Positions 1 through 64,000 of a stretch of 64,000 nucleotides of DNA are shown in pieces. Origin of the DNA: Phycisphaerae bacterium (GTDB lineage Bacteria > Planctomycetota > Phycisphaerae > Phycisphaerales > SM1A02); the NCBI GenBank assembly GCA_002717655.1, contig PBAY01000014.1, positions 1-64,000 of the forward strand, read 5' to 3'. A program made the position numbers and the translations under genes. Position 1 is the first letter of the stretch. The number at the start of each line of letters is the position of its first letter. The notes below the pieces were generated by a model. That model saw only the letters and a program-made list of their open reading frames with translations. It was not told the DNA's origin and did no database searches.

Positions 1-1659
1 ATGCTGCCAGTGCTTGCCCCGTCCAGCGCCTGGAAGTCTGGAGGGCTCTCGCATGGCGATATCCCCAATTGTAAAGATGCCACTGTCTTTCAATTGCTTG
101 CAGGTTCTGGGACCGGCTCCCCAGAGTCGTTCATCGCGAACCACCGTAGGTGTCAGCATGAAGATGATTTCTTCACGGACGATCTTGTCATCCTGACCCG
201 TAAAGGCAGCACCAGCCACTGGAATGTCGCCCAGCAGTGGAACCTGATCCCGCTTGATCACAGTCGACTCGCGGAACAGGCCACCGAGCACCAGTGTCTC
301 TCCATCACGAACACGCACGTTCGCGAAGACTTCAGAGGTAATCTCGTCAGGCACATCGACCTTGTTTCCCATGACATCGGTAATCGGCCGTAGTTCCGCA
401 TCGGAAAGCCGCGGATACAGCTCCATGCGGATCATGTTGTCCGGAGAGATGTAGGGCCGGAAGACCAGATGGATACCCGTATCGAGATATTCCACCGTCT
501 GTGTGGTCGTGGTCTCGGTCTGTGTCGTCGAAAGATACGCCACTCGTCGACCAACGAGAATCTCTGCCTTCTGGCGATTCAGACACATGACCTTGGGACG
601 AGCAATGACAGTGGTATCGGCGACTTCATCAAGTGCACGAAGGAACAAGGAGAAGTGATCCTTGACGACGCCGAACTTGAAGCCGCCTTCTGCCGCCGTC
701 TTGCCGACATTGCTGACACCACCAAGCGCATTGGTCGTTGAGATATCACCACCAATGAGATTGTTCACTGTCTGGAGCGGTCCACCGATGACGTCTGTGA
801 AGTTGATGCTGCTGATGATGCTCCAGTCCACACCCCATGCATTCTTTTCATCCACCTTGGTCGTCAGAATCGTGCCCTCGACCAGGACCTGCGTCGGTGA
901 GACATCAAGATCCTTGATGACCACAGCGATCTCATCCAGAACCTCGGGATAGTCCGAGACAATGAGGCGAGCCGAATAGGCCCACGAATCGGTGCCGTTG
1001 TTGGAATCATCCGGATTGAAACTGTCATCGACAACACCCATCGGCACCGTCTGTCCAGCCGCACTCAGCAATGGCGTGATCACCGATTCTGCGTCAGTGG
1101 CTGAAATGTAGTACAGCTCATAGATCCGGGTTTCAACCCGCTTGGCCGCGGACTGAATACGTTCGATCTCTTCGATGGGATGCACATAGATGAAGTTGCC
1201 TTCCTCGATGTAGCCATAACCGTTGACACGCAGGATTGAATCCAGCGCTTCATGAAAGGTCACGTCGTAGAGATTGGCTGATACCGTCGCGACGACATCA
1301 CGCCCCGCAATGATGTTCTTGCGGGACTGCACGGAAAGCATTTCAAGAATCTTCGAGAGATCCGCATCCTGCACGGCAAGATCAACCGTACCGAATTTGG
1401 TCATGGAAACATCCGGTTCAACCAGACCATCGGTCGGATCAGCTTGATCTGAACGTTGAGACCGGACGTCATCGACCATGTCGATTTCGTCAGCCCCAGG
1501 TTCAAGAGCGGAATCACTCGGCACAAGTTGGCCTGCAGGACGATTCGGATCATCCTGAATTTCCTGCGCAGCAGCCGTCGGTACGGCCAGCATGACGCAG
1601 ACGATTACGAATTGAACAATCTTATCCATGAGGGGCAGCGCTCTTACCTCAGCGGTCAT
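1..1659 (-). CDS. pilQ: Secretin (PilQ/GspD family), 3' end outside window
   Basis: Outer-membrane channel subunit of the type IV pilus / type II secretion machine; the C-terminus lies beyond base 1. The ATG at 1659 is preferred because AGAAGG lies 4-5 bases upstream; a second in-frame ATG at 1629 has no clear ribosome site. The N-terminus reads as a signal peptide ending near AVPTAAAQ. N-domain-like segments follow (VDLAVQDADLSKILEML; then YELYYISATDAESVI), then the secretin core with VLVEGTILTTKVDEKNAWGV, and the late motif LVLGGLFRE followed by VPLLGDIPVAG. It is the last gene seen of the minus-strand operon 6256-1 and follows the PilP-like gene by 41 bases. Family assignment is secure; pilus versus type II secretion is inferred from the PilM-N-O neighbours. 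Confidence 0.93.
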   Translation of the reverse strand, partial: MTAEVRALPLMDKIVQFVIVCVMLAVPTAAAQEIQDDPNRPAGQLVPSDSALEPGADEIDMVDDVRSQRSDQADPTDGLVEPDVSMTKFGTVDLAVQDADLSKILEMLSVQSRKNIIAGRDVVATVSANLYDVTFHEALDSILRVNGYGYIEEGNFIYVHPIEEIERIQSAAKRVETRIYELYYISATDAESVITPLLSAAGQTVPMGVVDDSFNPDDSNNGTDSWAYSARLIVSDYPEVLDEIAVVIKDLDVSPTQVLVEGTILTTKVDEKNAWGVDWSIISSINFTDVIGGPLQTVNNLIGGDISTTNALGGVSNVGKTAAEGGFKFGVVKDHFSLFLRALDEVADTTVIARPKVMCLNRQKAEILVGRRVAYLSTTQTETTTTQTVEYLDTGIHLVFRPYISPDNMIRMELYPRLSDAELRPITDVMGNKVDVPDEITSEVFANVRVRDGETLVLGGLFRESTVIKRDQVPLLGDIPVAGAAFTGQDDKIVREEIIFMLTPTVVRDERLWGAGPRTCKQLKDSGIFTIGDIAMREPSRLPGAGRGKHWQH

Positions 1660-1700
1660 GAAACCTTCTCCCGCCTCCCATCCCATCGTCCCAACGGGGT

Positions 1701-2252
1701 CTAATCAAGGCGCAGTACGCACTGCACATCCCCGGCTCTAATGACTGCTGATCGATCTCGAACCTCAATGAGCTCGATCTGCAGCCCCCCACCACTGATG
1801 TCCCTTACCTGCGTTCCGACTCGATACGTCTGGCCGCTGATGACAGCTACTGAACCCATGACGGCCTCAAGGCGATGTGCATGAAGGGCACTCTGGAACT
1901 TGTCGGCCTCCTGAGGTCTGGACTTTGAGTCTTCGTCAGTACTTTTCGCGAACTCTGATTTCGGCGGGTAATACGCCGGATTAATCAGAAATGGATTTCG
2001 TATCGGACCATTGGACAGGTGAACAACGCGCTTCGTTGTAACGAACCTCGAAGTGTTCATATTCTCGGACTCGACTTCCACCGACTGGTCTGGATCCGCC
2101 ATGGCAACCCGTGGCATGTCCTGAATGACGATCAATCGAGTCCAGAAAAGCATGGCGACCGCAAGCAGTCCGCAAAATATGCCGAATCGACGACGATCCG
2201 CCGTCAACTGGACCAGCAGCCTTCGTAGCGCCAGTGAGATTCGTGTCATCAT
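1701..2252 (-). CDS. PilP/GspC-like inner-membrane pilot protein
   Basis: 183 residues. A single membrane segment lies near residues 25-42 (FGIFCGLLAVAMLFW), followed by a polar periplasmic linker and a small C-terminal beta domain (GQTYRVGTQVRDISGGGLQI). That plan matches PilP/GspC proteins, which join the inner-membrane assembly platform to the secretin. The first ATG of an ATGATG pair overlaps the pilO stop by four bases (ATGA), implying translational coupling. Position between pilO and the secretin supports the role; sequence similarity alone is weak, so no gene symbol is given. Confidence 0.6.
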   Translation of the reverse strand: MMTRISLALRRLLVQLTADRRRFGIFCGLLAVAMLFWTRLIVIQDMPRVAMADPDQSVEVESENMNTSRFVTTKRVVHLSNGPIRNPFLINPAYYPPKSEFAKSTDEDSKSRPQEADKFQSALHAHRLEAVMGSVAVISGQTYRVGTQVRDISGGGLQIELIEVRDRSAVIRAGDVQCVLRLD

Positions 2253-2824
2253 GGTGTTTCCCCCTCTGAATCAAAAGCGTCAGCCTGATAGATGGCGTCT
2301 ATTGAAATACTGGCAGTCAGCTGTTCACTGCCTGGCTCTCTGGCATCAAGCGCGAGATCAAGACCCGTCACACGAACCAGATGTCTCATCGTTGCACAAC
2401 GGTCGATCACCGAGCAGATACGGTCGAAATCCGCCTGCAACTCGACGACCATTGAAAGCCCATCAAAGCGTCCATTTCCATCGACATTCTCGCGACGACC
2501 ACTGACCGCGAAGGTCTGGTCGGCCACCTGTACCCCATCGACATCCAGAGACAAGGCCCTTACGAGTTCGGCAACTCGAGCATCGACAGGAACGTCTCGA
2601 CACTCCTGGGCCTGACGCGCCTGAAGTTCACTGACTGCCGCAGTCTGAATCTGCAGCGATTCCTTGGCATCTTCAAGCCGACCAATCTTGCCTTCAAGAG
2701 AGTGGATCTCGAGAGAAACCTCCGACGCCCTTCTGTAGTTTGGCCAGATGAATCCAAATACCGAAACGAGAACCACGACAGCGAGGCCCGCAAGATAGAA
2801 CTGTTCCAATCTTCTGCGATTCAT
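2249..2824 (-). CDS. pilO: PilO-like assembly platform protein
   Basis: 191 residues with one N-terminal membrane helix (about residues 10-30), a coiled-coil stretch (ASEVSLEIHSLEGKIGRLED) and a ferredoxin-like periplasmic domain. This is the PilO plan: it pairs with PilN in the inner membrane to align the pilus machine. It overlaps pilN upstream and the PilP-like gene downstream by four bases each. The call rests on topology and gene order more than on conserved residues. Confidence 0.7.
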   Translation of the reverse strand: MNRRRLEQFYLAGLAVVVLVSVFGFIWPNYRRASEVSLEIHSLEGKIGRLEDAKESLQIQTAAVSELQARQAQECRDVPVDARVAELVRALSLDVDGVQVADQTFAVSGRRENVDGNGRFDGLSMVVELQADFDRICSVIDRCATMRHLVRVTGLDLALDAREPGSEQLTASISIDAIYQADAFDSEGETP

Positions 2825-3474
2825 GAGTTGTTCTCCTCAGCCACGGCAATGGAACCGGAATGGATCTCCCAGATCCCTTCGAGATTGACCGTGAAGGTCA
2901 ACTGGAATTCACGGGCAGCTACGCCTCTCACTTCACGTGAACGGGTGTAGTCCAGACGGATGTCCTCAAAGGAAACATCCTTCTCCATCTTCTGGACAAG
3001 ACCGGCAACATCATCGTCCGAGATCGCGAAACCAGTAAGGCCGCCGACGATCCGACGTGGCCCTTCCATTGCAGCCTGGCGACCTCGATGATTCGTCCTG
3101 GAATCTTCATACTCAAGCAGAAGGTGATCGACTGTCGCACTCTCAGGAAGTGCAGCGACGATTCGACCCATCAACGCGTCCATTCGCATTGGCAGTGCTA
3201 CTTTTTCATAGGCATCCATGTAGGACTGAATCTCTTCTCGCAGAACACCCATCTCGGCAGCCTCCCGCTCGAGCTTCAAGGCCTGTGCGGCACGCGCTCT
3301 GGCGACAACGAGTGATTCCTCAAGATGATCACTTCGCATCTGCGAATGAGTCGCAAACGCCACGAGACTGCCGATCACCACGATGCCGATCGCCATGAAA
3401 CGACGCAATCGTTGACCGGCCTGTGTGCGCCGACGAATACCTTCGGGCATGAGATCAAGCATGGTTCCACTCAT
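2821..3474 (-). CDS. pilN: PilN-like assembly platform protein
   Basis: Start at 3474 (MSGTMLDLMPEGIRRR) overlaps the pilM stop as ATGA; an open frame runs further upstream but that part lies inside pilM. The N-terminal leader resembles PilN's PilM-binding peptide (short, with a conserved LxPxxIRRR-type pattern), followed by one membrane helix (about residues 25-45, MAIGIVVIGSLVAF), a coiled coil and a periplasmic domain. It should tether cytoplasmic PilM to PilO. Confidence 0.75.
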   Translation of the reverse strand: MSGTMLDLMPEGIRRRTQAGQRLRRFMAIGIVVIGSLVAFATHSQMRSDHLEESLVVARARAAQALKLEREAAEMGVLREEIQSYMDAYEKVALPMRMDALMGRIVAALPESATVDHLLLEYEDSRTNHRGRQAAMEGPRRIVGGLTGFAISDDDVAGLVQKMEKDVSFEDIRLDYTRSREVRGVAAREFQLTFTVNLEGIWEIHSGSIAVAEENNS

Positions 3475-4646
3475 GCCGCACGCTCCAGCTTGGTGTTGAT
3501 ACGACGAGTTCGACGTGCCGCAAGAGATCGAAGGCTCAGACCAGCGGCAATCGACCATGCTGAATGAGGTCCATTCGAACGTGACCTGGCCTGACTGAGA
3601 CTGGTACCAAGATGACTGAACGTGCCATGCTCATCATCAAGATCGACGGGCATTTCGCAACGCTGTGAAATTGCAGCCGCCAGCCCTGGTTCACAGGCAT
3701 GCGCACCGGTCAGCATCAGTTTTGCCGGCTTCTGACCCTTGAAGGTCACGCCGTAGTAACGCATGCACATGAGGACATCTCGAGAGAGTTCTTCAAGCAG
3801 AGGTCGTATGCACTCATGCACGGCTCGGTCCGTTGCTGGATCAACAGATGCGTCCTGATGATTCTGATCACCCTGAAGTCGATGCTGACGAAGATCCGCC
3901 GCTGCCTCAAGCTCCAATCCAAGGTGCTCCGAAACACGTGCATCGAGGTGATTACCTCCGATATCAAGTGATCGACAGAGTGCGATCTGCTCGCCATGAA
4001 GAACCAGCATGGTGGAGCCGACATCACCAATCTCGATCACCGCTCTGATGCTGCCCTGATCCGCCTCTCGCCGATGCTGGCGACTCATGACGCGGGCAAT
4101 GGCTCCGAAGTGCGTGTCAACAGCCATGGGACGAAGCCCCGCTGCCATCACGGCATTCAACCGTCGTTCAAGGATGTCTGTTCCTGTGGCGACAATGAGT
4201 ATCTCCTGCCGACCACCTTCGCCCATGGCACCCGTGCGGATGAAATCCGCCTCGATTGAATCACGTTCACGACCAAGCCGTTCCGACGCTTCCCATTTGA
4301 CTGCTTCAGCAAGTTCATCCAGCGGCATTTCCGGTAGACGAGTGGTATAGATCTGGACTTCCGAGCGAGGCAGCGCCACGACGCAACGCCTGCCAACAAA
4401 CCCACCGGCAACAACGGCTGATCGCAGACGGGCCACCAGTGCTTCCTGATCCGCACCGGGCTCCGCAGTCATCGGCATCGGCTGTGTTGAAACACCTGCC
4501 ACGTCAAGACTGCCTTTCCAGGAACGAATTTGCAGCAGACGTACGAGACGATCCGTGAACTCCACGCCCACGCATCCAACGCCATCTCTGAATCGATCAA
4601 GAAATTTCTGCATCTTTCTTCGTCCCTCGCCTGACTGTTCAGCCAT
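3471..4646 (-). CDS. pilM: PilM-like actin-fold ATPase of the pilus platform
   Basis: About 391 residues. PilM is a cytoplasmic FtsA/actin-like ATPase. Visible elements are an N-terminal strand GCVGVEFTDRLVRLLQIRSW, a second-subdomain phosphate-loop-like motif IEIGDVGSTMLVLHG, and a late adenosine-type motif LMLTGAHACEPGLAAAI. The ATG at 4646 overlaps the preceding prepilin gene by 8 bases, fitting the coupled style of the operon; an alternative ATG at 4613 (MQKFLDRF) cannot be excluded. Downstream it overlaps pilN by four bases. Confidence 0.85.
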   Translation of the reverse strand: MAEQSGEGRRKMQKFLDRFRDGVGCVGVEFTDRLVRLLQIRSWKGSLDVAGVSTQPMPMTAEPGADQEALVARLRSAVVAGGFVGRRCVVALPRSEVQIYTTRLPEMPLDELAEAVKWEASERLGRERDSIEADFIRTGAMGEGGRQEILIVATGTDILERRLNAVMAAGLRPMAVDTHFGAIARVMSRQHRREADQGSIRAVIEIGDVGSTMLVLHGEQIALCRSLDIGGNHLDARVSEHLGLELEAAADLRQHRLQGDQNHQDASVDPATDRAVHECIRPLLEELSRDVLMCMRYYGVTFKGQKPAKLMLTGAHACEPGLAAAISQRCEMPVDLDDEHGTFSHLGTSLSQARSRSNGPHSAWSIAAGLSLRSLAARRTRRINTKLERAA

Positions 4647-5208
4647 CCATCCGAAGCACACTGACTTTTCCAGTCAATGGTGCAATCGTGACTTCATACT
4701 CTGCATCTTCACCGGTCAACACAACACGGCCCTCGCCTGCAGGAGCGCCTGGGGAACTTACGGTTCCTCCAAGTGAATCAAAGGTCAATGAACGTCCGCC
4801 ATCAGACAGTTCAAGATCCGAAATGGACACTGAATCAAATCGGCCATCACGTTCGTAGTTGATGATGTAGTGCCCCAGACCTCTGACCGTTCCCGCCGGA
4901 TCAGCAACATAGTCAGCAGTCACAGGATCAAAGGGAGCATCAAAATCAGCATCCGTGACACGGACCAGACAATAGCCGCTTCCATCATCAAAGAAATGAA
5001 TACGGTGGTATCCCTGATTCGCCAGTGCCTCTGACTGGGCATACGTGATATCCGCGATCAGATGACGCACTGCTGAAGACGTCTCCAGACGACCAGGAGC
5101 CATCATCTGAGGAACCAGCAGTGATGCTGCTATGCCCAGAATGGCAATCACCATCAATAACTCGATGAGTGTGTAAGCACGCGGATTGGAATTGGTCATC
5201 TGCTTCAT
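4639..5208 (-). CDS. GspH/FimT-like minor prepilin
   Basis: 189 residues. A short leader ends in PRA|YTLIELLMV, followed by a hydrophobic helix and a globular domain (AVRHLIADITYAQSEALA) typical of GspH/FimT minor pseudopilins, which prime pilus assembly. The residue before the cleavage site is Ala, not the usual Gly, and +1 is Tyr rather than Phe; Glu+5 is kept. It starts six bases after the stop of the small membrane protein gene and overlaps pilM downstream. Confidence 0.88.
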   Translation of the reverse strand: MKQMTNSNPRAYTLIELLMVIAILGIAASLLVPQMMAPGRLETSSAVRHLIADITYAQSEALANQGYHRIHFFDDGSGYCLVRVTDADFDAPFDPVTADYVADPAGTVRGLGHYIINYERDGRFDSVSISDLELSDGGRSLTFDSLGGTVSSPGAPAGEGRVVLTGEDAEYEVTIAPLTGKVSVLRMDG

Positions 5209-5214
5209 GGGGTC

Positions 5215-5562
5215 TCACCGACGACGTGATGATGCTCCACGATTAGTTGAAGAATCATCCGTGACACTTACCTTGATCCCGCCACTCTCCAACAATCCAC
5301 GAAGGGCGGTGAATTGCTCACGAATCTTGCCCAACTCCTGGATCATGAGCGCCCGCTGCTGGATGGACTCTCCGCCGATGGCGGAAACGCCTTTCTGCAC
5401 GGGTGTGCGATTCGTTCCACGTCGATTGGGCTGGCTGCGACTCTGAGCCATCACGGTTTCACTCGCCACAGGACGTTCAGCCACTCTCGTCCAGACATCG
5501 ACCGTCAGAAGAACCGCGATGATGGTCAACACGACATTGAGATACGTATCCTTGCGCATCAT
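5215..5562 (-). CDS. Small single-pass membrane protein in the pilus operon
   Basis: About 115 residues. Start chosen at 5562 (MMRKDTYLN) because GGAG lies seven bases upstream; in-frame ATGs further upstream lack such a site. One membrane helix (about residues 8-23, LNVVLTIIAVLLTVDVW) is followed by a basic, low-complexity stretch (SQPNRRGTNR) and a short helix (IQELGKIREQFTALRGLLES). I do not recognise a family. Its place between the two prepilin genes suggests a regulatory or assembly accessory role, which is inference only. Confidence 0.6.
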   Translation of the reverse strand: MMRKDTYLNVVLTIIAVLLTVDVWTRVAERPVASETVMAQSRSQPNRRGTNRTPVQKGVSAIGGESIQQRALMIQELGKIREQFTALRGLLESGGIKVSVTDDSSTNRGASSRRR

Positions 5563-5719
5563 GATTTGCTCCATGGTTCCCAGACCGGGAAAGAATGTGA
5601 TCTGAGTCACCCATCGGCTGGATCTGGGAGCAAGGTCAGCCAGATCGAATGTTGTCCTGCAGAAACAGGAAACGTCCGAGAATCTCCATCACAGACGGAT
5701 CATCTGTCCCAGAACGACA

Positions 5720-5750
5720 GGAGTGATGGCGAGTCTTTCGCCATCACTCC
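5720..5750 (-). terminator. Perfect 13-bp hairpin after the major prepilin gene
   Basis: Arms 5720-5732 and 5738-5750 are exact complements (GGAGTGATGGCGA with TCGCCATCACTCC) around the loop GTCTT. On the minus strand it lies about 70 bases after the prepilin stop and is not followed by a strong T run. It could be a partial terminator or a 3'-stabilising structure that sets pilin mRNA above the downstream assembly genes. Confidence 0.65.
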
Positions 5751-5821
5751 GAATTATGAGACCTGCTGGACAACAGTAATCCATTGCTGATGATCTAGAT
5801 CAACAGATCTTCAGATGATGT

Positions 5822-6256
5822 TCAGTCGGCCCAGTCCTGATAGATGGTGCCATCCGCCTGGTTGGCCAGAAGGACTGTCGTGGTTCCACCTGAAGCCCAG
5901 TTGTTGCTGCCATCAACCTGAAAGGCACCGAAACGCCAGCCATCACCTGCACTTGTACCGAAATTCGAGGTACCGGTAATCGGGTTCTTCGGAGGCGCCG
6001 GAAGATAGCCACCATTGATCAAGTCAGCCCAACCAGTACTGGCGAAGGCGGGGTCGCTGCCTTGATTCTCAATTCGATAGAGCTCAATCTGGCTGCGAAG
6101 CGTCTGCAACTGTGTGCGGACACTCGAACTGTTGGCATCATCAGCCGCATTGGTGAACTGAGGAATGACGACGGCGGCAAGAATTCCGAGAATGACCACG
6201 ACGATCAGAATCTCGATAAGCGTGAACGCCTTGCGGGCTTGGCTACGAATAATCAT
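5822..6256 (-). CDS. GspG/PilA-like major prepilin
   Basis: 144 residues. The leader MIIRSQARKA is followed by the methylation motif FTLIEILIVVVILGILAAVV, then the helix and short C-terminal domain of major (pseudo)pilins; Glu+5 is present. The residue at -1 of the cleavage site is Ala instead of Gly, as in the second prepilin of this operon. GGAG lies about ten bases before the ATG. It is the first gene of the operon and is followed by a strong hairpin, as expected for a structural subunit needed in excess. Confidence 0.93.
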   Translation of the reverse strand: MIIRSQARKAFTLIEILIVVVILGILAAVVIPQFTNAADDANSSSVRTQLQTLRSQIELYRIENQGSDPAFASTGWADLINGGYLPAPPKNPITGTSNFGTSAGDGWRFGAFQVDGSNNWASGGTTTVLLANQADGTIYQDWAD

Positions 6257-6594
6257 GGGTAAAAGACTCCGTTACAGGGCAAGTGGGGCTAAACACGACC
6301 AAAATGAGTTGTCGCCACGCGACCAATCGAAACTCACCTCGGAGGGGCTATCGACAACAACCCTCGGACAAACAAGCTCCTCTCACAAATGCCCGCAATG
6401 ATGGTGCAATTCAACCCCGGAACAAGCCTCCTTCCCGGACCAATCCCCCCAAACCGACCTTGAGGGCGGCCCGGAACTTCCCTCGACCGCACTCAGGCCC
6501 GAATACGGCTGAAACAGCTGATCAGACACGCCAGCCTGATAGAATTCGTCACTCAACCGGATCTCTCTCGACTCGATCTCCCGGAGAACGCAAG
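6257..6594. other. Divergent intergenic region, prepilin operon / DUF1015
   Basis: 338 bases between the divergent prepilin gene (minus) and the DUF1015 gene (plus). It should hold promoters for both. An open frame on the plus strand runs from 6283 into the DUF1015 gene, but its product here is basic low-complexity sequence with no ribosome site, so I treat it as non-coding. I found no convincing sigma-54 or sigma-70 boxes. Confidence 0.5.
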
Positions 6595-7878
6595 ATGGTG
6601 CATATCAAGGCATTTGAAGCCATCCACCCCCCCTACAACCGTGTCGCCTCGGTCGCCTCTCCGCCCTATGACGTCATGAACACGTCTGAAGCCAGACAAC
6701 TGGCCGAAGGCCATCCAGATAGCTTCCTGCACGTCATTCGACCAGAGATCAACTTGCCCGATGGAACCGATCCATATGGCAACGAGGTCTATGACATGGC
6801 ACGCAGTCAGTTCCAAAGGCTGGTCACCGAAGGGGCGCTCTGCAGAGATGGATCGCCCGGGATCTTTCTGTATCGACAGGTGATGAATGGACACAGCCAG
6901 ACAGGTCTGGTGTGTTGCTGTCGGGTCAGCGACTATGTCAATGATGTCATCCGGAAACATGAAAAGACGAGGCCAGACAAGGAAGATGATCGAACTCGAC
7001 ACCTGAGAACCGTTGATGCCAATACTGGACCGGTCTTTCTTACGTATCGAGATGAGGCTGCCATCCAGCATCTGTCGACCATGGATTCAGCTGGCCGCCC
7101 GCTCTTCCACTTCAAATCACCGGACGGCGTTACGCATACGGGCTGGCAAGTAGCTGATCCCGCCGCATATATCACGGCATTTGAGTCGATCCCCTTTGCT
7201 TATGTTGCAGATGGCCACCATCGGAGTGCTTCAGCAGCACGGGCTGCTCGTGAAATCGCCGATGGGCAGTCTCGAACGGAATTGGATGGATCTCATGAAT
7301 CCGACTGGTTCCTCAGCGTGCTCTTTCCTGCCAGTCAATTGGCGATTCTGCCCTACAACCGTGTCGTCAAGACCAAAGGGAAACTCAGTGGCGATGATGC
7401 ACTGAAGATCCTCTCTGAATTGGGACAGCTTGAACTCGATGCCGATCCCGATACTCAAATTCCGGGCAGCTTTGCGATCTATCTGAACAAGCAGTGGGTT
7501 CGACTTCATCTGGAGCAGGACTCGATTTCCTGGCAGGATCCTATTGCTTCACTTGACGTTTCATTGCTGCATGATCGAATTCTTGAACCGCTTCTGGGTA
7601 TCAAGGATGAACGGACTGATCCGAATATTGAATTCGTTGGTGGAATCAGAGGCACTTCCGCATTGTCAAAGCGAGTTGATGAACTTGAAGATGCCATCGG
7701 ATTCTCACTGAACGCAACAACAATCGAGCAACTTCTCGATGTCGCCGATGCCGGCTTGTGCATGCCACCAAAGTCAACATGGTTTGAACCAAAGCTCAGA
7801 AGCGGCCTGTTCATCCATGCACTCGATTCAGAGCAGATATCGCCGAACAGCAAAAGTGAAGTTTCAGCACAATCCTGA
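6595..7878 (+). CDS. DUF1015 family protein
   Basis: 427 residues. The ATG at 6595 has GGAG eight bases upstream and begins MVHIKAFEAIHPPYNRVA, the usual DUF1015 N-terminus; ASPPYDVM and YVADGHHRSASAARA are also family hallmarks. The GHHR segment resembles ParB/sulfiredoxin-type nucleotide-binding loops. The biochemical role of the family is unsettled. Its position 16 bases before serA and serC repeats an arrangement known from other phyla, pointing to a link with serine metabolism. Confidence 0.85.
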   Translation: MVHIKAFEAIHPPYNRVASVASPPYDVMNTSEARQLAEGHPDSFLHVIRPEINLPDGTDPYGNEVYDMARSQFQRLVTEGALCRDGSPGIFLYRQVMNGHSQTGLVCCCRVSDYVNDVIRKHEKTRPDKEDDRTRHLRTVDANTGPVFLTYRDEAAIQHLSTMDSAGRPLFHFKSPDGVTHTGWQVADPAAYITAFESIPFAYVADGHHRSASAARAAREIADGQSRTELDGSHESDWFLSVLFPASQLAILPYNRVVKTKGKLSGDDALKILSELGQLELDADPDTQIPGSFAIYLNKQWVRLHLEQDSISWQDPIASLDVSLLHDRILEPLLGIKDERTDPNIEFVGGIRGTSALSKRVDELEDAIGFSLNATTIEQLLDVADAGLCMPPKSTWFEPKLRSGLFIHALDSEQISPNSKSEVSAQS

Positions 7879-7894
7879 AATTCTGGAGCCTTTC

Positions 7895-9190
7895 ATGTCC
7901 CCCACAACAACCCCTGCTGCCGCAAATGATCCCAAGTCCACTCAGGATAAGAATCCTGCGGTTGTCCTTCTTGCAGACTCCTTCGATGCCTCCGGCATTG
8001 CTGCACTGGAACAACAGGGCTGCAAGGTCCACGTCGATCCTTCGCTTGAAGGAGAACAGCTTGTCGCCGCCATCAAGGAGCATGATCCACAGATTCTCGT
8101 GGTGAGATCGACCAAGGTGCCAGCGGATGCGATTTCCGCCGGACAGATGCTCAGCCTCATTGTGCGAGCTGGAGCTGGATATGACACCATCGACATCAAT
8201 GCCGCTTCGGCCCAGGGAATATCAGTCGCCAATTGTCCCGGCATGAATTCCCTTGCCGTGGCCGAACTGGCCTGGGGACTGATCCTCTCCTGTGATCGTC
8301 GCATTCCTGATCAGGTCGCGGATCTACGCGAAGGGAACTGGAAGAAAAAGGAATATGCCAAGGCAGCCGGACTCTATGGTCGGACGCTTGGCATCGTGGG
8401 ACTTGGCAGGATCGGTCTTGCCATCGCCACGAGGGGACAGGCCTTCGGCATGAAGGTGATTGCATGGTCAAAGGATCTCACGGTCGAATCCGCACAGGAG
8501 CTCGGGATTGATCATTGTGAAGATGTGACAAATCTTGCACGCATGTCCGATGTGGTCACGATCAATGTCTCAGCCAATCCCGAGACGAGACACCTTGTCA
8601 ACGAATCATTCTGCAAGGCATTGCGACCCGGAGCGATTCTCGTGAATACGACACGTGGCAGCGTGGTCGATCAGGATGCACTCACAAAGGCCATTCGCGA
8701 GAAGAACCTTCGTGTAGGAATGGATGTCTTCGCCAATGAACCATCCGCCGGCGACAAGAACTTCGATGACCCCATCGTGCAGGAGCCTGGCGTCTATGGA
8801 ACACATCATGTCGGCGCCAGCACCTCGCAGGCTCAGGAAGCCATTGCGGCGGAGACTGTACGGGTCATCAAGACCTGGCTCGATACTGGCGAAGTGGCGA
8901 ACTGCGTGAACCTGGCCACACGAACCGCGGCTTCCGAACTGTTGTCGATCCGACACCTGAACCAGCCCGGCGTCCTCGCCCATGTATTCGAGGTGCTTGG
9001 TCGCGGCGGCTGCAATGTCGAAGAAATGGAAAATGTCATCTATGCCGAGGCAATTGCCGCCTGTGCCCGCATCCAGATCGCAGGCAGCATCCAGAATCAG
9101 GATCTGGACGAGATCCGCAGCCATCAACACGTGATCAGCGTGACCCGTTCACCAATCAAGCATCACGAACAGACCGGAGAACGCTCATGA
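7895..9190 (+). CDS. serA: D-3-phosphoglycerate dehydrogenase with C-terminal ACT domain
   Basis: 431 residues; start at 7895 with GGAG seven bases upstream. Oxidises 3-phosphoglycerate to 3-phosphohydroxypyruvate with NAD, the first step of serine synthesis. The Rossmann motif GLGRIG is at about 169-174, and the catalytic trio is Arg254 (NTTRG), Glu282 (NEP) and His305 (THHVGAST). The last 85 residues fit an ACT domain (LNQPGVLAHVFEVLGRGG), which in related enzymes binds serine for feedback control. A 20-residue Ala/Thr/Pro-rich extension precedes the catalytic domain. It overlaps serC by four bases. Confidence 0.95.
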   Translation: MSPTTTPAAANDPKSTQDKNPAVVLLADSFDASGIAALEQQGCKVHVDPSLEGEQLVAAIKEHDPQILVVRSTKVPADAISAGQMLSLIVRAGAGYDTIDINAASAQGISVANCPGMNSLAVAELAWGLILSCDRRIPDQVADLREGNWKKKEYAKAAGLYGRTLGIVGLGRIGLAIATRGQAFGMKVIAWSKDLTVESAQELGIDHCEDVTNLARMSDVVTINVSANPETRHLVNESFCKALRPGAILVNTTRGSVVDQDALTKAIREKNLRVGMDVFANEPSAGDKNFDDPIVQEPGVYGTHHVGASTSQAQEAIAAETVRVIKTWLDTGEVANCVNLATRTAASELLSIRHLNQPGVLAHVFEVLGRGGCNVEEMENVIYAEAIAACARIQIAGSIQNQDLDEIRSHQHVISVTRSPIKHHEQTGERS

Positions 9191-10284
9191 CCACCATGTC
9201 ATCTACTCGCAAATGGAATTTCTCCGCAGGCCCCGGCGTACTGCCCGAGTCCCTGATCCAGCAGGCACAGCAGGACATCTGGGATCTTGCCGGAACCGGA
9301 ATCGGCGTGATGGAACATTCTCATCGCGGTCCAGCCATCACGGAAGTCTTCGAAGCAGCAAGAAACAAGTGTCGTGAAGTCGGAAATATTCCAGACGACT
9401 TTGAAATCCTGTTCCTTCAAGGCGGCGCATCATTGCAGTTCGCCATGATTCCAATGGCCTTCCTGAATTCAAACTCACATGCCGACTACATCAATACGGG
9501 GTCCTGGACCAGCAAGGCCATTGATGAAGCAAGGCGTTTCGGGAATGTCGATGTCCTCTGGGATGGCGCTTCGGAAAAATTCAGCCGCATCCCAACAGGC
9601 GAGGATTACTCCTGGAATGAGCAATCCAAATACAGCTACTACTGCTCGAACAACACCATCTATGGAACACGATGGCCCCAGACTCCCACTTCGCCCACGC
9701 CACTGATCGCCGACATGAGCAGCGAGATGTTCGCCCGGGCCATCGATTGGGAATCGCATGACATGGTGTACGCAGGCGCCCAGAAGAACCTCGGGCCAGC
9801 AGGAGTGACGATGGTGATCATCCGCAGATCACTGCTTGAACAAGCCAGCACCGATCTACCCATGATGCTTCGATATGACGTCTTTGCGAAGAATGGATCG
9901 ATGTACAACACACCACCCGTGTTCGCAGTCTATTGTGTCAGCCTGATGTTCCAGTGGATACTTGATCAAGGCGGCTTGGCCGGTATCGAGGCGATGAATG
10001 AACACAAGGCAGGCTTGATCTACCGCACCATTGACGAATCCGATGGCTTCTACAAAGGGCATGCCGCGAAATCAGATCGTTCTCTGATGAACATCACCTT
10101 CCGCTGCCCCACTGAAGAACTGGAAGCCGCGTTCATCAAGGAAGCCGCTGAACATGACATGGCCAATCTCAAGGGACATCGCAGCGTAGGCGGGCTCCGC
10201 GCATCGGTCTACAACGCCTTCCCGGAAGCCGGGTGCCATCAGCTGGCCCAGTTCATGAATGAATTCGCGAGAAAGAACGGCTAA
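9187..10284 (+). CDS. serC: Phosphoserine aminotransferase
   Basis: 365 residues, the usual family length. A PLP enzyme converting 3-phosphohydroxypyruvate and glutamate to phosphoserine. It opens with RKWNFSAGPGVLPESL, and the Schiff-base lysine is Lys200 in VYAGAQKNLGPAG. The C-terminus HRSVGGLRASVYNAFPEAG is diagnostic. ATGA overlap with serA means the two are co-translated. Its stop overlaps by four bases the stop of the convergent fructosamine-kinase-like gene. Confidence 0.97.
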   Translation: MTTMSSTRKWNFSAGPGVLPESLIQQAQQDIWDLAGTGIGVMEHSHRGPAITEVFEAARNKCREVGNIPDDFEILFLQGGASLQFAMIPMAFLNSNSHADYINTGSWTSKAIDEARRFGNVDVLWDGASEKFSRIPTGEDYSWNEQSKYSYYCSNNTIYGTRWPQTPTSPTPLIADMSSEMFARAIDWESHDMVYAGAQKNLGPAGVTMVIIRRSLLEQASTDLPMMLRYDVFAKNGSMYNTPPVFAVYCVSLMFQWILDQGGLAGIEAMNEHKAGLIYRTIDESDGFYKGHAAKSDRSLMNITFRCPTEELEAAFIKEAAEHDMANLKGHRSVGGLRASVYNAFPEAGCHQLAQFMNEFARKNG

Positions 10285-11168
10285 GCGAGCGATTCGGCGA
10301 TCTGCATGACCTGGCCCACGTAACCTCGCCCGAAGAGGTTGACATGGTTGAGCAGGTGATACATCTGATACACCAGCAGGCGATCCGAAGACGGCGGATC
10401 GTCACTGGTTCTTGCCTCTGCATAAGCGTCAAAACAGATCGACGGAATACCACCGAAGAGCCGCATCATGGCGATGTCGGCCCATCCATCACCGATCGAA
10501 CATGCAGGATCGATCACACCGATGGGACCATCCGCAAGTGGAATCAGATTTCCAGACCAGAGATCACCATGAAGCAATGATGGATGCGGATCCGCTGGAA
10601 GATGACGGTCAAGCGAGCGTGTCACCATGCTGATTCGTGCCACCTCTTCCGCCTGCAGAAGGCCGGCATCTCTGGCCCATTTTATCTGTGGCTCGAACCG
10701 GCACTCCTGGTTAAAGCTGACCCAGTCATCACTCCAGTCATTGATCTGCCTGGTCGCTCCGATGAAATTTGAAGCAGCGAAACCATATCGACGGTCGGAA
10801 ACCAGATCATGCATGGTCGCCAGATCTGTTCCGAACTGACTCCACATCCGATCAGTCGGAGAGCCTGGCTCAAGCCACTCAAGAATCAACACGGCCCGAT
10901 CGGTTGATCGAAAGAATCCAAGAACCGCCGGTATCTTCAATGGCTGTTGTTCCAGATCATGCAACGCCTGCAGGCCTTGCGATTCCGCCTCGAGCTGTTC
11001 CGCACCGGCCGGTTCCATGGTGGTCTTGCAGACCAAGGAGCGGCCTGTCGCAAATGAAACATGACGGACATCGTGAATACAGCCCCCGGACAGAGAGACG
11101 CACTCGATCGGTTCTTCACCGATTCCAATTGAACGAAGTGCCTCGGCGATCAATCCGGAGACTTTCAA
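10281..11168 (-). CDS. Fructosamine/ketosamine-3-kinase family protein
   Basis: 295 residues. These kinases phosphorylate ketosamines (ribulosamine or erythrulosamine in most bacterial members) on glycated amines, allowing deglycation. Visible: SLSGGCIHDV near the N-terminus, catalytic LLHGDLWSGNLIP and metal-binding GVIDPACSIGDGWADIAM, both standard for the family. The start is a TTG at 11168 overlapping the phosphatase stop as TTGA. It is the last gene of the exopolysaccharide operon; pairing with a low-molecular-weight phosphatase is a known arrangement and suggests a repair module carried on this transcript. Confidence 0.85.
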   Translation of the reverse strand: MKVSGLIAEALRSIGIGEEPIECVSLSGGCIHDVRHVSFATGRSLVCKTTMEPAGAEQLEAESQGLQALHDLEQQPLKIPAVLGFFRSTDRAVLILEWLEPGSPTDRMWSQFGTDLATMHDLVSDRRYGFAASNFIGATRQINDWSDDWVSFNQECRFEPQIKWARDAGLLQAEEVARISMVTRSLDRHLPADPHPSLLHGDLWSGNLIPLADGPIGVIDPACSIGDGWADIAMMRLFGGIPSICFDAYAEARTSDDPPSSDRLLVYQMYHLLNHVNLFGRGYVGQVMQIAESLA

Positions 11169-11635
11169 ACCGAGTCATTCCTGAGCATCTCTACAAGATT
11201 GAGACAGGCTTCATCCAGCATGGAATAGACAGCCTCGAATCCTTCGTCACCACCATAGTACGGATCGGGAACATCTGAACCTGCCAGCTCGGGATGACAA
11301 TCAAGCATGAGCCTCGCCCTGTCCTTCGAGGCACCGAGTGATCTCACTTGGCCAAGAATGTCCGCGTCAGAACAAAGGATCAGATCAAAGGAAGTCAGAT
11401 CCGATCGCGTGATCTTCCTGGCTTCACCACGGACGATGACACCGTAACGACGTGCGGTCTCCCGCATTCTTGGATCAGGAGGTTCGCCGGCATGCCAGCC
11501 TCCGATGCCGGCAGAATCTATCTCAATGCCTTCCAGATTCTGCTCGGAGACGTGATGACGCAACAGGGCCTCGCCCATCGGGCTCCGGCAGATGTTGCCC
11601 ATACAGACAAACAGTACTCGTCGAATCGAGGTCAT
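11165..11635 (-). CDS. Low-molecular-weight protein tyrosine phosphatase
   Basis: 156 residues. Active-site loop VCMGNICRSP with nucleophile Cys11 and Arg17, and the general-acid loop DVPDPYYGG, are intact. Two roles fit the context: dephosphorylating the BY-kinase-like Wzz protein of the same operon (as Wzb does for Wzc), or acting as the ribulosamine-5-phosphatase partner of the adjacent ketosamine kinase. It overlaps both neighbours by four bases. Confidence 0.93.
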   Translation of the reverse strand: MTSIRRVLFVCMGNICRSPMGEALLRHHVSEQNLEGIEIDSAGIGGWHAGEPPDPRMRETARRYGVIVRGEARKITRSDLTSFDLILCSDADILGQVRSLGASKDRARLMLDCHPELAGSDVPDPYYGGDEGFEAVYSMLDEACLNLVEMLRNDSV

Positions 11636-12912
11636 GTTGATTCACCACTGGACTGACTTCTTGCTGCTTTCTGAAGCAGTCCCATTCGAATGCCCACCAG
11701 CGCCATGAGCATGTAGAAGGCAATGAAAACCAGATAGAGCACCATGACTCGGAATTCGCCGATGATCACGAGATATCCAAGTACGACTCCGGAGATGGCC
11801 AGCAGAAACTCCAGGCCATAGATGGCCAGAACGGCACGCTTGACTCCACCAAGCCATCCTTTCAGAACATGATGAAGATGCTGGGCGTCAGGCTCCGACA
11901 TGCTGATGCCCTGTATCTTCCTGCGAAAGATGGCCAGGATGGTATCGATGATGGGAATGCCGAAGATGATCAGGCCTGCAAGAACTAGATGTGTTTCACC
12001 CTGCTCTCCAAGCATGAGGATGATGACAACGCAGAGATAGCCCAGAAGCAATGAACCGCAGTCGCCGAGGAAGATTCTGGCGGGATTGAAGTTGTATGGG
12101 AGAAATCCCAACACCGCACCAAGTAGCGCCATGCAAAGAACGATTCTTGCTCCTGCCAGAGTAGCCCCCTCATCGGCAACCATCTGTTCTGGCATCGTCG
12201 ATGCAATGATCATCACATCCACTGGCGTGAGATATACAGCGACCGCCAATGACAAGGCGAGAAGGCCAGTGGCAATGATCGCGACTGTTCCACTGAGCAG
12301 GCCATCGAGCCCGTCGATCAAATTTGATGCGTTGCATCCTCCGAGTACGAATATCGCGATGATCGCCGTACCGATCCACTCTGTCACATTGAAAGGCACA
12401 TCAACAAGCGGAATCATGTACTCAAGAGAGGAGACTCCGAAAAGATATTCCAGTAGTCCAGCTGCCACACGTGTACCAATGTCATTGAGTGCCAGCAATG
12501 CTGCCGCAACCAACTGGCCTGCGATCTTCAATCGAGGATCCCATCCCCAGACATCATCAGCCAGTCCAGTGAATGTGATCGCAACCATCCCACCTACAAT
12601 TGAAACAGGAAGCGGCCGATACTCGGGCGGCTGCCCATCGATGAGAATGTAACTGGCTGCTATCCCCGCCAGAATGCCGAAGAAGACTGCCAAGCCGCCG
12701 AGATAGGGAGTTGCGGACTTGTGTATTTTGCGGCCGACATCGGGTCGATCGACGACATCTATTGCAATGGCAAGCCCTCGAAACAGTGGCGTGACGATCA
12801 AGACCGCGACATAGGACAAGACCAGCACCGGAAGGTAGTCGATGATCAACGACCAGACAGTCACATCACCGACAACAGGATCGATTTGTGAAAGGTCTGA
12901 CCCCGTATTCAT
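11632..12912 (-). CDS. WecA/MraY-type undecaprenyl-phosphate sugar-1-phosphate transferase
   Basis: 426 residues, about ten membrane helices. Starts glycan assembly by transferring a HexNAc-1-phosphate from UDP onto undecaprenyl phosphate. Family signatures are RKIHKSATPYLGGLAVFFG, the Asp-rich loop FTGLADDVWGWDPR, NLIDGLDGL and FLGDCGSLLLGY. His residues near DAQHLHHVLK match the WecA C-terminal motif. It overlaps the epimerase and phosphatase genes by four bases, so it belongs to the exopolysaccharide operon. Confidence 0.92.
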   Translation of the reverse strand: MNTGSDLSQIDPVVGDVTVWSLIIDYLPVLVLSYVAVLIVTPLFRGLAIAIDVVDRPDVGRKIHKSATPYLGGLAVFFGILAGIAASYILIDGQPPEYRPLPVSIVGGMVAITFTGLADDVWGWDPRLKIAGQLVAAALLALNDIGTRVAAGLLEYLFGVSSLEYMIPLVDVPFNVTEWIGTAIIAIFVLGGCNASNLIDGLDGLLSGTVAIIATGLLALSLAVAVYLTPVDVMIIASTMPEQMVADEGATLAGARIVLCMALLGAVLGFLPYNFNPARIFLGDCGSLLLGYLCVVIILMLGEQGETHLVLAGLIIFGIPIIDTILAIFRRKIQGISMSEPDAQHLHHVLKGWLGGVKRAVLAIYGLEFLLAISGVVLGYLVIIGEFRVMVLYLVFIAFYMLMALVGIRMGLLQKAARSQSSGEST

Positions 12913-13916
12913 CGTCCATTACCTGCGACATGATTGCTGGATTGATCACTTATTGAATCAGCAAGATCTCTGATCGTCTGCTCCAGACCGAAGCGAGGAG
13001 TGAAATCAAAGCAGGATGTCAAACGACTGATGTCCGGGCGGCGATGGATCATGTCTTCAATCGATCGTCCATAGGCTTTTTCATATGAGATGTTCTCGAT
13101 CGGCGAATCACTGCCGAGCACATCCACCACAAGGCGAGCCAGCTCCGATATCGAAATCATCGAGTCACGACCGACATTGACGACCGAACCGAAGACATTG
13201 CCTTCGGAAAGAAATCTAGGAAGAACATCCACGACATCGCGAACGTCACAGAAGCATCTGGTCTGGTCGCCGGTCCCGTAGACCAGAAGCGGAGACCCAT
13301 CCAGAGCTGCCTGAACGAATCGAGGCAGCACCATCCCCCATGTTCCAACCTGACGCGGCCCGACGGTATTGAAGAATCTCGCGATGACCACCGGCAGCCC
13401 GTGATCATGGTGCCAGGCAAGCCCAAGAAATTCATCAATCGCCTTCGAGCAGGCATACGCCCATCTTGGCTCGGTTGTCGGACCGAGGATCAGATCATCG
13501 CCTTCTGAAAACGGGATCTTGTCTGATTTGCCATACACCTCGGAAGTCGAAGCAAGCAGAGTCGGAAGTCGAGCCTCGGATGCAAACCGGAGAACAACCA
13601 GCGTCTCCTCCACATTGTTTTCAATTGTTTGTACGGGTTGCTCGACGACAAGACGTACACCTACGGCTGCGGCAAGATGGTAGATCTCCGAATATCTTCC
13701 AGGCTCCAAGTCGGGAAGAATCCGGGAAAGATCACCTTCAATGAAGGCAAGCCGATCGGGATCAACAGCATTCAGGTTGTCCCGCCTGCCCGTTGAGAGA
13801 TTGTCAACGACGGTGACATGATGACCCTGAAGCGCAAGCTTCTCGACAAGGTGTGAACCAATGAAGCCTGCCCCACCTGTCACGAGGATGCTGCGCGTCT
13901 CGTCTGCTTTCACCAT
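12909..13916 (-). CDS. NAD-dependent sugar-nucleotide epimerase/dehydratase (extended SDR)
   Basis: 335 residues. N-terminal ILVTGGAGFIGSHLVEKL binds NAD; the catalytic Tyr and Lys are in YACSKAIDE; ARFFNTVGPRQ and the Arg of KAYGRSIEDM fit UDP-glucose 4-epimerase or UDP-glucuronate decarboxylase-type enzymes. Exact substrate cannot be read from sequence. It probably supplies an activated sugar for the polymer made by this operon and overlaps the WecA-type gene by four bases. Confidence 0.88.
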   Translation of the reverse strand: MVKADETRSILVTGGAGFIGSHLVEKLALQGHHVTVVDNLSTGRRDNLNAVDPDRLAFIEGDLSRILPDLEPGRYSEIYHLAAAVGVRLVVEQPVQTIENNVEETLVVLRFASEARLPTLLASTSEVYGKSDKIPFSEGDDLILGPTTEPRWAYACSKAIDEFLGLAWHHDHGLPVVIARFFNTVGPRQVGTWGMVLPRFVQAALDGSPLLVYGTGDQTRCFCDVRDVVDVLPRFLSEGNVFGSVVNVGRDSMISISELARLVVDVLGSDSPIENISYEKAYGRSIEDMIHRRPDISRLTSCFDFTPRFGLEQTIRDLADSISDQSSNHVAGNGR

Positions 13917-13944
13917 CTGTCAATCCGGCACCTGCAGATCGGGA

Positions 13945-16158
13945 CTACTCCTCGATTTCGGTGTACTTGGCCATCAGTCTGTAATTCTTCTTGAAGTATC
14001 CACCAGCAGTCTGCCGTGGCCTGTTCAGGATCACACCCATCAACTCTGCCTGAGTATCACTGAATTGACCGATCATCCTTGAGATGAGCCCGCGGGCCTC
14101 CTGGCCTGCTCGAACGACGAGCGCAACGGACTCGACACGATTGGCAAGAACGACTGCATCTCCCGCAGCAACGGCTGGAGCAGCATCAACCAATACACAG
14201 TCGTACCTGTTACGAAGATCTGCCATCAATGAAGAAAGCATGGGGTCATTGAACTTTTCGTAGACTCGACTTGACGGCGATCCCGCACCAATGATGCTGA
14301 CACCATCAACCTTCTGTACAACATCGTCGATCGTCTGATTTCCAGAAAGTAGATCACCCAGACCAGCCTGTTCATCTTCGATGCCGAAGACCGAGGCAAG
14401 ACGTGGCTTGCGGAAATTACCGTCGACGATGGCGATATTCAAACCACTCGCCGCAGCTGAAAGCGCGAGATTCGACAGAACAGTAGTCGTACCTGACCCA
14501 GGCATTCCACTGGCAAACATGAGGCTGGTATGCCCCTGCCTTGACATGCTTCGCCAGATGGCATTCCACGCCTGACGATAGCTCTCCGCCATAACGCTGT
14601 CGGGGTGTTCCTTGTGGATGAGTTCCGCCGAGTCAGGCATCGTCGGATCTTCGTCGGTATCAGGGATGACTCCCAGCAGACGAGTACCCGGGATGACCAG
14701 AAGATCGGATGGAGTGTGAACTCGCTGATCAGTCAAGGCTCTCAGGAAGATGTACATGACATAGAGGCCGAGACAGACCACGACACCCGCAGGGATGATG
14801 ACCTCAGGCTGCGGGAACGAAACATCACGAGGAAACTTGGCTGCGCCGACCTGCCGGACACGCCCTGCATCGGCACGCAGTTTCATCAGACTGACACTGT
14901 TCATGAGATTCAACTGTTCATCACGCTGTTTCTCAAGAAGGGATCGCTGAGCCACGAATGACTCGAACAAGGAGGCATCAGATGCAAGATTTCGAAGTCT
15001 CTCATCCTTCTCTTCAAGATCGCTTTCGATTCTCTCAATCAGGGATTTAAGGCGGGTGATCTCTGAGGACCAGGTCTTCAACCGGGCGTTGAGATTTCTC
15101 TTCAGCAACTCGTTTCGCTTGGCCTCGATCTGCTGTTCGGTACCATTGATGCTCGACTGGATCTGCTGAACTGGCTTGGAACCAGCATGGAACCGCTCAC
15201 GCAGGGATCGCTCTTCTGCCCGCAATGACTCAAGCAGCTGGATCTGGTTGTAGATCGATGGATCCTGATCCGCCTCAAGGACATCTTCTGCTGTTGGCTC
15301 GATGGTGCCCTCAAGCTTGGCGGCAGTCTGCATGTACTGCGACTCCGAACTGGTGAGATCATTCATCGCTTCAGTCAAGGAGGTCGTAAGATTTTCAACT
15401 TCAGTAGCCGTCTGGGAATATCGAGGATCATCCAGCGTGGTGATGCCCTTGGCCACGATGAATCCCTGAATTTCATCACGAAGATCCTGCAACGCGTGTC
15501 GTGTATTGCGCAGCTGATCCTCGAATAGATTCTCATTGTCACTGAACTGACGCTCATCGAGCTGCTTGATCTTCTGGGTATAGACCTTGGCAATGGCATT
15601 CAGTACCTTGGGGACATCAGCCGGATTCGCCGCTGACCAGGCAAGGCTGAATAGGTTGGAGTCACGATAGACCGGCGTCCACAGATCTTCCTCCAGCTCA
15701 TCTGCCGCCAAGGCAACTTGAGGCTGTCCGGAACTGGGATCAATGAAGTCAGTCTGAAGCCAGATGGTGTTGCGTACCGAAGGATCAAGGATGGCCTGCT
15801 CAATGACATCACGCTGACGAATCAGCTTCGTCTGGGTATGAGCCACTCGGTCAACATCATCACCAAACAGTGACGTCCGTGTTCCGATTTCGGTTGCGTC
15901 CTTCAAACCAGGCCGCACCTCGAAATAGATCTCGGAGGAATACTTCGGGAACCACCTGAGAAGAACAAAATAGGAGCCGGTACCAAGACCAGCACCGATG
16001 ATGACCGAAACCAGAATTCCGATAATGTGCTGCCTCAGAACCCTTACTGGATCAATTGTGACCCGAGCTGCTGAAGCTGCAGGAGTACGAGGCCTTGCAG
16101 ACGGCTGACCCGGCCTGCTTCCAGCATTATTCGGTGATGGACGATTCTTCTCAGTCAT
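13945..16158 (-). CDS. Wzz/BY-kinase-like chain-length protein with altered P-loop
   Basis: 737 residues: proline-rich cytoplasmic start, membrane helix near 44-70, long periplasmic Wzz/GNVR region with coiled coils (about 190-440), second helix near 452-473 and a cytoplasmic CpsD/BY-kinase domain (about 515-737). Walker A' (VDGNFRKP, Asp579) and Walker B (CVLVDAAPA) are present, and three Tyr lie at 721, 726 and 732. The Walker A lysine is absent: the expected GEGK(S/T) reads GSGTTT at 554-559, with Thr557 at the lysine position. Such proteins control polymer length and export; this one may bind ATP poorly or act as a pseudokinase. Confidence 0.9.
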   Translation of the reverse strand: MTEKNRPSPNNAGSRPGQPSARPRTPAASAARVTIDPVRVLRQHIIGILVSVIIGAGLGTGSYFVLLRWFPKYSSEIYFEVRPGLKDATEIGTRTSLFGDDVDRVAHTQTKLIRQRDVIEQAILDPSVRNTIWLQTDFIDPSSGQPQVALAADELEEDLWTPVYRDSNLFSLAWSAANPADVPKVLNAIAKVYTQKIKQLDERQFSDNENLFEDQLRNTRHALQDLRDEIQGFIVAKGITTLDDPRYSQTATEVENLTTSLTEAMNDLTSSESQYMQTAAKLEGTIEPTAEDVLEADQDPSIYNQIQLLESLRAEERSLRERFHAGSKPVQQIQSSINGTEQQIEAKRNELLKRNLNARLKTWSSEITRLKSLIERIESDLEEKDERLRNLASDASLFESFVAQRSLLEKQRDEQLNLMNSVSLMKLRADAGRVRQVGAAKFPRDVSFPQPEVIIPAGVVVCLGLYVMYIFLRALTDQRVHTPSDLLVIPGTRLLGVIPDTDEDPTMPDSAELIHKEHPDSVMAESYRQAWNAIWRSMSRQGHTSLMFASGMPGSGTTTVLSNLALSAAASGLNIAIVDGNFRKPRLASVFGIEDEQAGLGDLLSGNQTIDDVVQKVDGVSIIGAGSPSSRVYEKFNDPMLSSLMADLRNRYDCVLVDAAPAVAAGDAVVLANRVESVALVVRAGQEARGLISRMIGQFSDTQAELMGVILNRPRQTAGGYFKKNYRLMAKYTEIEE

Positions 16159-16197
16159 TGATCCGTAACTCGCTTCTCAAGCAATGAGGCCTCCAGA

Positions 16198-19100
16198 TCA
16201 GCCTCCATTGCTCAATTGGGTCTCCAATTCCGTTGCCCGGGCCTTGATTGACTCATCATCGGCAATTTCGACCGCTGAACGCAGCTGCTCTCTGGCCTTT
16301 TCTACGCGGTTCTGGCTCAAATAGATCTCCGCAAGATGCAAATGAGCCCTGGCAGTAGGCTGACGGCGGATTGACTGAAGTACCAGATCCTCGCCCTTGG
16401 CCACTCGGCCAGCCTTGAAAGCAGCCCAACCTTCGACATCAGTCATCCTTGCGTCTCTAGGACGCAGAGAAGTTGCCCGTTCAGCAAAGCTGACCGCTTT
16501 CTCAGGAGTATCCGTATGGTCTGCGTAGAGCAATGCAATCTTGGCCAGAAGGCCTGCATCCTGAGGGGTGTATTCCAACTGGGTCAACCGGGCGGTCAAA
16601 GCAGCATTCGGATTCCCCGTCAAGGAATGGATGGTAGCCACCGTATCGATAATTGACGAATTCTCAGGAGACAGGCGAATAGCCTGCTCAGCATATGGCA
16701 TCGCCTCTGCCGGTTGATCCAGTCTTGTTGCAAGAAGATAGGCATAGTTGTTCAAGGCCATGGCATCATTCGGAGTCAGATCAACAATCTCCTTGAATGT
16801 GCCTGCTGCTTCATTCTCATCACCTGCAGTCAATTCCATGGATCCAAGCATGGAAAGCGAAGCAAGAAGCAACTCGGGACTTTCGGCTCTGGCTTTCTCC
16901 ACTGCCTGCTTCTGATAGGCAAGTGCCTTCTCCCAGGCATCAGGAGATGCCCATCGTGACCAATAGATGGCAAGACCCGCCAGATCGTCAAGGCTGGGTT
17001 CACCCTCGATCAGGTCCAATGCAAAGGCTTCCCCTGCAGCAGGATCATCATTGGCAAAGACGATCTGCAGATCTTCATACCACCTTCGCAAGGTGGCCCT
17101 TGGAAGAAGTTGCAAGGCGATTTGTCTGTCAAACGTGTCCTTTGCCTGACGAATTCGAGATCGCGACTGAGCTTCCGCACCCAGGCGAGCCAAGGACTTG
17201 GCATGAATGGACTGGAGGATCGCATCTTTCTCCAACAGCCGCTGATGCTTCTGGATCATCTTGAGAATCCCCTCATGATCCCAAGGTTCCGCAGAACGCG
17301 TCGCATCACTCAATCGAAGCAGAAGACCCTGACTTGGATAGAGTTCAAAGGCTTCCGTATAGGCCTGACTCGCACCCTTCACATCGCCTTCATCCTCAAG
17401 AAACATGCCAAGTTTCTCTCGCCACTGAGGGGAATCAGGATTGATGACAATTGCAGCACGGATCACATCCTGCGCCCTGTCAGGGCTACCAGAATTGACG
17501 TGAGCTGCGATCAGACGATCTCTGACCGCATCAGCCTGAGGATTGGACCGCAGATAACTTTCCATGTCCTGTACAGCACGACGGTTGTTGTTCTGTGCCT
17601 CCAACACATCTGCATTGGACAACATCAGAGCCTCACTCTCTCTGACTTCTGGCCCCGCATTGTCAATCACATTTCTCGCAAGAGTCAGCAATGCCTCATC
17701 CCGACTTTTGAGATAGTCAGAGAGATAACTCTCGACCAGCAGTTCATAGGGCCTCGACATTTCAGGCCCTTCGAGCATTGCAGCCTGAAGGCTCGTTCGG
17801 TATCGATCAATTCCACTCGACTCACCTGAGGCATCACCGGAAGCACCTGCAAGAATCGATTCTCGATTCGCCAGAAATGCCTCAAGCATGTATGACTCGT
17901 AGGTATTGCCTGATTCCGCCTTCAAAGCTGCCAAAGCTGCTCGACCTTCATCGAACTGTTGTGTACGAAGCAATGATTCGATGAGTCGATGGCGGTAGAG
18001 ATCCTCTTCTCCAGCATCGACTGCCGACTGCAGATAAGGAATGGCGTCCCCATAGATCCCGGAAGCATAGAGCACCGAACCGAGGGCAGCATCAATTTCC
18101 TTTTCATCAGACTGGCTGCCAATCGCCTCCTCAAGCAAAGCGACGGCTTCGTCGGTTCGTCCCGATTCAATCAGGAACTGCGCGGCAGCTCGCGTCTGGG
18201 AGGAACGGTTCTCATCAGTCGAATGATTACGTAGATAATCTCGAAGAACCGTAATCGCAGATTCGACCTGCTGACGATCCACGTGTACTTGAGCATGAAG
18301 AATCGCCTGCCCGAAGCTTTCATCCTTTCCTGATTCGATCATCTCAAGGATGTCATCCATCTGCTTGTCCCACACAGCCTGCAGATTTGCGAGAATTTCA
18401 GCCTGACGCACATCAGAAAGACCAAGCCATTGTCGGGACGTCATCAGACGCTTGCCATCATCATCCACCATCAATTCAAAACTGGGATTGAATCTGGCCA
18501 ACATTGCAGCAAGACGAATTGCATTTTCTCGATTATCCGGATTTTCCTTGAAGGACTGACGGCGCTGGGTCAAAGCGACCAGAGGATCTCCGTATCTCGA
18601 TTCGGCCTCAAGCCAGAGGTCGCGGATGTATTCATCATTCGGGAATTGGACCGCACCCTCACGAAGAACCCCAACTGCTCGAACCTGTTCCGCCTCATTG
18701 GCAAGAAGTAATGAAGCCAGCTTCTTGAGGGTCGCAAGATTTGCAGGATTCAATCGATAGGACTCACTGTATGCTCGCTCAGCGGCAGCCAGGTCGCCTT
18801 GCATTTCCCGCCCCCAGCCAAGCGTCCGCCAGGCAAGATCCGACCAGGGCGCCAGCTTTGTCCCACGATCAGCTGCTGCAATACCTCGCTGTAGAAGTTC
18901 TTGATTTGGACGTCCTTCTTCACCGGCCTTTCTGGCCAGACTCAGCTCAACTCTGGCCTCCGCCAGATTGCCTTCAGCTTTGTCAAAGTTCTTTTCTCTG
19001 GCGACAGGAAGCATGGCCCTTGCCTCCTCGAACTTGCCTTCCTTGAGATACTCCTCGAACCTCCCGATGAAGGCGCCAGCAACCGTATTGACTGCACCAT

Positions 19101-21288
19101 CAGCAGCAGCCTGATAATCCTTCATCGCTTCACGAGATTTTGCAGCAATCAGCCTCGCATCTGCAGCGGCTTCCGCATCACCTTCAGAATCAAAATCTTC
19201 AGCAAGCCCGTCTCGCACTCTGGCCAGAGAGCGGAGATTCTCATAGATCATCGCCTCCCGCTCCAATTCATCAGAATAGCGGTCATTGCAATACTCGATG
19301 ACACCCTGAACCGGATCACCGTATTGAATGCGAAGGAGCTTCAAACGATCATTCTCAGGCTGCAGCCCCAATGCATCGTCAATGAATCCAATGGCTTTCT
19401 CACTATCACCCGACATGGATTGGACATGCGCCATGGCAACGTAGTATCGAACGTCTTCTTTCTTCTCGCTGCCCGCTCGGAGCACGGCCATCGCGGTGGA
19501 GAAGTCTTCGTCATTGAGTGCGCGATCCGCATTTGCAAGATCAAGCAGAACAGGGTCGGAAATACCATCAGGAACCACCTCGGTACCTGACGCCAGAAGG
19601 CTCAGGGACTGATAGGTGCTGTTCAGCAATTCATTCGATTCAATGACGCGCATGGGAAGGCGCTCAAGAAGAGCCAGACCTTTTTCAGGTTGACGGGTTC
19701 TTGCGTAGAACTCGGCAAGGCTGAGATGATTGCGAAGATCACTTGGCTCTGCCTGGAGCGCTTCTTGAAATCGCTGTTCAGCGAGACCTGTCTGACCACT
19801 CTTCTCCAGAGCCGAGGCATCAAGCCTCAGAACCATCGCATCCTTCGCACCTTTATCAATGGCACGCTCAAACAAGGCTGCTGCTTCCGTCCACCTCTGA
19901 TCCGAGGATGCCAGTTTTCCATCAACCTGCAGCACAATCGGATTGTCATCCATCTCGCCTGTCAATTCATAGATCTGTTCTCTCAGGGCCTCCATCTGAT
20001 CCAATGCAGCCTGACGTTCTTCACCTGTGGATCGGACGAAGATCATGTGCTGCGTGTCGAATGCCAACTTGGTCGCAAGAATGCGATAACCCCACTGTGT
20101 CTGTGCTTCCAGAGAGATTCCAAGAGGCTCAGCGTCGATCAATCCCATTGCCGTGGCGGCTGCATCCTCCAGAAGACCTTCCGCGTACTGGCTCAGTCCA
20201 AGTTCATATTTGAGACGGTTGCTGTCTGGATCATGCTCAAGAGCCTTCTCCAGAATCTTGATCGCCCGGGCTTCACCATCGAACCCGTCTGCAAGCCTGA
20301 GATAGCGAACGATGTCGATGACCGCAATGGGATCATCAGTCGCCTCCGATAGAACAGCTGCTTCCGCTTCGGCCAATGATTCCCGCACCAGGTCTCTGAG
20401 CTGCTCGGACTGCTCTTCAGACACTGACCCTGGATCACGAATACTCTTGCCGATGTACCACAGCTGTTCAACATATGCATCTCGCATGACTTCCAGCAGA
20501 GTCCATACACCCTGAGGGTTGAGTTCCTTGGCCTTTTCAAAGGTCTCTTTCGCCAGAGCCAGATTGCGCTCTTCCTGTGCATAGCGACTTTCAAGCCCAA
20601 GCCTTCTGGCAACAGCCATCTGGCCGAATGCCATCTTTGCCCAGCCATTGTCGCTTTCGGGTCGCATTTCAAGATGCTTCTGCAGATACGACTCGCCCGG
20701 GAATCGAATATTGCCCAGGCCATCGATGTCCTCGGTCAATTGCTCATCCTTCAGACTCAACTCGCTGATCGCACGAAGAAAATATGCGCGAGCAAGCAAG
20801 TCACTGTCATCATTGGTTCTTGCAATGATGTCATCTGCCGTGTCACTGAGTGATTGCCAGAAGCCCGAAGAGCCGGACAGAATAGCTGCCTTGTATTGTT
20901 CCTCAAGCAGATCGCTTGATCGCTGCTCCTGCTCTTCAGGGGATGCATGCAACGCTGCCTGACGGAGCACACGCAGGTAACTCCGATAAAGATTGCCTGC
21001 GGATTCCGCGGTATCAGGAACGATGTACTGGTAGCAGTCGAGAATTCCCTGAAGCGCCTCACGATTGCCGGGCTGCTTATGCACGACACGGCCGTAGTAA
21101 TCCGCCGCAAGAGCATACTGGCCGGCTTCCTGATATTGCCGCGCTTCACGCATGTTGCGTTCAGCACCACCCTTCATCTTGAGCACAAGGGCCCCACCGA
21201 CGATACCAACCGCAATCACCAGAAGCAGACCACAAATGGCCGCCAGACGGTAATTGAATCTCTTCGACTTCTTCTTTGCCTTTGCCAT
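16198..21288 (-). CDS. Very large membrane-anchored TPR-repeat protein
   Basis: 1696 residues. A basic cytoplasmic tail (MAKAKKKSKRFNY) and one membrane helix (about 12-36) lead into an extracytoplasmic array of tetratricopeptide repeats covering almost the whole protein, e.g. ARQYQEAGQYALAADYYGRV and DAMALNNYAYLLATRLDQPA. It sits between the exosortase and Wzz genes, where exosortase loci often carry a large TPR protein (PrsT-like). That relationship is inferred from position and architecture; a membrane helix replaces the lipobox. It may scaffold polymer secretion or protein sorting. Confidence 0.85.
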   Translation of the reverse strand: MAKAKKKSKRFNYRLAAICGLLLVIAVGIVGGALVLKMKGGAERNMREARQYQEAGQYALAADYYGRVVHKQPGNREALQGILDCYQYIVPDTAESAGNLYRSYLRVLRQAALHASPEEQEQRSSDLLEEQYKAAILSGSSGFWQSLSDTADDIIARTNDDSDLLARAYFLRAISELSLKDEQLTEDIDGLGNIRFPGESYLQKHLEMRPESDNGWAKMAFGQMAVARRLGLESRYAQEERNLALAKETFEKAKELNPQGVWTLLEVMRDAYVEQLWYIGKSIRDPGSVSEEQSEQLRDLVRESLAEAEAAVLSEATDDPIAVIDIVRYLRLADGFDGEARAIKILEKALEHDPDSNRLKYELGLSQYAEGLLEDAAATAMGLIDAEPLGISLEAQTQWGYRILATKLAFDTQHMIFVRSTGEERQAALDQMEALREQIYELTGEMDDNPIVLQVDGKLASSDQRWTEAAALFERAIDKGAKDAMVLRLDASALEKSGQTGLAEQRFQEALQAEPSDLRNHLSLAEFYARTRQPEKGLALLERLPMRVIESNELLNSTYQSLSLLASGTEVVPDGISDPVLLDLANADRALNDEDFSTAMAVLRAGSEKKEDVRYYVAMAHVQSMSGDSEKAIGFIDDALGLQPENDRLKLLRIQYGDPVQGVIEYCNDRYSDELEREAMIYENLRSLARVRDGLAEDFDSEGDAEAAADARLIAAKSREAMKDYQAAADGAVNTVAGAFIGRFEEYLKEGKFEEARAMLPVAREKNFDKAEGNLAEARVELSLARKAGEEGRPNQELLQRGIAAADRGTKLAPWSDLAWRTLGWGREMQGDLAAAERAYSESYRLNPANLATLKKLASLLLANEAEQVRAVGVLREGAVQFPNDEYIRDLWLEAESRYGDPLVALTQRRQSFKENPDNRENAIRLAAMLARFNPSFELMVDDDGKRLMTSRQWLGLSDVRQAEILANLQAVWDKQMDDILEMIESGKDESFGQAILHAQVHVDRQQVESAITVLRDYLRNHSTDENRSSQTRAAAQFLIESGRTDEAVALLEEAIGSQSDEKEIDAALGSVLYASGIYGDAIPYLQSAVDAGEEDLYRHRLIESLLRTQQFDEGRAALAALKAESGNTYESYMLEAFLANRESILAGASGDASGESSGIDRYRTSLQAAMLEGPEMSRPYELLVESYLSDYLKSRDEALLTLARNVIDNAGPEVRESEALMLSNADVLEAQNNNRRAVQDMESYLRSNPQADAVRDRLIAAHVNSGSPDRAQDVIRAAIVINPDSPQWREKLGMFLEDEGDVKGASQAYTEAFELYPSQGLLLRLSDATRSAEPWDHEGILKMIQKHQRLLEKDAILQSIHAKSLARLGAEAQSRSRIRQAKDTFDRQIALQLLPRATLRRWYEDLQIVFANDDPAAGEAFALDLIEGEPSLDDLAGLAIYWSRWASPDAWEKALAYQKQAVEKARAESPELLLASLSMLGSMELTAGDENEAAGTFKEIVDLTPNDAMALNNYAYLLATRLDQPAEAMPYAEQAIRLSPENSSIIDTVATIHSLTGNPNAALTARLTQLEYTPQDAGLLAKIALLYADHTDTPEKAVSFAERATSLRPRDARMTDVEGWAAFKAGRVAKGEDLVLQSIRRQPTARAHLHLAEIYLSQNRVEKAREQLRSAVEIADDESIKARATELETQLSNGG

Positions 21289-21308
21289 GATTATCTCACT
21301 TGCCTTTT

Positions 21309-23093
21309 TCAGGCAGACTCGCTCTCCAGCTGACTGGTGATTTCGACCCAGTCAGGAAGTACTCGCATGATCTCCGGAATCATAAGTTCCAGAAATCCGG
21401 ACGCCAGTTCAACGAACTCATCAAGCGACATTTCCTTTGCACTGACCGCTGTAATCTGAACTTTGCAGAAATAGGCCTTCTTGTCCTGTGCCTTGAAGGC
21501 CAACATCTTCACACCACTGGGCTGCGGGGTAACTCGCCCGTTGGCAATGAAGAAATAACCAGCAAAGACCTGCAGTTGAGGCTGTTCAGGATCGCCGAAT
21601 TCAGTGGTACGAAGCTGCATGGAACCAACTGGCAATCGAACCAGCTCCGACTCCTCAGAACCACGATCAACCTTTGCAAGTCGATAGGACTGCCCATCAA
21701 GGGTGTGATCGGGATCGATCTCCCACTGATCCATCTCGATTCCAAGATCCAGATTCAGTGGTTCCGCCTGCTCCTGCGTCAACCCACCCGCCACAAGACA
21801 TCTATCTGGAACATGTGGAATCGTATCCAGATGACCCGTGTAATACGCAAGATGCAGCTGCATGGCCGGCACGTCCGGATCCTGCTCATTCACATATCTT
21901 CGTGTGAGATACAGATCCGTTCCCAGCTGTTCGACGCCGGCTTCATCCATACGAACTTCCTGACTCCTCGCCGAGGACCAGGGACCGACCATATAGGGAA
22001 TTGAATCGATCGCATGACGGGGGGGCACGGGATCCTTGCGAAGATGCACATCAAGTTCAACTGCCGCATATTGGAAACTGATCCCAGCTGCGATCAGCAC
22101 GACGACTGAAATCGTGAAAGCCAGTCGCGTACGATGATCGAACTGGATCTCGACTGGTTGCTCTGACTGAGGCTCCGATTCATCACCATCTTCCAGAACC
22201 AGATTCTTCAGAATCCACATGATGCCGAGATAGACGAAGAATGCTGGAATGAGCCAGAGCAATCCGACCATCGTGTGAAAATCGCCTGCTGCAAATCCAC
22301 TGTCGCGTGTCGAAAGAATGCCGAGTGTCATGACTCGAAGGATGTTCACGAATACTGCAGTTGGTACCGCAAGAATGACCAGTAGAACACGTTGCCAGAG
22401 ATGAGACATTCCGCTGTAGGCCATGGCCACACCCAGAGCAAGAAACGCGACGAGCATTCGCATGCCGGAACAGGCTTCGGCGATGTTCACTGGAACCAGC
22501 TCACCCATATGGAAGATCTGAAGCGTGTTGCCGGATCGCTCCACGTCGTAGCCAATCAAGGCGAGGCCGTAATAGGCGCCAGCGGCAGCAATATCCTGCA
22601 GTTGATAGGTGACGATCTCGAGAAATCGATCTGAGATCGTCTGGCCGAATACGATCAGGTAAAGCGTCGGAAACCAGAGCCATCTCATGGCTCGCCAGCC
22701 ACAGAAATACAGAACCAGTCCAATGAGGGTAAGGCCTGCACCAAATCCCATGATGTTGTGGTGCTTGAGCATCATCGGCCCAAGCGCACTGACGCTGTAG
22801 ATCGCCATGCCCATCAGAATCAGAAGCAAACCTGTCCAGGCAGGCTTGAATGGCTCAGCAAAGATCTTGCTTCGATTCAGATAGACGAACCATGCTGAAA
22901 TGAATGGAATGACAAGCGTGTGGCCCCAGTCCGCCTGTTCCTGAATGGCCCATTCAAACTGCCTCTGCAGAAACGCCCAGAACAACCACACAAAGATCGC
23001 CAGAATCGCCAGAAAGCTGCCGATCAGAATCGGCTTCGGACGAGAAGATCCGTCCGGCATTCGTGGAGCTGTCGAAGTTGGAGAGGTACTCAT
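21309..23093 (-). CDS. Exosortase fused to an EpsI domain
   Basis: 594 residues from the ATG at 23093; an in-frame TTG nine codons upstream is possible. About eight membrane helices carry the exosortase catalytic trio: Cys208 (AEACSGMR), Arg253 (VNILRV) and His273 (DFHTMVGL). After a further helix (about 323-340) comes an EpsI-type domain with YYTGHLDTIPHVPDRCLVAGG-like core residues 417-437. Exosortases cut and anchor PEP-CTERM-like C-terminal signals; EpsI is linked with exopolysaccharide production. No recognisable sorting substrate lies in the window. Confidence 0.93.
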   Translation of the reverse strand: MSTSPTSTAPRMPDGSSRPKPILIGSFLAILAIFVWLFWAFLQRQFEWAIQEQADWGHTLVIPFISAWFVYLNRSKIFAEPFKPAWTGLLLILMGMAIYSVSALGPMMLKHHNIMGFGAGLTLIGLVLYFCGWRAMRWLWFPTLYLIVFGQTISDRFLEIVTYQLQDIAAAGAYYGLALIGYDVERSGNTLQIFHMGELVPVNIAEACSGMRMLVAFLALGVAMAYSGMSHLWQRVLLVILAVPTAVFVNILRVMTLGILSTRDSGFAAGDFHTMVGLLWLIPAFFVYLGIMWILKNLVLEDGDESEPQSEQPVEIQFDHRTRLAFTISVVVLIAAGISFQYAAVELDVHLRKDPVPPRHAIDSIPYMVGPWSSARSQEVRMDEAGVEQLGTDLYLTRRYVNEQDPDVPAMQLHLAYYTGHLDTIPHVPDRCLVAGGLTQEQAEPLNLDLGIEMDQWEIDPDHTLDGQSYRLAKVDRGSEESELVRLPVGSMQLRTTEFGDPEQPQLQVFAGYFFIANGRVTPQPSGVKMLAFKAQDKKAYFCKVQITAVSAKEMSLDEFVELASGFLELMIPEIMRVLPDWVEITSQLESESA

Positions 23094-23162
23094 GAAGCGA
23101 TGGCCACCTGATTTCCGCAACCCTCACCCGTAATGCACCATTTGATCGCCCTCATGATCAGG

Positions 23163-24704
23163 CTAGAAACTGACTGGCGGCGGACCAAATACATCGTTGC
23201 CGAAGTTTCTGTCCAACAGAAACGCGAATCCATAATTCGCCCGCAGTCCATTACGAAGAATGGCCAGCGGATAAGCCAGGAAATTTGTTCCGATGATGAT
23301 GTGATCATTGGGCTTCAAATAGATATCTGGTTCAGTACGGCGACGAATGGCAGCGAGGTTCAGTCGAATTGTCGCTTCACGATGTTCTCCCACCTCACGC
23401 ACAAGATCCACCCGCTCAGGTATCGCCAGCGTGGCAAGTCCACCTGCTGCGGCAATGAGCCTACTCAAGGTCAATTCATTCGTTGTGGGAAGGTTGTAGA
23501 CACCTGGGCGAAGAATCTCGCCATCGATATAGACAATCCCTACAGGTGGACCTCCGATGTAGATCTGATCGGATGGGCGAATCACGATGTTGTAGCTGTT
23601 GTCGCCGTGTGACAGTTTCTGATACGGAATCTTGATTACCCGCTCAAGAACAAGATCCGGACTTGTGACACCTTGGGACTGAACTGCCTGAGCCACTTCA
23701 GGAGAACTGCTCTTGACCCTCACCCACTCCTTGCGTTCAGGCACATAGATGAAGGCATTGTCTGATGTGGGAATCTCAACCTTGCTTCCATTCAAATCAT
23801 CAACATCTATACCTTGAGGCTTCTGCGCCCTTGGGGTCATCACATCATCAATGTCAACAATTGGTTCATCCTGAGGCATCCAGGCCCCCGGGCTGGCAGT
23901 AGTCCGATTGTTGTTGAGCTGATTGATCAGAGACTCGATGTCTACAGCCTTGTCAGCGTCTGATCTGGAAGTGCTGCCGGATGCTGATCTTGGCTCACGT
24001 GAAACTGGTTCAGGCTTTTTCTCTCGTTCATAATGAGGAAGCAGCTCATCTGACAGATGAACTTGCCTGATCACATACACCCAGGTTGTACTCAGCGGAG
24101 GACCGCCTGCCATGGCCAGCGCATCGAGCAGACGAAGATTTGGATCCTGCAAGGTGAATCTGCCAGCCTGACCAATATGGCCATGGATGGTGTAGGTAAA
24201 TGCCCCGCCTTCCTGAAGGTCAACAGATACCGTTGGATTGACCGGCCCAACACCACTTTTGGCCAGATCACTCACCAGCTCATCCTTGAACTGCTGAGCC
24301 GTCATTCCAGCGGCACGAATCGGACCAATCTCCGGAATTGAGACATTGCCTGATTGATCAACACGCCTCGCGAACGGAAAGAACTCTCCCCGCTGATACA
24401 GCTCATAGATCTCAATCTGCAAGAGATCGCCGGGGACAATTCGGTAGGAGAGATCGCTGGGTACAAGATCAGCAGGCTCGACACTTGTGGTCTGTCCCCA
24501 AAGATCATCACCGGGTTCAATCGCGTCGATTCTTGTCAGAATCGGCATCGTGGTCGGGGTGAAGGTGAATCGACCTGTTCTTGAGGGATCAAAGAACGAA
24601 TTCACCTCACAACCAGCAGAAGAAAGGACCATCGCAAGGACAGCCAGTACCGAAATTATTCGGCATGGCGACACGCTCTGGGGGGCGTCTAGACGCCTCT
24701 TCAC
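23163..24704 (-). CDS. Wza-like polysaccharide export lipoprotein
   Basis: 513 residues. GTG start at 24704 supported by GGAG about eight bases upstream. A lipoprotein signal ends in VLSSAGC. A polysaccharide-export domain follows (YRIVPGDLLQIEIY; DQSGNVSIPEIGPIRAAGMT), then SLBB-type repeats (YTIHGHIGQAGRFTL; VYIDGEILRPGVYNLPTT). A low-complexity segment near 235-300 separates the two parts. First gene of the minus-strand exopolysaccharide operon; it should form the outer-membrane or periplasmic export channel. Confidence 0.92.
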   Translation of the reverse strand: MKRRLDAPQSVSPCRIISVLAVLAMVLSSAGCEVNSFFDPSRTGRFTFTPTTMPILTRIDAIEPGDDLWGQTTSVEPADLVPSDLSYRIVPGDLLQIEIYELYQRGEFFPFARRVDQSGNVSIPEIGPIRAAGMTAQQFKDELVSDLAKSGVGPVNPTVSVDLQEGGAFTYTIHGHIGQAGRFTLQDPNLRLLDALAMAGGPPLSTTWVYVIRQVHLSDELLPHYEREKKPEPVSREPRSASGSTSRSDADKAVDIESLINQLNNNRTTASPGAWMPQDEPIVDIDDVMTPRAQKPQGIDVDDLNGSKVEIPTSDNAFIYVPERKEWVRVKSSSPEVAQAVQSQGVTSPDLVLERVIKIPYQKLSHGDNSYNIVIRPSDQIYIGGPPVGIVYIDGEILRPGVYNLPTTNELTLSRLIAAAGGLATLAIPERVDLVREVGEHREATIRLNLAAIRRRTEPDIYLKPNDHIIIGTNFLAYPLAILRNGLRANYGFAFLLDRNFGNDVFGPPPVSF

Positions 24705-24957
24705 TCGCGAACTCCTCTCCTCAGGCCTCTACTGCCTGGTTGAGCACTGAAAAACCGCTTTCAGAGCCCTTCCACCGGCCCTTTCCTGACCAATGGACGA
24801 ACTGTACTGTACGCGGCACATCACAGGGATGTTCTCACGGTTTCCATTCATCGACCCCATGGGGCCCTTATGTTGATAATCCCGGACCTTAAAGCCATGA
24901 TTATGAACTCAAGAACACCCTATCTCGCAGGCCGCTTGACCCGATAGACTCCTATAT

Positions 24958-26031
24958 ATGGACCGATCCCCACTCTCCAACTCAAAGCCACGCCATGCCC
25001 GTGCCCTCGGTGGGGACACGATGCGGCAGCATATCGGGGATCACAAGATCAGCCTGACGGGGATGGTGCTGAATAATGACCAGAATGCCCCTCATCAGAT
25101 GGCCATTGGTCGAAAGCCAAGCTGGATCCGTGCCACAGCACCTGGAGGACCCGATTTCCTCAAAACAAAGGCCCTGATCGAAGCCCATGGACTTCACACG
25201 GTGTGTCAGGAGGCCTCCTGCCCCAACATTGGAGAATGCTGGTCCCGAGGGACGGCCACCATCATGATTCTGGGTGACACCTGCACCCGTTCCTGCGGCT
25301 TCTGCAATGTAAAGACCGGCAGGCCACCAGTTACGGATCTGGAGGAGCCTCGTCGAGTCGCTGAACTTCTGGCTCAAGTCGCCCTCAAGCATGTAGTCAT
25401 CACTTCAGTAGACCGGGATGATCTTCCTGATGGAGGCGCTGCGATCTGGGCTGAGACCGTTTATCGCGTTCATGCTGCATGTCCTGACATGTCCCTGGAA
25501 ACGCTGGTCGGGGATTTCAAGGGCAAGAAGGCTGATGTCACAACCGTGATCGAATCTCGGCCGGAAATCCTTGCTCATAACGTCGAAACCGTACAAAGAA
25601 TGCACCCCGCCGTCAGGCCTCAGGCTGATTACGACCGCTCTCTGCAGGTACTGGCCTGGATCCAGGAAGCTGGTCTGGTCGCCAAGACCAGCATCATGGT
25701 CGGAATTGGTGAGACTGACGAGGAAGTCCATCAGGTCATGGCGGATATCCGCACCAGGGCCAACACCGACATTCTCACGATTGGCCAGTATCTCCAGCCA
25801 ACACGCAATCACCTCCCGATCGATCGATGGGTCACACCAGAGCAATTCGATTCCTATCGCAGGATTGGCCTCGACATGGGCTTCAAGGTGGTGGAATCAG
25901 GTCCACTGGTAAGAAGTTCGTATCACGCAGAAGAACAGGCTGAGAAGCTTTCCCCATGCGGAAGAGAGACCGCTTCAGCAATGGAAGCCATTCTGGCTCA
26001 TGCCACCCAACGCCGAGCCAACTCGGCCTGA
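24958..26031 (+). CDS. lipA: Lipoyl synthase (radical SAM)
   Basis: 357 residues as drawn. Inserts two sulfurs into octanoyl groups on lipoyl domains. The auxiliary cluster cysteines are in CQEASCPNIGEC, the radical-SAM triad in CTRSCGFC, and the C-terminal RSSYHAEEQ gives the serine ligand. The start is uncertain: ATGs at 24958, 25021 and 25063 are all in frame and none has a clear ribosome site; the family usually needs about 30 residues before RKPSWIRA, which favours 25063. Stands alone between divergent and convergent neighbours. Confidence 0.95.
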   Translation: MDRSPLSNSKPRHARALGGDTMRQHIGDHKISLTGMVLNNDQNAPHQMAIGRKPSWIRATAPGGPDFLKTKALIEAHGLHTVCQEASCPNIGECWSRGTATIMILGDTCTRSCGFCNVKTGRPPVTDLEEPRRVAELLAQVALKHVVITSVDRDDLPDGGAAIWAETVYRVHAACPDMSLETLVGDFKGKKADVTTVIESRPEILAHNVETVQRMHPAVRPQADYDRSLQVLAWIQEAGLVAKTSIMVGIGETDEEVHQVMADIRTRANTDILTIGQYLQPTRNHLPIDRWVTPEQFDSYRRIGLDMGFKVVESGPLVRSSYHAEEQAEKLSPCGRETASAMEAILAHATQRRANSA

Positions 26032-26145
26032 ACCTGCGACCCCCGTAGCAAGCGCAATCGATACAGACCAACCTCTGAACTCATAACCTTAGGGGTGTGG
26101 GTGCGAATGGCTTGCGGGTGCTGCATTTGAATTGAACTCTGCGGC

Positions 26146-26478
26146 ATGCTTCATGATCAACCGATGACCAGGATGTCATCTACCAACAGTGTCGATGATC
26201 GACGAACGACTTCCAGAGAACCAGCTGAAAGCGAACTGTTCATCAGTTGGCATCATCATCCGAGTCAGGCGGTTCGATATCGCTTGATCAATGAGAGTTC
26301 CGGTGGCTGCCTGATTCAATCGAGTGTTCCATTGATCGAAGGAATGACCGGTACCGTTACAGGCCGCCTGCCGGGGGACACCACCCGAGCCTGCACAACG
26401 GCATCGGTTCTTGTCGCCTGGACACGTCACACTTCTGGTGCCTGGCACATCGGTCTTCGCTACTTCGGGGTCAAGTGA
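26146..26478 (+). CDS. Small PilZ-domain protein
   Basis: 110 residues, nearly all one PilZ-like domain. Both c-di-GMP motifs can be read: RxxxR as R20-TTS-R24 and (D/N)xSxxG as N49-E-S-S-G-G54. PilZ proteins sense c-di-GMP and often control pili or exopolysaccharide, both encoded in this window, but no direct link is visible. Start may be the ATG at 26164. Ends four bases before the convergent sigma factor gene. Confidence 0.65.
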   Translation: MLHDQPMTRMSSTNSVDDRRTTSREPAESELFISWHHHPSQAVRYRLINESSGGCLIQSSVPLIEGMTGTVTGRLPGDTTRACTTASVLVAWTRHTSGAWHIGLRYFGVK

Positions 26479-26482
26479 TTGC

Positions 26483-27337
26483 TCAGCCCGCTCGCCGGCT
26501 TCCAAGGCCACCACGTTCACGGAATGCTTCACGCAGTTGATGCAGTGCTGCCTGCTCGATCTGGCGAACACGCTCACGTGTCAATCCAACTTCACGCCCA
26601 GCTTCCTTGAGGGTTAATGGCGATCGACCATCGAGGCCGAAACGCATCCGGATCACTCTGGCTGACATCGGATCAAATCCAGAAAGAAGACCCCGCATCT
26701 TCTCCACATCTTCTCGCTGCTCCACGATGCTGGATGCGGTTTCGAAGAGATCGTCGGGCTGCATGTCGACATCACGGGAACTGACCTCATCGCCTTCCTT
26801 GGCACCCGTTGGTGCTGATTGCGTAGCTGCCAGTGTCATCTGAATGATTCGAAGCTTGCTTCGTGGCACGTTCATGGCATCAGCAAGTTCTTCCGCCGTT
26901 GGTGCACGATCAAGCTTTTCCTCGAGTTCCTTGATGGTGCGATCCCAGGCAGCCATACGCTGTCGCATGTAGGTCGGAACATGCAGGTGCTGACCATGCT
27001 CCATCACTGCTTGCTTGATGGTCTTGCGAATCCACCAGGTCCCGTAGGTCGAGAAGCGATGCCCGAGTGCAGGATCAAATCTCTCCACCGCCCTGATCAG
27101 ACCGATGTTGCCTTCATTGATCAGATCCTGAAGCGAGATTCCTTTGCGCAGATACTGCTTTGCAATACTGACAACGAGCCTCAGATTGGCCTGAATCATC
27201 TGCCGCTTGCAATCCATGCATTGATCGTTGATGACGCCCCAGGCAAGCTGACGCTCCTGATCTGCAGTCAACAGTGAAATGCGACTGATTTCATTGAGAT
27301 AAAGTTCGAGATCACTTCGGATATCGGTTTCTGCCAT
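26483..27337 (-). CDS. RpoD/RpoS-like sigma-70 factor
   Basis: 284 residues from the ATG at 27337 (GGGGTG about seven bases upstream). Regions are clear: 1.2 (DLELYLNEISRISLLTADQE), 2 (LRLVVSIAKQYLRKGISLQD; FSTYGTWWIRKTI), 3 (RAPTAEELADAMNVP) and 4 (LTLKEAGREVGLTRERVRQI). Region 1.1 and the large non-conserved insert of primary sigma factors are missing, so this is probably a group 2 alternative factor, although it recognises -10/-35 elements like RpoD. Confidence 0.92.
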   Translation of the reverse strand: MAETDIRSDLELYLNEISRISLLTADQERQLAWGVINDQCMDCKRQMIQANLRLVVSIAKQYLRKGISLQDLINEGNIGLIRAVERFDPALGHRFSTYGTWWIRKTIKQAVMEHGQHLHVPTYMRQRMAAWDRTIKELEEKLDRAPTAEELADAMNVPRSKLRIIQMTLAATQSAPTGAKEGDEVSSRDVDMQPDDLFETASSIVEQREDVEKMRGLLSGFDPMSARVIRMRFGLDGRSPLTLKEAGREVGLTRERVRQIEQAALHQLREAFRERGGLGSRRAG

Positions 27338-27513
27338 AGAACACCCCACGTACGGGTCGTACGAGGTCATTGATTGAATTCGAGGGGGAGAGATATCGGA
27401 GATGGAAGAGAGGAGACGTACGGATGAGTCGATCCGCTCCTCTGAATACGCGACCACCCATTCAGTGTTCGGCAGGGATTGAAAAAAGCGTTTTAAACCA
27501 CAATAGAGCCGAT

Positions 27514-29139
27514 TCAGGTCTTGTCAGCAGGCTCCGCCACAATCCCATCTTCCTTGGCACGTTTCTCGATATTGCCAAGGAAGACCTCGGCCAACGCTTC
27601 ATAAATAGCCTTCTTGCAGATCAGATGCGATGCTTCGTAGGCCATGATTGCAGACACCATCAGAGGTAGCGTGAGGAATCGAGCATCAGTCATTTCAATC
27701 ATGATGACGAAGACCGTAATAGGGCTCTGAACAACACCTGCGAAATACGCGACCATGAAGAGCATGATGACGATCTGCGGATCGATTTCATCAAAGATGT
27801 GCTCACAGAGATCGGCACACAGATTTCCAAGTCCTGCTCCAACTGACAGACTTGGATCAAACAGACCCCCGGGAATACCACTCACAAGGCTGAAGAAACT
27901 TCCGCCTGCCTTGGCAAATGGATACCACCAGGGATACCCCTCCGGGCGATGCCATTGATCGTAGAAAGCACGCTCATCAGGATTCCCGAGCACTTCCCAT
28001 GCCATTTCAATTTCACGGACTTCATGCTCAATCTCATCCGCACTTGTAAGAAGCGTTCGGTTCTCAACCTTGTCCTGGTACGCGGCAAAGAGCTCAGCGG
28101 TCGTGGCGGTCTGATCTTGACCAAGAACCTGATAGTAATCCGTACCGCGATACATCAGCATGGCCTTGGCCTGCGGATATCCACTTCCATAGGATTCGCC
28201 CTGACTGGCAAAGCCAATGCCAGCAAGAGACAGACCCAATACAGCCGCCGTGAGATACGGTCGGGTGCGCGCATGTCTTGTTACTACCGGCGTACCCCAA
28301 ACCACTGCTTTTGAGAATAGACCACCAAGCAGTCCGCCAACTACTCCTACGAGCGGAACAGCAACCCAGTGAACCATATGAAAGCCGAACTCACGTTCGA
28401 TCTTGCCATAGAAGAGGTAGTCCCAGCCCAGTATTGCAATGACCACGATGGAGGCGATCAAGACGACTCTGACGATGGTGCTCGCATTGTTCTTGTCGAA
28501 AGAACGTCCGATCTCCTCCATGGCAAAGATCATGCCTGCAATCGGCGCATTGAATGCTGCAGCAATTCCTGCCCCGCCACCTCCGAGTATCAGACCTCGA
28601 TGAACCAGATGCCGTGGGAATCTTGTGATCTTCGTAATCAGATACATGAAGCATGCGCCCACATGCACGGATGGTCCTTCTCGACCGATCGTCATGCCTG
28701 AGAAGAGGCCGATGCAGAGAAGAATGGTCTTCCCGATCAGGATCCTGCCCGAGAGCATGTAGGAACGAATCGGCCCATCCTTCACATGCAGTGATGCGAT
28801 GGCCTGAGGAATACCAGTGCCTTCGGTGCCGGGAAAGAATACATCCCTCAATCGCATGATCACGATCATGCTTACCGTTATGAGGACCATCCCGAGAATG
28901 ACACCCAGCGTCGGATCCATCTTCCAGCCGAGCCACTCATGCTGCCCTGTGAGGGCCTGAAAGAACTGAGTGCCCCAGTCATCGATTTCCTGAAAGAACA
29001 GGGCGAAGAGCCCCGTGAGACATGCTGCAGCGATGACAAGCAGATGTCGCCATGAGGCCGCCCAGGAGAAAACCGTAGATCGCCAGAAATTGGACTCATC
29101 CGGTTCCAGAGGTGGAAGAAATTTCGGTTCTTTCGACAT
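27514..29139 (-). CDS. ClC chloride channel/antiporter with an internal J-like domain
   Basis: 541 residues from the ATG at 29139. ClC motifs: GTGIP (107-111; Ser replaced by Thr at the anion site), GREGP (152-156; gating Glu present), FAMEEIG (Glu pair at 208-209, as in proton-coupled exchangers) and GGLFDPSLSVGAGLG (from 424). No CBS domains. Between the GSGYPQAKAML segment and the WWYPFAKAGGSFFSLVSG helix sits a soluble stretch, residues 334-397, with the helix pattern of a DnaJ J-domain but no HPD. Such an insertion is not part of the ClC plan I know. The frame is continuous, so it is not an assembly fusion of separate genes. Confidence 0.93.
   Translation of the reverse strand: MSKEPKFLPPLEPDESNFWRSTVFSWAASWRHLLVIAAACLTGLFALFFQEIDDWGTQFFQALTGQHEWLGWKMDPTLGVILGMVLITVSMIVIMRLRDVFFPGTEGTGIPQAIASLHVKDGPIRSYMLSGRILIGKTILLCIGLFSGMTIGREGPSVHVGACFMYLITKITRFPRHLVHRGLILGGGGAGIAAAFNAPIAGMIFAMEEIGRSFDKNNASTIVRVVLIASIVVIAILGWDYLFYGKIEREFGFHMVHWVAVPLVGVVGGLLGGLFSKAVVWGTPVVTRHARTRPYLTAAVLGLSLAGIGFASQGESYGSGYPQAKAMLMYRGTDYYQVLGQDQTATTAELFAAYQDKVENRTLLTSADEIEHEVREIEMAWEVLGNPDERAFYDQWHRPEGYPWWYPFAKAGGSFFSLVSGIPGGLFDPSLSVGAGLGNLCADLCEHIFDEIDPQIVIMLFMVAYFAGVVQSPITVFVIMIEMTDARFLTLPLMVSAIMAYEASHLICKKAIYEALAEVFLGNIEKRAKEDGIVAEPADKT
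27949..28140 (-). other. J-like domain inserted in the ClC transporter
   Basis: Encodes residues 334-397 of the ClC protein. It opens with DYYQVLGQDQ (J-domain helix I type), continues TTAELFAAYQDKVENR (helix II) and ends REIEMAWEVLGNPDERAFYDQW, which matches helix III and the NPxxRxxYD end of J-domains. The HPD tripeptide needed to stimulate Hsp70 is missing; the loop reads ENRTLLTSADE. It would lie in a loop of the channel. Confidence 0.75.
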
Positions 29140-29406
29140 GCTTGATTCGAGCTCGTTCCGGTACACACGGAGATTCCAATGAATTGGATCGTTGTCGATT
29201 TATACCGCGCCGACCCACCTGCTGACACAAGAGAGGTCGATCACCAGCCCGTTGGAACTTTTTTTCGACGTTTCTGAAAGAGTAGACATGGGTCCTGATT
29301 GTCCTTTGTGAACCACGACCCGCTGCCAGGGACGGCAGCTCAATAAGACTCTCTCTCCTCCTGGGACACCGCGTACGTGCGCGGCGTTCCAGTTTTTACA
29401 TCTGGA
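29140..29406. other. Intergenic region with two hairpins
   Basis: 267 bases between two minus-strand genes. A 6-bp perfect stem (GCTGCC/GGCAGC) lies at 29322-29339 and a GC-rich imperfect stem at 29363-29390 is followed on the plus strand by AGTTTTTA. The T run is on the wrong side for the minus-strand HdeD-like gene. The structure could end a plus-strand transcript or form part of a leader; I recognise no known RNA family. Confidence 0.35.
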
Positions 29407-30000
29407 TCAGCCTTCGATCACGGCAGCTGGTGGATTCGCCTGATTACCAGCATCGCCAAGCGCATTCCAGACCGCGAACAGCATGATGCTCATGAAGAAC
29501 AACTGGACGCCGAAGAGAAGCCCGGGAGCCCAGAGTGCATCTGAAGGCCACCAGATCACCAGCAGAATCGCAAGCACGATGCTGGCAATGCCACTGAACA
29601 TCTGCACGCCTGGCGCTACCTGATGACGTTGTGGAAATCCACTGAGATCCATCAAGCCACGAAGGAAGCACCAGACCGCGAGAACCAGGGTGACGATCTC
29701 CAGGCTTTCGAACGGCCAGGCCAGGAAGATCACACCAAGCCCGCCGATCAGAATCGCATTGATGAAATCCAGCGCCTTGGCGCCACTGCCCGCGGCAAAG
29801 CATCGGATGAACAACGCCAGACCACAGGCGATGGAGATCCATCCCATGAGCAGGATCAGGAACTTGGACGCGATGAGCGGTGAGATCACCGCGGCGAACA
29901 GACCGCAGAGAAGAAACAGGATGGCTTCAATGAGGATGATCCCTCGTGCTTCCCGCATACGGTCTAGATTGATCCAGTTGTTCATCGTTGCGGTTTCCAT
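29407..30000 (-). CDS. HdeD/DUF308-type membrane protein
   Basis: 197 residues; ATG at 30000 with GGAG ten bases upstream. Six hydrophobic helices arranged as three hairpins, with GIILIEAILFLLCGLFAAV at the start and PFESLEIVTLVLAVWCFLRG in the middle, typical of HdeD-like proteins. HdeD is tied to acid resistance in enterobacteria; elsewhere the role is unknown. No operon partner is evident. Confidence 0.8.
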   Translation of the reverse strand: METATMNNWINLDRMREARGIILIEAILFLLCGLFAAVISPLIASKFLILLMGWISIACGLALFIRCFAAGSGAKALDFINAILIGGLGVIFLAWPFESLEIVTLVLAVWCFLRGLMDLSGFPQRHQVAPGVQMFSGIASIVLAILLVIWWPSDALWAPGLLFGVQLFFMSIMLFAVWNALGDAGNQANPPAAVIEG

Positions 30001-30111
30001 GGGACTGATTCTCCGGCTCAAGTCAGGAAAGGAAGAGCGTGATCATGCAATGAACGAAGAATAGAGACCCAGCCATGCCTCTGCAAACCGACGGGAAGAT
30101 GGCGGACTTGA

Positions 30112-31944
30112 TCAATCATCCATCAGGTCGCATGAAATGATGTAACCGCAGTGGAAATCAACCTGCTGGCCTTCTGGGAAAGCCCCGGTACAGTTCCCAT
30201 TCTTGATACATTTGATCAACTCGACTGTAGAGATGCTATGGACCACGACAACCTCCGTGTCATCATCTCTCCAGAATTTGAATTCGATCTCAGCGGCCTG
30301 GTCGTTCATCCCCCATTGAAATTCGGCAGGTGGAATACGTTCCTCATAGGCTCCCCATGGAATGGAGATGGAAGACTCATGACCTGGGATTTTAATGGTG
30401 ACAGGACTGCCGCCGGGCAACCACCGGTAGTCTGGTCCAGTCCAATTCTCCATTGAGGTGATTTCCAGCACGAATTTTCGTTGTCTTTGATGATTCTGGA
30501 GCGAGCGGATTCCCTCGTCGAACATCCGAATCAAATCCTGCTGTGTTTCGTGACCATTTTCATCCGGCGACTGCCAACGCTGAACTGAATTCCTTCTACC
30601 AGTCCATGCTGTGATGAGGTTCTTACCCATTTTAAATGTAGGCGCATCCTCATACTCCTGCGATTCCTTGGAATACTTGACCTGATACTCATCGTTCTGG
30701 TCGAAGTCGAAATCACTTGGGATACTCGTATCCTTGTGGTCCACTTCGGCTTCAAGATCGCTGATAGTCTGATCGCGAAACTGAATTTCGTTCCGGGTGA
30801 TCAAAACAGTGGCGACCAATCCCGCCAATATCACCATCAGCAGGACAGCCATCGCCCGCGTTACCCACCCACTTTGGTCTGAATGAAACAACCATGAACA
30901 CCGGGGCGACCGCACCCTTCGCCCAAGCGTGGCGGCACTCTTCATCCTTCGCTCGGGATTCCAGTTCAACGCCTCTTCAATGGCTCGCAAGGTGAACAGA
31001 CGCCCTGAACAGAGATTGCCGCACCAGTTGAAACCTCTTCCGAAGACGGAAGACGCCAAAGTCGTGTTGTCGCCCGGGCTCCCCTTCATGTTCTGGAACG
31101 CCACCTCTCGGAGCATGCTGGATCGATTCTGATCGCTCAGATTCCAGTACCGCTGACCCGTCAGCATCTCGAATGCAACCAGGGCGATCTGAAAGAGATC
31201 ACTTGCGGAACTCGTCTCCCCCTTGAGAACCTCTTCGGGAACCTGATAGCCCGTGGTTCTGGCACCGCTCGAATGGCCCTGGGATGTGGCGATGCCGAAG
31301 TCGATCAGTTCCGGCTCGTCTTCCTTCTTGATCATGATGTTCGTGGGCTTCAGATCACAATGAACCATGTACCCTGCGGTCGCCTTCTCGATACGGGCCA
31401 GAATGCCACACAGCCGTCGGATCACCTTGAATCGTCGTAGATAGGAATGCGGCTGCTGCAACCAGACGTCAAGCGTCTCACCTTCGATGAAATCAAGAAC
31501 GATGAAATCATCGCCGACACGATGCACCTTGACGACACCCTCGATCGTCCCCAGTTCTCGAAGCGACTCGGCTTCACGCTTCAAGACATCACGAGAACCG
31601 GGCTTCAAGGCCTTGATGGCGACTGGGTGCCCGGTGGAGATCTCCTTGGCCCGGAAGACTTCTGAGAACCCGCCTTCACCAAGACGTTCCCCGATTCGAT
31701 AACCATCGATTTCGACTCCCTCGTACCACTTATCATGATCCACTTGATCACCCGGCAGACCGAAGAGATGCGCTTCGCAGGATGCCACGTCGCGTTCGGC
31801 TGAATCCAGCCTGGCCAGTTCAAGACGAACCGCTTCAACCAGTGATAGGTCGCCGCCACAAGCCGCTTCAAGATCGCTGCTGGACGGCGCTTCGGAGTGT
31901 TCAAGAAAGAGCTTCCTGGCAATGGTCCATGCGGATTCAGCCAT
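30112..31944 (-). CDS. Membrane Ser/Thr protein kinase with extracytoplasmic sensor
   Basis: 610 residues from the ATG at 31944, overlapping the ECF sigma stop by eight bases. Kinase domain about 80-345: Gly loop GEGGFSEVF, Lys111 (VAIKAL), catalytic HCDLKPTN (195-202; Cys in place of the usual Arg, so a non-RD kinase) and LIDFGIA (215-217). A membrane helix (about 362-383) and a coiled coil precede an outer domain of about 210 residues that I do not recognise. Coupling to a sigma factor gene suggests that the kinase relays an envelope signal to it. Confidence 0.9.
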   Translation of the reverse strand: MAESAWTIARKLFLEHSEAPSSSDLEAACGGDLSLVEAVRLELARLDSAERDVASCEAHLFGLPGDQVDHDKWYEGVEIDGYRIGERLGEGGFSEVFRAKEISTGHPVAIKALKPGSRDVLKREAESLRELGTIEGVVKVHRVGDDFIVLDFIEGETLDVWLQQPHSYLRRFKVIRRLCGILARIEKATAGYMVHCDLKPTNIMIKKEDEPELIDFGIATSQGHSSGARTTGYQVPEEVLKGETSSASDLFQIALVAFEMLTGQRYWNLSDQNRSSMLREVAFQNMKGSPGDNTTLASSVFGRGFNWCGNLCSGRLFTLRAIEEALNWNPERRMKSAATLGRRVRSPRCSWLFHSDQSGWVTRAMAVLLMVILAGLVATVLITRNEIQFRDQTISDLEAEVDHKDTSIPSDFDFDQNDEYQVKYSKESQEYEDAPTFKMGKNLITAWTGRRNSVQRWQSPDENGHETQQDLIRMFDEGIRSLQNHQRQRKFVLEITSMENWTGPDYRWLPGGSPVTIKIPGHESSISIPWGAYEERIPPAEFQWGMNDQAAEIEFKFWRDDDTEVVVVHSISTVELIKCIKNGNCTGAFPEGQQVDFHCGYIISCDLMDD

Positions 31945-32497
31945 CGGGACTGGCCCCTTCCTCAGGATCCAGTTCATGCAATACAAGGGCGAGTTGGCGA
32001 TGAATCCTGTCCAGGCGATCCCGGCCGGTCGACTCGGGAAGACCCAACTCCCGGAACACCTTGGTCTGCTCTTGATGCAGCATCTTGATTCTGAAGTAGA
32101 GCTGCCAGTCCTCGTCACCAAGGTCAACGACGGCCGCAGTCAACAGCTTCAGCATGTCGTCATCAACTACGCGTGTGAGGGATCCGCGTGGGTGCAGAAC
32201 GGGCTTTGGCTTCGACCCCTTCTCCATGTGAGGATCATCTGAAACCTGCTCTCTGGAAGACCTCTTCAATTCGCTGGCCAGCAGGTTCCGTGCGGAGACG
32301 CAGAAGTACTTGTAGAACTCTTCATCTGAAGCCGTATGCACTGGCCGCTTGCCTTCCAGAACGATCTTCAAGTACAGCTGATGAACATTCTCCGTGATGT
32401 CTGGATTGGGCTGACCATTGCGAAATGTCGCGACGATCGCCTTCAGACGCGGCTCCATCTCCTTGAACAAACGGTCTTCACGCGCGGTCAGTTCCAT
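31937..32497 (-). CDS. ECF-type RNA polymerase sigma factor
   Basis: 186 residues. Start at 32497 (MELTAREDRLFKEMEPRLK) has GGAG eight bases upstream; the open frame continuing beyond it is intergenic. Region 2 (DITENVHQLYLKIVLEGKRP; FYKYFCVSARNLLASELKR) and region 4 (LLTAAVVDLGDEDWQLYFRI; VFRELGLPESTGRDRLDRIH) match planctomycetal ECF factors that lack a classical anti-sigma and sit beside Ser/Thr kinases, as here. Confidence 0.8.
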   Translation of the reverse strand: MELTAREDRLFKEMEPRLKAIVATFRNGQPNPDITENVHQLYLKIVLEGKRPVHTASDEEFYKYFCVSARNLLASELKRSSREQVSDDPHMEKGSKPKPVLHPRGSLTRVVDDDMLKLLTAAVVDLGDEDWQLYFRIKMLHQEQTKVFRELGLPESTGRDRLDRIHRQLALVLHELDPEEGASPDG

Positions 32498-32825
32498 GAA
32501 ATTTCTCCCGAGCAGGCTGGCCTGAATCCGGCTTTGCCAGAACGAGATACTACCCCTCCGCGGAAAACTGGTGTGCCTCGGAGAGCTGTTCCGCGGGAAT
32601 CCCCGAACCACGACACACACAACGGAGTTTCTCTGGAATTCTTCCGCGATCCATGCCTCAGCGGCTGTGCTCTCCAGGAGCACCGCTTCAGCACGGATAT
32701 CAGAAAAATGGGACTGAATTCTGGAATTCCCCCGCGATCTGGTCCCTGCCTGGCGTGCTCGATATGGAGCGAGTCGCCACGTTGGCGGCTCAAGAATCGA
32801 ACGATCCAGATAAGGAACCCTGACC
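32498..32825. promoter_or_regulatory. Divergent regulatory region with four related motifs
   Basis: 328 bases between the ECF sigma gene (minus) and the secreted-protein genes (plus). Four copies of a CCGCG-containing element occur. Two face plus (32632-32652, TCTGGAATTCTTCCGCGATC; 32720-32740, the same with CCCC in the middle) and two looser ones face minus (32556-32571 and 32588-32604). One pair per direction suggests promoter or operator sites for coordinated control. Function is inferred from the repeats only. Confidence 0.4.
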
Positions 32826-33578
32826 ATGAATAAGAAACTCACCACAACCCTCTGTGCCTCGAGTGTCCTCGCCGGCCTGATCGGCCTGACCGCCATGAAA
32901 GCCCCGGAAGCCTCCGCGGCCAACCTTGTTGCTGATGCACCAGACCGTGCGACGCTTGCTGTTGTTGAACAGCCCAATCGAATCACACTGAGCCTGGAGG
33001 CCTATGAAGGCGGACAGATGCAACTGGCCTTGATGTACACCGAAGATGCGCTGAAGGCAGATGTCACGAACCTTGACGCACTTCGGATCCATGCCCAGGC
33101 GCTTGCGGCCTCGATGCCCACCGCGCTGGAACGAGAGGAACATCCTCAGCTCTGCAGGAGCCTGAATGTGTTCGAATCCTTGCTTCATGATCACGAAGCG
33201 ATCATCCGCTCGACTGATCAGCCGACCTCACTCATCCACGTGATTGAACTCCGACAGACGATCGATTCCTGCTGGGATCTGATGGAGGAAGATGCCTCGA
33301 TGAAAACCATGCCCCGACTCGAACTGGCGGAAGCGGCTGCTGAAGAGTCCAAGTGCTGGTACTGGTTCAACAACCGAGACAAGGTCATTGAAGGGCTACG
33401 GCATCTCCAATGGGTCTATGACCGGCAGAGCTGCCTGGACAGAAACACGCGAGGCGAGTTCTATCGAGTTCTGAATGTACTCAAGCAGCGTGTCAGCAGC
33501 AGGGAATGGAAGTCACTGCTCGCCAGTGCGGACCTTCCCTATGAAGTCGAACTCAGTCAGATCATCCAAAAACAATGA
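32826..33578 (+). CDS. Secreted protein of unknown function
   Basis: 250 residues. GGAAC precedes the ATG. A signal peptide (MNKKLTTTLCASSVLAGLIG) ends near EASAAN. The mature part is helical and resembles a short TPR-like fold (YEGGQMQLALMYTEDALKAD), with five cysteines (LCRSLN, DSCWDL, SKCWYW, QSCLDR and one in the signal peptide). I recognise no family. It begins an apparent two-gene operon divergent from the ECF/kinase pair. Confidence 0.75.
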   Translation: MNKKLTTTLCASSVLAGLIGLTAMKAPEASAANLVADAPDRATLAVVEQPNRITLSLEAYEGGQMQLALMYTEDALKADVTNLDALRIHAQALAASMPTALEREEHPQLCRSLNVFESLLHDHEAIIRSTDQPTSLIHVIELRQTIDSCWDLMEEDASMKTMPRLELAEAAAEESKCWYWFNNRDKVIEGLRHLQWVYDRQSCLDRNTRGEFYRVLNVLKQRVSSREWKSLLASADLPYEVELSQIIQKQ

Positions 33579-33611
33579 TGCACTCTCGAACAGGAACAGG
33601 AGAACCACCGC

Positions 33612-34670
33612 ATGAATTTCATCACCACGATCACACTCACAGGTCTGGCCGCCGCATGGGCGGCCAGTACCATGGCCCTGGCCCGGACACCGGCCATGGA
33701 CATGACGGCACAGACTCGCCAGATGTCGACGATTCCGAGACACGCATCAGTCGACCGATCACTGGCCCGCACCGCGCTCAGCAGTGCCAACGTGAAAGGG
33801 ACGATGCTTGAGAAGTCCAGAGCCGTTCTTCGCCAGCTACCCGCTCGAAGTACGGCAATCGGACCACTGGCTGAAAGCCAGTTTCTCAAGGATCACCCCG
33901 ACTGGAATCCTGTTCGCAATCCCAATGCCCCTCAGAACGATGTCTGGAGAAGGACCACTCGTCTTGAAGGCGGTCAGATCAAAACCCACCATCCTCGCCA
34001 CATGTCGAAATACCTGCGAGACATGATCAAGGACAACAAGGCTGAGCGGTTTCTGGTCCCGGATGATCATCTGCCCACCATGCAATCAAGGATTCAGAAC
34101 CATATTGACAACGAGCAGCGAAGGGCCGCCAACCTGCGGGCTCGAGGAAACCATGCTCAAGCCGCGCATCATGAGGCCAAGGCGGATCTCTGGAGGCACA
34201 ACAAGTCTCGGCTCGCACCCCTGGGTCGAACCTATGCCGAACTTGAACGAGGAGTCGTCCAGGCGGCCAAGGGCACCGTTCGTCGTGCCGCCATGGGAAC
34301 GGCGGCCTCGGGCGCCGCGCTGATCGTGCTGATTGATGGTGGAGTGGCGATCTATCAGTCCGCCATGGGTGACTTGACGGTATCGGAAACGCAACAGCAA
34401 CTTGTCGGGTCAGGCATCAAGGCCGGCGCAGTGGGATCGACCTGTGGGCTCATGGTGCTGGCTGGCTCGAACCCGATCAGCCTGCCGGTCTTCGTGATCG
34501 GAGGAGTCACCTACCTTGCAGTCGACTACGGGCTCACGGTCTATCAGGAGGAATATGGCTCTTCACCATTGACTCAGGACGAAATCGCCTTCATGAGAGA
34601 ACAAGCCCCTCGCCCCAGTGCCCGACTCTGCGAGTTGCTCAATCTTCCTTCAACCGTCCATCCTGGATGA
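33612..34670 (+). CDS. Secreted protein with C-terminal Gly/Ala-rich hydrophobic hairpin
   Basis: 352 residues; signal peptide MNFITTITLTGLAAAWAAST ending near ALA. The middle is basic and His-rich (KTHHPRHMSKYLRDMIKDNK; HAQAAHHEAKADLWRHNK). Near 232-312 are two hydrophobic Gly/Ala-rich segments (MGTAASGAALIVLIDGGVA; GLMVLAGSNPISLPVFVIGG) that could insert into membranes. No family recognised. AGGAGAA lies upstream, 33 bases after the previous gene. A pore-forming or toxin-like role can be imagined but is unsupported. Confidence 0.7.
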   Translation: MNFITTITLTGLAAAWAASTMALARTPAMDMTAQTRQMSTIPRHASVDRSLARTALSSANVKGTMLEKSRAVLRQLPARSTAIGPLAESQFLKDHPDWNPVRNPNAPQNDVWRRTTRLEGGQIKTHHPRHMSKYLRDMIKDNKAERFLVPDDHLPTMQSRIQNHIDNEQRRAANLRARGNHAQAAHHEAKADLWRHNKSRLAPLGRTYAELERGVVQAAKGTVRRAAMGTAASGAALIVLIDGGVAIYQSAMGDLTVSETQQQLVGSGIKAGAVGSTCGLMVLAGSNPISLPVFVIGGVTYLAVDYGLTVYQEEYGSSPLTQDEIAFMREQAPRPSARLCELLNLPSTVHPG

Positions 34671-34733
34671 TGAGAGACTGAACAAGCTTCCAGCCAGAAA
34701 GAATCTTCAGACCAGCGACTCATCCGAAAATGT

Positions 34734-34771
34734 GCGGCACGGTGCCCAGCCGAAGCCAAACACCGTGCCGC
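34734..34771. other. 11-bp perfect inverted repeat
   Basis: GCGGCACGGTG (34734-34744) pairs exactly with CACCGTGCCGC (34761-34771). It follows the plus-strand secreted-protein gene by 64 bases and is not followed by a T run. It is probably a 3' stem ending that transcript, next to the separate minus-strand terminator. Confidence 0.45.
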
Positions 34772-34784
34772 CCCTTCAGGAGAG

Positions 34785-34824
34785 AGCAAAAAAGACCGGG
34801 GCCGCCCCACCGCGACGACCCCGG
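34785..34824 (-). terminator. Rho-independent terminator after the sHSP pair
   Basis: Read on the minus strand, CCGGGG and CCCCGG (34819-34824 with 34796-34801) close a GC-rich stem directly followed by TCTTTTTTGC. It lies 20 bases after the stop of the Hsp20 gene at 34844 and should end the two-gene sHSP transcript. Confidence 0.8.
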
Positions 34825-34843
34825 CGAACCGAGGGTTACGCAC

Positions 34844-35254
34844 TCACTCGGCCCTAACTTCGATGGTCCTGCTCCGAATGCTTGCACTCTTTGGCAGCTT
34901 CACGGTCAGGACTCCGTCCTTGCAGGTCGCACTGATCTGACTGACATCAATGCCGTCACCGATCCTGAAACGACGATGGAAGTCGCCGATTCCATACTCC
35001 TGACGGAGCATGCGACCCTTGGTTTCATATCGATTGGGCACCTTGCCCGTGATTTCGAGGGTGTTGTCCTCGACAGAAATTTCAATGCCGTCTGCTTCCG
35101 CTCCTGGCATGTCCGAGACGATGACGAACTGATCATCCAGTTCATGCACATCTATTGCGGCTCGATAGAACTGAGGTGACTTGACCGTCAGATCCTGTAC
35201 ACAATCAATGGCTTCGTTGCGGCAGCAGTCGTTGTTCATGATGCTTGTGTTCAT
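34844..35254 (-). CDS. Small heat-shock protein (Hsp20/alpha-crystallin)
   Basis: 136 residues. The alpha-crystallin domain covers about 30-136 (FVIVSDMPGAEADGIEISVE; DGVLTVKLPK in the last strands). The N-terminal arm has a CC pair (NNDCCRNEAIDC). An ATP-independent holdase for unfolding proteins. AAGGAG lies eight bases upstream. It follows the next Hsp20 gene by 34 bases and is probably co-transcribed from the sigma-54 promoter at 35821-35836. Confidence 0.93.
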   Translation of the reverse strand: MNTSIMNNDCCRNEAIDCVQDLTVKSPQFYRAAIDVHELDDQFVIVSDMPGAEADGIEISVEDNTLEITGKVPNRYETKGRMLRQEYGIGDFHRRFRIGDGIDVSQISATCKDGVLTVKLPKSASIRSRTIEVRAE

Positions 35255-35288
35255 GGGATTACTCCTTCATTCGATTCAAAGTTGATCG

Positions 35289-35720
35289 TCAGCCTTGAGT
35301 GACCTCTACACGTCGCGCCTTGGCCTTCTCGACCTTCGGCATCGTGAGTACCAGAATGCCATCACGAAGCACGGCTTCGGTTTCACTGGCATCCAGAGTG
35401 ACGGGCAAGGAGAGCGATCGCTCGAATTCAATCGTCTTTCGTTCACGACGAAGCGTGTTGGAATCTTCCGGTGGCGTCACTTCGCGACGACCGCTGACAG
35501 TCAGCATGCCGTTGGCAACCGTGATCTCGAGATCTTCCATGCGAACACCAGGCATTTCGGCTTCAACATAGACACGATCTGCATCTTCAATCATGTTGAA
35601 GGCTGGATAGGACCGCGTTGCCGAGCTGAAGGGAAAGACATTGTCGAACATTCGTTCGACTTCATTGCGCACATGGGTCATGGCATTCGTTGCAGGAGTG
35701 AAGAGTGTACGTGTGTTCAT
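35289..35720 (-). CDS. Small heat-shock protein (Hsp20)
   Basis: 143 residues, a canonical bacterial Hsp20: AEMPGVRMEDLEITVANGML begins the core domain, FERSLSLPVTLDASETEAVL is the middle and DGILVLTMPKVEKAK the end. The C-terminal IxI-type anchor is not obvious. A ribosome site lies just before the ATG (GGAGGTGTGCC). Its leader is about 90 bases long from the predicted sigma-54 start. Confidence 0.95.
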   Translation of the reverse strand: MNTRTLFTPATNAMTHVRNEVERMFDNVFPFSSATRSYPAFNMIEDADRVYVEAEMPGVRMEDLEITVANGMLTVSGRREVTPPEDSNTLRRERKTIEFERSLSLPVTLDASETEAVLRDGILVLTMPKVEKAKARRVEVTQG

Positions 35721-35820
35721 GGCACACCTCCGTATTGTCTTGTGGAACTACTTGGTTCATTCCGTTCTGGTTCGTTCCCGATCACCCGAAGACCATCTTC
35801 AGATGATTCAAGATGATTGA

Positions 35821-35836
35821 TGCAAGAGCCATGCCA
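35821..35836 (-). promoter_or_regulatory. Sigma-54 (-24/-12) promoter for the Hsp20 genes
   Basis: On the minus strand the sequence is TGGCATGGCTCTTGCA, matching the consensus TGGCACGRNNNTTGCW at every fixed base but one. GG and GC are ten bases apart as required. It points at the Hsp20 gene starting at 35720, about 90 bases downstream of the expected start of transcription. A sigma-54 activator site was not identified. Confidence 0.75.
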
Positions 35837-35930
35837 GATTGAAACAGCGTTTAAAGATCATTAACCGACTTTGCTGTGCCGACTTGGCAGACACCCTGCC
35901 GCTTCGACATGTCACAGATGACACAGAACG

Positions 35931-35967
35931 AAAAAGCCTCCCCCTGGAATAGTTCCAGGGGGAGGCT
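35931..35967 (-). terminator. Strong rho-independent terminator after the long Hsp20 gene
   Basis: A 15-bp perfect stem: AGCCTCCCCCTGGAA (35935-35949) pairs with TTCCAGGGGGAGGCT (35953-35967) around a TAG loop. On the minus strand it is followed by TTTTC. It lies about 40 bases after the stop at 36010 and separates this gene from the sHSP pair downstream. Confidence 0.9.
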
Positions 35968-36009
35968 CCAGAAACGGACAACGCAAGTGGTCGCCTAAAA
36001 GGACTGTAT

Positions 36010-36936
36010 TCAGGCACAGGCAGCAACCGTATTGCGGATTCGTGACGTACCGGCAGTCATGGCATTGACCTTGGGAAGGCTGATGGTCAGGACGCCGTTT
36101 GTGATGCTGGCTGTGATGTCTTCGACGGTGATGTCGCGGCCGATCACGAAGCTTCGCTGATACACCTTGACAGGCGCCTTCTCACGAATGATCGTTGCCA
36201 CAGGAGCGGCGATATCAAGACCTGGAACAAATGCTCGATCCTGAGCAACGGCCTTGATGAAAAGAACGCTGTTTTCAACCGTCAATTCGAGATCATCGAT
36301 CTTGACGCCTGGCAGATCGGCTGTGAGCAGATACTGGGTGCCATCGTCAAGAACATCCACTGGGAGATGAGCAACGGTAGCCTGAGTATTGAATGCAGAC
36401 TGCTGTGCGATCAGTGAAGCAGGTGTTCCATGTGCACTGATGCCGTTTGTTGCTGCAGCTGCAGGGCTCATGCCGGCATAGGGCAGGGTGTTGACCAGAC
36501 CAGCAGTCCATGGAGTCATGGCCGTGCCAATGCCATTGAAAGGCATGGTGGCGTTGAAGCCGGTCATCCAGGGGCTCGTGGCAAAGCCGGATCCCGTTAA
36601 GGGAACGGTCGTGCTGAAGTTGGAAGCCCATGGATTGAAAGTCATGGTTGCTGCTGAATTGATGAGTGAATCCCGCTGCCACATGCCCGGGAGCTGGCCA
36701 CCAAGGGCATTCTGCCGGGCATAGGGCAGGGTGGTACTGGTGGCATAGATGCCGGAGAGATCATTCATGGCATTCAGGCCATTGACCGTTGTGTTCCAGG
36801 CGCCGTATGCGCCTCCGATGGTTGGTTGAACGCCGGTGAAATCATAAGCGCCCATTCCCATTGCGGCACCGTTGTTGAAGAGGTTGGGTTGAACCTTGTT
36901 GGCACCTGTTTCCTTGACTTGAACTTTGATAGCCAT
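36010..36936 (-). CDS. Hsp20-domain protein with long repeat-bearing N-terminus
   Basis: 308 residues, twice the usual sHSP length. AAGGAG eight bases upstream fixes the ATG at 36936. Residues 1-190 are Asn/Thr/Gly/Met-rich and uncharged, including three 20-residue repeats (101-160) built on xPWxxxxxxTxPxxGxxxA. The alpha-crystallin domain follows (about 192-300: YLLTADLPGVKIDDLELTVE; NGVLTISLPKVNAM). Long N-terminal arms drive oligomer assembly and substrate binding in sHSPs; this one resembles a self-associating low-complexity domain. Confidence 0.88.
   Translation of the reverse strand: MAIKVQVKETGANKVQPNLFNNGAAMGMGAYDFTGVQPTIGGAYGAWNTTVNGLNAMNDLSGIYATSTTLPYARQNALGGQLPGMWQRDSLINSAATMTFNPWASNFSTTVPLTGSGFATSPWMTGFNATMPFNGIGTAMTPWTAGLVNTLPYAGMSPAAAATNGISAHGTPASLIAQQSAFNTQATVAHLPVDVLDDGTQYLLTADLPGVKIDDLELTVENSVLFIKAVAQDRAFVPGLDIAAPVATIIREKAPVKVYQRSFVIGRDITVEDITASITNGVLTISLPKVNAMTAGTSRIRNTVAACA
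36457..36636 (-). repeat. Three 60-base coding repeats in the long sHSP
   Basis: Encodes residues 101-160. Units start NPWASNFSTT, SPWMTGFNAT and TPWTAGLVNT, and each keeps PW at positions 2-3, Thr-x-Pro near 10-12 and Gly at 15. The protein repeat is clearer than the DNA repeat, so duplication is probably old. Confidence 0.75.
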
Positions 36937-37038
36937 CTCGAAACTCCTTATGTAGAGAGGCATTGACAAGTCCGTACTCCGAGAACCTGATTGCGCTACA
37001 CACGAATTCAGGTCTGTTTCTCGGATCAATTGACTGTT

Positions 37039-37578
37039 CTAGTTGGCAGAAGAATCTTCAAATCGCTTCGAACGGCGGCCAGTACCGAGTATTGGAAGAA
37101 CCATTCGAAGAACACCGTCGAGCAACGTGGCCCGGATGGCACTGCTACGATCCAGATCCACTGGATGCGGCAGTTCAATCACACGTTCCATTGGCCTGGG
37201 CATGGATTCTCTGGTGATTCGAACCGGACTTTCCGGAGCATCGATGCGAGGCAAGGTACGCACTTTCACCAGATTTCCTTCGATTTCCATGTCCAGGTCA
37301 CGAGCGACGACTTCTGGAATTTCCATGTCGATGATCAGCCAGCCAGCTGTCTCGACCACGGACGTGCGTGGAACCTTCAAGGCCATGGCAAAGCCCGTAC
37401 CTTCACATGCTTCACATTCGGTGATGGTCGCACGGCCCTCGGCAAGTGAGGCCTGAAAGACCTCGCCTGTTCCATGGCAGGTTTCGCACAGGGTCGTATC
37501 GTCATTCCAATCTGCTGAGAAGACTGTTGAATTTCCAGTTGCATTTCGATTCTTTGCTTGCAGTTGAGTGATGATCAT
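37039..37578 (-). CDS. DnaJ-type zinc finger fused to an alpha-crystallin domain
   Basis: 179 residues; ATG at 37578 with GGGAG eight bases upstream. Residues 31-38 (CETCHGTG) and 55-62 (CEACEGTG) are two CxxCxGxG motifs, enough for one DnaJ-type zinc centre (Cys31, 34, 55, 58). A divergent Hsp20/alpha-crystallin domain follows (about 72-170: AGWLIIDMEIPEVVARDLDM; LDGVLRMVLP). No J-domain or DnaJ substrate domain is present. It lies 102 bases before the long sHSP gene on the same strand and may be co-transcribed with it. Confidence 0.8.
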   Translation of the reverse strand: MIITQLQAKNRNATGNSTVFSADWNDDTTLCETCHGTGEVFQASLAEGRATITECEACEGTGFAMALKVPRTSVVETAGWLIIDMEIPEVVARDLDMEIEGNLVKVRTLPRIDAPESPVRITRESMPRPMERVIELPHPVDLDRSSAIRATLLDGVLRMVLPILGTGRRSKRFEDSSAN

Positions 37579-37653
37579 GACTGATCTCCCGTTTGGGTTC
37601 ACATCGAAGTTCGTCGCATTCGACCCGTTCGTCGGTGCGACGCTGAAAGATCA

Positions 37654-37669
37654 AACAACTCACGTGCCG
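37654..37669 (-). promoter_or_regulatory. Weak sigma-54-like element upstream of the fusion sHSP
   Basis: On the minus strand CGGCACGTGAGTTGTT keeps GGCACG and TTG with correct spacing, but lacks the -12 GC (GT instead). It lies 76 bases upstream of the ATG at 37578. Proposed only because a better match precedes the neighbouring Hsp20 gene. Confidence 0.25.
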
Positions 37670-37846
37670 GATTGGTGAATTCCAGAGCGATTCACCCTCA
37701 AATCGAGGTTTAGACTGCCATCAACCGAGATTCATGCTTCACGTCAGGCCAGAAGGCCATCACATGATCTGTGAACCGCTTCACGAAGGTGGTGTTTCGA
37801 ATGCCACTACGGCAGATCTCATGACAGCTTGGCAGCAATGCCTGTA

Positions 37847-38806
37847 TTAGTGCTCGGAATGCACCAGAAACCGGATACCCGAATCCGTACCTGCAAGCCG
37901 TCTGGCTTCTTCAAGGCCTGCAACCAGAACAACCGAGGCCCAGGCATCTGCCAACGCAGCTGTTGTCGCAACAATCGTGACCTGTCCACGGTCAACCATG
38001 GGCCGTCCTGTTTCAGGATTCACCAGATGCGAAAGACGCTGACCCTCGAACATCATGAATTGTTCAGTCGCTCCTGAAGTTGCAATCCCACACGAGGACA
38101 GCTCAAGAACTTTTGAATCCGGCAATTCAATACGCCAACCGGTACGGTCTGGTGGCGGTTGCCCCACCGCCATATCGCCGCCGATATCGACCAACGCTGA
38201 TGTAATCCCTCGGTCTGCCAGAACCGCCAACGCCTCATCAGCACCAAATCCCTTGCCGATTCCACCGAAATCAAACTCGAGACCTGCTCGATTGATCTGC
38301 AAGGTGGACCCATGATCATCATGTCCAAGTATCAGGTCACGATAATCACAGGTTGCTGCTGCGGCCTGAATCTCAGCTTCAGAAGGGACGACTCCAGACT
38401 GCCGGGCCTTCCGCCAAAGTTTGGTAGTGGCACCACAGCTGACGTCAAATGCCCCTTCCGACTGACGGGCAACCTGCAGGGAAACTTCCATGATCCTTGC
38501 AAAATCAGAACTGATTGGCCCGGATAGCGCAAGTGGTCTTGCCTGAGCCACCATGATCTCGGAGTCCGACCGCCAGTCGCTGATGACATCCTCAAGTTCA
38601 GCAAGACGAAGAAATGCCGCTTCTGCCGCATTCGCAGCCATGGCATCATCCTCTATATAGAAGGTAAGGCTGACCCGCGTACCCATTCGCAGCAGGGAGA
38701 ATTCATGCCGTTGGAGCGATTCAGAGGGCATCCGACAGCCTGAGAATCCAGAAGCCGGCAAAACCAGCAGTATGATGGCAAGGATGATGACCCTGAATTC
38801 AATCAT
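37847..38806 (-). CDS. apbE: ApbE-type FAD:protein FMN transferase, lipoprotein
   Basis: 319 residues; ATG at 38806 with AGGAG six bases upstream. A lipoprotein signal ends ASGFSGC. ApbE attaches FMN to threonines of exported or membrane flavoproteins. Motifs: RMGTRVSLTFY, FDFGGIGKGFGADEAL (flavin site) and HLVNPETGRP, followed by ALADAWASVV (metal ligands). Its start codon overlaps that of the divergent FGE-like gene. No obvious flavoprotein target lies nearby. Confidence 0.92.
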   Translation of the reverse strand: MIEFRVIILAIILLVLPASGFSGCRMPSESLQRHEFSLLRMGTRVSLTFYIEDDAMAANAAEAAFLRLAELEDVISDWRSDSEIMVAQARPLALSGPISSDFARIMEVSLQVARQSEGAFDVSCGATTKLWRKARQSGVVPSEAEIQAAAATCDYRDLILGHDDHGSTLQINRAGLEFDFGGIGKGFGADEALAVLADRGITSALVDIGGDMAVGQPPPDRTGWRIELPDSKVLELSSCGIATSGATEQFMMFEGQRLSHLVNPETGRPMVDRGQVTIVATTAALADAWASVVLVAGLEEARRLAGTDSGIRFLVHSEH

Positions 38807-39644
38807 GAGATCTCCTGTCCTACCAGCATACGCTGCCATGTGTGTTCTGCTGTCTCTGCCCGTTCTGGCCAGTGAGGATGCACCTGATGCCAAGCCTCCA
38901 GCCACACCAGCACCGGTGGTCTGCGCCATCCCCGGCACAGCCTTGAATCTGAAGATGGTGCCGGTGCCAGGGCCTGATGGCAAGCCTGCCTTCTGGATCT
39001 CGGACACTGAAATCAGCTGGGATCACTATGACGTCTTCGTCTACGAACTGGATGAAAAAGTCAACGAAAAGGTAGATGCCGTCACTCGTCCGACACGCCC
39101 CTATATCTCAGCCGATCAAGGTTGGGGGCATGCCGGCTTTCCTGCCTTGAGCGTCTCACATCGCGGCGGCAAGGCTTTCTGCGATTGGCTGACTGCGGCA
39201 TCGGGAGTCAAGTATCGCCTGCCCACGCTGGAGGAATGGAAGCTGGTCTGCAGTCTTGGTGGCGTCACCCCAGACAGCCTGGATGACCACGCCTGGCACA
39301 AGGGCAATTCAGAAAGACGTACCCACAAGCTGCGTTCAAAGAAGCCTGATGCACTTGGGCTCTACGACATCCATGGGAATGTTTCCGAATGGTGTCGAAA
39401 TGGCAAGGGCGAAGACGACTATGTTCTGGCCGGCTCGTGCTACAAAGATGAAACATCAACCTGTGACATGACGAAGACTCAGGTTCCAGCATGGAATGAT
39501 ACGGATCCTCAGATTCCCAAAAGCATCTGGTGGCTTTCAGATGCGCCCTTTGCAGGCTTTCGCGTCATCACCACCAGGCATCCCGCCGAAGCGCCTGCAT
39601 CCAAAGAGAAAGCCGATACCCCTTCCGAGAAGAAGAAACCCTGA
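38805..39644 (+). CDS. FGE-sulfatase/SUMF1-like secreted protein
   Basis: 279 residues if it starts at the ATG at 38805, which gives a clean signal peptide (MRSPVLPAYAAMCVLLSLPV, ending near LASE). In-frame ATGs at 38772, 38784, 38787 and 38838 are alternatives. The FGE-type C-lectin-like fold is visible: FWISDTEISWDHYDVF, VKYRLPTLEEWKLVC, LGLYDIHGNVSEWCRN and FAGFRVI. Members generate formylglycine or act as binding domains; the catalytic cysteine pair of true FGE is not clear. The C-terminal tail is Lys/Glu/Pro-rich. Confidence 0.8.
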   Translation: MRSPVLPAYAAMCVLLSLPVLASEDAPDAKPPATPAPVVCAIPGTALNLKMVPVPGPDGKPAFWISDTEISWDHYDVFVYELDEKVNEKVDAVTRPTRPYISADQGWGHAGFPALSVSHRGGKAFCDWLTAASGVKYRLPTLEEWKLVCSLGGVTPDSLDDHAWHKGNSERRTHKLRSKKPDALGLYDIHGNVSEWCRNGKGEDDYVLAGSCYKDETSTCDMTKTQVPAWNDTDPQIPKSIWWLSDAPFAGFRVITTRHPAEAPASKEKADTPSEKKKP

Positions 39645-39687
39645 TGCCATTTCTTTTCATTCATGACATGCAAACAGGCTTCGACTC

Positions 39688-40596
39688 ATGAGTGGAAGCT
39701 CACGAAGAGACTTCATACGAGCCACAGCAGCAACGGCTGCCGCTGCCGGTCTGTCACGGCAGGCTGTTTCGGAAGAACAAGACATCGAATCCAAACGTGA
39801 TATTCGATATGCGTTGAAGCTCGGAATGATCCAGGAAGGCGATACCCTGCTGGACAAGTTCCGTATTGCCAGAGAAGCCGGCTTCGATGGAGTTGAACTG
39901 GACAGCCCTGGAATGGCCCCTGTTCAGGAAGTCCGCGATGCATGCTCAACGACCGGCATTGTCATTCCAGGAGTTGTCGGCAGCTTCCACTGGAAAGATC
40001 AGCTGGCCCATCCCGAAGCCTTGATTCGAGAACGTGGAGAGAAGGCACTCGCTCAGGCCATGCAGGATTGTCGTGCGGTGGGAGGAAAAACTGTACTGCT
40101 TGTACCCGCCGTCGTCGGACCAGAAGTCAGTTATGACGAAGCATGGGAACGATCAACCGCGGCCATTCGTCGAGCCCTCCCGATGGCTCAGGAACTGGGG
40201 GTCTCCATTGCCATCGAGAATGTCTGGAACAACTTCCTGTTGAGCCCTCTGGAAGCGGCACGCTATGTCGATCAATTCGAAAGTCCGAATGTCGGATGGT
40301 ATTTCGATGTCGGCAACATCGTCGCCTACGGCTGGCCTTCGCAGTGGGCAAGAATTCTGGGCCCGAGAATTCTCAGACTCGATGTGAAGGAATACAGCCG
40401 CGAGAAGTTGAATAACGAGGGGCGTTGGGCTGGGTTCGGGGTTTCCATCGGTGAAGGTGACTGCCAATGGAAGGAAACCATGGCAGCACTCGATGAGGTC
40501 GGGTATACCGGATGGGCAAGCGCAGAGGTTGGAGGCGGAGATGCCGCCCGCCTGTCAGAGATCGCACAACGAATGAAACGCGTCCTGAACTCCTGA
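39688..40596 (+). CDS. Tat-exported sugar phosphate isomerase/epimerase-like protein
   Basis: 302 residues. Twin-arginine leader SRRDFIRATAATAAAAG, then a xylose-isomerase-like TIM barrel: AGFDGVELDSPG, AIENVWNNFLLSP (metal Glu), VGWYFDVGNIVAYG (metal Asp/His-type site) and LRLDVKEYS. Such exported enzymes act on sugars outside the cytoplasm, often paired with a Gfo/Idh/MocA enzyme as here, 45 bases downstream. Substrate unknown. Confidence 0.85.
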   Translation: MSGSSRRDFIRATAATAAAAGLSRQAVSEEQDIESKRDIRYALKLGMIQEGDTLLDKFRIAREAGFDGVELDSPGMAPVQEVRDACSTTGIVIPGVVGSFHWKDQLAHPEALIRERGEKALAQAMQDCRAVGGKTVLLVPAVVGPEVSYDEAWERSTAAIRRALPMAQELGVSIAIENVWNNFLLSPLEAARYVDQFESPNVGWYFDVGNIVAYGWPSQWARILGPRILRLDVKEYSREKLNNEGRWAGFGVSIGEGDCQWKETMAALDEVGYTGWASAEVGGGDAARLSEIAQRMKRVLNS

Positions 40597-40641
40597 AAGG
40601 GAGCATCGAGACGCTGGCAGTGAATGCAGGAGGAGCAAACC

Positions 40642-41955
40642 ATGAGCAAACAGAACCATCAACCGGATCGAAGAACCATGGTGAAAGCCACCGCCGCAAC
40701 GGCCGGACTCGCCGTGGTGCCCTCGCTGCTTGGGCAGGCTGCTCATGCCGCAGGATCTGAAACGCTCAACATCGGTCTGGTCGGCTGTGGCGGACGAGGA
40801 ACCGGAGCAGCCTTCAATGCCATGGAGGCATCTCCAGAAGCTCGAATCGTAGCCCTGGCCGATGTCTTTCCTGATCGCCTGCAGGGCTCACGCAACAATC
40901 TGCAACGGCAGGAACAATGCACCGTCACCGACGATGACTGCCATGTCGGATTCGACGCCTACAGGAAACTGATGGCACGGGATGATATCGACGTCGTCAT
41001 TCTGGCGACCCCGCCTCACTTCCGACCCATTCACTTCGCCGAAGCCATCCGTAAAGGCAAGCATGTCTTCATGGAAAAACCGGTAGCGGTTGACCCTGCC
41101 GGGGTGCGACTGGTCCTTGCCGCCTCAGACGAAGCCGACAGCAAGAATCTATCCGTTGCCGCAGGCACGCAGAGAAGACATGAAAAGTGTTATCTGGATG
41201 CGATGGAACGTATCCGAAACGGTGAAATCGGCGAACCGGTCGCTGCTCGTTGTTATTGGAACATGGGCGGACTCTGGAAACGAGATCGCCAGGACAACTG
41301 GTCGGACATGGAATGGCAGATGCGGAACTGGCTGTACTTCACCTGGCTCAGCGGAGACCACATCGTTGAGCAACACGTGCACAATATCGACGCCACCAAC
41401 TGGGCCCTGGGCGGACATCCCGTGAAATGCACGGGGATGGGTGGACGTCAGGCCCGTATTGATCCCTCCTACGGTCACATCTACGACCACTTCGCGATCG
41501 ACTATGAGTATCCAGGAGGCATCCATGCTCTGAGCATGTGCCGTCAGGGTGATGGATGTTCCAGTCGTGTCGAAGAAGTCATCCAGGGAACCAAGGGGCG
41601 AGCGATCACCAGTTCAGGCCGTGCTCGCTTCGAAGGCGGTACGGACTGGTCCTTCAGTGGCGACAACCCGAATCCATACGTCATGGAACATCGCAATCTT
41701 CATGCAAGCATCCGCGGTGACTCGGATCGACTGAATGAAGGCCATCGAATCGGCGAGTCAACGCTCACCGCGATCATGGGGCGAATGGCCGCCTATTCCG
41801 GAAAGGACATCACCTGGGAGGAGGCACTCAATGCCGATCTCGACATGACGCCCCCACAGTATGCAATGGTTGACATTGCCATCCCGGAGATTCCCCGTCC
41901 TGGTCGTACCGCACCTGATGCCGAACTCTGGATCAAATCAGAGAAGGAAGGCTGA
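40642..41955 (+). CDS. Tat-exported Gfo/Idh/MocA oxidoreductase
   Basis: 437 residues; ATG at 40642 with GGAGGAG six bases upstream. Leader PDRRTMVKATAATAGLAVVP is a twin-arginine signal. NAD-binding motif NIGLVGCGGRGTGAAFNAME, then the EKP motif in KHVFMEKPVAVDP and the His-containing HIVEQHVHNIDATNWALG. Family members exported by Tat fold with cofactor bound and often oxidise glycosides at C3. It should act with the two isomerase-like neighbours. Confidence 0.92.
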   Translation: MSKQNHQPDRRTMVKATAATAGLAVVPSLLGQAAHAAGSETLNIGLVGCGGRGTGAAFNAMEASPEARIVALADVFPDRLQGSRNNLQRQEQCTVTDDDCHVGFDAYRKLMARDDIDVVILATPPHFRPIHFAEAIRKGKHVFMEKPVAVDPAGVRLVLAASDEADSKNLSVAAGTQRRHEKCYLDAMERIRNGEIGEPVAARCYWNMGGLWKRDRQDNWSDMEWQMRNWLYFTWLSGDHIVEQHVHNIDATNWALGGHPVKCTGMGGRQARIDPSYGHIYDHFAIDYEYPGGIHALSMCRQGDGCSSRVEEVIQGTKGRAITSSGRARFEGGTDWSFSGDNPNPYVMEHRNLHASIRGDSDRLNEGHRIGESTLTAIMGRMAAYSGKDITWEEALNADLDMTPPQYAMVDIAIPEIPRPGRTAPDAELWIKSEKEG

Positions 41956-41957
41956 AC

Positions 41958-42896
41958 ATGAATCGCAGAGAATTCATCAACACGACTACAGCAGGAACCG
42001 CTGCAGCCGCCATGGCACCTCTGGCACTCGGCGACACTGGCCGATCTTCCGGAGCAGCCCTTTCCGCTCCATCCGAGTCGAAGACCTTCACGCTGGACTA
42101 CGCACCGAGCTTCGGCCACTTCGTGAATCATGCCGGAAATGACCACGTCTCACAGATCGACTTCATGGCTGATGCTGGATTTCGATCAATCGAAGACAAC
42201 GGCATGCGAGGACGGTCATTGGAAGAGCAGAAGCGAATTGCCGATGCACTTGAACGTCATGAGATGCGAATGGGCGTGTTCGTGATGAACATGAACTGTG
42301 CCTGGTATCCCAGCATCACGACCGGGAAGACGGATGAAATTGAGAAATTCGTACAGAACGCAAAGGATTCCGTGGAAGTCGCCAAGCGGACCAATGCCAG
42401 ATGGATGACGGTTGTACCGGGTGAAGTTGCCGAAGGTGTACCGATGGAGCAGCAGACTGCCCACGTCATCGAAGCGCTCAAACAGGCGGCAGCTGTTCTG
42501 GAACCCCATGGAATCGTGATGGTCTGCGAACCTCTGAATCAACGTGACCATCGAGGTCAGTTCCTGCAGTACACCCCACAGTCGATCGAGATCATGAAAG
42601 CCGTCGACAGCCCGTCCTGCATGATCCTTCAGGACCTGTATCACCAACAGGCGAGCGAAGGGAATCTGATCGATCACATGAACTCAGCCTGGCAGTACAT
42701 CCCCTACTTCCAGGTCGGAGACAACCCCGGACGTCGCGAACCCGGCACTGGCGAGATCAACTACGCCAACGTCTTCAAACACATGCATGAACGCGGCTAT
42801 GCCGGCATCGTGGGCATGGAGCATGGCAAGAGCCAAGGTGGCAAGGAAGGCGAAGTCAAACTGATCGAAGCCTACCGCAAGGTTGATCCCACTTGA
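41958..42896 (+). CDS. Tat-exported hydroxypyruvate-isomerase-like TIM barrel protein
   Basis: 312 residues. Leader MNRREFINTTTAGTAAAAMA has a twin-arginine pair. The barrel resembles Hyi/OtnI: FMADAGFRSIEDNGMRGRS, VMVCEPLNQRDHRG (metal Glu), CMILQDLYHQQASEGN, GDNPGRREPGTGEINYANVF and GIVGMEHGKSQGG. Hyi proteins isomerise small keto-acids or ketoses; an exported copy must act on another, unidentified sugar. Two bases separate it from the oxidoreductase; its stop overlaps the next gene as TTGA. Confidence 0.88.
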   Translation: MNRREFINTTTAGTAAAAMAPLALGDTGRSSGAALSAPSESKTFTLDYAPSFGHFVNHAGNDHVSQIDFMADAGFRSIEDNGMRGRSLEEQKRIADALERHEMRMGVFVMNMNCAWYPSITTGKTDEIEKFVQNAKDSVEVAKRTNARWMTVVPGEVAEGVPMEQQTAHVIEALKQAAAVLEPHGIVMVCEPLNQRDHRGQFLQYTPQSIEIMKAVDSPSCMILQDLYHQQASEGNLIDHMNSAWQYIPYFQVGDNPGRREPGTGEINYANVFKHMHERGYAGIVGMEHGKSQGGKEGEVKLIEAYRKVDPT

Positions 42897-43951
42897 TCTG
42901 CTTCGGAATCATCCTTGCTGTCATGACAGCAGCAGATCATGTCGTGCATGATCTCGAACTGAAAGGACCTCAAGACTGGACGTTCGACGCAAGACTGATT
43001 GAGCCTGCCAATGAACGAAGCGGTTTGACCGTTGTCATGATCGGAGGAGGCATCTCCAATGATCTGGACTGGACGACCCCTGGGAAAATCAAGGTCGGCG
43101 AAGACAACATACAACTGACAATCACCGGCGAGTCGCATAAGGATGCACCCACGATCGCCAGCGCACTTGCTGATCAGGGACATGCCGTCCTTCACTATTC
43201 AACCATTGCTGATGAAGATCCCAAGCGAGATCTGTGGCCTCTGGAAGTCACACCACATGCACCTCGCGATCTGCTTCTGCTTCAGAAGTCAGCAACAGAA
43301 CTGGTCCGAACACATCCTGCGACCAGGAATGATCGTCTGATACTTCTCGCCCACAGCATGGGCGCACAACGAGCTGCTGCTGAAGCTGCGAAGAATGAAC
43401 AGATCCATGCCATGGTTCTGATGGGAGCCGCCCAGATGACTCATACCGGGCCGGAGGATCCCGGACGCAACCTCAACGCTGCAGCAGCCCGATCAAGACT
43501 GCAGGAACTTGATCAGGATGACGACGGCAAGGTCATGGGCGAAGAGCTGCCGGAAGATCTGGATTTTGATCTCGATGGAGTGCTTCAGGCATGGGAAATA
43601 TCTGCTGCGATTGCGATCACGGAGCGAGGCAAAATCTCCACCGCTCCCCGAACCGATCAACATGGGATTCCATTTGGGGAAGAATCACTGAAGGGAAGAT
43701 CGCTGCCTGTCCTGGCCATCTATGGACAACTGGATAATGCCCAGGGACATCATGCACCCGTACTCCAATCGCTTGTCGACCAGAAGCATCTTCGTCAGCT
43801 GGAGATCAGAATCATTCCCAACCTCGGGCATCAGATGTCGCCACAGGAAGGGATGCTTGTCGGACCGATCAGCACAGCCGCGATTGAGGAAATCGTGGCG
43901 TGGATCGGCGATCTTGCACAAGCGACCGACTCACCGTCAACTCGAGACTGA
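42893..43951 (+). CDS. Alpha/beta hydrolase with an inserted EF-hand pair
   Basis: 352 residues from a TTG start overlapping the previous stop (TTGA); an ATG at 42923 is the alternative. The first residues could be a short signal peptide. Catalytic residues: Ser155 (LLAHSMGAQ), Asp281 (IYGQLDNAQG) and His313 (PNLGHQMSPQ). Between nucleophile and acid lies a cap with two consensus calcium loops, DQDDDGKVMGEE (207-218) and DFDLDGVLQAWE (224-235). Calcium may shape or gate the active site. Probably an esterase or acyl hydrolase working with the sugar enzymes upstream. Confidence 0.85.
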   Translation: MICFGIILAVMTAADHVVHDLELKGPQDWTFDARLIEPANERSGLTVVMIGGGISNDLDWTTPGKIKVGEDNIQLTITGESHKDAPTIASALADQGHAVLHYSTIADEDPKRDLWPLEVTPHAPRDLLLLQKSATELVRTHPATRNDRLILLAHSMGAQRAAAEAAKNEQIHAMVLMGAAQMTHTGPEDPGRNLNAAAARSRLQELDQDDDGKVMGEELPEDLDFDLDGVLQAWEISAAIAITERGKISTAPRTDQHGIPFGEESLKGRSLPVLAIYGQLDNAQGHHAPVLQSLVDQKHLRQLEIRIIPNLGHQMSPQEGMLVGPISTAAIEEIVAWIGDLAQATDSPSTRD

Positions 43952-45292
43952 TGGTCCTTGCGGCTCGATTTCCGCCTTCGAAGGATAGAACGCCAGCAGG
44001 AGCAACAGGCAGCCGATGGCCATGTACATCGGGACGCTGAAGAGTTGCTGGAAATCAATCCCATTTTCACCGGTAGCCCACGTTCCGACCAGACTGGTCG
44101 CGAACTTGCTGCCGATGATGATTCCAACACCCACAATGACCAGATTGAACAGGTTCTGCGCAGTGGCCTTGACGTCCTTCGTACATCGCTCATCAACGAT
44201 CATGAAGGCGACGAAGATGAAGCATCCGAAGCAGATGCCATGCAGCACGATCCCGATGAGAACAGGAACCAGAGTCGGGAAGTAGGCAAAGAGCGCCATT
44301 CTTGCCGCATAGGCCAGAAGGCCGACGGACAGAAGCGTCTTTCTACTGAATCGCTTCGCAAGGAAAGGCATCATGGCCAGAACAATGATCTCACTCATCT
44401 GACCGATGGTCATGATTCCACCGCCGCCCAGACCAAAGAATTCCGTAATGGATTTCTGGAACGCATCAACATCATCACCAAGTGCCAGATTCTGGATATT
44501 GGTTGCAAAATCACTTGTGTAGACAAAGTAGAACTGGTGAACCATGCTGACCGGAATGGCGATCAGGAAGAGGGTCGCCAGCGGCTGCATTCTGATCTCT
44601 CGAACCGACTTCAGGAAAGCCAGTTTTCCGGCGGAGTTCCGCGTGGGAGGAGTATGAGGCAGCGTGAAGCAATACACACCCATGATCAAGCCGAGAATGG
44701 CACTGAGATTGAAGGCGAAGATACGCCCTGCATTCTGAGCGTTGGTGATTTCTTGAATCGTTCCCGTATCCGGAGTTGCAAATCGATAGAGATACTGACC
44801 GACGGCAATGCCAGCAATGATCCAACCCAGCGTTCCCCACAACCGGACGATCCCGAAATCACGATCACGATCGGGCATGTGATGGAACGCCAGCGAGTTC
44901 GTCAAGGCAAGAGTTGGTGCATAGACGAAGCCATAGATGAATGAAATCCAGAGAAACTGCTTGTACGTCTCCTCGACGACTCCAGTATCGATCTGACCGA
45001 GCCAGTAGATGAGGCCCGCGCCGATGAGATGACTGATTCCGAGCAGCTTCTCGGTTGAAATCAACCGGTCAGCCAGCTGCCCCGCAATGAATGGACCGAA
45101 GATAGCTCCGACTGCTCCAGCAGCCAGACAGGAACCCGTCTGATCAAGCGAGAATTCACGATAGCCCATCAGGAATGGATACAGAATTGGCAGCCAGGCG
45201 CCCCAGATCGCGTACTGGAGGAACATCATGAATGACAATCGACTTCCCAGGCCAAGGCCCATGCGGGATGTTGAGGTGGAAAGTGTTGTCAT
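43937..45292 (-). CDS. NupG-type major facilitator transporter
   Basis: 451 residues; ATG at 45292 with AGGAG eight bases upstream. Twelve membrane helices. Matches the nucleoside:H+ symporter (NupG/XapB) branch: LSFMMFLQYAIWGAWLPIL at the start, DFGIVRLWGTLGWIIAG and NLVIVGVGIIIGSKFA. Planctomycetes often place this type beside exported sugar enzymes, so the cargo may be a sugar rather than a nucleoside. Its 3' end overlaps the convergent hydrolase by 15 bases. Confidence 0.88.
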   Translation of the reverse strand: MTTLSTSTSRMGLGLGSRLSFMMFLQYAIWGAWLPILYPFLMGYREFSLDQTGSCLAAGAVGAIFGPFIAGQLADRLISTEKLLGISHLIGAGLIYWLGQIDTGVVEETYKQFLWISFIYGFVYAPTLALTNSLAFHHMPDRDRDFGIVRLWGTLGWIIAGIAVGQYLYRFATPDTGTIQEITNAQNAGRIFAFNLSAILGLIMGVYCFTLPHTPPTRNSAGKLAFLKSVREIRMQPLATLFLIAIPVSMVHQFYFVYTSDFATNIQNLALGDDVDAFQKSITEFFGLGGGGIMTIGQMSEIIVLAMMPFLAKRFSRKTLLSVGLLAYAARMALFAYFPTLVPVLIGIVLHGICFGCFIFVAFMIVDERCTKDVKATAQNLFNLVIVGVGIIIGSKFATSLVGTWATGENGIDFQQLFSVPMYMAIGCLLLLLAFYPSKAEIEPQGPSVSS

Positions 45293-45375
45293 GAAAATTC
45301 TCCTGACTGAAGATGATTTGACCATGACTGTAACAGGCGGGAGGTGACGATGTCCGCTGATACACTCTTGAACGG

Positions 45376-46980
45376 ATGACACCTCCTCGCCGCCACCTCG
45401 GGCTGATTGGAATGCTCTTCGCCTCCATTGGCGGGATCCTTGGTTCAGGATGGCTCTTTGGGCCGCTCTACGCCGTACAACTCGCCGGCCCTGCAGCGCT
45501 GGTCGCCTGGGCCATCGGCGGCCTCGCTATCCTGTTCATCGCCGTTACCTTTGCCGAACTGAGCGCCTCACTACCTCTCAATGGAGGCATCGCTCGCCAT
45601 GCATTGGTTGCCTACGGTCAGACGACGGGCTTTCTCACATCATTGGCGGCTTGGCTCACCTTTACGGTCATCGTGGCAGCAGAGGTTCAGGCGGTTCTGC
45701 AATACGCCTCGATCTACTGGCCTTGGCTTACCTCCACCAGTCATGATGGAACTCACCCCCTTACCGGTTGGGGGTTCACGGTCGCAGCGGTGCTTTGGAT
45801 TCTCTTCAGTATCGTGACCTGGGTTGGAGTCCGACTGTTTGCTCAGGTCAATGGCGTGCTGACCTGGATCAAGGTTGGCTTGATCCTGATCGTCACGATC
45901 AGCCTCTATGCCATGGCCTTTGAATGGACCATGTTCGATGATCTGAAGGAAGGTGGGTTCGCGCCTGATGGCTGGAATGGAATCTTCAGAGCCATGGCCT
46001 ACGGTGGAGTCATCTACGCCTTCACCGGATTTCAACATTCAGCAATTGCAGCAGGAGAATCAAGACATCCACATCGAGATGTGCCCCTCGCAGTAATCGG
46101 CTCGATTCTGATCTGCACCATTCTGTATCTGGCTGTTCAACTGGTCTTCATCGGCGCCATGCGTCAAACAGAAATGCCACATGGCTGGGCCCATCTCACC
46201 TTCAAGGATCAAGTTGGACCGCTGGCAGGACTGGCTACGATGCTCGGCGCAACCTGGCTCTTCATTCTGGTTTTTGCAGGCGCCATTGCATCACCTCTGG
46301 GCGCTGGACTGATCAACCTTGGATCCAGTGCCAGAATTGCACAAGGGATGAGCCATGATCAGTATCTTCCCGCCAGAGCAGGGAAGGTTGGTCGATTCCA
46401 CACTCCCGGACTGTTGATTGCCCTGTCATTTCCAATTGGGCTTTTTCTCTTTCTGCCCTTTCCTGGCTGGCAGGATCTGGTGGCCTTTCTCGCCTCGGTC
46501 GTCGTCGTGTCGTATGCCACAGGCCCCATCTGCCTGATGGCCTTGCGCAAGCAACTCCCTGATCACACTCGGCCATTCCAACTTCCGCTTGCTGCGCTGA
46601 TCTGCCCCATCGCCTTCATGATCTGCGGCCTCCTGATCTACTGGGCTGGATGGGCCATCGTCTGGAAGCTCGGGATTACCTTCGGCGGTTGTGGACTGGC
46701 CTTTGTCGCCATCAAGCTTCCACGCCATCAGAAGATCGACTTCGCAGGATCACTCTGGCTCTGGCCATTTCTCGCCGGAATCGTTCTGCTGGCCTGGCTT
46801 GGAGGCCATGGAGGAATTGATGCCATTCCATTCGGATGGGATATCGCGGCCGTCGCGGGCTGGTCTCTGATCTGCTACTTCCTGGCCTTGCCTCTGAAGC
46901 TCTCCGCCCGACAGGCCCAATCCCATCTGGATGGAATCCATGAGGCTCGAGACCGTCAAATCGCCGATTTTGGCGGCTGA
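45376..46980 (+). CDS. APC-family amino acid permease
   Basis: 534 residues, about twelve to fourteen membrane helices. The substrate-binding helix 1 motif SIGGILGSGWLFGPLYA and helix 6 YGGVIYAFTGFQHSAIAAGE are those of the amino acid-polyamine-organocation family, with resemblance to aspartate:proton symporters. Substrate unproven. Divergent from the NupG-type gene with 83 bases between them; followed by a strong terminator. Confidence 0.9.
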   Translation: MTPPRRHLGLIGMLFASIGGILGSGWLFGPLYAVQLAGPAALVAWAIGGLAILFIAVTFAELSASLPLNGGIARHALVAYGQTTGFLTSLAAWLTFTVIVAAEVQAVLQYASIYWPWLTSTSHDGTHPLTGWGFTVAAVLWILFSIVTWVGVRLFAQVNGVLTWIKVGLILIVTISLYAMAFEWTMFDDLKEGGFAPDGWNGIFRAMAYGGVIYAFTGFQHSAIAAGESRHPHRDVPLAVIGSILICTILYLAVQLVFIGAMRQTEMPHGWAHLTFKDQVGPLAGLATMLGATWLFILVFAGAIASPLGAGLINLGSSARIAQGMSHDQYLPARAGKVGRFHTPGLLIALSFPIGLFLFLPFPGWQDLVAFLASVVVVSYATGPICLMALRKQLPDHTRPFQLPLAALICPIAFMICGLLIYWAGWAIVWKLGITFGGCGLAFVAIKLPRHQKIDFAGSLWLWPFLAGIVLLAWLGGHGGIDAIPFGWDIAAVAGWSLICYFLALPLKLSARQAQSHLDGIHEARDRQIADFGG

Positions 46981-47120
46981 AGGGCCACTCGGACTTCTTT
47001 TTTCAAATATTCCCACTCCAAAGGTGAGATCCGGGCCTGAGCAACGCAGTCCAAGTGAAGGTTGTTCATTTCTTCCTTCACCTCTCTTGAACGACATACA
47101 GACTCATCCCCCTTGCGCGA

Positions 47121-47160
47121 GGCAGACTCCTCGGGACGTTCCCGAGGAGTCTGCCTTTTT
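47121..47160 (+). terminator. Strong rho-independent terminator
   Basis: A 16-bp perfect stem (GGCAGACTCCTCGGGA at 47121-47136, complement at 47140-47155) with a CGT loop, followed by TTTTTA. It ends the APC permease transcript about 140 bases after its stop codon and insulates the threonine aldolase gene. Confidence 0.93.
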
Positions 47161-47217
47161 AGCCTCTCCGACTGCATCATCAGGATCACCCTCAAGCAGG
47201 ATCTATGATGTAGCACC

Positions 47218-48249
47218 ATGAATGAGCATGCCGTAGACCTTCGAAGTGACACCATCACCCAACCGACATCTGCCATGCGGGAGGCGATGATGGCCGCTCC
47301 GCTGGGTGATGATGTTCTTGGCGACGAGCCAACCGTCATCGCCCTGCAGGAACAATGCGCCAAACTGTTTGGCAAGGAAGATGCTTGCTTCGTGCCATCA
47401 GGCTCAATGGCCAATCAAGCTGCCATTCGTGCACTGACGGTTCCAGGCGATCAGATCATGGCGCATGAGAGCAGCCATGTATATCTGTACGAATGCGGCG
47501 CTCCTGCAGCAATCTCCGGTTGTTCGTTCGCCTTTCTCAAAGGTGATCGTGGTCAGTTCACGGCTGATGATGTACGCAGTCTTGTTCGACCTGATGACCA
47601 CCACTTTCCACGCTCGAGACTTCTGGTCGTGGAAAATACGCACAACAAGGGCGGTGGATCCGTCTGGCCACTGGAACAGATCGAGTCGGTAACGGCTGTA
47701 GCGCGGGAACACGGCATGCGATGCCATCTTGATGGCGCACGGATCTGGAATGCCTGCGCCGCAAGCGGACACGAACCCGATATCTGGGCACGGCACTTTG
47801 ACACCGTTTCAGCCTGCTTCTCCAAAGGCCTTGGCGCACCCGCTGGCTCAATCGTCGTCGGTGATCACGAGACGATTCGCCAGATCCATCGAATCCGCAA
47901 GATGCTGGGTGGTGCGATGCGACAATCAGGTTTCCTCGCGGGGGCAGCCCTCCACGCTCTGGACCATCATCGAGAACGTCTGACGGAGGATCATGCTCGA
48001 GCGCGCAGGCTTGCAGAAGGATTGGCCACGTGCCCCGCCATTGAACTTGATCCCACATCCGTAGAGACCAACATCGTGTACTTCGGAATCCCGGAACATG
48101 ATGCACAAGCATTTCAGGCCGCATTGGATGCCATGGATGTACATCTTCTTGCCATCGGGCCTTCGATGATGCGTGCTGTCGTGAGTCTTGCGGTCGATGA
48201 TGACGGGATTGACAGAGCGATCCGGGCCATCCTCAATCAGTTGAATTGA
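47218..48249 (+). CDS. ltaE: Low-specificity L-threonine aldolase
   Basis: 343 residues. A PLP enzyme splitting threonine/allo-threonine to glycine and acetaldehyde. N-terminal VDLRSDTITQPTSAMREAM and GDDVLGDEPTV are diagnostic; PSGSMANQAAI binds phosphate; VVENTHNKGGGSVWP and LDGARIWNA contact the cofactor; the Schiff-base Lys is in SACFSKGLGAPAG. Followed by pyrophosphatase after 21 bases. Confidence 0.94.
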   Translation: MNEHAVDLRSDTITQPTSAMREAMMAAPLGDDVLGDEPTVIALQEQCAKLFGKEDACFVPSGSMANQAAIRALTVPGDQIMAHESSHVYLYECGAPAAISGCSFAFLKGDRGQFTADDVRSLVRPDDHHFPRSRLLVVENTHNKGGGSVWPLEQIESVTAVAREHGMRCHLDGARIWNACAASGHEPDIWARHFDTVSACFSKGLGAPAGSIVVGDHETIRQIHRIRKMLGGAMRQSGFLAGAALHALDHHRERLTEDHARARRLAEGLATCPAIELDPTSVETNIVYFGIPEHDAQAFQAALDAMDVHLLAIGPSMMRAVVSLAVDDDGIDRAIRAILNQLN

Positions 48250-48270
48250 TCACACTGCCAGGAATCAACC

Positions 48271-48813
48271 ATGACTGTTCACTACCTTGAGTTACCCGTC
48301 GGACCAGAACCGCCCACCGTGGTGAATGCCGTCATCGAGATTCCCGGTGGCAGCTCGAACAAGTATGAATACGACAAGCAATTGAATGTCTTCAAGCTTG
48401 ATCGAACACTGTTCAGCCCCGTTCATTACCCGGGCGCCTATGGCTTCATCCCGCGGACTCATGCAGAAGATGATGACCCGCTGGACATTCTGGTTCTTCT
48501 TGATGGCCCCACCTATCCAGGGACACTTGTCGAGGTACGACCAGTCGGCGTACTTGAGATGCGGGATGAGAAAGGCCTGGATCACAAGATTCTCGGAGTT
48601 CCCATCAGCGATCCACGCAAGGCGGAGATCCAGGGACTGCAGGACATTCCACGGCATACGCTGAAGGAAATCGACTACTTCTTCCACATCTACAAGGATC
48701 TGGAAGGCAAGTTCGCCGACACCTATGGCTGGCTGGATCGAATGGAGTCCTATCGCATCATCGAGGATTGCATGCAACGGTATGAAAACCGTACCAATGC
48801 CATCAACGATTGA
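48271..48813 (+). CDS. ppa: Inorganic pyrophosphatase, family I
   Basis: 180 residues, normal size. Hydrolyses pyrophosphate to pull biosynthetic reactions forward. IEIPGGSSNKYEYDK, YPGAYGFIPRT and the metal-binding DDDPLDILVLL are the family signatures, and KKGLDHKI-like downstream residues are GLDHKILGVPISDPR. Possibly co-transcribed with ltaE. Ends ten bases before the convergent arfB. Confidence 0.96.
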   Translation: MTVHYLELPVGPEPPTVVNAVIEIPGGSSNKYEYDKQLNVFKLDRTLFSPVHYPGAYGFIPRTHAEDDDPLDILVLLDGPTYPGTLVEVRPVGVLEMRDEKGLDHKILGVPISDPRKAEIQGLQDIPRHTLKEIDYFFHIYKDLEGKFADTYGWLDRMESYRIIEDCMQRYENRTNAIND

Positions 48814-48822
48814 TCTTCAGGA

Positions 48823-49260
48823 TCAATGGTCATCCCATGAGCCACCTCGGCCACGCTTCACATCACCTCGACGACGCTTGTCATCGAGGCGTCTACGCTT
48901 GCTGGCCCGAGTCGCTTTGGTTGGAATTCGGCGGGCATCCGTTGCCAGAGCCTGCTCGAGAATGGATGCGAATCGTTCGCGAACCAGATCTCGATTGGCC
49001 GCCTGAGCGCGTGATTCTTCACATGAAACCCGAAGGATTCCATTCTTGTTGATGCGGGATGCCAGCCGCTCCAACAAGAGGCCCTTCTGTTCCTCGGTCA
49101 ATACGGAGGACCCTGCGACATCAAATGACAAGGTGACTCTCGTTTCAACCTTGTTTGCATGTTGGCCGCCTGGACCGGAGGATCGAGAAAAATCCTCGAC
49201 CAGTTCATGGCCGGGTATGGACAGATCATCTGTGACTTCAAGGTCAGCTGGACTGGACAT
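48823..49260 (-). CDS. arfB: ArfB-type peptidyl-tRNA hydrolase (ribosome rescue)
   Basis: 145 residues. The GGQ motif in FSRSSGPGGQHANKVETRV hydrolyses peptidyl-tRNA, and the basic tail (RIPTKATRASKRRRLDDKRR) enters the empty mRNA channel of stalled ribosomes. Domain order and length match ArfB/YaeJ rather than a full release factor. No operon partner on this strand. Confidence 0.93.
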   Translation of the reverse strand: MSSPADLEVTDDLSIPGHELVEDFSRSSGPGGQHANKVETRVTLSFDVAGSSVLTEEQKGLLLERLASRINKNGILRVSCEESRAQAANRDLVRERFASILEQALATDARRIPTKATRASKRRRLDDKRRRGDVKRGRGGSWDDH

Positions 49261-49365
49261 GGATCTGCGACAGACCTCCGTTTCGCATGGCGTGCACCAA
49301 TGCTGGACTCGTGGCGCTTGTGTAGCGGACTCCTAGAGCCTAACGTGGCAATGTGGAGATCGGCC

Positions 49366-50055
49366 ATGGCCAAGCCTGAACAAAAGAAAGATGCCTTCCC
49401 CGCCACTCAGATGGAGTGGATTCATGAGCGGATGGACGCTGGCAAGGAAGGTCGACGGGAAGTGGCCTCCCATCTCATGGATGTCTATGCCGAACCTCTC
49501 CGGATCTATCTCCTTGGATCCAGCTTTCGCAGTGCCGGCGAACCTGAAGAACTGATCAACGGCTTCTTCGCGAATCGCCTGTCGCGGGATGACTACCTTG
49601 ATGGATGGAGAGCCAGCGACAAACGCCTCAGAAGGTGGTTGATCAATGGACTTATTTTCTACATCAAGGAAGAATTCCGACGTCGAAAGAAGAGCGGGAC
49701 GCCTATTTCTCCTGAATTGGAAGCGGACCTGGAGGATTCCGGAGATCACTACCGCGCCTTCGATCAGGCCTGGGCCGCATCCATCGTACGGCGAGCGATG
49801 TCCGAAGCAGGCCAGATCTGTCAGAAGGAAGGACTGGCGGAACATTGGGATATCTTCATTCGACACCATGTACAACAACAGCCATATGCGGCCTGCTGTC
49901 GCGACCACAATGTAGACACGGCTCGCGCAGCGGTGATGGCTCGCACAGCAGCTGCCCGTTTCAGAGAGGCGATATGCCGACAGCTCTCGCTTGATGGCGC
50001 AGATGAATCATCATTCAACGATGAACTCGCAGGACTCAGGAGCCTTCTTCAATGA
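49366..50055 (+). CDS. Divergent ECF-like sigma factor
   Basis: 229 residues; ATG at 49366 with GGAG seven bases upstream. Region 2-like part VYAEPLRIYLLGSSFRSAGE followed by ELINGFFANRL, then RLRRWLINGLIFYIKEEFRR, and a helix-turn-helix-like end NVDTARAAVMARTAAARFRE. This pattern recalls planctomycetal sigma-70-like regulators, but conservation is weak. First gene of a coupled operon with the next two genes (ATGA overlaps). Confidence 0.6.
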   Translation: MAKPEQKKDAFPATQMEWIHERMDAGKEGRREVASHLMDVYAEPLRIYLLGSSFRSAGEPEELINGFFANRLSRDDYLDGWRASDKRLRRWLINGLIFYIKEEFRRRKKSGTPISPELEADLEDSGDHYRAFDQAWAASIVRRAMSEAGQICQKEGLAEHWDIFIRHHVQQQPYAACCRDHNVDTARAAVMARTAAARFREAICRQLSLDGADESSFNDELAGLRSLLQ

Positions 50056-50519
50056 TGTCATCCATACCATCCGCTGGCGACACCCCCAACCCTGAAGGCG
50101 GCCTTGATCATTCAACCGTCTCTCACCTGCTTGGTGTTGCTGCAGAACCGGCGGTACGACCTGCCGATGCGCTGGCTATCAGGCTTGGAGGTGAAGAAGG
50201 CAGGGAATGGGCCTGCCGCATTCTTGAAAGCACTCCCGTGGAAGGATTGGAAGCCCATGATCTGATCCAAGGCCCGACGGATCTCGATCAACTCAAGCAA
50301 CTCCATCGCCTGGGCAAGAAAAGATTTCACGATGCTGAATCAAATGATGATCGTCACAGCGGTCTCCTCTGGTATCTGATTGCGATTGCTGCTGCAATGA
50401 TTGATCACGAAACCGAACTATCAAGCCAACCACGATCGGAAGTGATTGATGCGATTCTCATCGTGGCCGACAGCCTGCCTGAAGATTGGCGATGCCGTCT
50501 GGAAATGGTTGATCAATGA
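50052..50519 (+). CDS. Conserved-looking protein of unknown function
   Basis: 155 residues, soluble, mostly helical, no signal or membrane helix beyond a modest hydrophobic stretch (LLWYLIAIAAAMI). Overlaps the sigma-like gene upstream and the lipoprotein gene downstream by four bases each. Location suggests a partner or modulator of the sigma-like protein; there is no sequence evidence for an anti-sigma fold. Confidence 0.6.
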   Translation: MMSSIPSAGDTPNPEGGLDHSTVSHLLGVAAEPAVRPADALAIRLGGEEGREWACRILESTPVEGLEAHDLIQGPTDLDQLKQLHRLGKKRFHDAESNDDRHSGLLWYLIAIAAAMIDHETELSSQPRSEVIDAILIVADSLPEDWRCRLEMVDQ

Positions 50520-51439
50520 TCCGGAATCTGCACTTGCATCTGATCTTGATCGTCTTGCTGGCAGCTTGCTCACTTGCAGATACCCAAAGCGAGACAGAGA
50601 CAACCGCAGTGAATCAGCTTTCACTGGACAGGATTTCCGTGATCGGAGCAAGTGCTTCCGCTGGATTCGGAGTCGTATTGAGATATGAGGATGAAAACCA
50701 GCGAAAGAAATATCAGCCGATCACATTGAACGACATTGTCGAAGCCACGATCGATCATGAAGAAATGATTGTTTCTGTCGGTGGCAGTGGCGGCTTCTTC
50801 TGGAACCCCGTCCAGATCGGAAGTACGCAGAAGTCCGAGGCATCCGAGGCGAAACCCACCCTTGTTCTCGCAATTGATTATCTGTTCTGGTACGGATATG
50901 GAAGCCGGGATCGATCTGGCAATCCGATGCCACGCGGCTCGAACAACAGCAGATCGCGACTGGAGCTACTCAACATTGCCCTTGAAAATCTGGAAACCTT
51001 CGAATGCCCTGTGATTCTCGGCGACTTCCCTGATGTCTCTGATGCCGTTGGCAGGATGCTTTCCCCCAATCAGATTCCGAACCCGGAAACACTGAAGATG
51101 CTCAATGCTCGTGTCAATGAATGGGCAGCCGAACACCCCAATGTGATACTGCTTCCACTCCACCGATTGATGGAGCACCTGAGATCCAACGATGCCTTTG
51201 AAGCTGGCAAGCAGAATTGGCCCGCGGGTTCGAAATCACGATTCATGCAGAATGACAATCTGCACCCGAGGCTGGAAGGCCTGATCGTTCTTCTCCAGGA
51301 AGCAGCTATGGCATATCAGGATCGGCATCCCGAGCATGCCTGGCCGATGGAACTTAATCTTGAACATAATCGCCAGAAGATCTATGAAGCCCATCGTCCA
51401 GAAGGCTGCACATCAGCCCCCTATGAGCATGATGATTGA
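50516..51439 (+). CDS. SGNH/GDSL-like lipoprotein
   Basis: 307 residues. Lipoprotein signal MIRNLHLHLILIVLLAAC. SGNH-type elements: nucleophile block ISVIGASASAGFG, GGSGGFFWNP (glycine block) and the acid-histidine pair in MQNDNLHPRLEG (DxxH). Probably an envelope esterase removing acyl or acetyl groups; substrate unknown. Overlaps the preceding gene as ATGA. Confidence 0.75.
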   Translation: MIRNLHLHLILIVLLAACSLADTQSETETTAVNQLSLDRISVIGASASAGFGVVLRYEDENQRKKYQPITLNDIVEATIDHEEMIVSVGGSGGFFWNPVQIGSTQKSEASEAKPTLVLAIDYLFWYGYGSRDRSGNPMPRGSNNSRSRLELLNIALENLETFECPVILGDFPDVSDAVGRMLSPNQIPNPETLKMLNARVNEWAAEHPNVILLPLHRLMEHLRSNDAFEAGKQNWPAGSKSRFMQNDNLHPRLEGLIVLLQEAAMAYQDRHPEHAWPMELNLEHNRQKIYEAHRPEGCTSAPYEHDD

Positions 51440-51476
51440 ACAGCAGTGATCAAAGGCGTGGCCTATCATTCACTCC

Positions 51477-52262
51477 ATGCCAAAGCATGACAAGAAAGCT
51501 GATCAGGCAGAACAGGCATGCGACTCGAGGACAAGCCTCTTTCGAGAAGCTGGCCCTGCCGGCATTCTTGCCATTGCCTGGACGCTGCTTCCTGCTGTTC
51601 TTGGCCTCACGCTGCTGGTCCAGCTGGGGGCCATCTCCGAATGGCTCGGATCGATGGGCAACCTCGGGATCGTGGTCTACATTTCGATCTTTGCTGTTTC
51701 AGCAGGACTAGGCCTGCTGCCGACGTATGCACAGGCCATCCTTGGGGGGTGGGTGTTTGGCACATTGGTTGGCATACCCGCTGCACTCGCTGGATTCACA
51801 TTGGCCTCTGCCATCGGCTACGCGATTGCAAGACTTGTTTCAGGTGAACGAATTGAAGCGATGCTGAGACGACATCGCAAGGCTGAAACAATCAAGCAGG
51901 CGCTGATCGGCCATGGACGCTGGCGGACCTTCGGCATCGTCACCTTGATCAGAATCCCACCTAATTCACCCTTTGCCTTGACCAACCTTCTGATTGCTGC
52001 ATGCGGTGTGAAATTCGGCATCTGCCTGATGGCAACTGCAATTGGAATGCTTCCTCGCACTGCCGTGGCAGTATTCTTTGCCGCTGCGGCACGATCCACT
52101 GGAGCAACCGACATTCAGACCTTCGTCAAGGATGGACTGGGTTTCTGGGTGCTCGCCATCGGGATTGTGGTCATGGTTGCCGTCTTGATGGTCATCAGTT
52201 CGATCGCGAAGCGAGCCTTGGATCACATGACGCAGACACCAACAGATCCGAAAACGGATTGA
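51477..52262 (+). CDS. VTT-domain (TVP38/TMEM64, DedA-related) membrane protein
   Basis: 261 residues, about six membrane segments including re-entrant hairpins. The VTT motif is seen in ILGGWVFGTLVGIPAALAGF and in LIRIPPNSPFALTNLLIAAC, the conserved Arg-Pro region. Relatives act as lipid scramblases or flippases for undecaprenyl or other phospholipids. Follows the SGNH gene by 37 bases. Confidence 0.85.
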   Translation: MPKHDKKADQAEQACDSRTSLFREAGPAGILAIAWTLLPAVLGLTLLVQLGAISEWLGSMGNLGIVVYISIFAVSAGLGLLPTYAQAILGGWVFGTLVGIPAALAGFTLASAIGYAIARLVSGERIEAMLRRHRKAETIKQALIGHGRWRTFGIVTLIRIPPNSPFALTNLLIAACGVKFGICLMATAIGMLPRTAVAVFFAAAARSTGATDIQTFVKDGLGFWVLAIGIVVMVAVLMVISSIAKRALDHMTQTPTDPKTD

Positions 52263-52272
52263 TCCTGCCGCT

Positions 52273-52665
52273 CTACTTCTTCATTGAAGGCGATGGTCCG
52301 TCAAAGCTCACCGGACCGGCTCCATAGGCCACGACCATGCACAGGCCTCCGGCGATGGCCAGATTCTTCATGAATTGGATCAGATCTTCCTCGGATCCTG
52401 TTGGTGGATGAAAAATGATCGTGGCAGGGATGAGAAAGACAATCAGCAGGACGGCCCCCCACCTCGCCTTGATTCCAAGAATCAAGGCGATGCTGCCAAG
52501 AAGCAGAAAGGTAATCGCCCCAAGAAGGAGCACGTCGGCAAGCGGAATACCCTTGTCGGACATCATCGAGGAGACATCTTCAAATCCACGAATCTTGTTG
52601 ATTGCCGAAGAAAGAAATATGGCAGCCAGCATTATCCGGCCCAACAATGGAAGCAATGCCTGCAT
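52273..52665 (-). CDS. DoxX-family membrane protein
   Basis: 130 residues; ATG at 52665 with GGAGG seven bases upstream. Four hydrophobic helices. LLGRIMLAAIFLSSAINKI followed by RG, and the closing ENLIQF-like segment EDLIQFMKNLAIAGGLCMVV, are typical of DoxX. The family is linked to redox or respiratory functions, but its general role is unclear. Confidence 0.85.
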   Translation of the reverse strand: MQALLPLLGRIMLAAIFLSSAINKIRGFEDVSSMMSDKGIPLADVLLLGAITFLLLGSIALILGIKARWGAVLLIVFLIPATIIFHPPTGSEEDLIQFMKNLAIAGGLCMVVAYGAGPVSFDGPSPSMKK

Positions 52666-52787
52666 GTCCAATCCTCCAAGACCAAACAGAAATCGAGCAT
52701 ACCGGCTGCCTATCGGCATAACCGGCACACTTGCTCAAACCCAAGACCGATGAACCTGGCTCCTGAGAGACGAGAAATGCCACCCTC

Positions 52788-55577
52788 TCAGGGAAGCTCA
52801 ATCACTTGATTTCCGTTGATGGTGACATGAGATGGGACACTCGGGGATCCCTCAGCCTGAAATCCAATCTCCAACACCGACCCATCAGCAATCACCGCAT
52901 TCCAACTCTCATTCTGAACCGTCACATGCCCACTGACATCCTGAGACCAGAGCGATGGGCCAACAGGCCAGAGACCGGTGAGTTGATAGGAAACATCGAA
53001 TTCCAACTGCCAGCCATCAATTGGATTACCCGTGTTGTTATGAATGGAAAGCGTTGCCTGGAATCCACTTTCCCATTGATCCACGACAACAAACTCAAAC
53101 CCGAGTCCATCGATCTGACACTCATCAGGGATACCATCAGCATCCTTGTCGCTCGATTGGCCTCCATCGATATCGCAACTATCAGGAACTCCATTCCCAT
53201 TGCAATCGAATGAAGTCCCCTCCGATAGATCACAGGAATCATTCAGACCATTGCCATTGCAATCACTCAGTGGCTGACAGTCGTCCGGAATACCGTCGCC
53301 ATCGCAATCTACTGCGCCCTGCTGGAGCTCATAGGCATCTGGTTCACCATCACCATCGCAGTCTGGATCACATTCATCGGGAACACCATTGCCATCGATA
53401 TCAGGAACGCTGCCATCGGCGACTTCGTCAGAGTCAGGTATCTCATTGTCATTGCAGTCGACCGTTCCCTGCTCGCCATAGACAAGTTCTCCCGCATCGT
53501 AGACCGGGATCATCTCTGATTTCTCAATGGCACCCTGCCCTTCAGGCAGACTCTGCAGCGATGGATCATTGGAGGAGTCCCATGCTTCAGCGGGGACATT
53601 TCCGTCGAGACCCATCTTGATCTGACACTCCCGCCGATACATCGTGCCCATGCCGGGACCGATGAGTTCGCCGTCATAACTGACTTCAAGAAAGTAGAGA
53701 TTTGCTGAAGAATCAGACAACTGAAGTCCACCAACAACTCCACCATCCGTGAATCCGCTTTCAATCACCACATCTTCAGGCGAATAACCTGAAGACATCA
53801 CTTCGCTCAGATCCAGATAGATTCGATAAGAAAGAGATTCACTCATTCTTGCTGGCCAGGCACTTCGGTTGTTCAGCATGCAGCGAATGGTCGTATGACT
53901 GACACCCTGTTCAATGATCGATGCTTCTACGAACATTTCCTTGCCATAGGAATCCTCCGGCAATGGAAATGATCCGGAAATCGGATCTCCACCATACTTG
54001 TCCGACATGCTCGCCAATGCCGCTGTCAACCCGGCGTTGTAGTCACAGGTCACCTCATTGGCGATGTAGTCGCTTCGCTCATCCACATAGTCGAAGTCAT
54101 CCGCTGAGGCAGGGCCGCCAACCAAAGCTCCCCACAGTTCGTGCCTGTTCGGACCTGGATCATTGATCTGATTGTTCCATGACCCATGAGCACCACGATG
54201 GTGCGGACGCGTTGGAGGATTGTTTCCAAAGCCACAGACATAGCTTGAATTTCTGGGATTGTCCCCAAGGATGTAGTTGATCTGCTGCTCGCCAAAGTTT
54301 CTGTAACGACTGTCAGGATGATCCCCCACAAGCTCTGCATAAGCAAAGGCAATGAACGCCGCATTCGCGGCGTATCTCAATGATCCCCAGGTATCGAGCC
54401 ATGCCAGACCGCCATCGCTATAGGCAATGCCACCGCCGGGCATCCAGAACTCGAGATGCTGTTCCGCATAATCACGGTATTGCTGTTTCCCGGTGAGGCT
54501 GGCCAACAGCACTGCTGCACCATTGATCTTGCCATCCCAGGAGTGAGCCCAATTCGGATCAGCGCCTGCCTGCTGGTAATGAGATTCGGCTCGATCAAGA
54601 TATTGCTGTTCTCCGGTCGCACGATGAAGCCAGGCTGCTGCCCAACAAAGTTCGTCGTGATATCCCGACCATGAATTGTAGAAGGAAGTAGCATCCGGAA
54701 TGGAAGCTGTGTAACTCCCTCGATAGGTATCAGCAAAGTTGTACAACTCTCTGGCATGCTGAATCAATTCGGCTGCGTAAATCGGGTCATCGACTCCAAA
54801 CAGCATTGAAGCCGCAGCAAGAAACGCAGCTGATTCCGCTGCTGGCTCGGACCCTGGATACTCCGGACTCAGCCACCAGATCTTCGGACGATAACCATGA
54901 GCCTCGGTATGAATCTCCGGAGGCCCCCAGAAAGCATGGGAATCGGCACCCAGGCCAATCTGGCCACAAAAGACATCAGGGGAGGGATGAGCTGCAACAC
55001 ACCAGTCAGCATGCCACTTCAGCACCTCCTTGAGTTCATCTCTCAATCCCGCCTGATTGAACCCCTGAGCAAAATCAACTCCGGCCCATGCCATGAGGGT
55101 CATGGCTGAACTGATCGGAAGAACAAAGGTCGGGGTATCACCTGCGTCCATGTAGCGATTGAGGATCGCATCATCAACCACATAGTTTCCATTGAGCTGT
55201 TCCAATTCGTAATCAAAGCAATCACCACGCCAGTTCAACCGATAGGGATTCGCAAGATCGCCTGCACGCTGCGCAAAGTAGAACGTCAGGGACTTCTGAA
55301 GTGCTTCGCCGTAATTGAATGGACCCTCCCCATCACTGCCCCCTTCACAATCACCCCAGCCATCAAGGAGGAGCAGCAAGTCAGCCACATCCACAGCTCC
55401 AGAATCATCCAGATCGCCACTGCACGATCCACAATCCCCCCACTGATTGATGACCATCAGAAGGTCATCAACATCAACCGTATTGTCATTGTTTGCATCC
55501 GGACATTCAGCGTAAGAAAGTGAACCGATTGCACACAAGGCAACGAGACAGATCAAGCGAGCATTTGAAAACATCAC
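52788..55577 (-). CDS. Secreted modular GH9 cellulase
   Basis: 929 residues. Signal peptide (about 1-23), dockerin-like EF-hand pair (25-78: NNDNTVDVDDLL; DLDDSGAVDVADLL), GH9 catalytic domain (about 86-530), CBM3-like module (about 541-690), four to five calcium-binding thrombospondin-3-type repeats (about 705-822; DCDGDGIPDDC) and a CBM2-like module (about 826-929). Catalytic residues are intact: Asp144/Asp147 (YMDAGD), His460 (RPHHRGAHGSW) and Glu508 (ANEVTCDYNAG). Expected to cut cellulose or related beta-glucans outside the cell. Having the dockerin-like pair at the N-terminus is unusual. Confidence 0.93.
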   Translation of the reverse strand: MMFSNARLICLVALCAIGSLSYAECPDANNDNTVDVDDLLMVINQWGDCGSCSGDLDDSGAVDVADLLLLLDGWGDCEGGSDGEGPFNYGEALQKSLTFYFAQRAGDLANPYRLNWRGDCFDYELEQLNGNYVVDDAILNRYMDAGDTPTFVLPISSAMTLMAWAGVDFAQGFNQAGLRDELKEVLKWHADWCVAAHPSPDVFCGQIGLGADSHAFWGPPEIHTEAHGYRPKIWWLSPEYPGSEPAAESAAFLAAASMLFGVDDPIYAAELIQHARELYNFADTYRGSYTASIPDATSFYNSWSGYHDELCWAAAWLHRATGEQQYLDRAESHYQQAGADPNWAHSWDGKINGAAVLLASLTGKQQYRDYAEQHLEFWMPGGGIAYSDGGLAWLDTWGSLRYAANAAFIAFAYAELVGDHPDSRYRNFGEQQINYILGDNPRNSSYVCGFGNNPPTRPHHRGAHGSWNNQINDPGPNRHELWGALVGGPASADDFDYVDERSDYIANEVTCDYNAGLTAALASMSDKYGGDPISGSFPLPEDSYGKEMFVEASIIEQGVSHTTIRCMLNNRSAWPARMSESLSYRIYLDLSEVMSSGYSPEDVVIESGFTDGGVVGGLQLSDSSANLYFLEVSYDGELIGPGMGTMYRRECQIKMGLDGNVPAEAWDSSNDPSLQSLPEGQGAIEKSEMIPVYDAGELVYGEQGTVDCNDNEIPDSDEVADGSVPDIDGNGVPDECDPDCDGDGEPDAYELQQGAVDCDGDGIPDDCQPLSDCNGNGLNDSCDLSEGTSFDCNGNGVPDSCDIDGGQSSDKDADGIPDECQIDGLGFEFVVVDQWESGFQATLSIHNNTGNPIDGWQLEFDVSYQLTGLWPVGPSLWSQDVSGHVTVQNESWNAVIADGSVLEIGFQAEGSPSVPSHVTINGNQVIELP

Positions 55578-55880
55578 CTTTCAACCTCCATCAACAAATC
55601 AATCCGAAGCGAAGAATGCAAAGCACCACCAGAAGCAGCGGCTGGATACGTGAGGATCAAATCAATATTTGTTCCAAACAAGGTCCGGGCTGGCTTTGAT
55701 TTGAATAAATATGAAAACATTTTGGTTGCATAAATGGTGAAATCACGAACCTCAAGCCGAGGGGGACCCTGAAAGAGACCCGATGCCTGTCATAGGCAAC
55801 ACCTGCTGCACAATTAAAGATGGAGCGATGCAGACGACTGCATCAGTGCACGACAATACGATCCCCTCTTTCAAAGAGAC
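55578..55880. other. AT-rich intergenic region before the cellulase
   Basis: 303 bases between two minus-strand genes. It should contain the cellulase promoter: an A/T-rich block lies at about 55694-55742. A 7-bp perfect hairpin (GATGCAG/CTGCATC, 55827-55844) may be the 3' structure of the GrpB-family gene. I could not match the rest to a known riboswitch. Confidence 0.4.
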
Positions 55881-56414
55881 CTATTCCACACAAGCCATTT
55901 CGAACTGTCGCTTGGCCTGCTCGTATCCTGCCAGATCACCAGGGTCGGATTCCATGACCCTTGTGCGGAGTTCCTCGTATTCCTGAGCACGCTCCGCGTT
56001 GTTAAGGAGCTCGTCACGCATCGCTATTGCCGACTGCCACAAGGGCGAGCCGACACGATACAAATGCACATGCACAAGAGCTCGACCTTCTCTGGAGAAT
56101 GAGAAGAAGCGGCGACCAGGAACTCCCTGCTCACCATGACATCGATACCCAATCCCCTTCAATGGCTGAATCGTATCGCCAGAGTGCATCATCTCTTCAA
56201 CACCAATCATGAGATCCAGCACTGGACGAGCTGAAATCCCCGGGACAGCTGTCGATCCGATATGTGCCCACTCGACGATCCGCTCCGGACAAGCCTCGTG
56301 AATACGAGCCAGTTCCACTTCAGCTAATTCTGACCAGCTTGGATCATGCGGAACAAGCGTAATCTGACCCGACTCTAGGCCCATCATTGCTTCAACTTGG
56401 TATCCGTCATTCAA
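55881..56414 (-). CDS. GrpB/UPF0157 nucleotidyltransferase-fold protein
   Basis: 177 residues. LVPHDPSWSELAEVELARI, EWAHIGSTAVPGISARPVLD and the later HVHLYRVGSPLWQSAIAMRD are signatures of GrpB-family proteins, which have a nucleotidyltransferase-like fold and largely unknown activity (some coupled to dephospho-CoA kinase). The start at 56414 is the first ATG; MMGLESG at 56387/56384 is possible. Stands alone. Confidence 0.88.
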   Translation of the reverse strand: MNDGYQVEAMMGLESGQITLVPHDPSWSELAEVELARIHEACPERIVEWAHIGSTAVPGISARPVLDLMIGVEEMMHSGDTIQPLKGIGYRCHGEQGVPGRRFFSFSREGRALVHVHLYRVGSPLWQSAIAMRDELLNNAERAQEYEELRTRVMESDPGDLAGYEQAKRQFEMACVE

Positions 56415-56530
56415 AGCAGTGCTCCCGTGACTTCAGATAGAGGGTCTGGCTCAGCTTACCAACCCGGAAGAGAAGTCGCATCATCCCTGTTCTCGCAGAC
56501 CATGAATTATGTTGAAGAAGATGACAGGGC

Positions 56531-56576
56531 TAAAAATAAGGCCGGGGCGGCGAAGCCCTAGAGCTATCGCCGCCCC
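56531..56576 (-). terminator. Terminator after the S8 protease gene
   Basis: Minus strand: GGGGCGGCGA pairs with TCGCCGCCCC (56567-56576 with 56544-56553) over a 13-base loop, followed by GGCCTTATTTTTA. It lies 33 bases after the protease stop. Confidence 0.8.
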
Positions 56577-56609
56577 GTGCCAATCGGGGTCAATCAAGAT
56601 CGGAACGAA

Positions 56610-58955
56610 TCAGCAGACACCCCAGGCAGCAATTGCTGACAGAATGTCATCTGTGTCAACGGCGCCATCGCCATCGATGTCGCCTGACCCAGCCTGACCG
56701 AATTGAGCAATGATCTCGAGAAGATCATTCACATCAACCAGGCCATCTCCGTTGAGATCAGCAGGGCATGGAGTTCCTGGATCACACTCGATGTATTCGA
56801 CTGAGAATGCATCGACACCAGACTCGACCACAGACTGCGTGTCAGCGCCGAGATCCGAAACCGTGAAACGAATTCGCATCTGGTTCGTAGGTGCAAGATA
56901 GTCAGACACGATGAATGAAACCTTGTTCCATCCTCCAGTGGTGCCTTCGCCGGTTGGACCGACAGTTTCCAGGTTGACCCAGGAGACGCCACCATTGTTG
57001 GAGATGTCGACAATCATCGGATCGGTACCTGGTGCAGCACCGAAGTTGTTGCTGTGCCAGCGTGCATAGGAAACTGAAAGATCACCAGATCCGGATGCGT
57101 CAAAGATTGGTGAAGTCAGGATCGTCGTTCCCTCATCCACATCGCTGTTGCAGTCATTCGCTGATGAGTTGTCTGTGACAAAGCAGAGGCCGGATCCATC
57201 AAAGTCGGAACCAGGATTGCCTCGATCACAGCCAGCGATCGGGATACCTCGTTCCCAGGCACCATCAAGCGCGTCACCAGTGACCGTCCAACCCATGTCC
57301 GAGTTGAAGTCATCACTCATGCTGACGATCATCTCGCCGATGAAGAAATTCAGAGGATTGGTCGGGCCACCACTTGGATAGGTGACGACGCCGGCCGTCT
57401 GACCTTCGACCTGGAAGTAGAACTCAGGAGCTTCATCACATGAAGCACCGGGCATGTCCGCTACATAATTGAAGAGTCCTTCATTGGACATCTGGATCGT
57501 CTGGTATGCACCAGAACCGAAGCGGTACTTCATGACCACGGATCCCTGAACCAGGACATCTTCACGTGGATTGACGTTCAAGGACCAGCTGCTGACCATG
57601 CCTGGATCCATTGAATCAGGCACTGAAGAATTCAGTGCGAGCTGAGGTCCGAGGAATGTGTTGGCCACTGCAGCCTCCACATCAAGGATTCCGCCAGTAA
57701 CACAGTTGCCGGACAACGCACCGACTGGACGAACATGGTCCATGATGAGTGCCTTGACCTCCGCAGCGGAAGCATCGCCCATCAGGGAATAGATCAGCGC
57801 CACACCACCAGCGACATGAGGTGTCGCCATCGAAGTACCGCTGTAGTACGAATAACCATTGCCAGGAGTGCAGCTATTGACATCAACGCCAGGTGCCCCG
57901 AGGTCAACTTCCACAGGGTGATACTGACTGAAGCCAGCCAGATTGTCATTTGAGTCAGTTGCTGCAACTGAAATCACGTATGGAGAGTCGTAGGCCGCAG
58001 GATAGGAGGCGCCATAGCTGCCACTGTTGCCAGCAGCCGCACAGAAGATGTGGCCGTCCTGGTTTCCTGCAGCATTGATTCCATCCAACATGGACTGGGA
58101 GAAGCCGCCGCCACCCCATGAGTTGTTGGAAACCTTGAAGTCCATGACCTCGCAGTACTGAATCGCGGAAACAGCATCATCGAGGCTGCCACTGCCGCCG
58201 GAGGAAAGGAACTGGACACCAGCGAGCTTGCACTGCCAGACCACGCCTGCAACACCAACGCCATTGTTGCCGACACCACCGACGGTGCCGCCACAGTGTG
58301 TTCCGTGACTGTTGCCGTCCATCGGATCACCTTCGTTGCTGACGAAGTCATAGCCGTAGACGTCATCAACATAACCATTGCCGTCGTCATCCTGACCATT
58401 GCCGGCAATCTCACCGTTATTGATCCACATGTTGGCGGCAAGATCCTGATGGTTGTAGTCAATGCCGGTATCGATGATCGCAATGGCGAAGTCAGGATCG
58501 CCGACATGATCATCCCATGCCTGCGGCGCATTGATTGCAGGCATGCCATACAGCGTTGGATACAGCGGATCATTTGGAGTCGCAAAGGTGCGATAAATGA
58601 AGTTCGGCTCTACATACTGAAGTACATCTGTTCTGTTTCCAATGACAGCAAGGGCCTCGGCAACAGACGAATCGATATCAACTGCTACAAGGTCAGGAAC
58701 AAGGTTGTAACGAGTGGTTACCTTGGCTCCAACCTGATCCAGAAGTGCCTGGCGGGCTTCTGCTGATGAGGAAGCCTTGAAGCGGATCATCAAGGAACGT
58801 GGCTTGTACTCATGATCCAAAGCGGTGGCATCAGGCACAGCACTGTAGACATTTGGTGACTGATCAAGATCAGGCCCGACTTCTGGCCCCATCGCCAAAA
58901 GCGCCGGTACGGTCATTGATAGACCGACAGCCCCCAGAATCTGCTTGGTTGACAT
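56610..58955 (-). CDS. Secreted subtilisin-like (S8) protease with C-terminal dockerin-like pair
   Basis: 781 residues; ATG at 58955 with AAGGAG nine bases upstream. Signal peptide, propeptide (about 50-120: MIRFKASSSAEARQALLDQ), S8 domain with Asp162 (AIIDTGID), His217 (NSHGTHCGGT) and Ser375 (SGTSMATPHVAGG). A Ca-binding insert DDDGNGYVDDVYGYDF follows the catalytic Asp. Then beta-rich modules (about 440-730) and two EF-hand-type loops (LNGDGLVDVNDLL; DIDGDGAVDTDDIL) ending WGVC. Extracellular protein degradation. Confidence 0.95.
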   Translation of the reverse strand: MSTKQILGAVGLSMTVPALLAMGPEVGPDLDQSPNVYSAVPDATALDHEYKPRSLMIRFKASSSAEARQALLDQVGAKVTTRYNLVPDLVAVDIDSSVAEALAVIGNRTDVLQYVEPNFIYRTFATPNDPLYPTLYGMPAINAPQAWDDHVGDPDFAIAIIDTGIDYNHQDLAANMWINNGEIAGNGQDDDGNGYVDDVYGYDFVSNEGDPMDGNSHGTHCGGTVGGVGNNGVGVAGVVWQCKLAGVQFLSSGGSGSLDDAVSAIQYCEVMDFKVSNNSWGGGGFSQSMLDGINAAGNQDGHIFCAAAGNSGSYGASYPAAYDSPYVISVAATDSNDNLAGFSQYHPVEVDLGAPGVDVNSCTPGNGYSYYSGTSMATPHVAGGVALIYSLMGDASAAEVKALIMDHVRPVGALSGNCVTGGILDVEAAVANTFLGPQLALNSSVPDSMDPGMVSSWSLNVNPREDVLVQGSVVMKYRFGSGAYQTIQMSNEGLFNYVADMPGASCDEAPEFYFQVEGQTAGVVTYPSGGPTNPLNFFIGEMIVSMSDDFNSDMGWTVTGDALDGAWERGIPIAGCDRGNPGSDFDGSGLCFVTDNSSANDCNSDVDEGTTILTSPIFDASGSGDLSVSYARWHSNNFGAAPGTDPMIVDISNNGGVSWVNLETVGPTGEGTTGGWNKVSFIVSDYLAPTNQMRIRFTVSDLGADTQSVVESGVDAFSVEYIECDPGTPCPADLNGDGLVDVNDLLEIIAQFGQAGSGDIDGDGAVDTDDILSAIAAWGVC

Positions 58956-59102
58956 AAGTACTCTCTCCTTAAAAGGCACTTCGATTCATCAAAATCGCCC
59001 ATGCAGAACTATTCCCGCATGGACGGCGTGTTCAAACAATCATTCGCAAAAATAACAGAAGCAGTTGTCGAAAAAACGACAATAATCGGCAATTGAGGTG
59101 CA

Positions 59103-59145
59103 AAAAAGGGGGGTTTTGAACGATTTAGGGGTTGAAATCGTTCAA
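59103..59145 (-). terminator. Terminator after the Arg-Gly repeat protein gene
   Basis: An 11-bp perfect stem (TTGAACGATTT at 59116-59126, AAATCGTTCAA at 59135-59145) with an 8-base loop; on the minus strand it is followed by AACCCCCCTTTTTTG. It starts about 14 bases after the stop at 59159. Confidence 0.75.
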
Positions 59146-59158
59146 TTTATGCGTTCGG

Positions 59159-61156
59159 TCATACCTCTCTGGGCTGGACACCACGATTCCCACCGCCTCG
59201 ACCGCCTCGACCGCTCTGTCCACCTCGACCACCCTGTCCACCTCGGCCACCCTGACGGAATCGCTCTCGCATGGCTTCACGAACAGCCTCGCGTTCAGTT
59301 TCATCGATTTCCCCATCGCCGTTCTTGTCGAAATCAGCCATGAATTCCTCACGATTGAATCCGCCATTTCGACCGCCCCCAGCGTCATCTCGCCAGCCAC
59401 GACCCCGACGCCCGGCCACTGCTTCAAACTGCTCTTCACCCAGCAAGGTTCGCAACGTCGCCAGATATCGTTCATCGACTTCTTCACGGTTGTCAAAGGC
59501 CTCGCGAACAGCATCGAATTCATTGTCTTCGCCACGGCGACGATCATCTCGATCAGACTGGTAGCGAGCCATGCGATCCTCGGCACGCTTGAGTTCACGA
59601 TTGATCTCTTCGGCACGCAGGATGACGAGAATATCACCGTTGATCGATGCAATCTCATCTGAATGCTGCTGCATCAGATCTGCGACAGCTATCAAGATGT
59701 CTGGATCGAGGTCCTCGATCTCCATGGCAGAAAGCATTGCACGTTCACCTCGAGTCGGGCGGAAGATGGTGGCATAACCCTGACGCAAGGCATCAGTTCG
59801 AAATACGGTGCCTGGGGTGCCTGGCATGGCTGCAGCAATCGCATCGATGTACCGGTCATTCACATTACGAATCGACTCCTGTATGTCGAGCCGCTTCTTG
59901 AGCGTTGACAAGGCCTGATCAAAGGCCTGATCACGAAGCTGCTCCATCATGTCCAGACCATGGTCATAGTCATAGTTTTCCCGAGCAACCAGAGCTTGAT
60001 CAAGATCCATGGCATAGCTGTCCAAGAGGCTGGACAACTCTTCCGACTGCATGACTTCCTCCAGATCCTGCGATTCGAGAATCTTGAAGAGATCCGTTGA
60101 TTCACCAGATAGTCTGCCTCGTGACAAGATGCGTCCACGACGCAGATCCCGTTCAAGTTCATCCCAACGCTCAAGCTGTGATTCGGACAGCAAGGCACGA
60201 ATGCCATCCACCGTTGATTCACGAAGGGAAAGCTTGTTCTTGGCGAACTGACGAATCAGCTCCACACGAGCATCAAGCATCGCCTGCATCGGCGCACTGG
60301 CCGCCTGCTTTTCGCGAATCGACTCCATCTCTTCTCGCATGGTCTCGAATCGATCCCGAATGCTCGCTCTCATGTCCTCAGCCATGGCCTGACGTTCTTC
60401 ACGCGTCATCTGATTCTCTTCAGCCTGACCGTCGCCTGCATCCTCATCGGCATTGCCGCCAGCTTGAAACTGCCCGCGAAGATCCCGCATCTCATCCCGC
60501 ATGTCCTGAAAGCGATCACGTATCTCCTGAGAAGCGGCCTCCAACTCTGGATCCGGCACATAAGCCTCCCGAAGAGAGGTTGTTTCGGACTGCAATTGCT
60601 CAAGATATTCCCTGAAGCTGGCGTCGTAATCTTCAAAGAGCTGAGCGATGATCATCCGCTGACCATCCTCAAGGCCCGTCACCTCCATGACCATGGGAAC
60701 ATCTCGTGTCATGAAATCAGGCGTAAAGAGACCGTCTGGGGTACCCATCAGACCAAGACTTGATCCTGGACCACGGCGACCTTCACCACCTCGGCCACCA
60801 CGACCTTCGCCGCCGCGACCTTCACCACCACGACCACCTCGGCCACCACGACCTTCGCCGCCGCGACCGCCTCGGCCCTCGCCACCACGACCTTCGCCGC
60901 CGCGACCGCCTCGGCCACCACGACCTTCACCGCCGCGACCGCCTCGGCCTTCGCCGCCACGACCTTCGCCGCCACGTCCTTCGCTACCCCGATCAGGCTG
61001 GCCAGCTTGTCCAGAGCCCTGCTCTGATTGACCAGAAGGGCGATCCTGAGCCACAGCCAATGAGCCCGAAAGGCTGAATGCTGACATGATCGCAATGGCG
61101 TACAAGCCACCACGTACCAATCGTGATCCATTCCAATAAGACTTCATCTGCTTCAT
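59159..61156 (-). CDS. Secreted Arg-Gly-repeat protein with helical domain and EF-hand
   Basis: 665 residues; ATG at 61156 with GGGAGG seven bases upstream. Signal peptide to about residue 37 (SLAVAQD). Residues 59-128 are almost only E/R/G (EGRGGRGG repeats). A long charged helical region follows (about 160-610), with CpxP-like segments (MREEMESIREKQAASAPMQA; LSESQLERWDELERDLRR). One EF-hand (DKNGDGEIDETE) precedes an RGG-rich C-terminus. It resembles the EF-hand sensor encoded in the divergent sigma operon. Function unknown; a calcium- or metal-responsive envelope protein is a reasonable guess. Confidence 0.8.
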   Translation of the reverse strand: MKQMKSYWNGSRLVRGGLYAIAIMSAFSLSGSLAVAQDRPSGQSEQGSGQAGQPDRGSEGRGGEGRGGEGRGGRGGEGRGGRGGRGGEGRGGEGRGGRGGEGRGGRGGRGGEGRGGEGRGGRGGEGRRGPGSSLGLMGTPDGLFTPDFMTRDVPMVMEVTGLEDGQRMIIAQLFEDYDASFREYLEQLQSETTSLREAYVPDPELEAASQEIRDRFQDMRDEMRDLRGQFQAGGNADEDAGDGQAEENQMTREERQAMAEDMRASIRDRFETMREEMESIREKQAASAPMQAMLDARVELIRQFAKNKLSLRESTVDGIRALLSESQLERWDELERDLRRGRILSRGRLSGESTDLFKILESQDLEEVMQSEELSSLLDSYAMDLDQALVARENYDYDHGLDMMEQLRDQAFDQALSTLKKRLDIQESIRNVNDRYIDAIAAAMPGTPGTVFRTDALRQGYATIFRPTRGERAMLSAMEIEDLDPDILIAVADLMQQHSDEIASINGDILVILRAEEINRELKRAEDRMARYQSDRDDRRRGEDNEFDAVREAFDNREEVDERYLATLRTLLGEEQFEAVAGRRGRGWRDDAGGGRNGGFNREEFMADFDKNGDGEIDETEREAVREAMRERFRQGGRGGQGGRGGQSGRGGRGGGNRGVQPREV
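60773..60982 (-). repeat. 72-base tandem coding repeat (Arg-Gly box)
   Basis: Encodes residues 59-128 of the secreted protein. The 24-residue unit is built from EGRGG, EGRGGRGG and EGRGGRGGRGG and occurs nearly three times. DNA copies are close to identical, so the array may change length by slippage or recombination. Confidence 0.85.
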
Positions 61157-61334
61157 CTCAAGACCTCCCAGGGTCATTTCAAGGGGTGTACTTCATCTGT
61201 GCCGGAGCAAGTGCCTCTGAAGGGCTCAATAAGCCGGTCTTCATACCTTACGGGATCATTCTGGATTCCATCCCTTCACAACCAACAATCAGGATGTTTC
61301 TGTATGGCAGAAGGGGCCTGCTAGGATTCTCTTG

Positions 61335-61361
61335 ATGAACTTCAAAGGCGGAATTCGCTGA
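61335..61361 (+). CDS. Possible 8-codon leader ORF before the ECF sigma gene
   Basis: ATG at 61335 followed by seven codons (MNFKGGIR) and TGA at 61359-61361. AGGA lies about eight bases upstream. The stop overlaps the proposed CTG start of the sigma gene as CTGA, the geometry used by other coupled genes in this window. Too short for coding statistics. Confidence 0.3.
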   Translation: MNFKGGIR

Positions 61362-61951
61362 ATATCGACTTAGAAGCCTGTTTTCGCGGTGATTCCAAGG
61401 CTTGGGACACCTTCATGACCAGTACAACCGGACTGGTGGTGGCCTCTGTGCGACGCACCATCGGAAGCGGGAATCGGCCTGGTGATCTGGAATTGGAAGA
61501 CATTGTCCAGGCGGTCTACCTGAAACTGGTTCGGAATGACTGCCGACTGCTGAGGACCTTTGACCCGGAACGAGCTTCCATGTCGACCTGGATCACTCTG
61601 GTGGCCAGAACCACAGCCATTGACGCCCTTCGACGCCAGAAGCCACTGGCCATTGAGGTGGATGAGTCCATAGCAGCCGCCCCACCCCAGCCATCTACCG
61701 AATCACAAGTTGATATTCCTCTCCAGATACTCACAGCCCGCCAAAGGCTGGTTTTGACCCTTCTCTTTGATGACCACCGAACAGTCGCCGAAGCAGCTGA
61801 GATTCTTGGAGTCAATGAACAGACGGTCAGGAGTACCAAACACAAGGCTTTGGACCGGCTCAGAGCCCACTTTGGCTCCGATCAACCAGTTGCCGGGGAT
61901 GAAATCCAGGAAGCAGACGTACCACCTTCACATGGGAAAGTAGACCGATGA
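61358..61951 (+). CDS. ECF sigma factor, probable CTG start
   Basis: 197 residues from CTG 61358; 178 from the first ATG (61415). The upstream 19 codons read NIDLEACFRGDSKAWDTF, which is sigma region 2.1 (the usual xxFxxGDxxAWxxF), so the ATG would truncate the domain. AAGGCGG lies six bases before the CTG. Region 2 continues with DIVQAVYLKLV and FDPERASMSTWITLVARTTA; region 4 is TARQRLVLTLLFDDHRTVAE followed by AAEILGVNEQTVRSTKHKAL. Overlaps the anti-sigma-like gene as ATGA. Confidence 0.85.
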   Translation: MNIDLEACFRGDSKAWDTFMTSTTGLVVASVRRTIGSGNRPGDLELEDIVQAVYLKLVRNDCRLLRTFDPERASMSTWITLVARTTAIDALRRQKPLAIEVDESIAAAPPQPSTESQVDIPLQILTARQRLVLTLLFDDHRTVAEAAEILGVNEQTVRSTKHKALDRLRAHFGSDQPVAGDEIQEADVPPSHGKVDR

Positions 61952-62463
61952 CCTCAGGCGAAGAAAATATCAGAGCCCTCTGGCTTGCTCGAAAAGCCAC
62001 CTTCACTTCTCACGAAGTGGATGAGTCGATCCTTGCGCAATGGCTTGATGGGACGCTCGATGCAACTGAAGCCGAACGGGTGGAAGCTGCACTGGCAGAT
62101 TCTCGTGAAATTCGGGATCTCGTTCTTGATGCACGTCGAAGCGTTGAATCCGAGCAACCTTCAGCGGATCTGCAGAGGCTTCTTAGAACAGCGATAGCTG
62201 CTGAATTCAAACCTCCTGCTCGCCCCGGTGTTCTTTGGAAATTCAGCATGCAGGCAAGTGCTGCTGCTGCTGCTGTTGCCATCTCAATGCTGGGCTTCGT
62301 CTTCGGCCGGGCTGCCGCCCCAGCAACGAATCAGGCCACCAACGACTTCGCCTCGATCGTGACCTTTGACGTACTGGCGGACCCGGATCAATATGACTCC
62401 GTTCTTTCGATTACAGGCCTGAGCCTCATTCCTGACACAACACAGGAAGGCGAAACACCATGA
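61948..62463 (+). CDS. Probable membrane anti-sigma factor
   Basis: 171 residues. A cytoplasmic N-terminal helical domain (SILAQWLDGTLDATEAERVE), a typical anti-sigma-like dimer region, is followed by one membrane helix (about 105-126, ASAAAAAVAISMLGFVFG) and a short outer tail. No zinc-binding HxxxCxxC motif is present. The call rests on topology and on coupling between an ECF sigma gene and a periplasmic sensor-like gene, overlapping each by four bases. Confidence 0.7.
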   Translation: MTSGEENIRALWLARKATFTSHEVDESILAQWLDGTLDATEAERVEAALADSREIRDLVLDARRSVESEQPSADLQRLLRTAIAAEFKPPARPGVLWKFSMQASAAAAAVAISMLGFVFGRAAAPATNQATNDFASIVTFDVLADPDQYDSVLSITGLSLIPDTTQEGETP

Positions 62464-63224
62464 ACCGGTCCACCTTGATCTTTCTGCTGGGGCTTTCTCT
62501 TCTGTTCAACATCTTCTTCGTGGCAGGCGCCATGACGTGGCGCGTGCCTGCTCAAAGCGATGAAACGCAGGAGGTTGCTGACATTGCCCGCAAACTTGAT
62601 CTGGATGAGCAGCAGAAGCAGGCCTTCCTGTCGATGCGCCGTCAGTTCGAGACGGAATCAGCGGTGATTCGCGAGCAATTGCTCCAAATGCGTGATCGGA
62701 TCTCCAAGGAACTTGAAAGCGAAACGCCGAATGTCGAGCAACTTCGATATCTCTCGGCACAGGAATCAGCGTTACTGGCTGAGCGACGAACCCTCGGTGT
62801 CGACCAATTCACATTCTTCGTCGACATGCTGTCACCCAATCAACGCCGGGATCTCGGTCGCCGTCTCAGTGGCCATCCCCGAGGACGTCGCGGATCACCC
62901 GAAGAAATCGAAAGACGTGCCGTGGAAATGTTCGACTTGAATGGCGACGGCATACTGGATGAATCTGAACGTCAGAATGCACGAGAGTTCGCAAAGCAGG
63001 AACATGAACAGCGAAGGCTGCGCCGAGAGAAGACTCGAATGCAGTTTGATCTCAATGGTGACGGCTCTCTTTCTCCTGAAGAACATGAGGCCTATCGAAA
63101 GCACATCCTGGAGAATCGTGAGTCGCATCATCGAAATCGGCCACCACACGATCGACCTCCTCGCGATCGACCACCACGCGATCGACGGGGAGACGGTCCC
63201 CCCCCACCCGACGGTCAATTCTGA
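62460..63224 (+). CDS. CpxP/ZraP-like EF-hand envelope sensor protein
   Basis: 254 residues. N-terminal membrane anchor or signal (LIFLLGLSLLFNIFFVAGAM), a helical heavy-metal-sensor-like region (IARKLDLDEQQKQAFLSMRR; DMLSPNQRRDLGRRL, an LTxxQ-like motif), then two EF-hand loops (DLNGDGILDESE; DLNGDGSLSPEE) and an Arg/His/Pro/Asp tail with RPPRD repeats. Likely senses calcium, metal or misfolded protein and modulates the anti-sigma encoded just before it. Confidence 0.8.
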   Translation: MNRSTLIFLLGLSLLFNIFFVAGAMTWRVPAQSDETQEVADIARKLDLDEQQKQAFLSMRRQFETESAVIREQLLQMRDRISKELESETPNVEQLRYLSAQESALLAERRTLGVDQFTFFVDMLSPNQRRDLGRRLSGHPRGRRGSPEEIERRAVEMFDLNGDGILDESERQNAREFAKQEHEQRRLRREKTRMQFDLNGDGSLSPEEHEAYRKHILENRESHHRNRPPHDRPPRDRPPRDRRGDGPPPPDGQF

Positions 63225-63305
63225 TTCATCCAGCAGCGCAAGCGCAAACCACGTCCATCGTCTACACTTCTCACGTGGCCATCTGCCACGCGAGAGGACT
63301 GCATC

Positions 63306-63725
63306 ATGGGCTGGATCTATCTTTCAATCGCCATCATCTTTGAAGTCAGTGCGGCTCTTAGCCTGAAATACACCATCCCGGTTCCACCTGAAGAGAAGTA
63401 CAAAATCGGCCCCGGGATCCTGATGATCGTCTTCTACATCCTGTGCTTTGCAGCCATGATTCAGGCGGTCAAGACGCTGCCATTGGGTCTGATGTATGCA
63501 ATCTGGGGTGGAGTTGGAACCGCAACAATCGCCTTGCTCAGCTGGCAGATCTGGGGCGAGCACATGCCGATGATGAAAGTCGCTGGAATCGGGCTGATCG
63601 TCATGGGCGTGTTCATCACGAATCTGGCCAAGACCGACCCCGCTGCTCCAGCCCCTTCTGGCGATGCTCCCAAGCTGGACGTTGAACCAGAGGCTTCTAC
63701 GGACTCCGGAGCCACACCCGTCTGA
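63306..63725 (+). CDS. Small multidrug resistance (SMR) family transporter
   Basis: 139 residues. Four membrane helices with the conserved Glu14 (AIIFEVSAALSLKYT) and GLMYAIWGGVGTATIALLSW; the order matches EmrE/SugE (Gdx). A 20-residue loop insert (PVPPEEKYKIGPGILM) and an acidic/Ala-rich 30-residue tail are extra. Exports quaternary ammonium compounds or guanidinium by proton exchange; specificity cannot be told. Confidence 0.9.
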   Translation: MGWIYLSIAIIFEVSAALSLKYTIPVPPEEKYKIGPGILMIVFYILCFAAMIQAVKTLPLGLMYAIWGGVGTATIALLSWQIWGEHMPMMKVAGIGLIVMGVFITNLAKTDPAAPAPSGDAPKLDVEPEASTDSGATPV

Positions 63726-63742
63726 AAGCCCCCAAATGAGGG

Positions 63743-63997
63743 GTGACCCGTAATTTGAGCAGGACATGCAGGTCATTCCTGCTGCCATCTGCTCGATCAG
63801 CCGCAATACGCGAACCCAACTGGGGTCGGCCTGCGTATAGAACGATAGACGAACTAGATGACGCTGATGTCGCAGATTCGCAGCATCTGCAAATCACTGT
63901 TTACCCGGAGAAGATCAGTCCCGGCGTGAATCCTGTTTCATGCCTGCAAAGCCTGGGCTTTCCGGTTTGTGATCATACGGAGGTCCGCAATGCCTGA
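63743..63997 (+). CDS. Doubtful small ORF at the right end
   Basis: 84 codons from GTG 63743. The second half (WGRPAYRTIDELDDADVADS) looks protein-like and the stop overlaps the next start by eight bases, as in some coupled pairs here. No family, no clear ribosome site, and the N-terminal half is unconvincing; it may start later or be non-coding leader. Confidence 0.25.
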   Translation: MTRNLSRTCRSFLLPSARSAAIREPNWGRPAYRTIDELDDADVADSQHLQITVYPEKISPGVNPVSCLQSLGFPVCDHTEVRNA

Positions 63998-64000
63998 ACC
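63990..64000 (+). CDS. Start of a gene truncated by the window edge
   Basis: ATG at 63990 preceded by GGAGG seven bases upstream, an ideal ribosome site. Only MPE and two bases of the next codon are visible, so nothing can be said about the product. Confidence 0.45.

What the first reader, a model, noticed from the sequence alone, without database searches (positions are those of the whole stretch)
27514..29139. ClC transporter with a J-like (DnaJ) domain spliced into a loop
The ORF keeps the ClC core motifs (GTGIP, GREGP, EE, GGLFDPSL), yet residues 334-397 read as a J-domain: DYYQVLGQ, a second helix TTAELFAAYQDKV, then IEMAWEVLGNPDERAFYDQW. The HPD tripeptide is absent, so it probably does not activate Hsp70 and may instead be a docking or gating module. 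I know of no described ClC with this insert; regulation in ClC proteins normally comes from CBS or TrkA_C domains at the C-terminus. It could couple anion/proton exchange to proteostasis or to an unknown partner.
Basis: partly seen in the sequence, partly recalled or inferred. Interest (0 to 1): 0.85.

Follow-up and report, generated by a model that had tools for sequence, protein, structure and literature searches.

The report
Chloride exchanger carrying periplasmic J-like insert
A chloride/proton exchanger of marine Phycisphaerales bacteria carries, in a loop predicted to lie on the outer side of the membrane, a real but HPD-less relative of the DnaJ J-domain; it was gained once, is kept in at least 18 species, and probably serves as a built-in cap or docking surface rather than a chaperone partner.

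Summary
The ORF lies on the MINUS strand (27514-29139, 541 aa) and encodes a ClC with an in-frame J-like insert at residues about 331-400. The insert alone passes Pfam's DnaJ cut-off (1.5e-7); all 18 orthologous inserts match DnaJ, and their profile finds solved J-domains at 2.9e-14. HPD is absent in all 18, replaced by [TPK]L[LI], and the insert is acidic. It is no assembly error: 17 other species loci carry it, while insert-free orthologues occupy the same locus beside a sigma-factor gene. A tree gives one gain in a marine Phycisphaerales clade (support 98). The insert is under purifying selection but evolves about three times faster than the ClC core. It lies between helices L and M, an extracytoplasmic loop in ClC proteins, and charge counts agree, so it most likely faces the periplasm, away from DnaK. 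Best reading: a repurposed J-fold acting as an integral periplasmic cap or docking domain of a Cl-/H+ exchanger, by analogy with OSTM1 on ClC-7. Fold, position, history and HPD loss are shown; function is inferred. No such ClC was found in the literature searched.

The parts
27514..29139 (-). ClC-type anion transporter gene, 541 aa from the ATG (550 aa from an upstream GTG at 29166)
   Evidence: PF00654 E=4.8e-76; model pLDDT 81, pTM 0.84; best solved match 3nd0 Cl-/H+ antiporter, Z 44.6, rmsd 2.9 over 419 residues
27940..28149 (-). J-like insert, residues 331-400, between ClC helices L and M
   Evidence: position from alignment with E. coli ClcA and insert-free orthologues; J-fold by Pfam, PDB profile and Foldseek
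27958..28140 (-). core match to PF00226 DnaJ, residues 334-394
28048..28056 (-). residues 362-364 TLL, where canonical J-domains have the HPD loop (the alignment has a one-residue gap here)
   Evidence: [TPK]L[LI] in all 18, never HPD
28678..28680 (-). E154 = external gating glutamate (EcClcA E148)
28513..28515 (-). E209 = internal proton glutamate (EcClcA E203)
28816..28818 (-). T108 at the position of EcClcA central serine S107
27601..27603 (-). Y513 = central tyrosine (EcClcA Y445)
26483..27457 (-). sigma-70-type factor gene directly downstream on the same strand; neighbour conserved with and without the insert
   Evidence: Pfam; found in 17 of 19 loci

Best explanation
This is a ClC-type, probably Cl-/H+-exchanging, transporter into whose extracytoplasmic loop between helices L and M a J-domain was inserted once, in an ancestor of a marine Phycisphaerales clade. 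The J-domain kept its fold core but lost the HPD motif and the basic character of helix II. It is most likely periplasmic and works as a structural or docking module: tethered at both ends near the outer vestibule, it caps the outer face and tunes or stabilises the exchanger, or binds a periplasmic partner. It does not recruit DnaK. Shown: fold family, position, absence of HPD, single gain, conservation. Inferred from homology: topology and exchange activity. Inferred only: the capping or docking function.
For: J identity. ClC fold and residues E154, E209, Y513. L-M position; that loop is extracellular (PMC10604815; PMC11962092, where a 163-residue tag placed between helices L and M of ClC-5 left it functional, with less current). 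Positive-inside: K+R per residue 0.190 in cytoplasmic loops, 0.043 in native outer loops, 0.097 in the insert, whose net charge averages -6.8. HPD absent in 18 of 18. Single gain, SH-aLRT 98. Insert dN/dS about 0.1-0.5 where computable. Invariant insert residues are largely J-fold consensus (D334, Y336, A345, A353, Y354, A380, L384, E389, R390, Y393, D394), plus the local R331, T333, L363 and W396. Analogy: OSTM1 covers the luminal face of ClC-7 (PMC7440919).
Against: Topology is by homology, not measured, and the insert's K+R density lies between the native outer and inner values. The insert evolves about three times faster than the core (mean dN 0.55 against 0.19), so it may be only weakly constrained. 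Model coordinates and PAE were not available, so packing on the vestibule was not seen. No partner protein was identified, and transport by this protein was not measured.
Confidence: 0.62

Rival explanations
1. Near-neutral passenger: the L-M loop tolerates inserts, so a J-domain landed there and is kept only because it must fold without harming the transporter.
For: ClC-5 tolerates a 163-residue tag at the same loop; the insert evolves about three times faster than the ClC core; insert-free orthologues exist at the same locus.
Against: One gain and no loss among the 18 carriers on the tree, an invariant core that includes non-J residues R331, L363 and W396, and purifying selection.
Confidence: 0.22
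2. Periplasmic partner-binding site: the J-fold is a receptor for a dedicated soluble or lipoprotein partner that regulates the exchanger, as TMEM9, Barttin or OSTM1 do for animal ClCs. This is a sub-case of the best explanation.
For: ClC accessory subunits bind extracytosolic surfaces; HPD-less J-like proteins work as subunits or binding partners in membrane systems, such as NdhU and CPP1 (PMC9407819).
Against: No candidate partner: the conserved neighbours (sigma factor, DUF308 membrane protein) also flank insert-free ClCs.
Confidence: 0.12
3. Cytoplasmic J-domain that recruits DnaK or a cytoplasmic partner.
For: J homology itself.
Against: No HPD in any of 18, acidic insert, and the L-M loop is extracellular in ClC proteins.
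Confidence: 0.03
4. Artefact: assembly chimera or chance resemblance to a J-domain.
For: The carriers found in the named collection are all metagenome-assembled genomes.
Against: Same junction in 17 other species loci, open frame throughout, clade-consistent tree, 18 of 18 Pfam hits.
Confidence: 0.01

Closest known systems
ClC-ec1 (E. coli ClcA) and Synechocystis ClC (3nd0), prokaryotic Cl-/H+ antiporters
   Same: Fold (Z about 43-45), external and internal glutamates, central tyrosine
   Different: Threonine instead of serine at S107; about 70-residue J-like insert in the L-M loop, absent from ClcA
J-domain of CbpA / T. thermophilus DnaJ2 (PF00226)
   Same: Helix I-IV pattern, DYY, AY and ER..YD motifs; nearest solved relatives by profile
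   Different: No HPD; that loop reads [TPK]L[LI]; helix II no longer basic; inserted in a membrane transporter on the predicted periplasmic side
HPD-less J-like proteins of membrane systems (NdhU, CPP1; Pam16 from general knowledge)
   Same: J-fold kept, HPD lost, structural or binding role at a membrane
   Different: Separate proteins in organelles; none is an insert in a ClC
ClC-7/OSTM1 and ClC-3/TMEM9 complexes
   Same: Extracytosolic domain on the outer face of a ClC (analogy only)
   Different: Separate beta-subunits with unrelated folds, not a J-fold built into the transporter

Membership tests
ClC (PF00654) | Profile match over the family cut-off and ClC fold | tested here: met
   256.6 bits vs cut-off 24.8; Z 44.6 to 3nd0
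ClC Cl-/H+ exchanger subtype | External and internal (proton) glutamates | tested here: met
   E154 and E209 align with E148 and E203 of EcClcA
ClC Cl-/H+ exchanger subtype | Measured coupled Cl-/H+ transport | not testable with these tools
   needs reconstitution
J-domain (PF00226) | Profile match over the family cut-off | tested here: met
   31.8 bits for the insert vs 27.8; 28.7 in the genome scan; 24.8, below the cut-off, when scored in the whole protein
J-domain (PF00226) | J-fold: helices II and III flanked by I and IV | tested here: met
   AlphaFold helices 335-339, 347-358, 372-385, 387-396; Foldseek top rows are J-domain chains with probability 1.00, though the best E is only 1.7e-3
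Functional J-domain co-chaperone (Hsp40) | HPD tripeptide | tested here: not met
   absent in 18 of 18
Functional J-domain co-chaperone (Hsp40) | Same compartment as DnaK (cytoplasm) | tested here: inconclusive
   homology and charge place it outside; no direct topology data
J-like (HPD-less) domain | J-domain-like structure without HPD | tested here: met
   definition as in PMC9407819

The most novel reading that the evidence does not exclude
A J-fold that has left the Hsp70 world and become a periplasmic gating lid or partner receptor built into a ClC exchanger, that is, an intramolecular counterpart of the animal ClC beta-subunits, evolved in bacteria.
Probability: 0.4. Interest if true: 0.75.

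Novelty: new variant of a known kind. Interest (0 to 1): 0.58.

Why it matters
J-domains are defined by their work with Hsp70 in compartments that hold it; one kept across a clade on the predicted outer face of a bacterial transporter is a clear case of the fold being reused for something else. It also shows that the L-M loop of ClC proteins, where a large tag was tolerated in the laboratory, has been used by nature to add a domain. Insert-free orthologues at the same locus give a clean comparison for testing what such a domain does to an exchanger.

Tried and rejected
Assembly error: rejected. Viral carriers: two scans of viral contigs found none, so the structure prediction rests on 19 aligned rows. 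Literature searches for a ClC with a J-domain gave nothing relevant; the library holds open-licence papers only. Function from gene neighbours: the sigma factor and the DUF308 gene also flank insert-free ClCs, so they say nothing about the insert. Homologous inserts elsewhere in the phylum: of 392 genomes searched, one carrier outside the family appeared (G302, the same locus as L044). An independent J insertion in an unrelated ClC would not have been recognised by these searches. Packing of the insert on the ClC body could not be checked because model coordinates and PAE are not given out. A first attempt to extract proteins from the fetched loci took some on the wrong strand and was redone.

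Full report
Observation. It matches Voltage_CLC at 4.8e-76. Residues 334-394 match the DnaJ domain PF00226 at 24.8 bits within the whole protein, just under Pfam's 27.8-bit cut-off, and at 31.8 bits (1.5e-7) when the insert is scored alone; TIGR02349 DnaJ_bact reaches 1.1e-8. A scan of the genome lists this place as one of three J-domains, over the cut-off at 28.7 bits; the other two keep HPD.

Relatives. A search of 101 related genomes gave full-length matches through the insert in all six members of the genus and in one other genus, while matches in other genera of the family break near residue 330 and resume near 402. A scan of a collection of one genome per species (84,980 species) found 17 loci with the insert, all planctomycete metagenome-assembled genomes, and two loci that match only the flanks. 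In the family, 53 of 181 genomes have this ClC; 17 match without a break through the insert and 36 do not (for carriers not fetched as loci the insert is inferred from the unbroken match).

The insert as a J-like domain. All 18 inserts (window plus 17) hit PF00226, best 7.3e-11. Their profile finds T. thermophilus DnaJ2 at 2.9e-14 and many other J-domains, and aligns with the J-domain of a CbpA-like protein of the same genome with 98.4% probability. HPD is absent from all 18; at that place stands [TPK]L[LI], with L363 invariant. Other invariant residues are largely the J-fold core (D334, Y336, A345, A353, Y354, A380, L384, E389, R390, Y393, D394), with some that are not J consensus (R331, T333, W396). 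The insert is net negative in every species tested (-1 to -10, 17 sequences), and helix II is not the basic helix of Hsp70-binding J-domains (established knowledge). AlphaFold on the insert alone (18 sequences) gives pLDDT 76 with helices at the J-domain positions; Foldseek's best rows are J-domain chains with probability 1.00, although E-values are modest (best 1.7e-3). In the full-length model the insert region has block pLDDT of about 77-90.

The transporter. The full model (pLDDT 81, pTM 0.84, 19 sequences) matches the Synechocystis and E. coli Cl-/H+ antiporters with Z of about 43-45. Alignment with E. coli ClcA maps the external glutamate E148 to E154, the internal glutamate E203 to E209, Y445 to Y513 and S107 to T108. 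Both exchange glutamates are present, so Cl-/H+ exchange is the likely activity; it was not measured.

Where the insert sits. It replaces a short linker between helix L and helix M. In ClC-1 the L-M stretch is extracellular (PMC10604815), and in ClC-5 a 163-residue tagged polypeptide placed between helices L and M, described as an extracellular/luminal loop, left the transporter functional though with less current (PMC11962092). Charge counts over 18 proteins agree: K+R per residue is 0.190 in cytoplasmic loops, 0.043 in the native outer loops and 0.097 in the insert, with a mean net charge of -6.8 in the insert (loop borders set by hand from ClcA topology and the model). The insert is therefore most likely periplasmic.

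History. On a tree built without the insert's columns, the 18 carriers form one group with SH-aLRT 98 (quick tree, 33 rows), consistent with one gain and no loss among them. The orthologues without the insert, L052 and L053, sit, like most carriers, directly before a sigma-70-type gene that is found in 17 of 19 loci. The insert is under purifying selection: dN/dS was about 0.1-0.5 in the pairs where it could be computed, against 0.02-0.2 for the core. Synonymous sites are near saturation, so these values are rough; mean dN is about three times that of the core.

Mechanism. Shown: a J-like fold, at this site, without HPD, gained once and kept. Inferred from homology: periplasmic side and exchange activity. 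Inferred only: function. Helix L begins at a conserved glycine-aromatic near the outer vestibule (Y321 here, aligned with ClcA F317; general knowledge of ClC-ec1), so a domain tethered a few residues further on could cover or crowd the outer entrance, or offer a surface to a partner. The closest analogy is OSTM1, whose luminal helical domain covers the luminal face of ClC-7 and protects it (PMC7440919). J-like proteins without HPD are known as structural or binding parts of membrane systems, such as NdhU and CPP1 (PMC9407819). I put about 0.6 on an integral cap or docking module, 0.2 on a near-neutral passenger, and very little on DnaK recruitment.

Known or new. No ClC with a J or J-like domain turned up in the open-licence literature searched or among the solved structures matched. 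It is a new variant of a known kind: a ClC with a new accessory domain, in a new place, from a known fold that has lost its defining activity.

Noticed in passing
26483-27457 (-) and loci L035-L053: A sigma-70-type factor gene directly follows the ClC gene on the same strand in 17 of 19 loci, with or without the insert; ClC and sigma factor look like a long-standing pair.
   Followed up: partly
29407-30021 (-): A DUF308 (HdeD-like) small membrane protein lies beside the ClC here and nearby in 15 of 19 loci, on varying sides; with ClC and sigma factor it hints at a stress or acid-response neighbourhood.
   Followed up: partly
L044 8001-8309 (G302, contig C48): One carrier is assigned to another planctomycete family, lacks the usual neighbours, and is the only one of six genomes of that family with this ClC: horizontal transfer or a misbinned contig.
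   Followed up: partly
28816-28818 (-): Threonine (T108) in place of the ClcA central serine S107, invariant in all 18 carriers.
   Followed up: no
21309-24704 (-): Exosortase (EpsH) gene next to a polysaccharide export gene, conserved in most related loci.
   Followed up: no
30112-32127 (-): Serine/threonine protein kinase of 671 aa upstream of the DUF308 gene.
   Followed up: no
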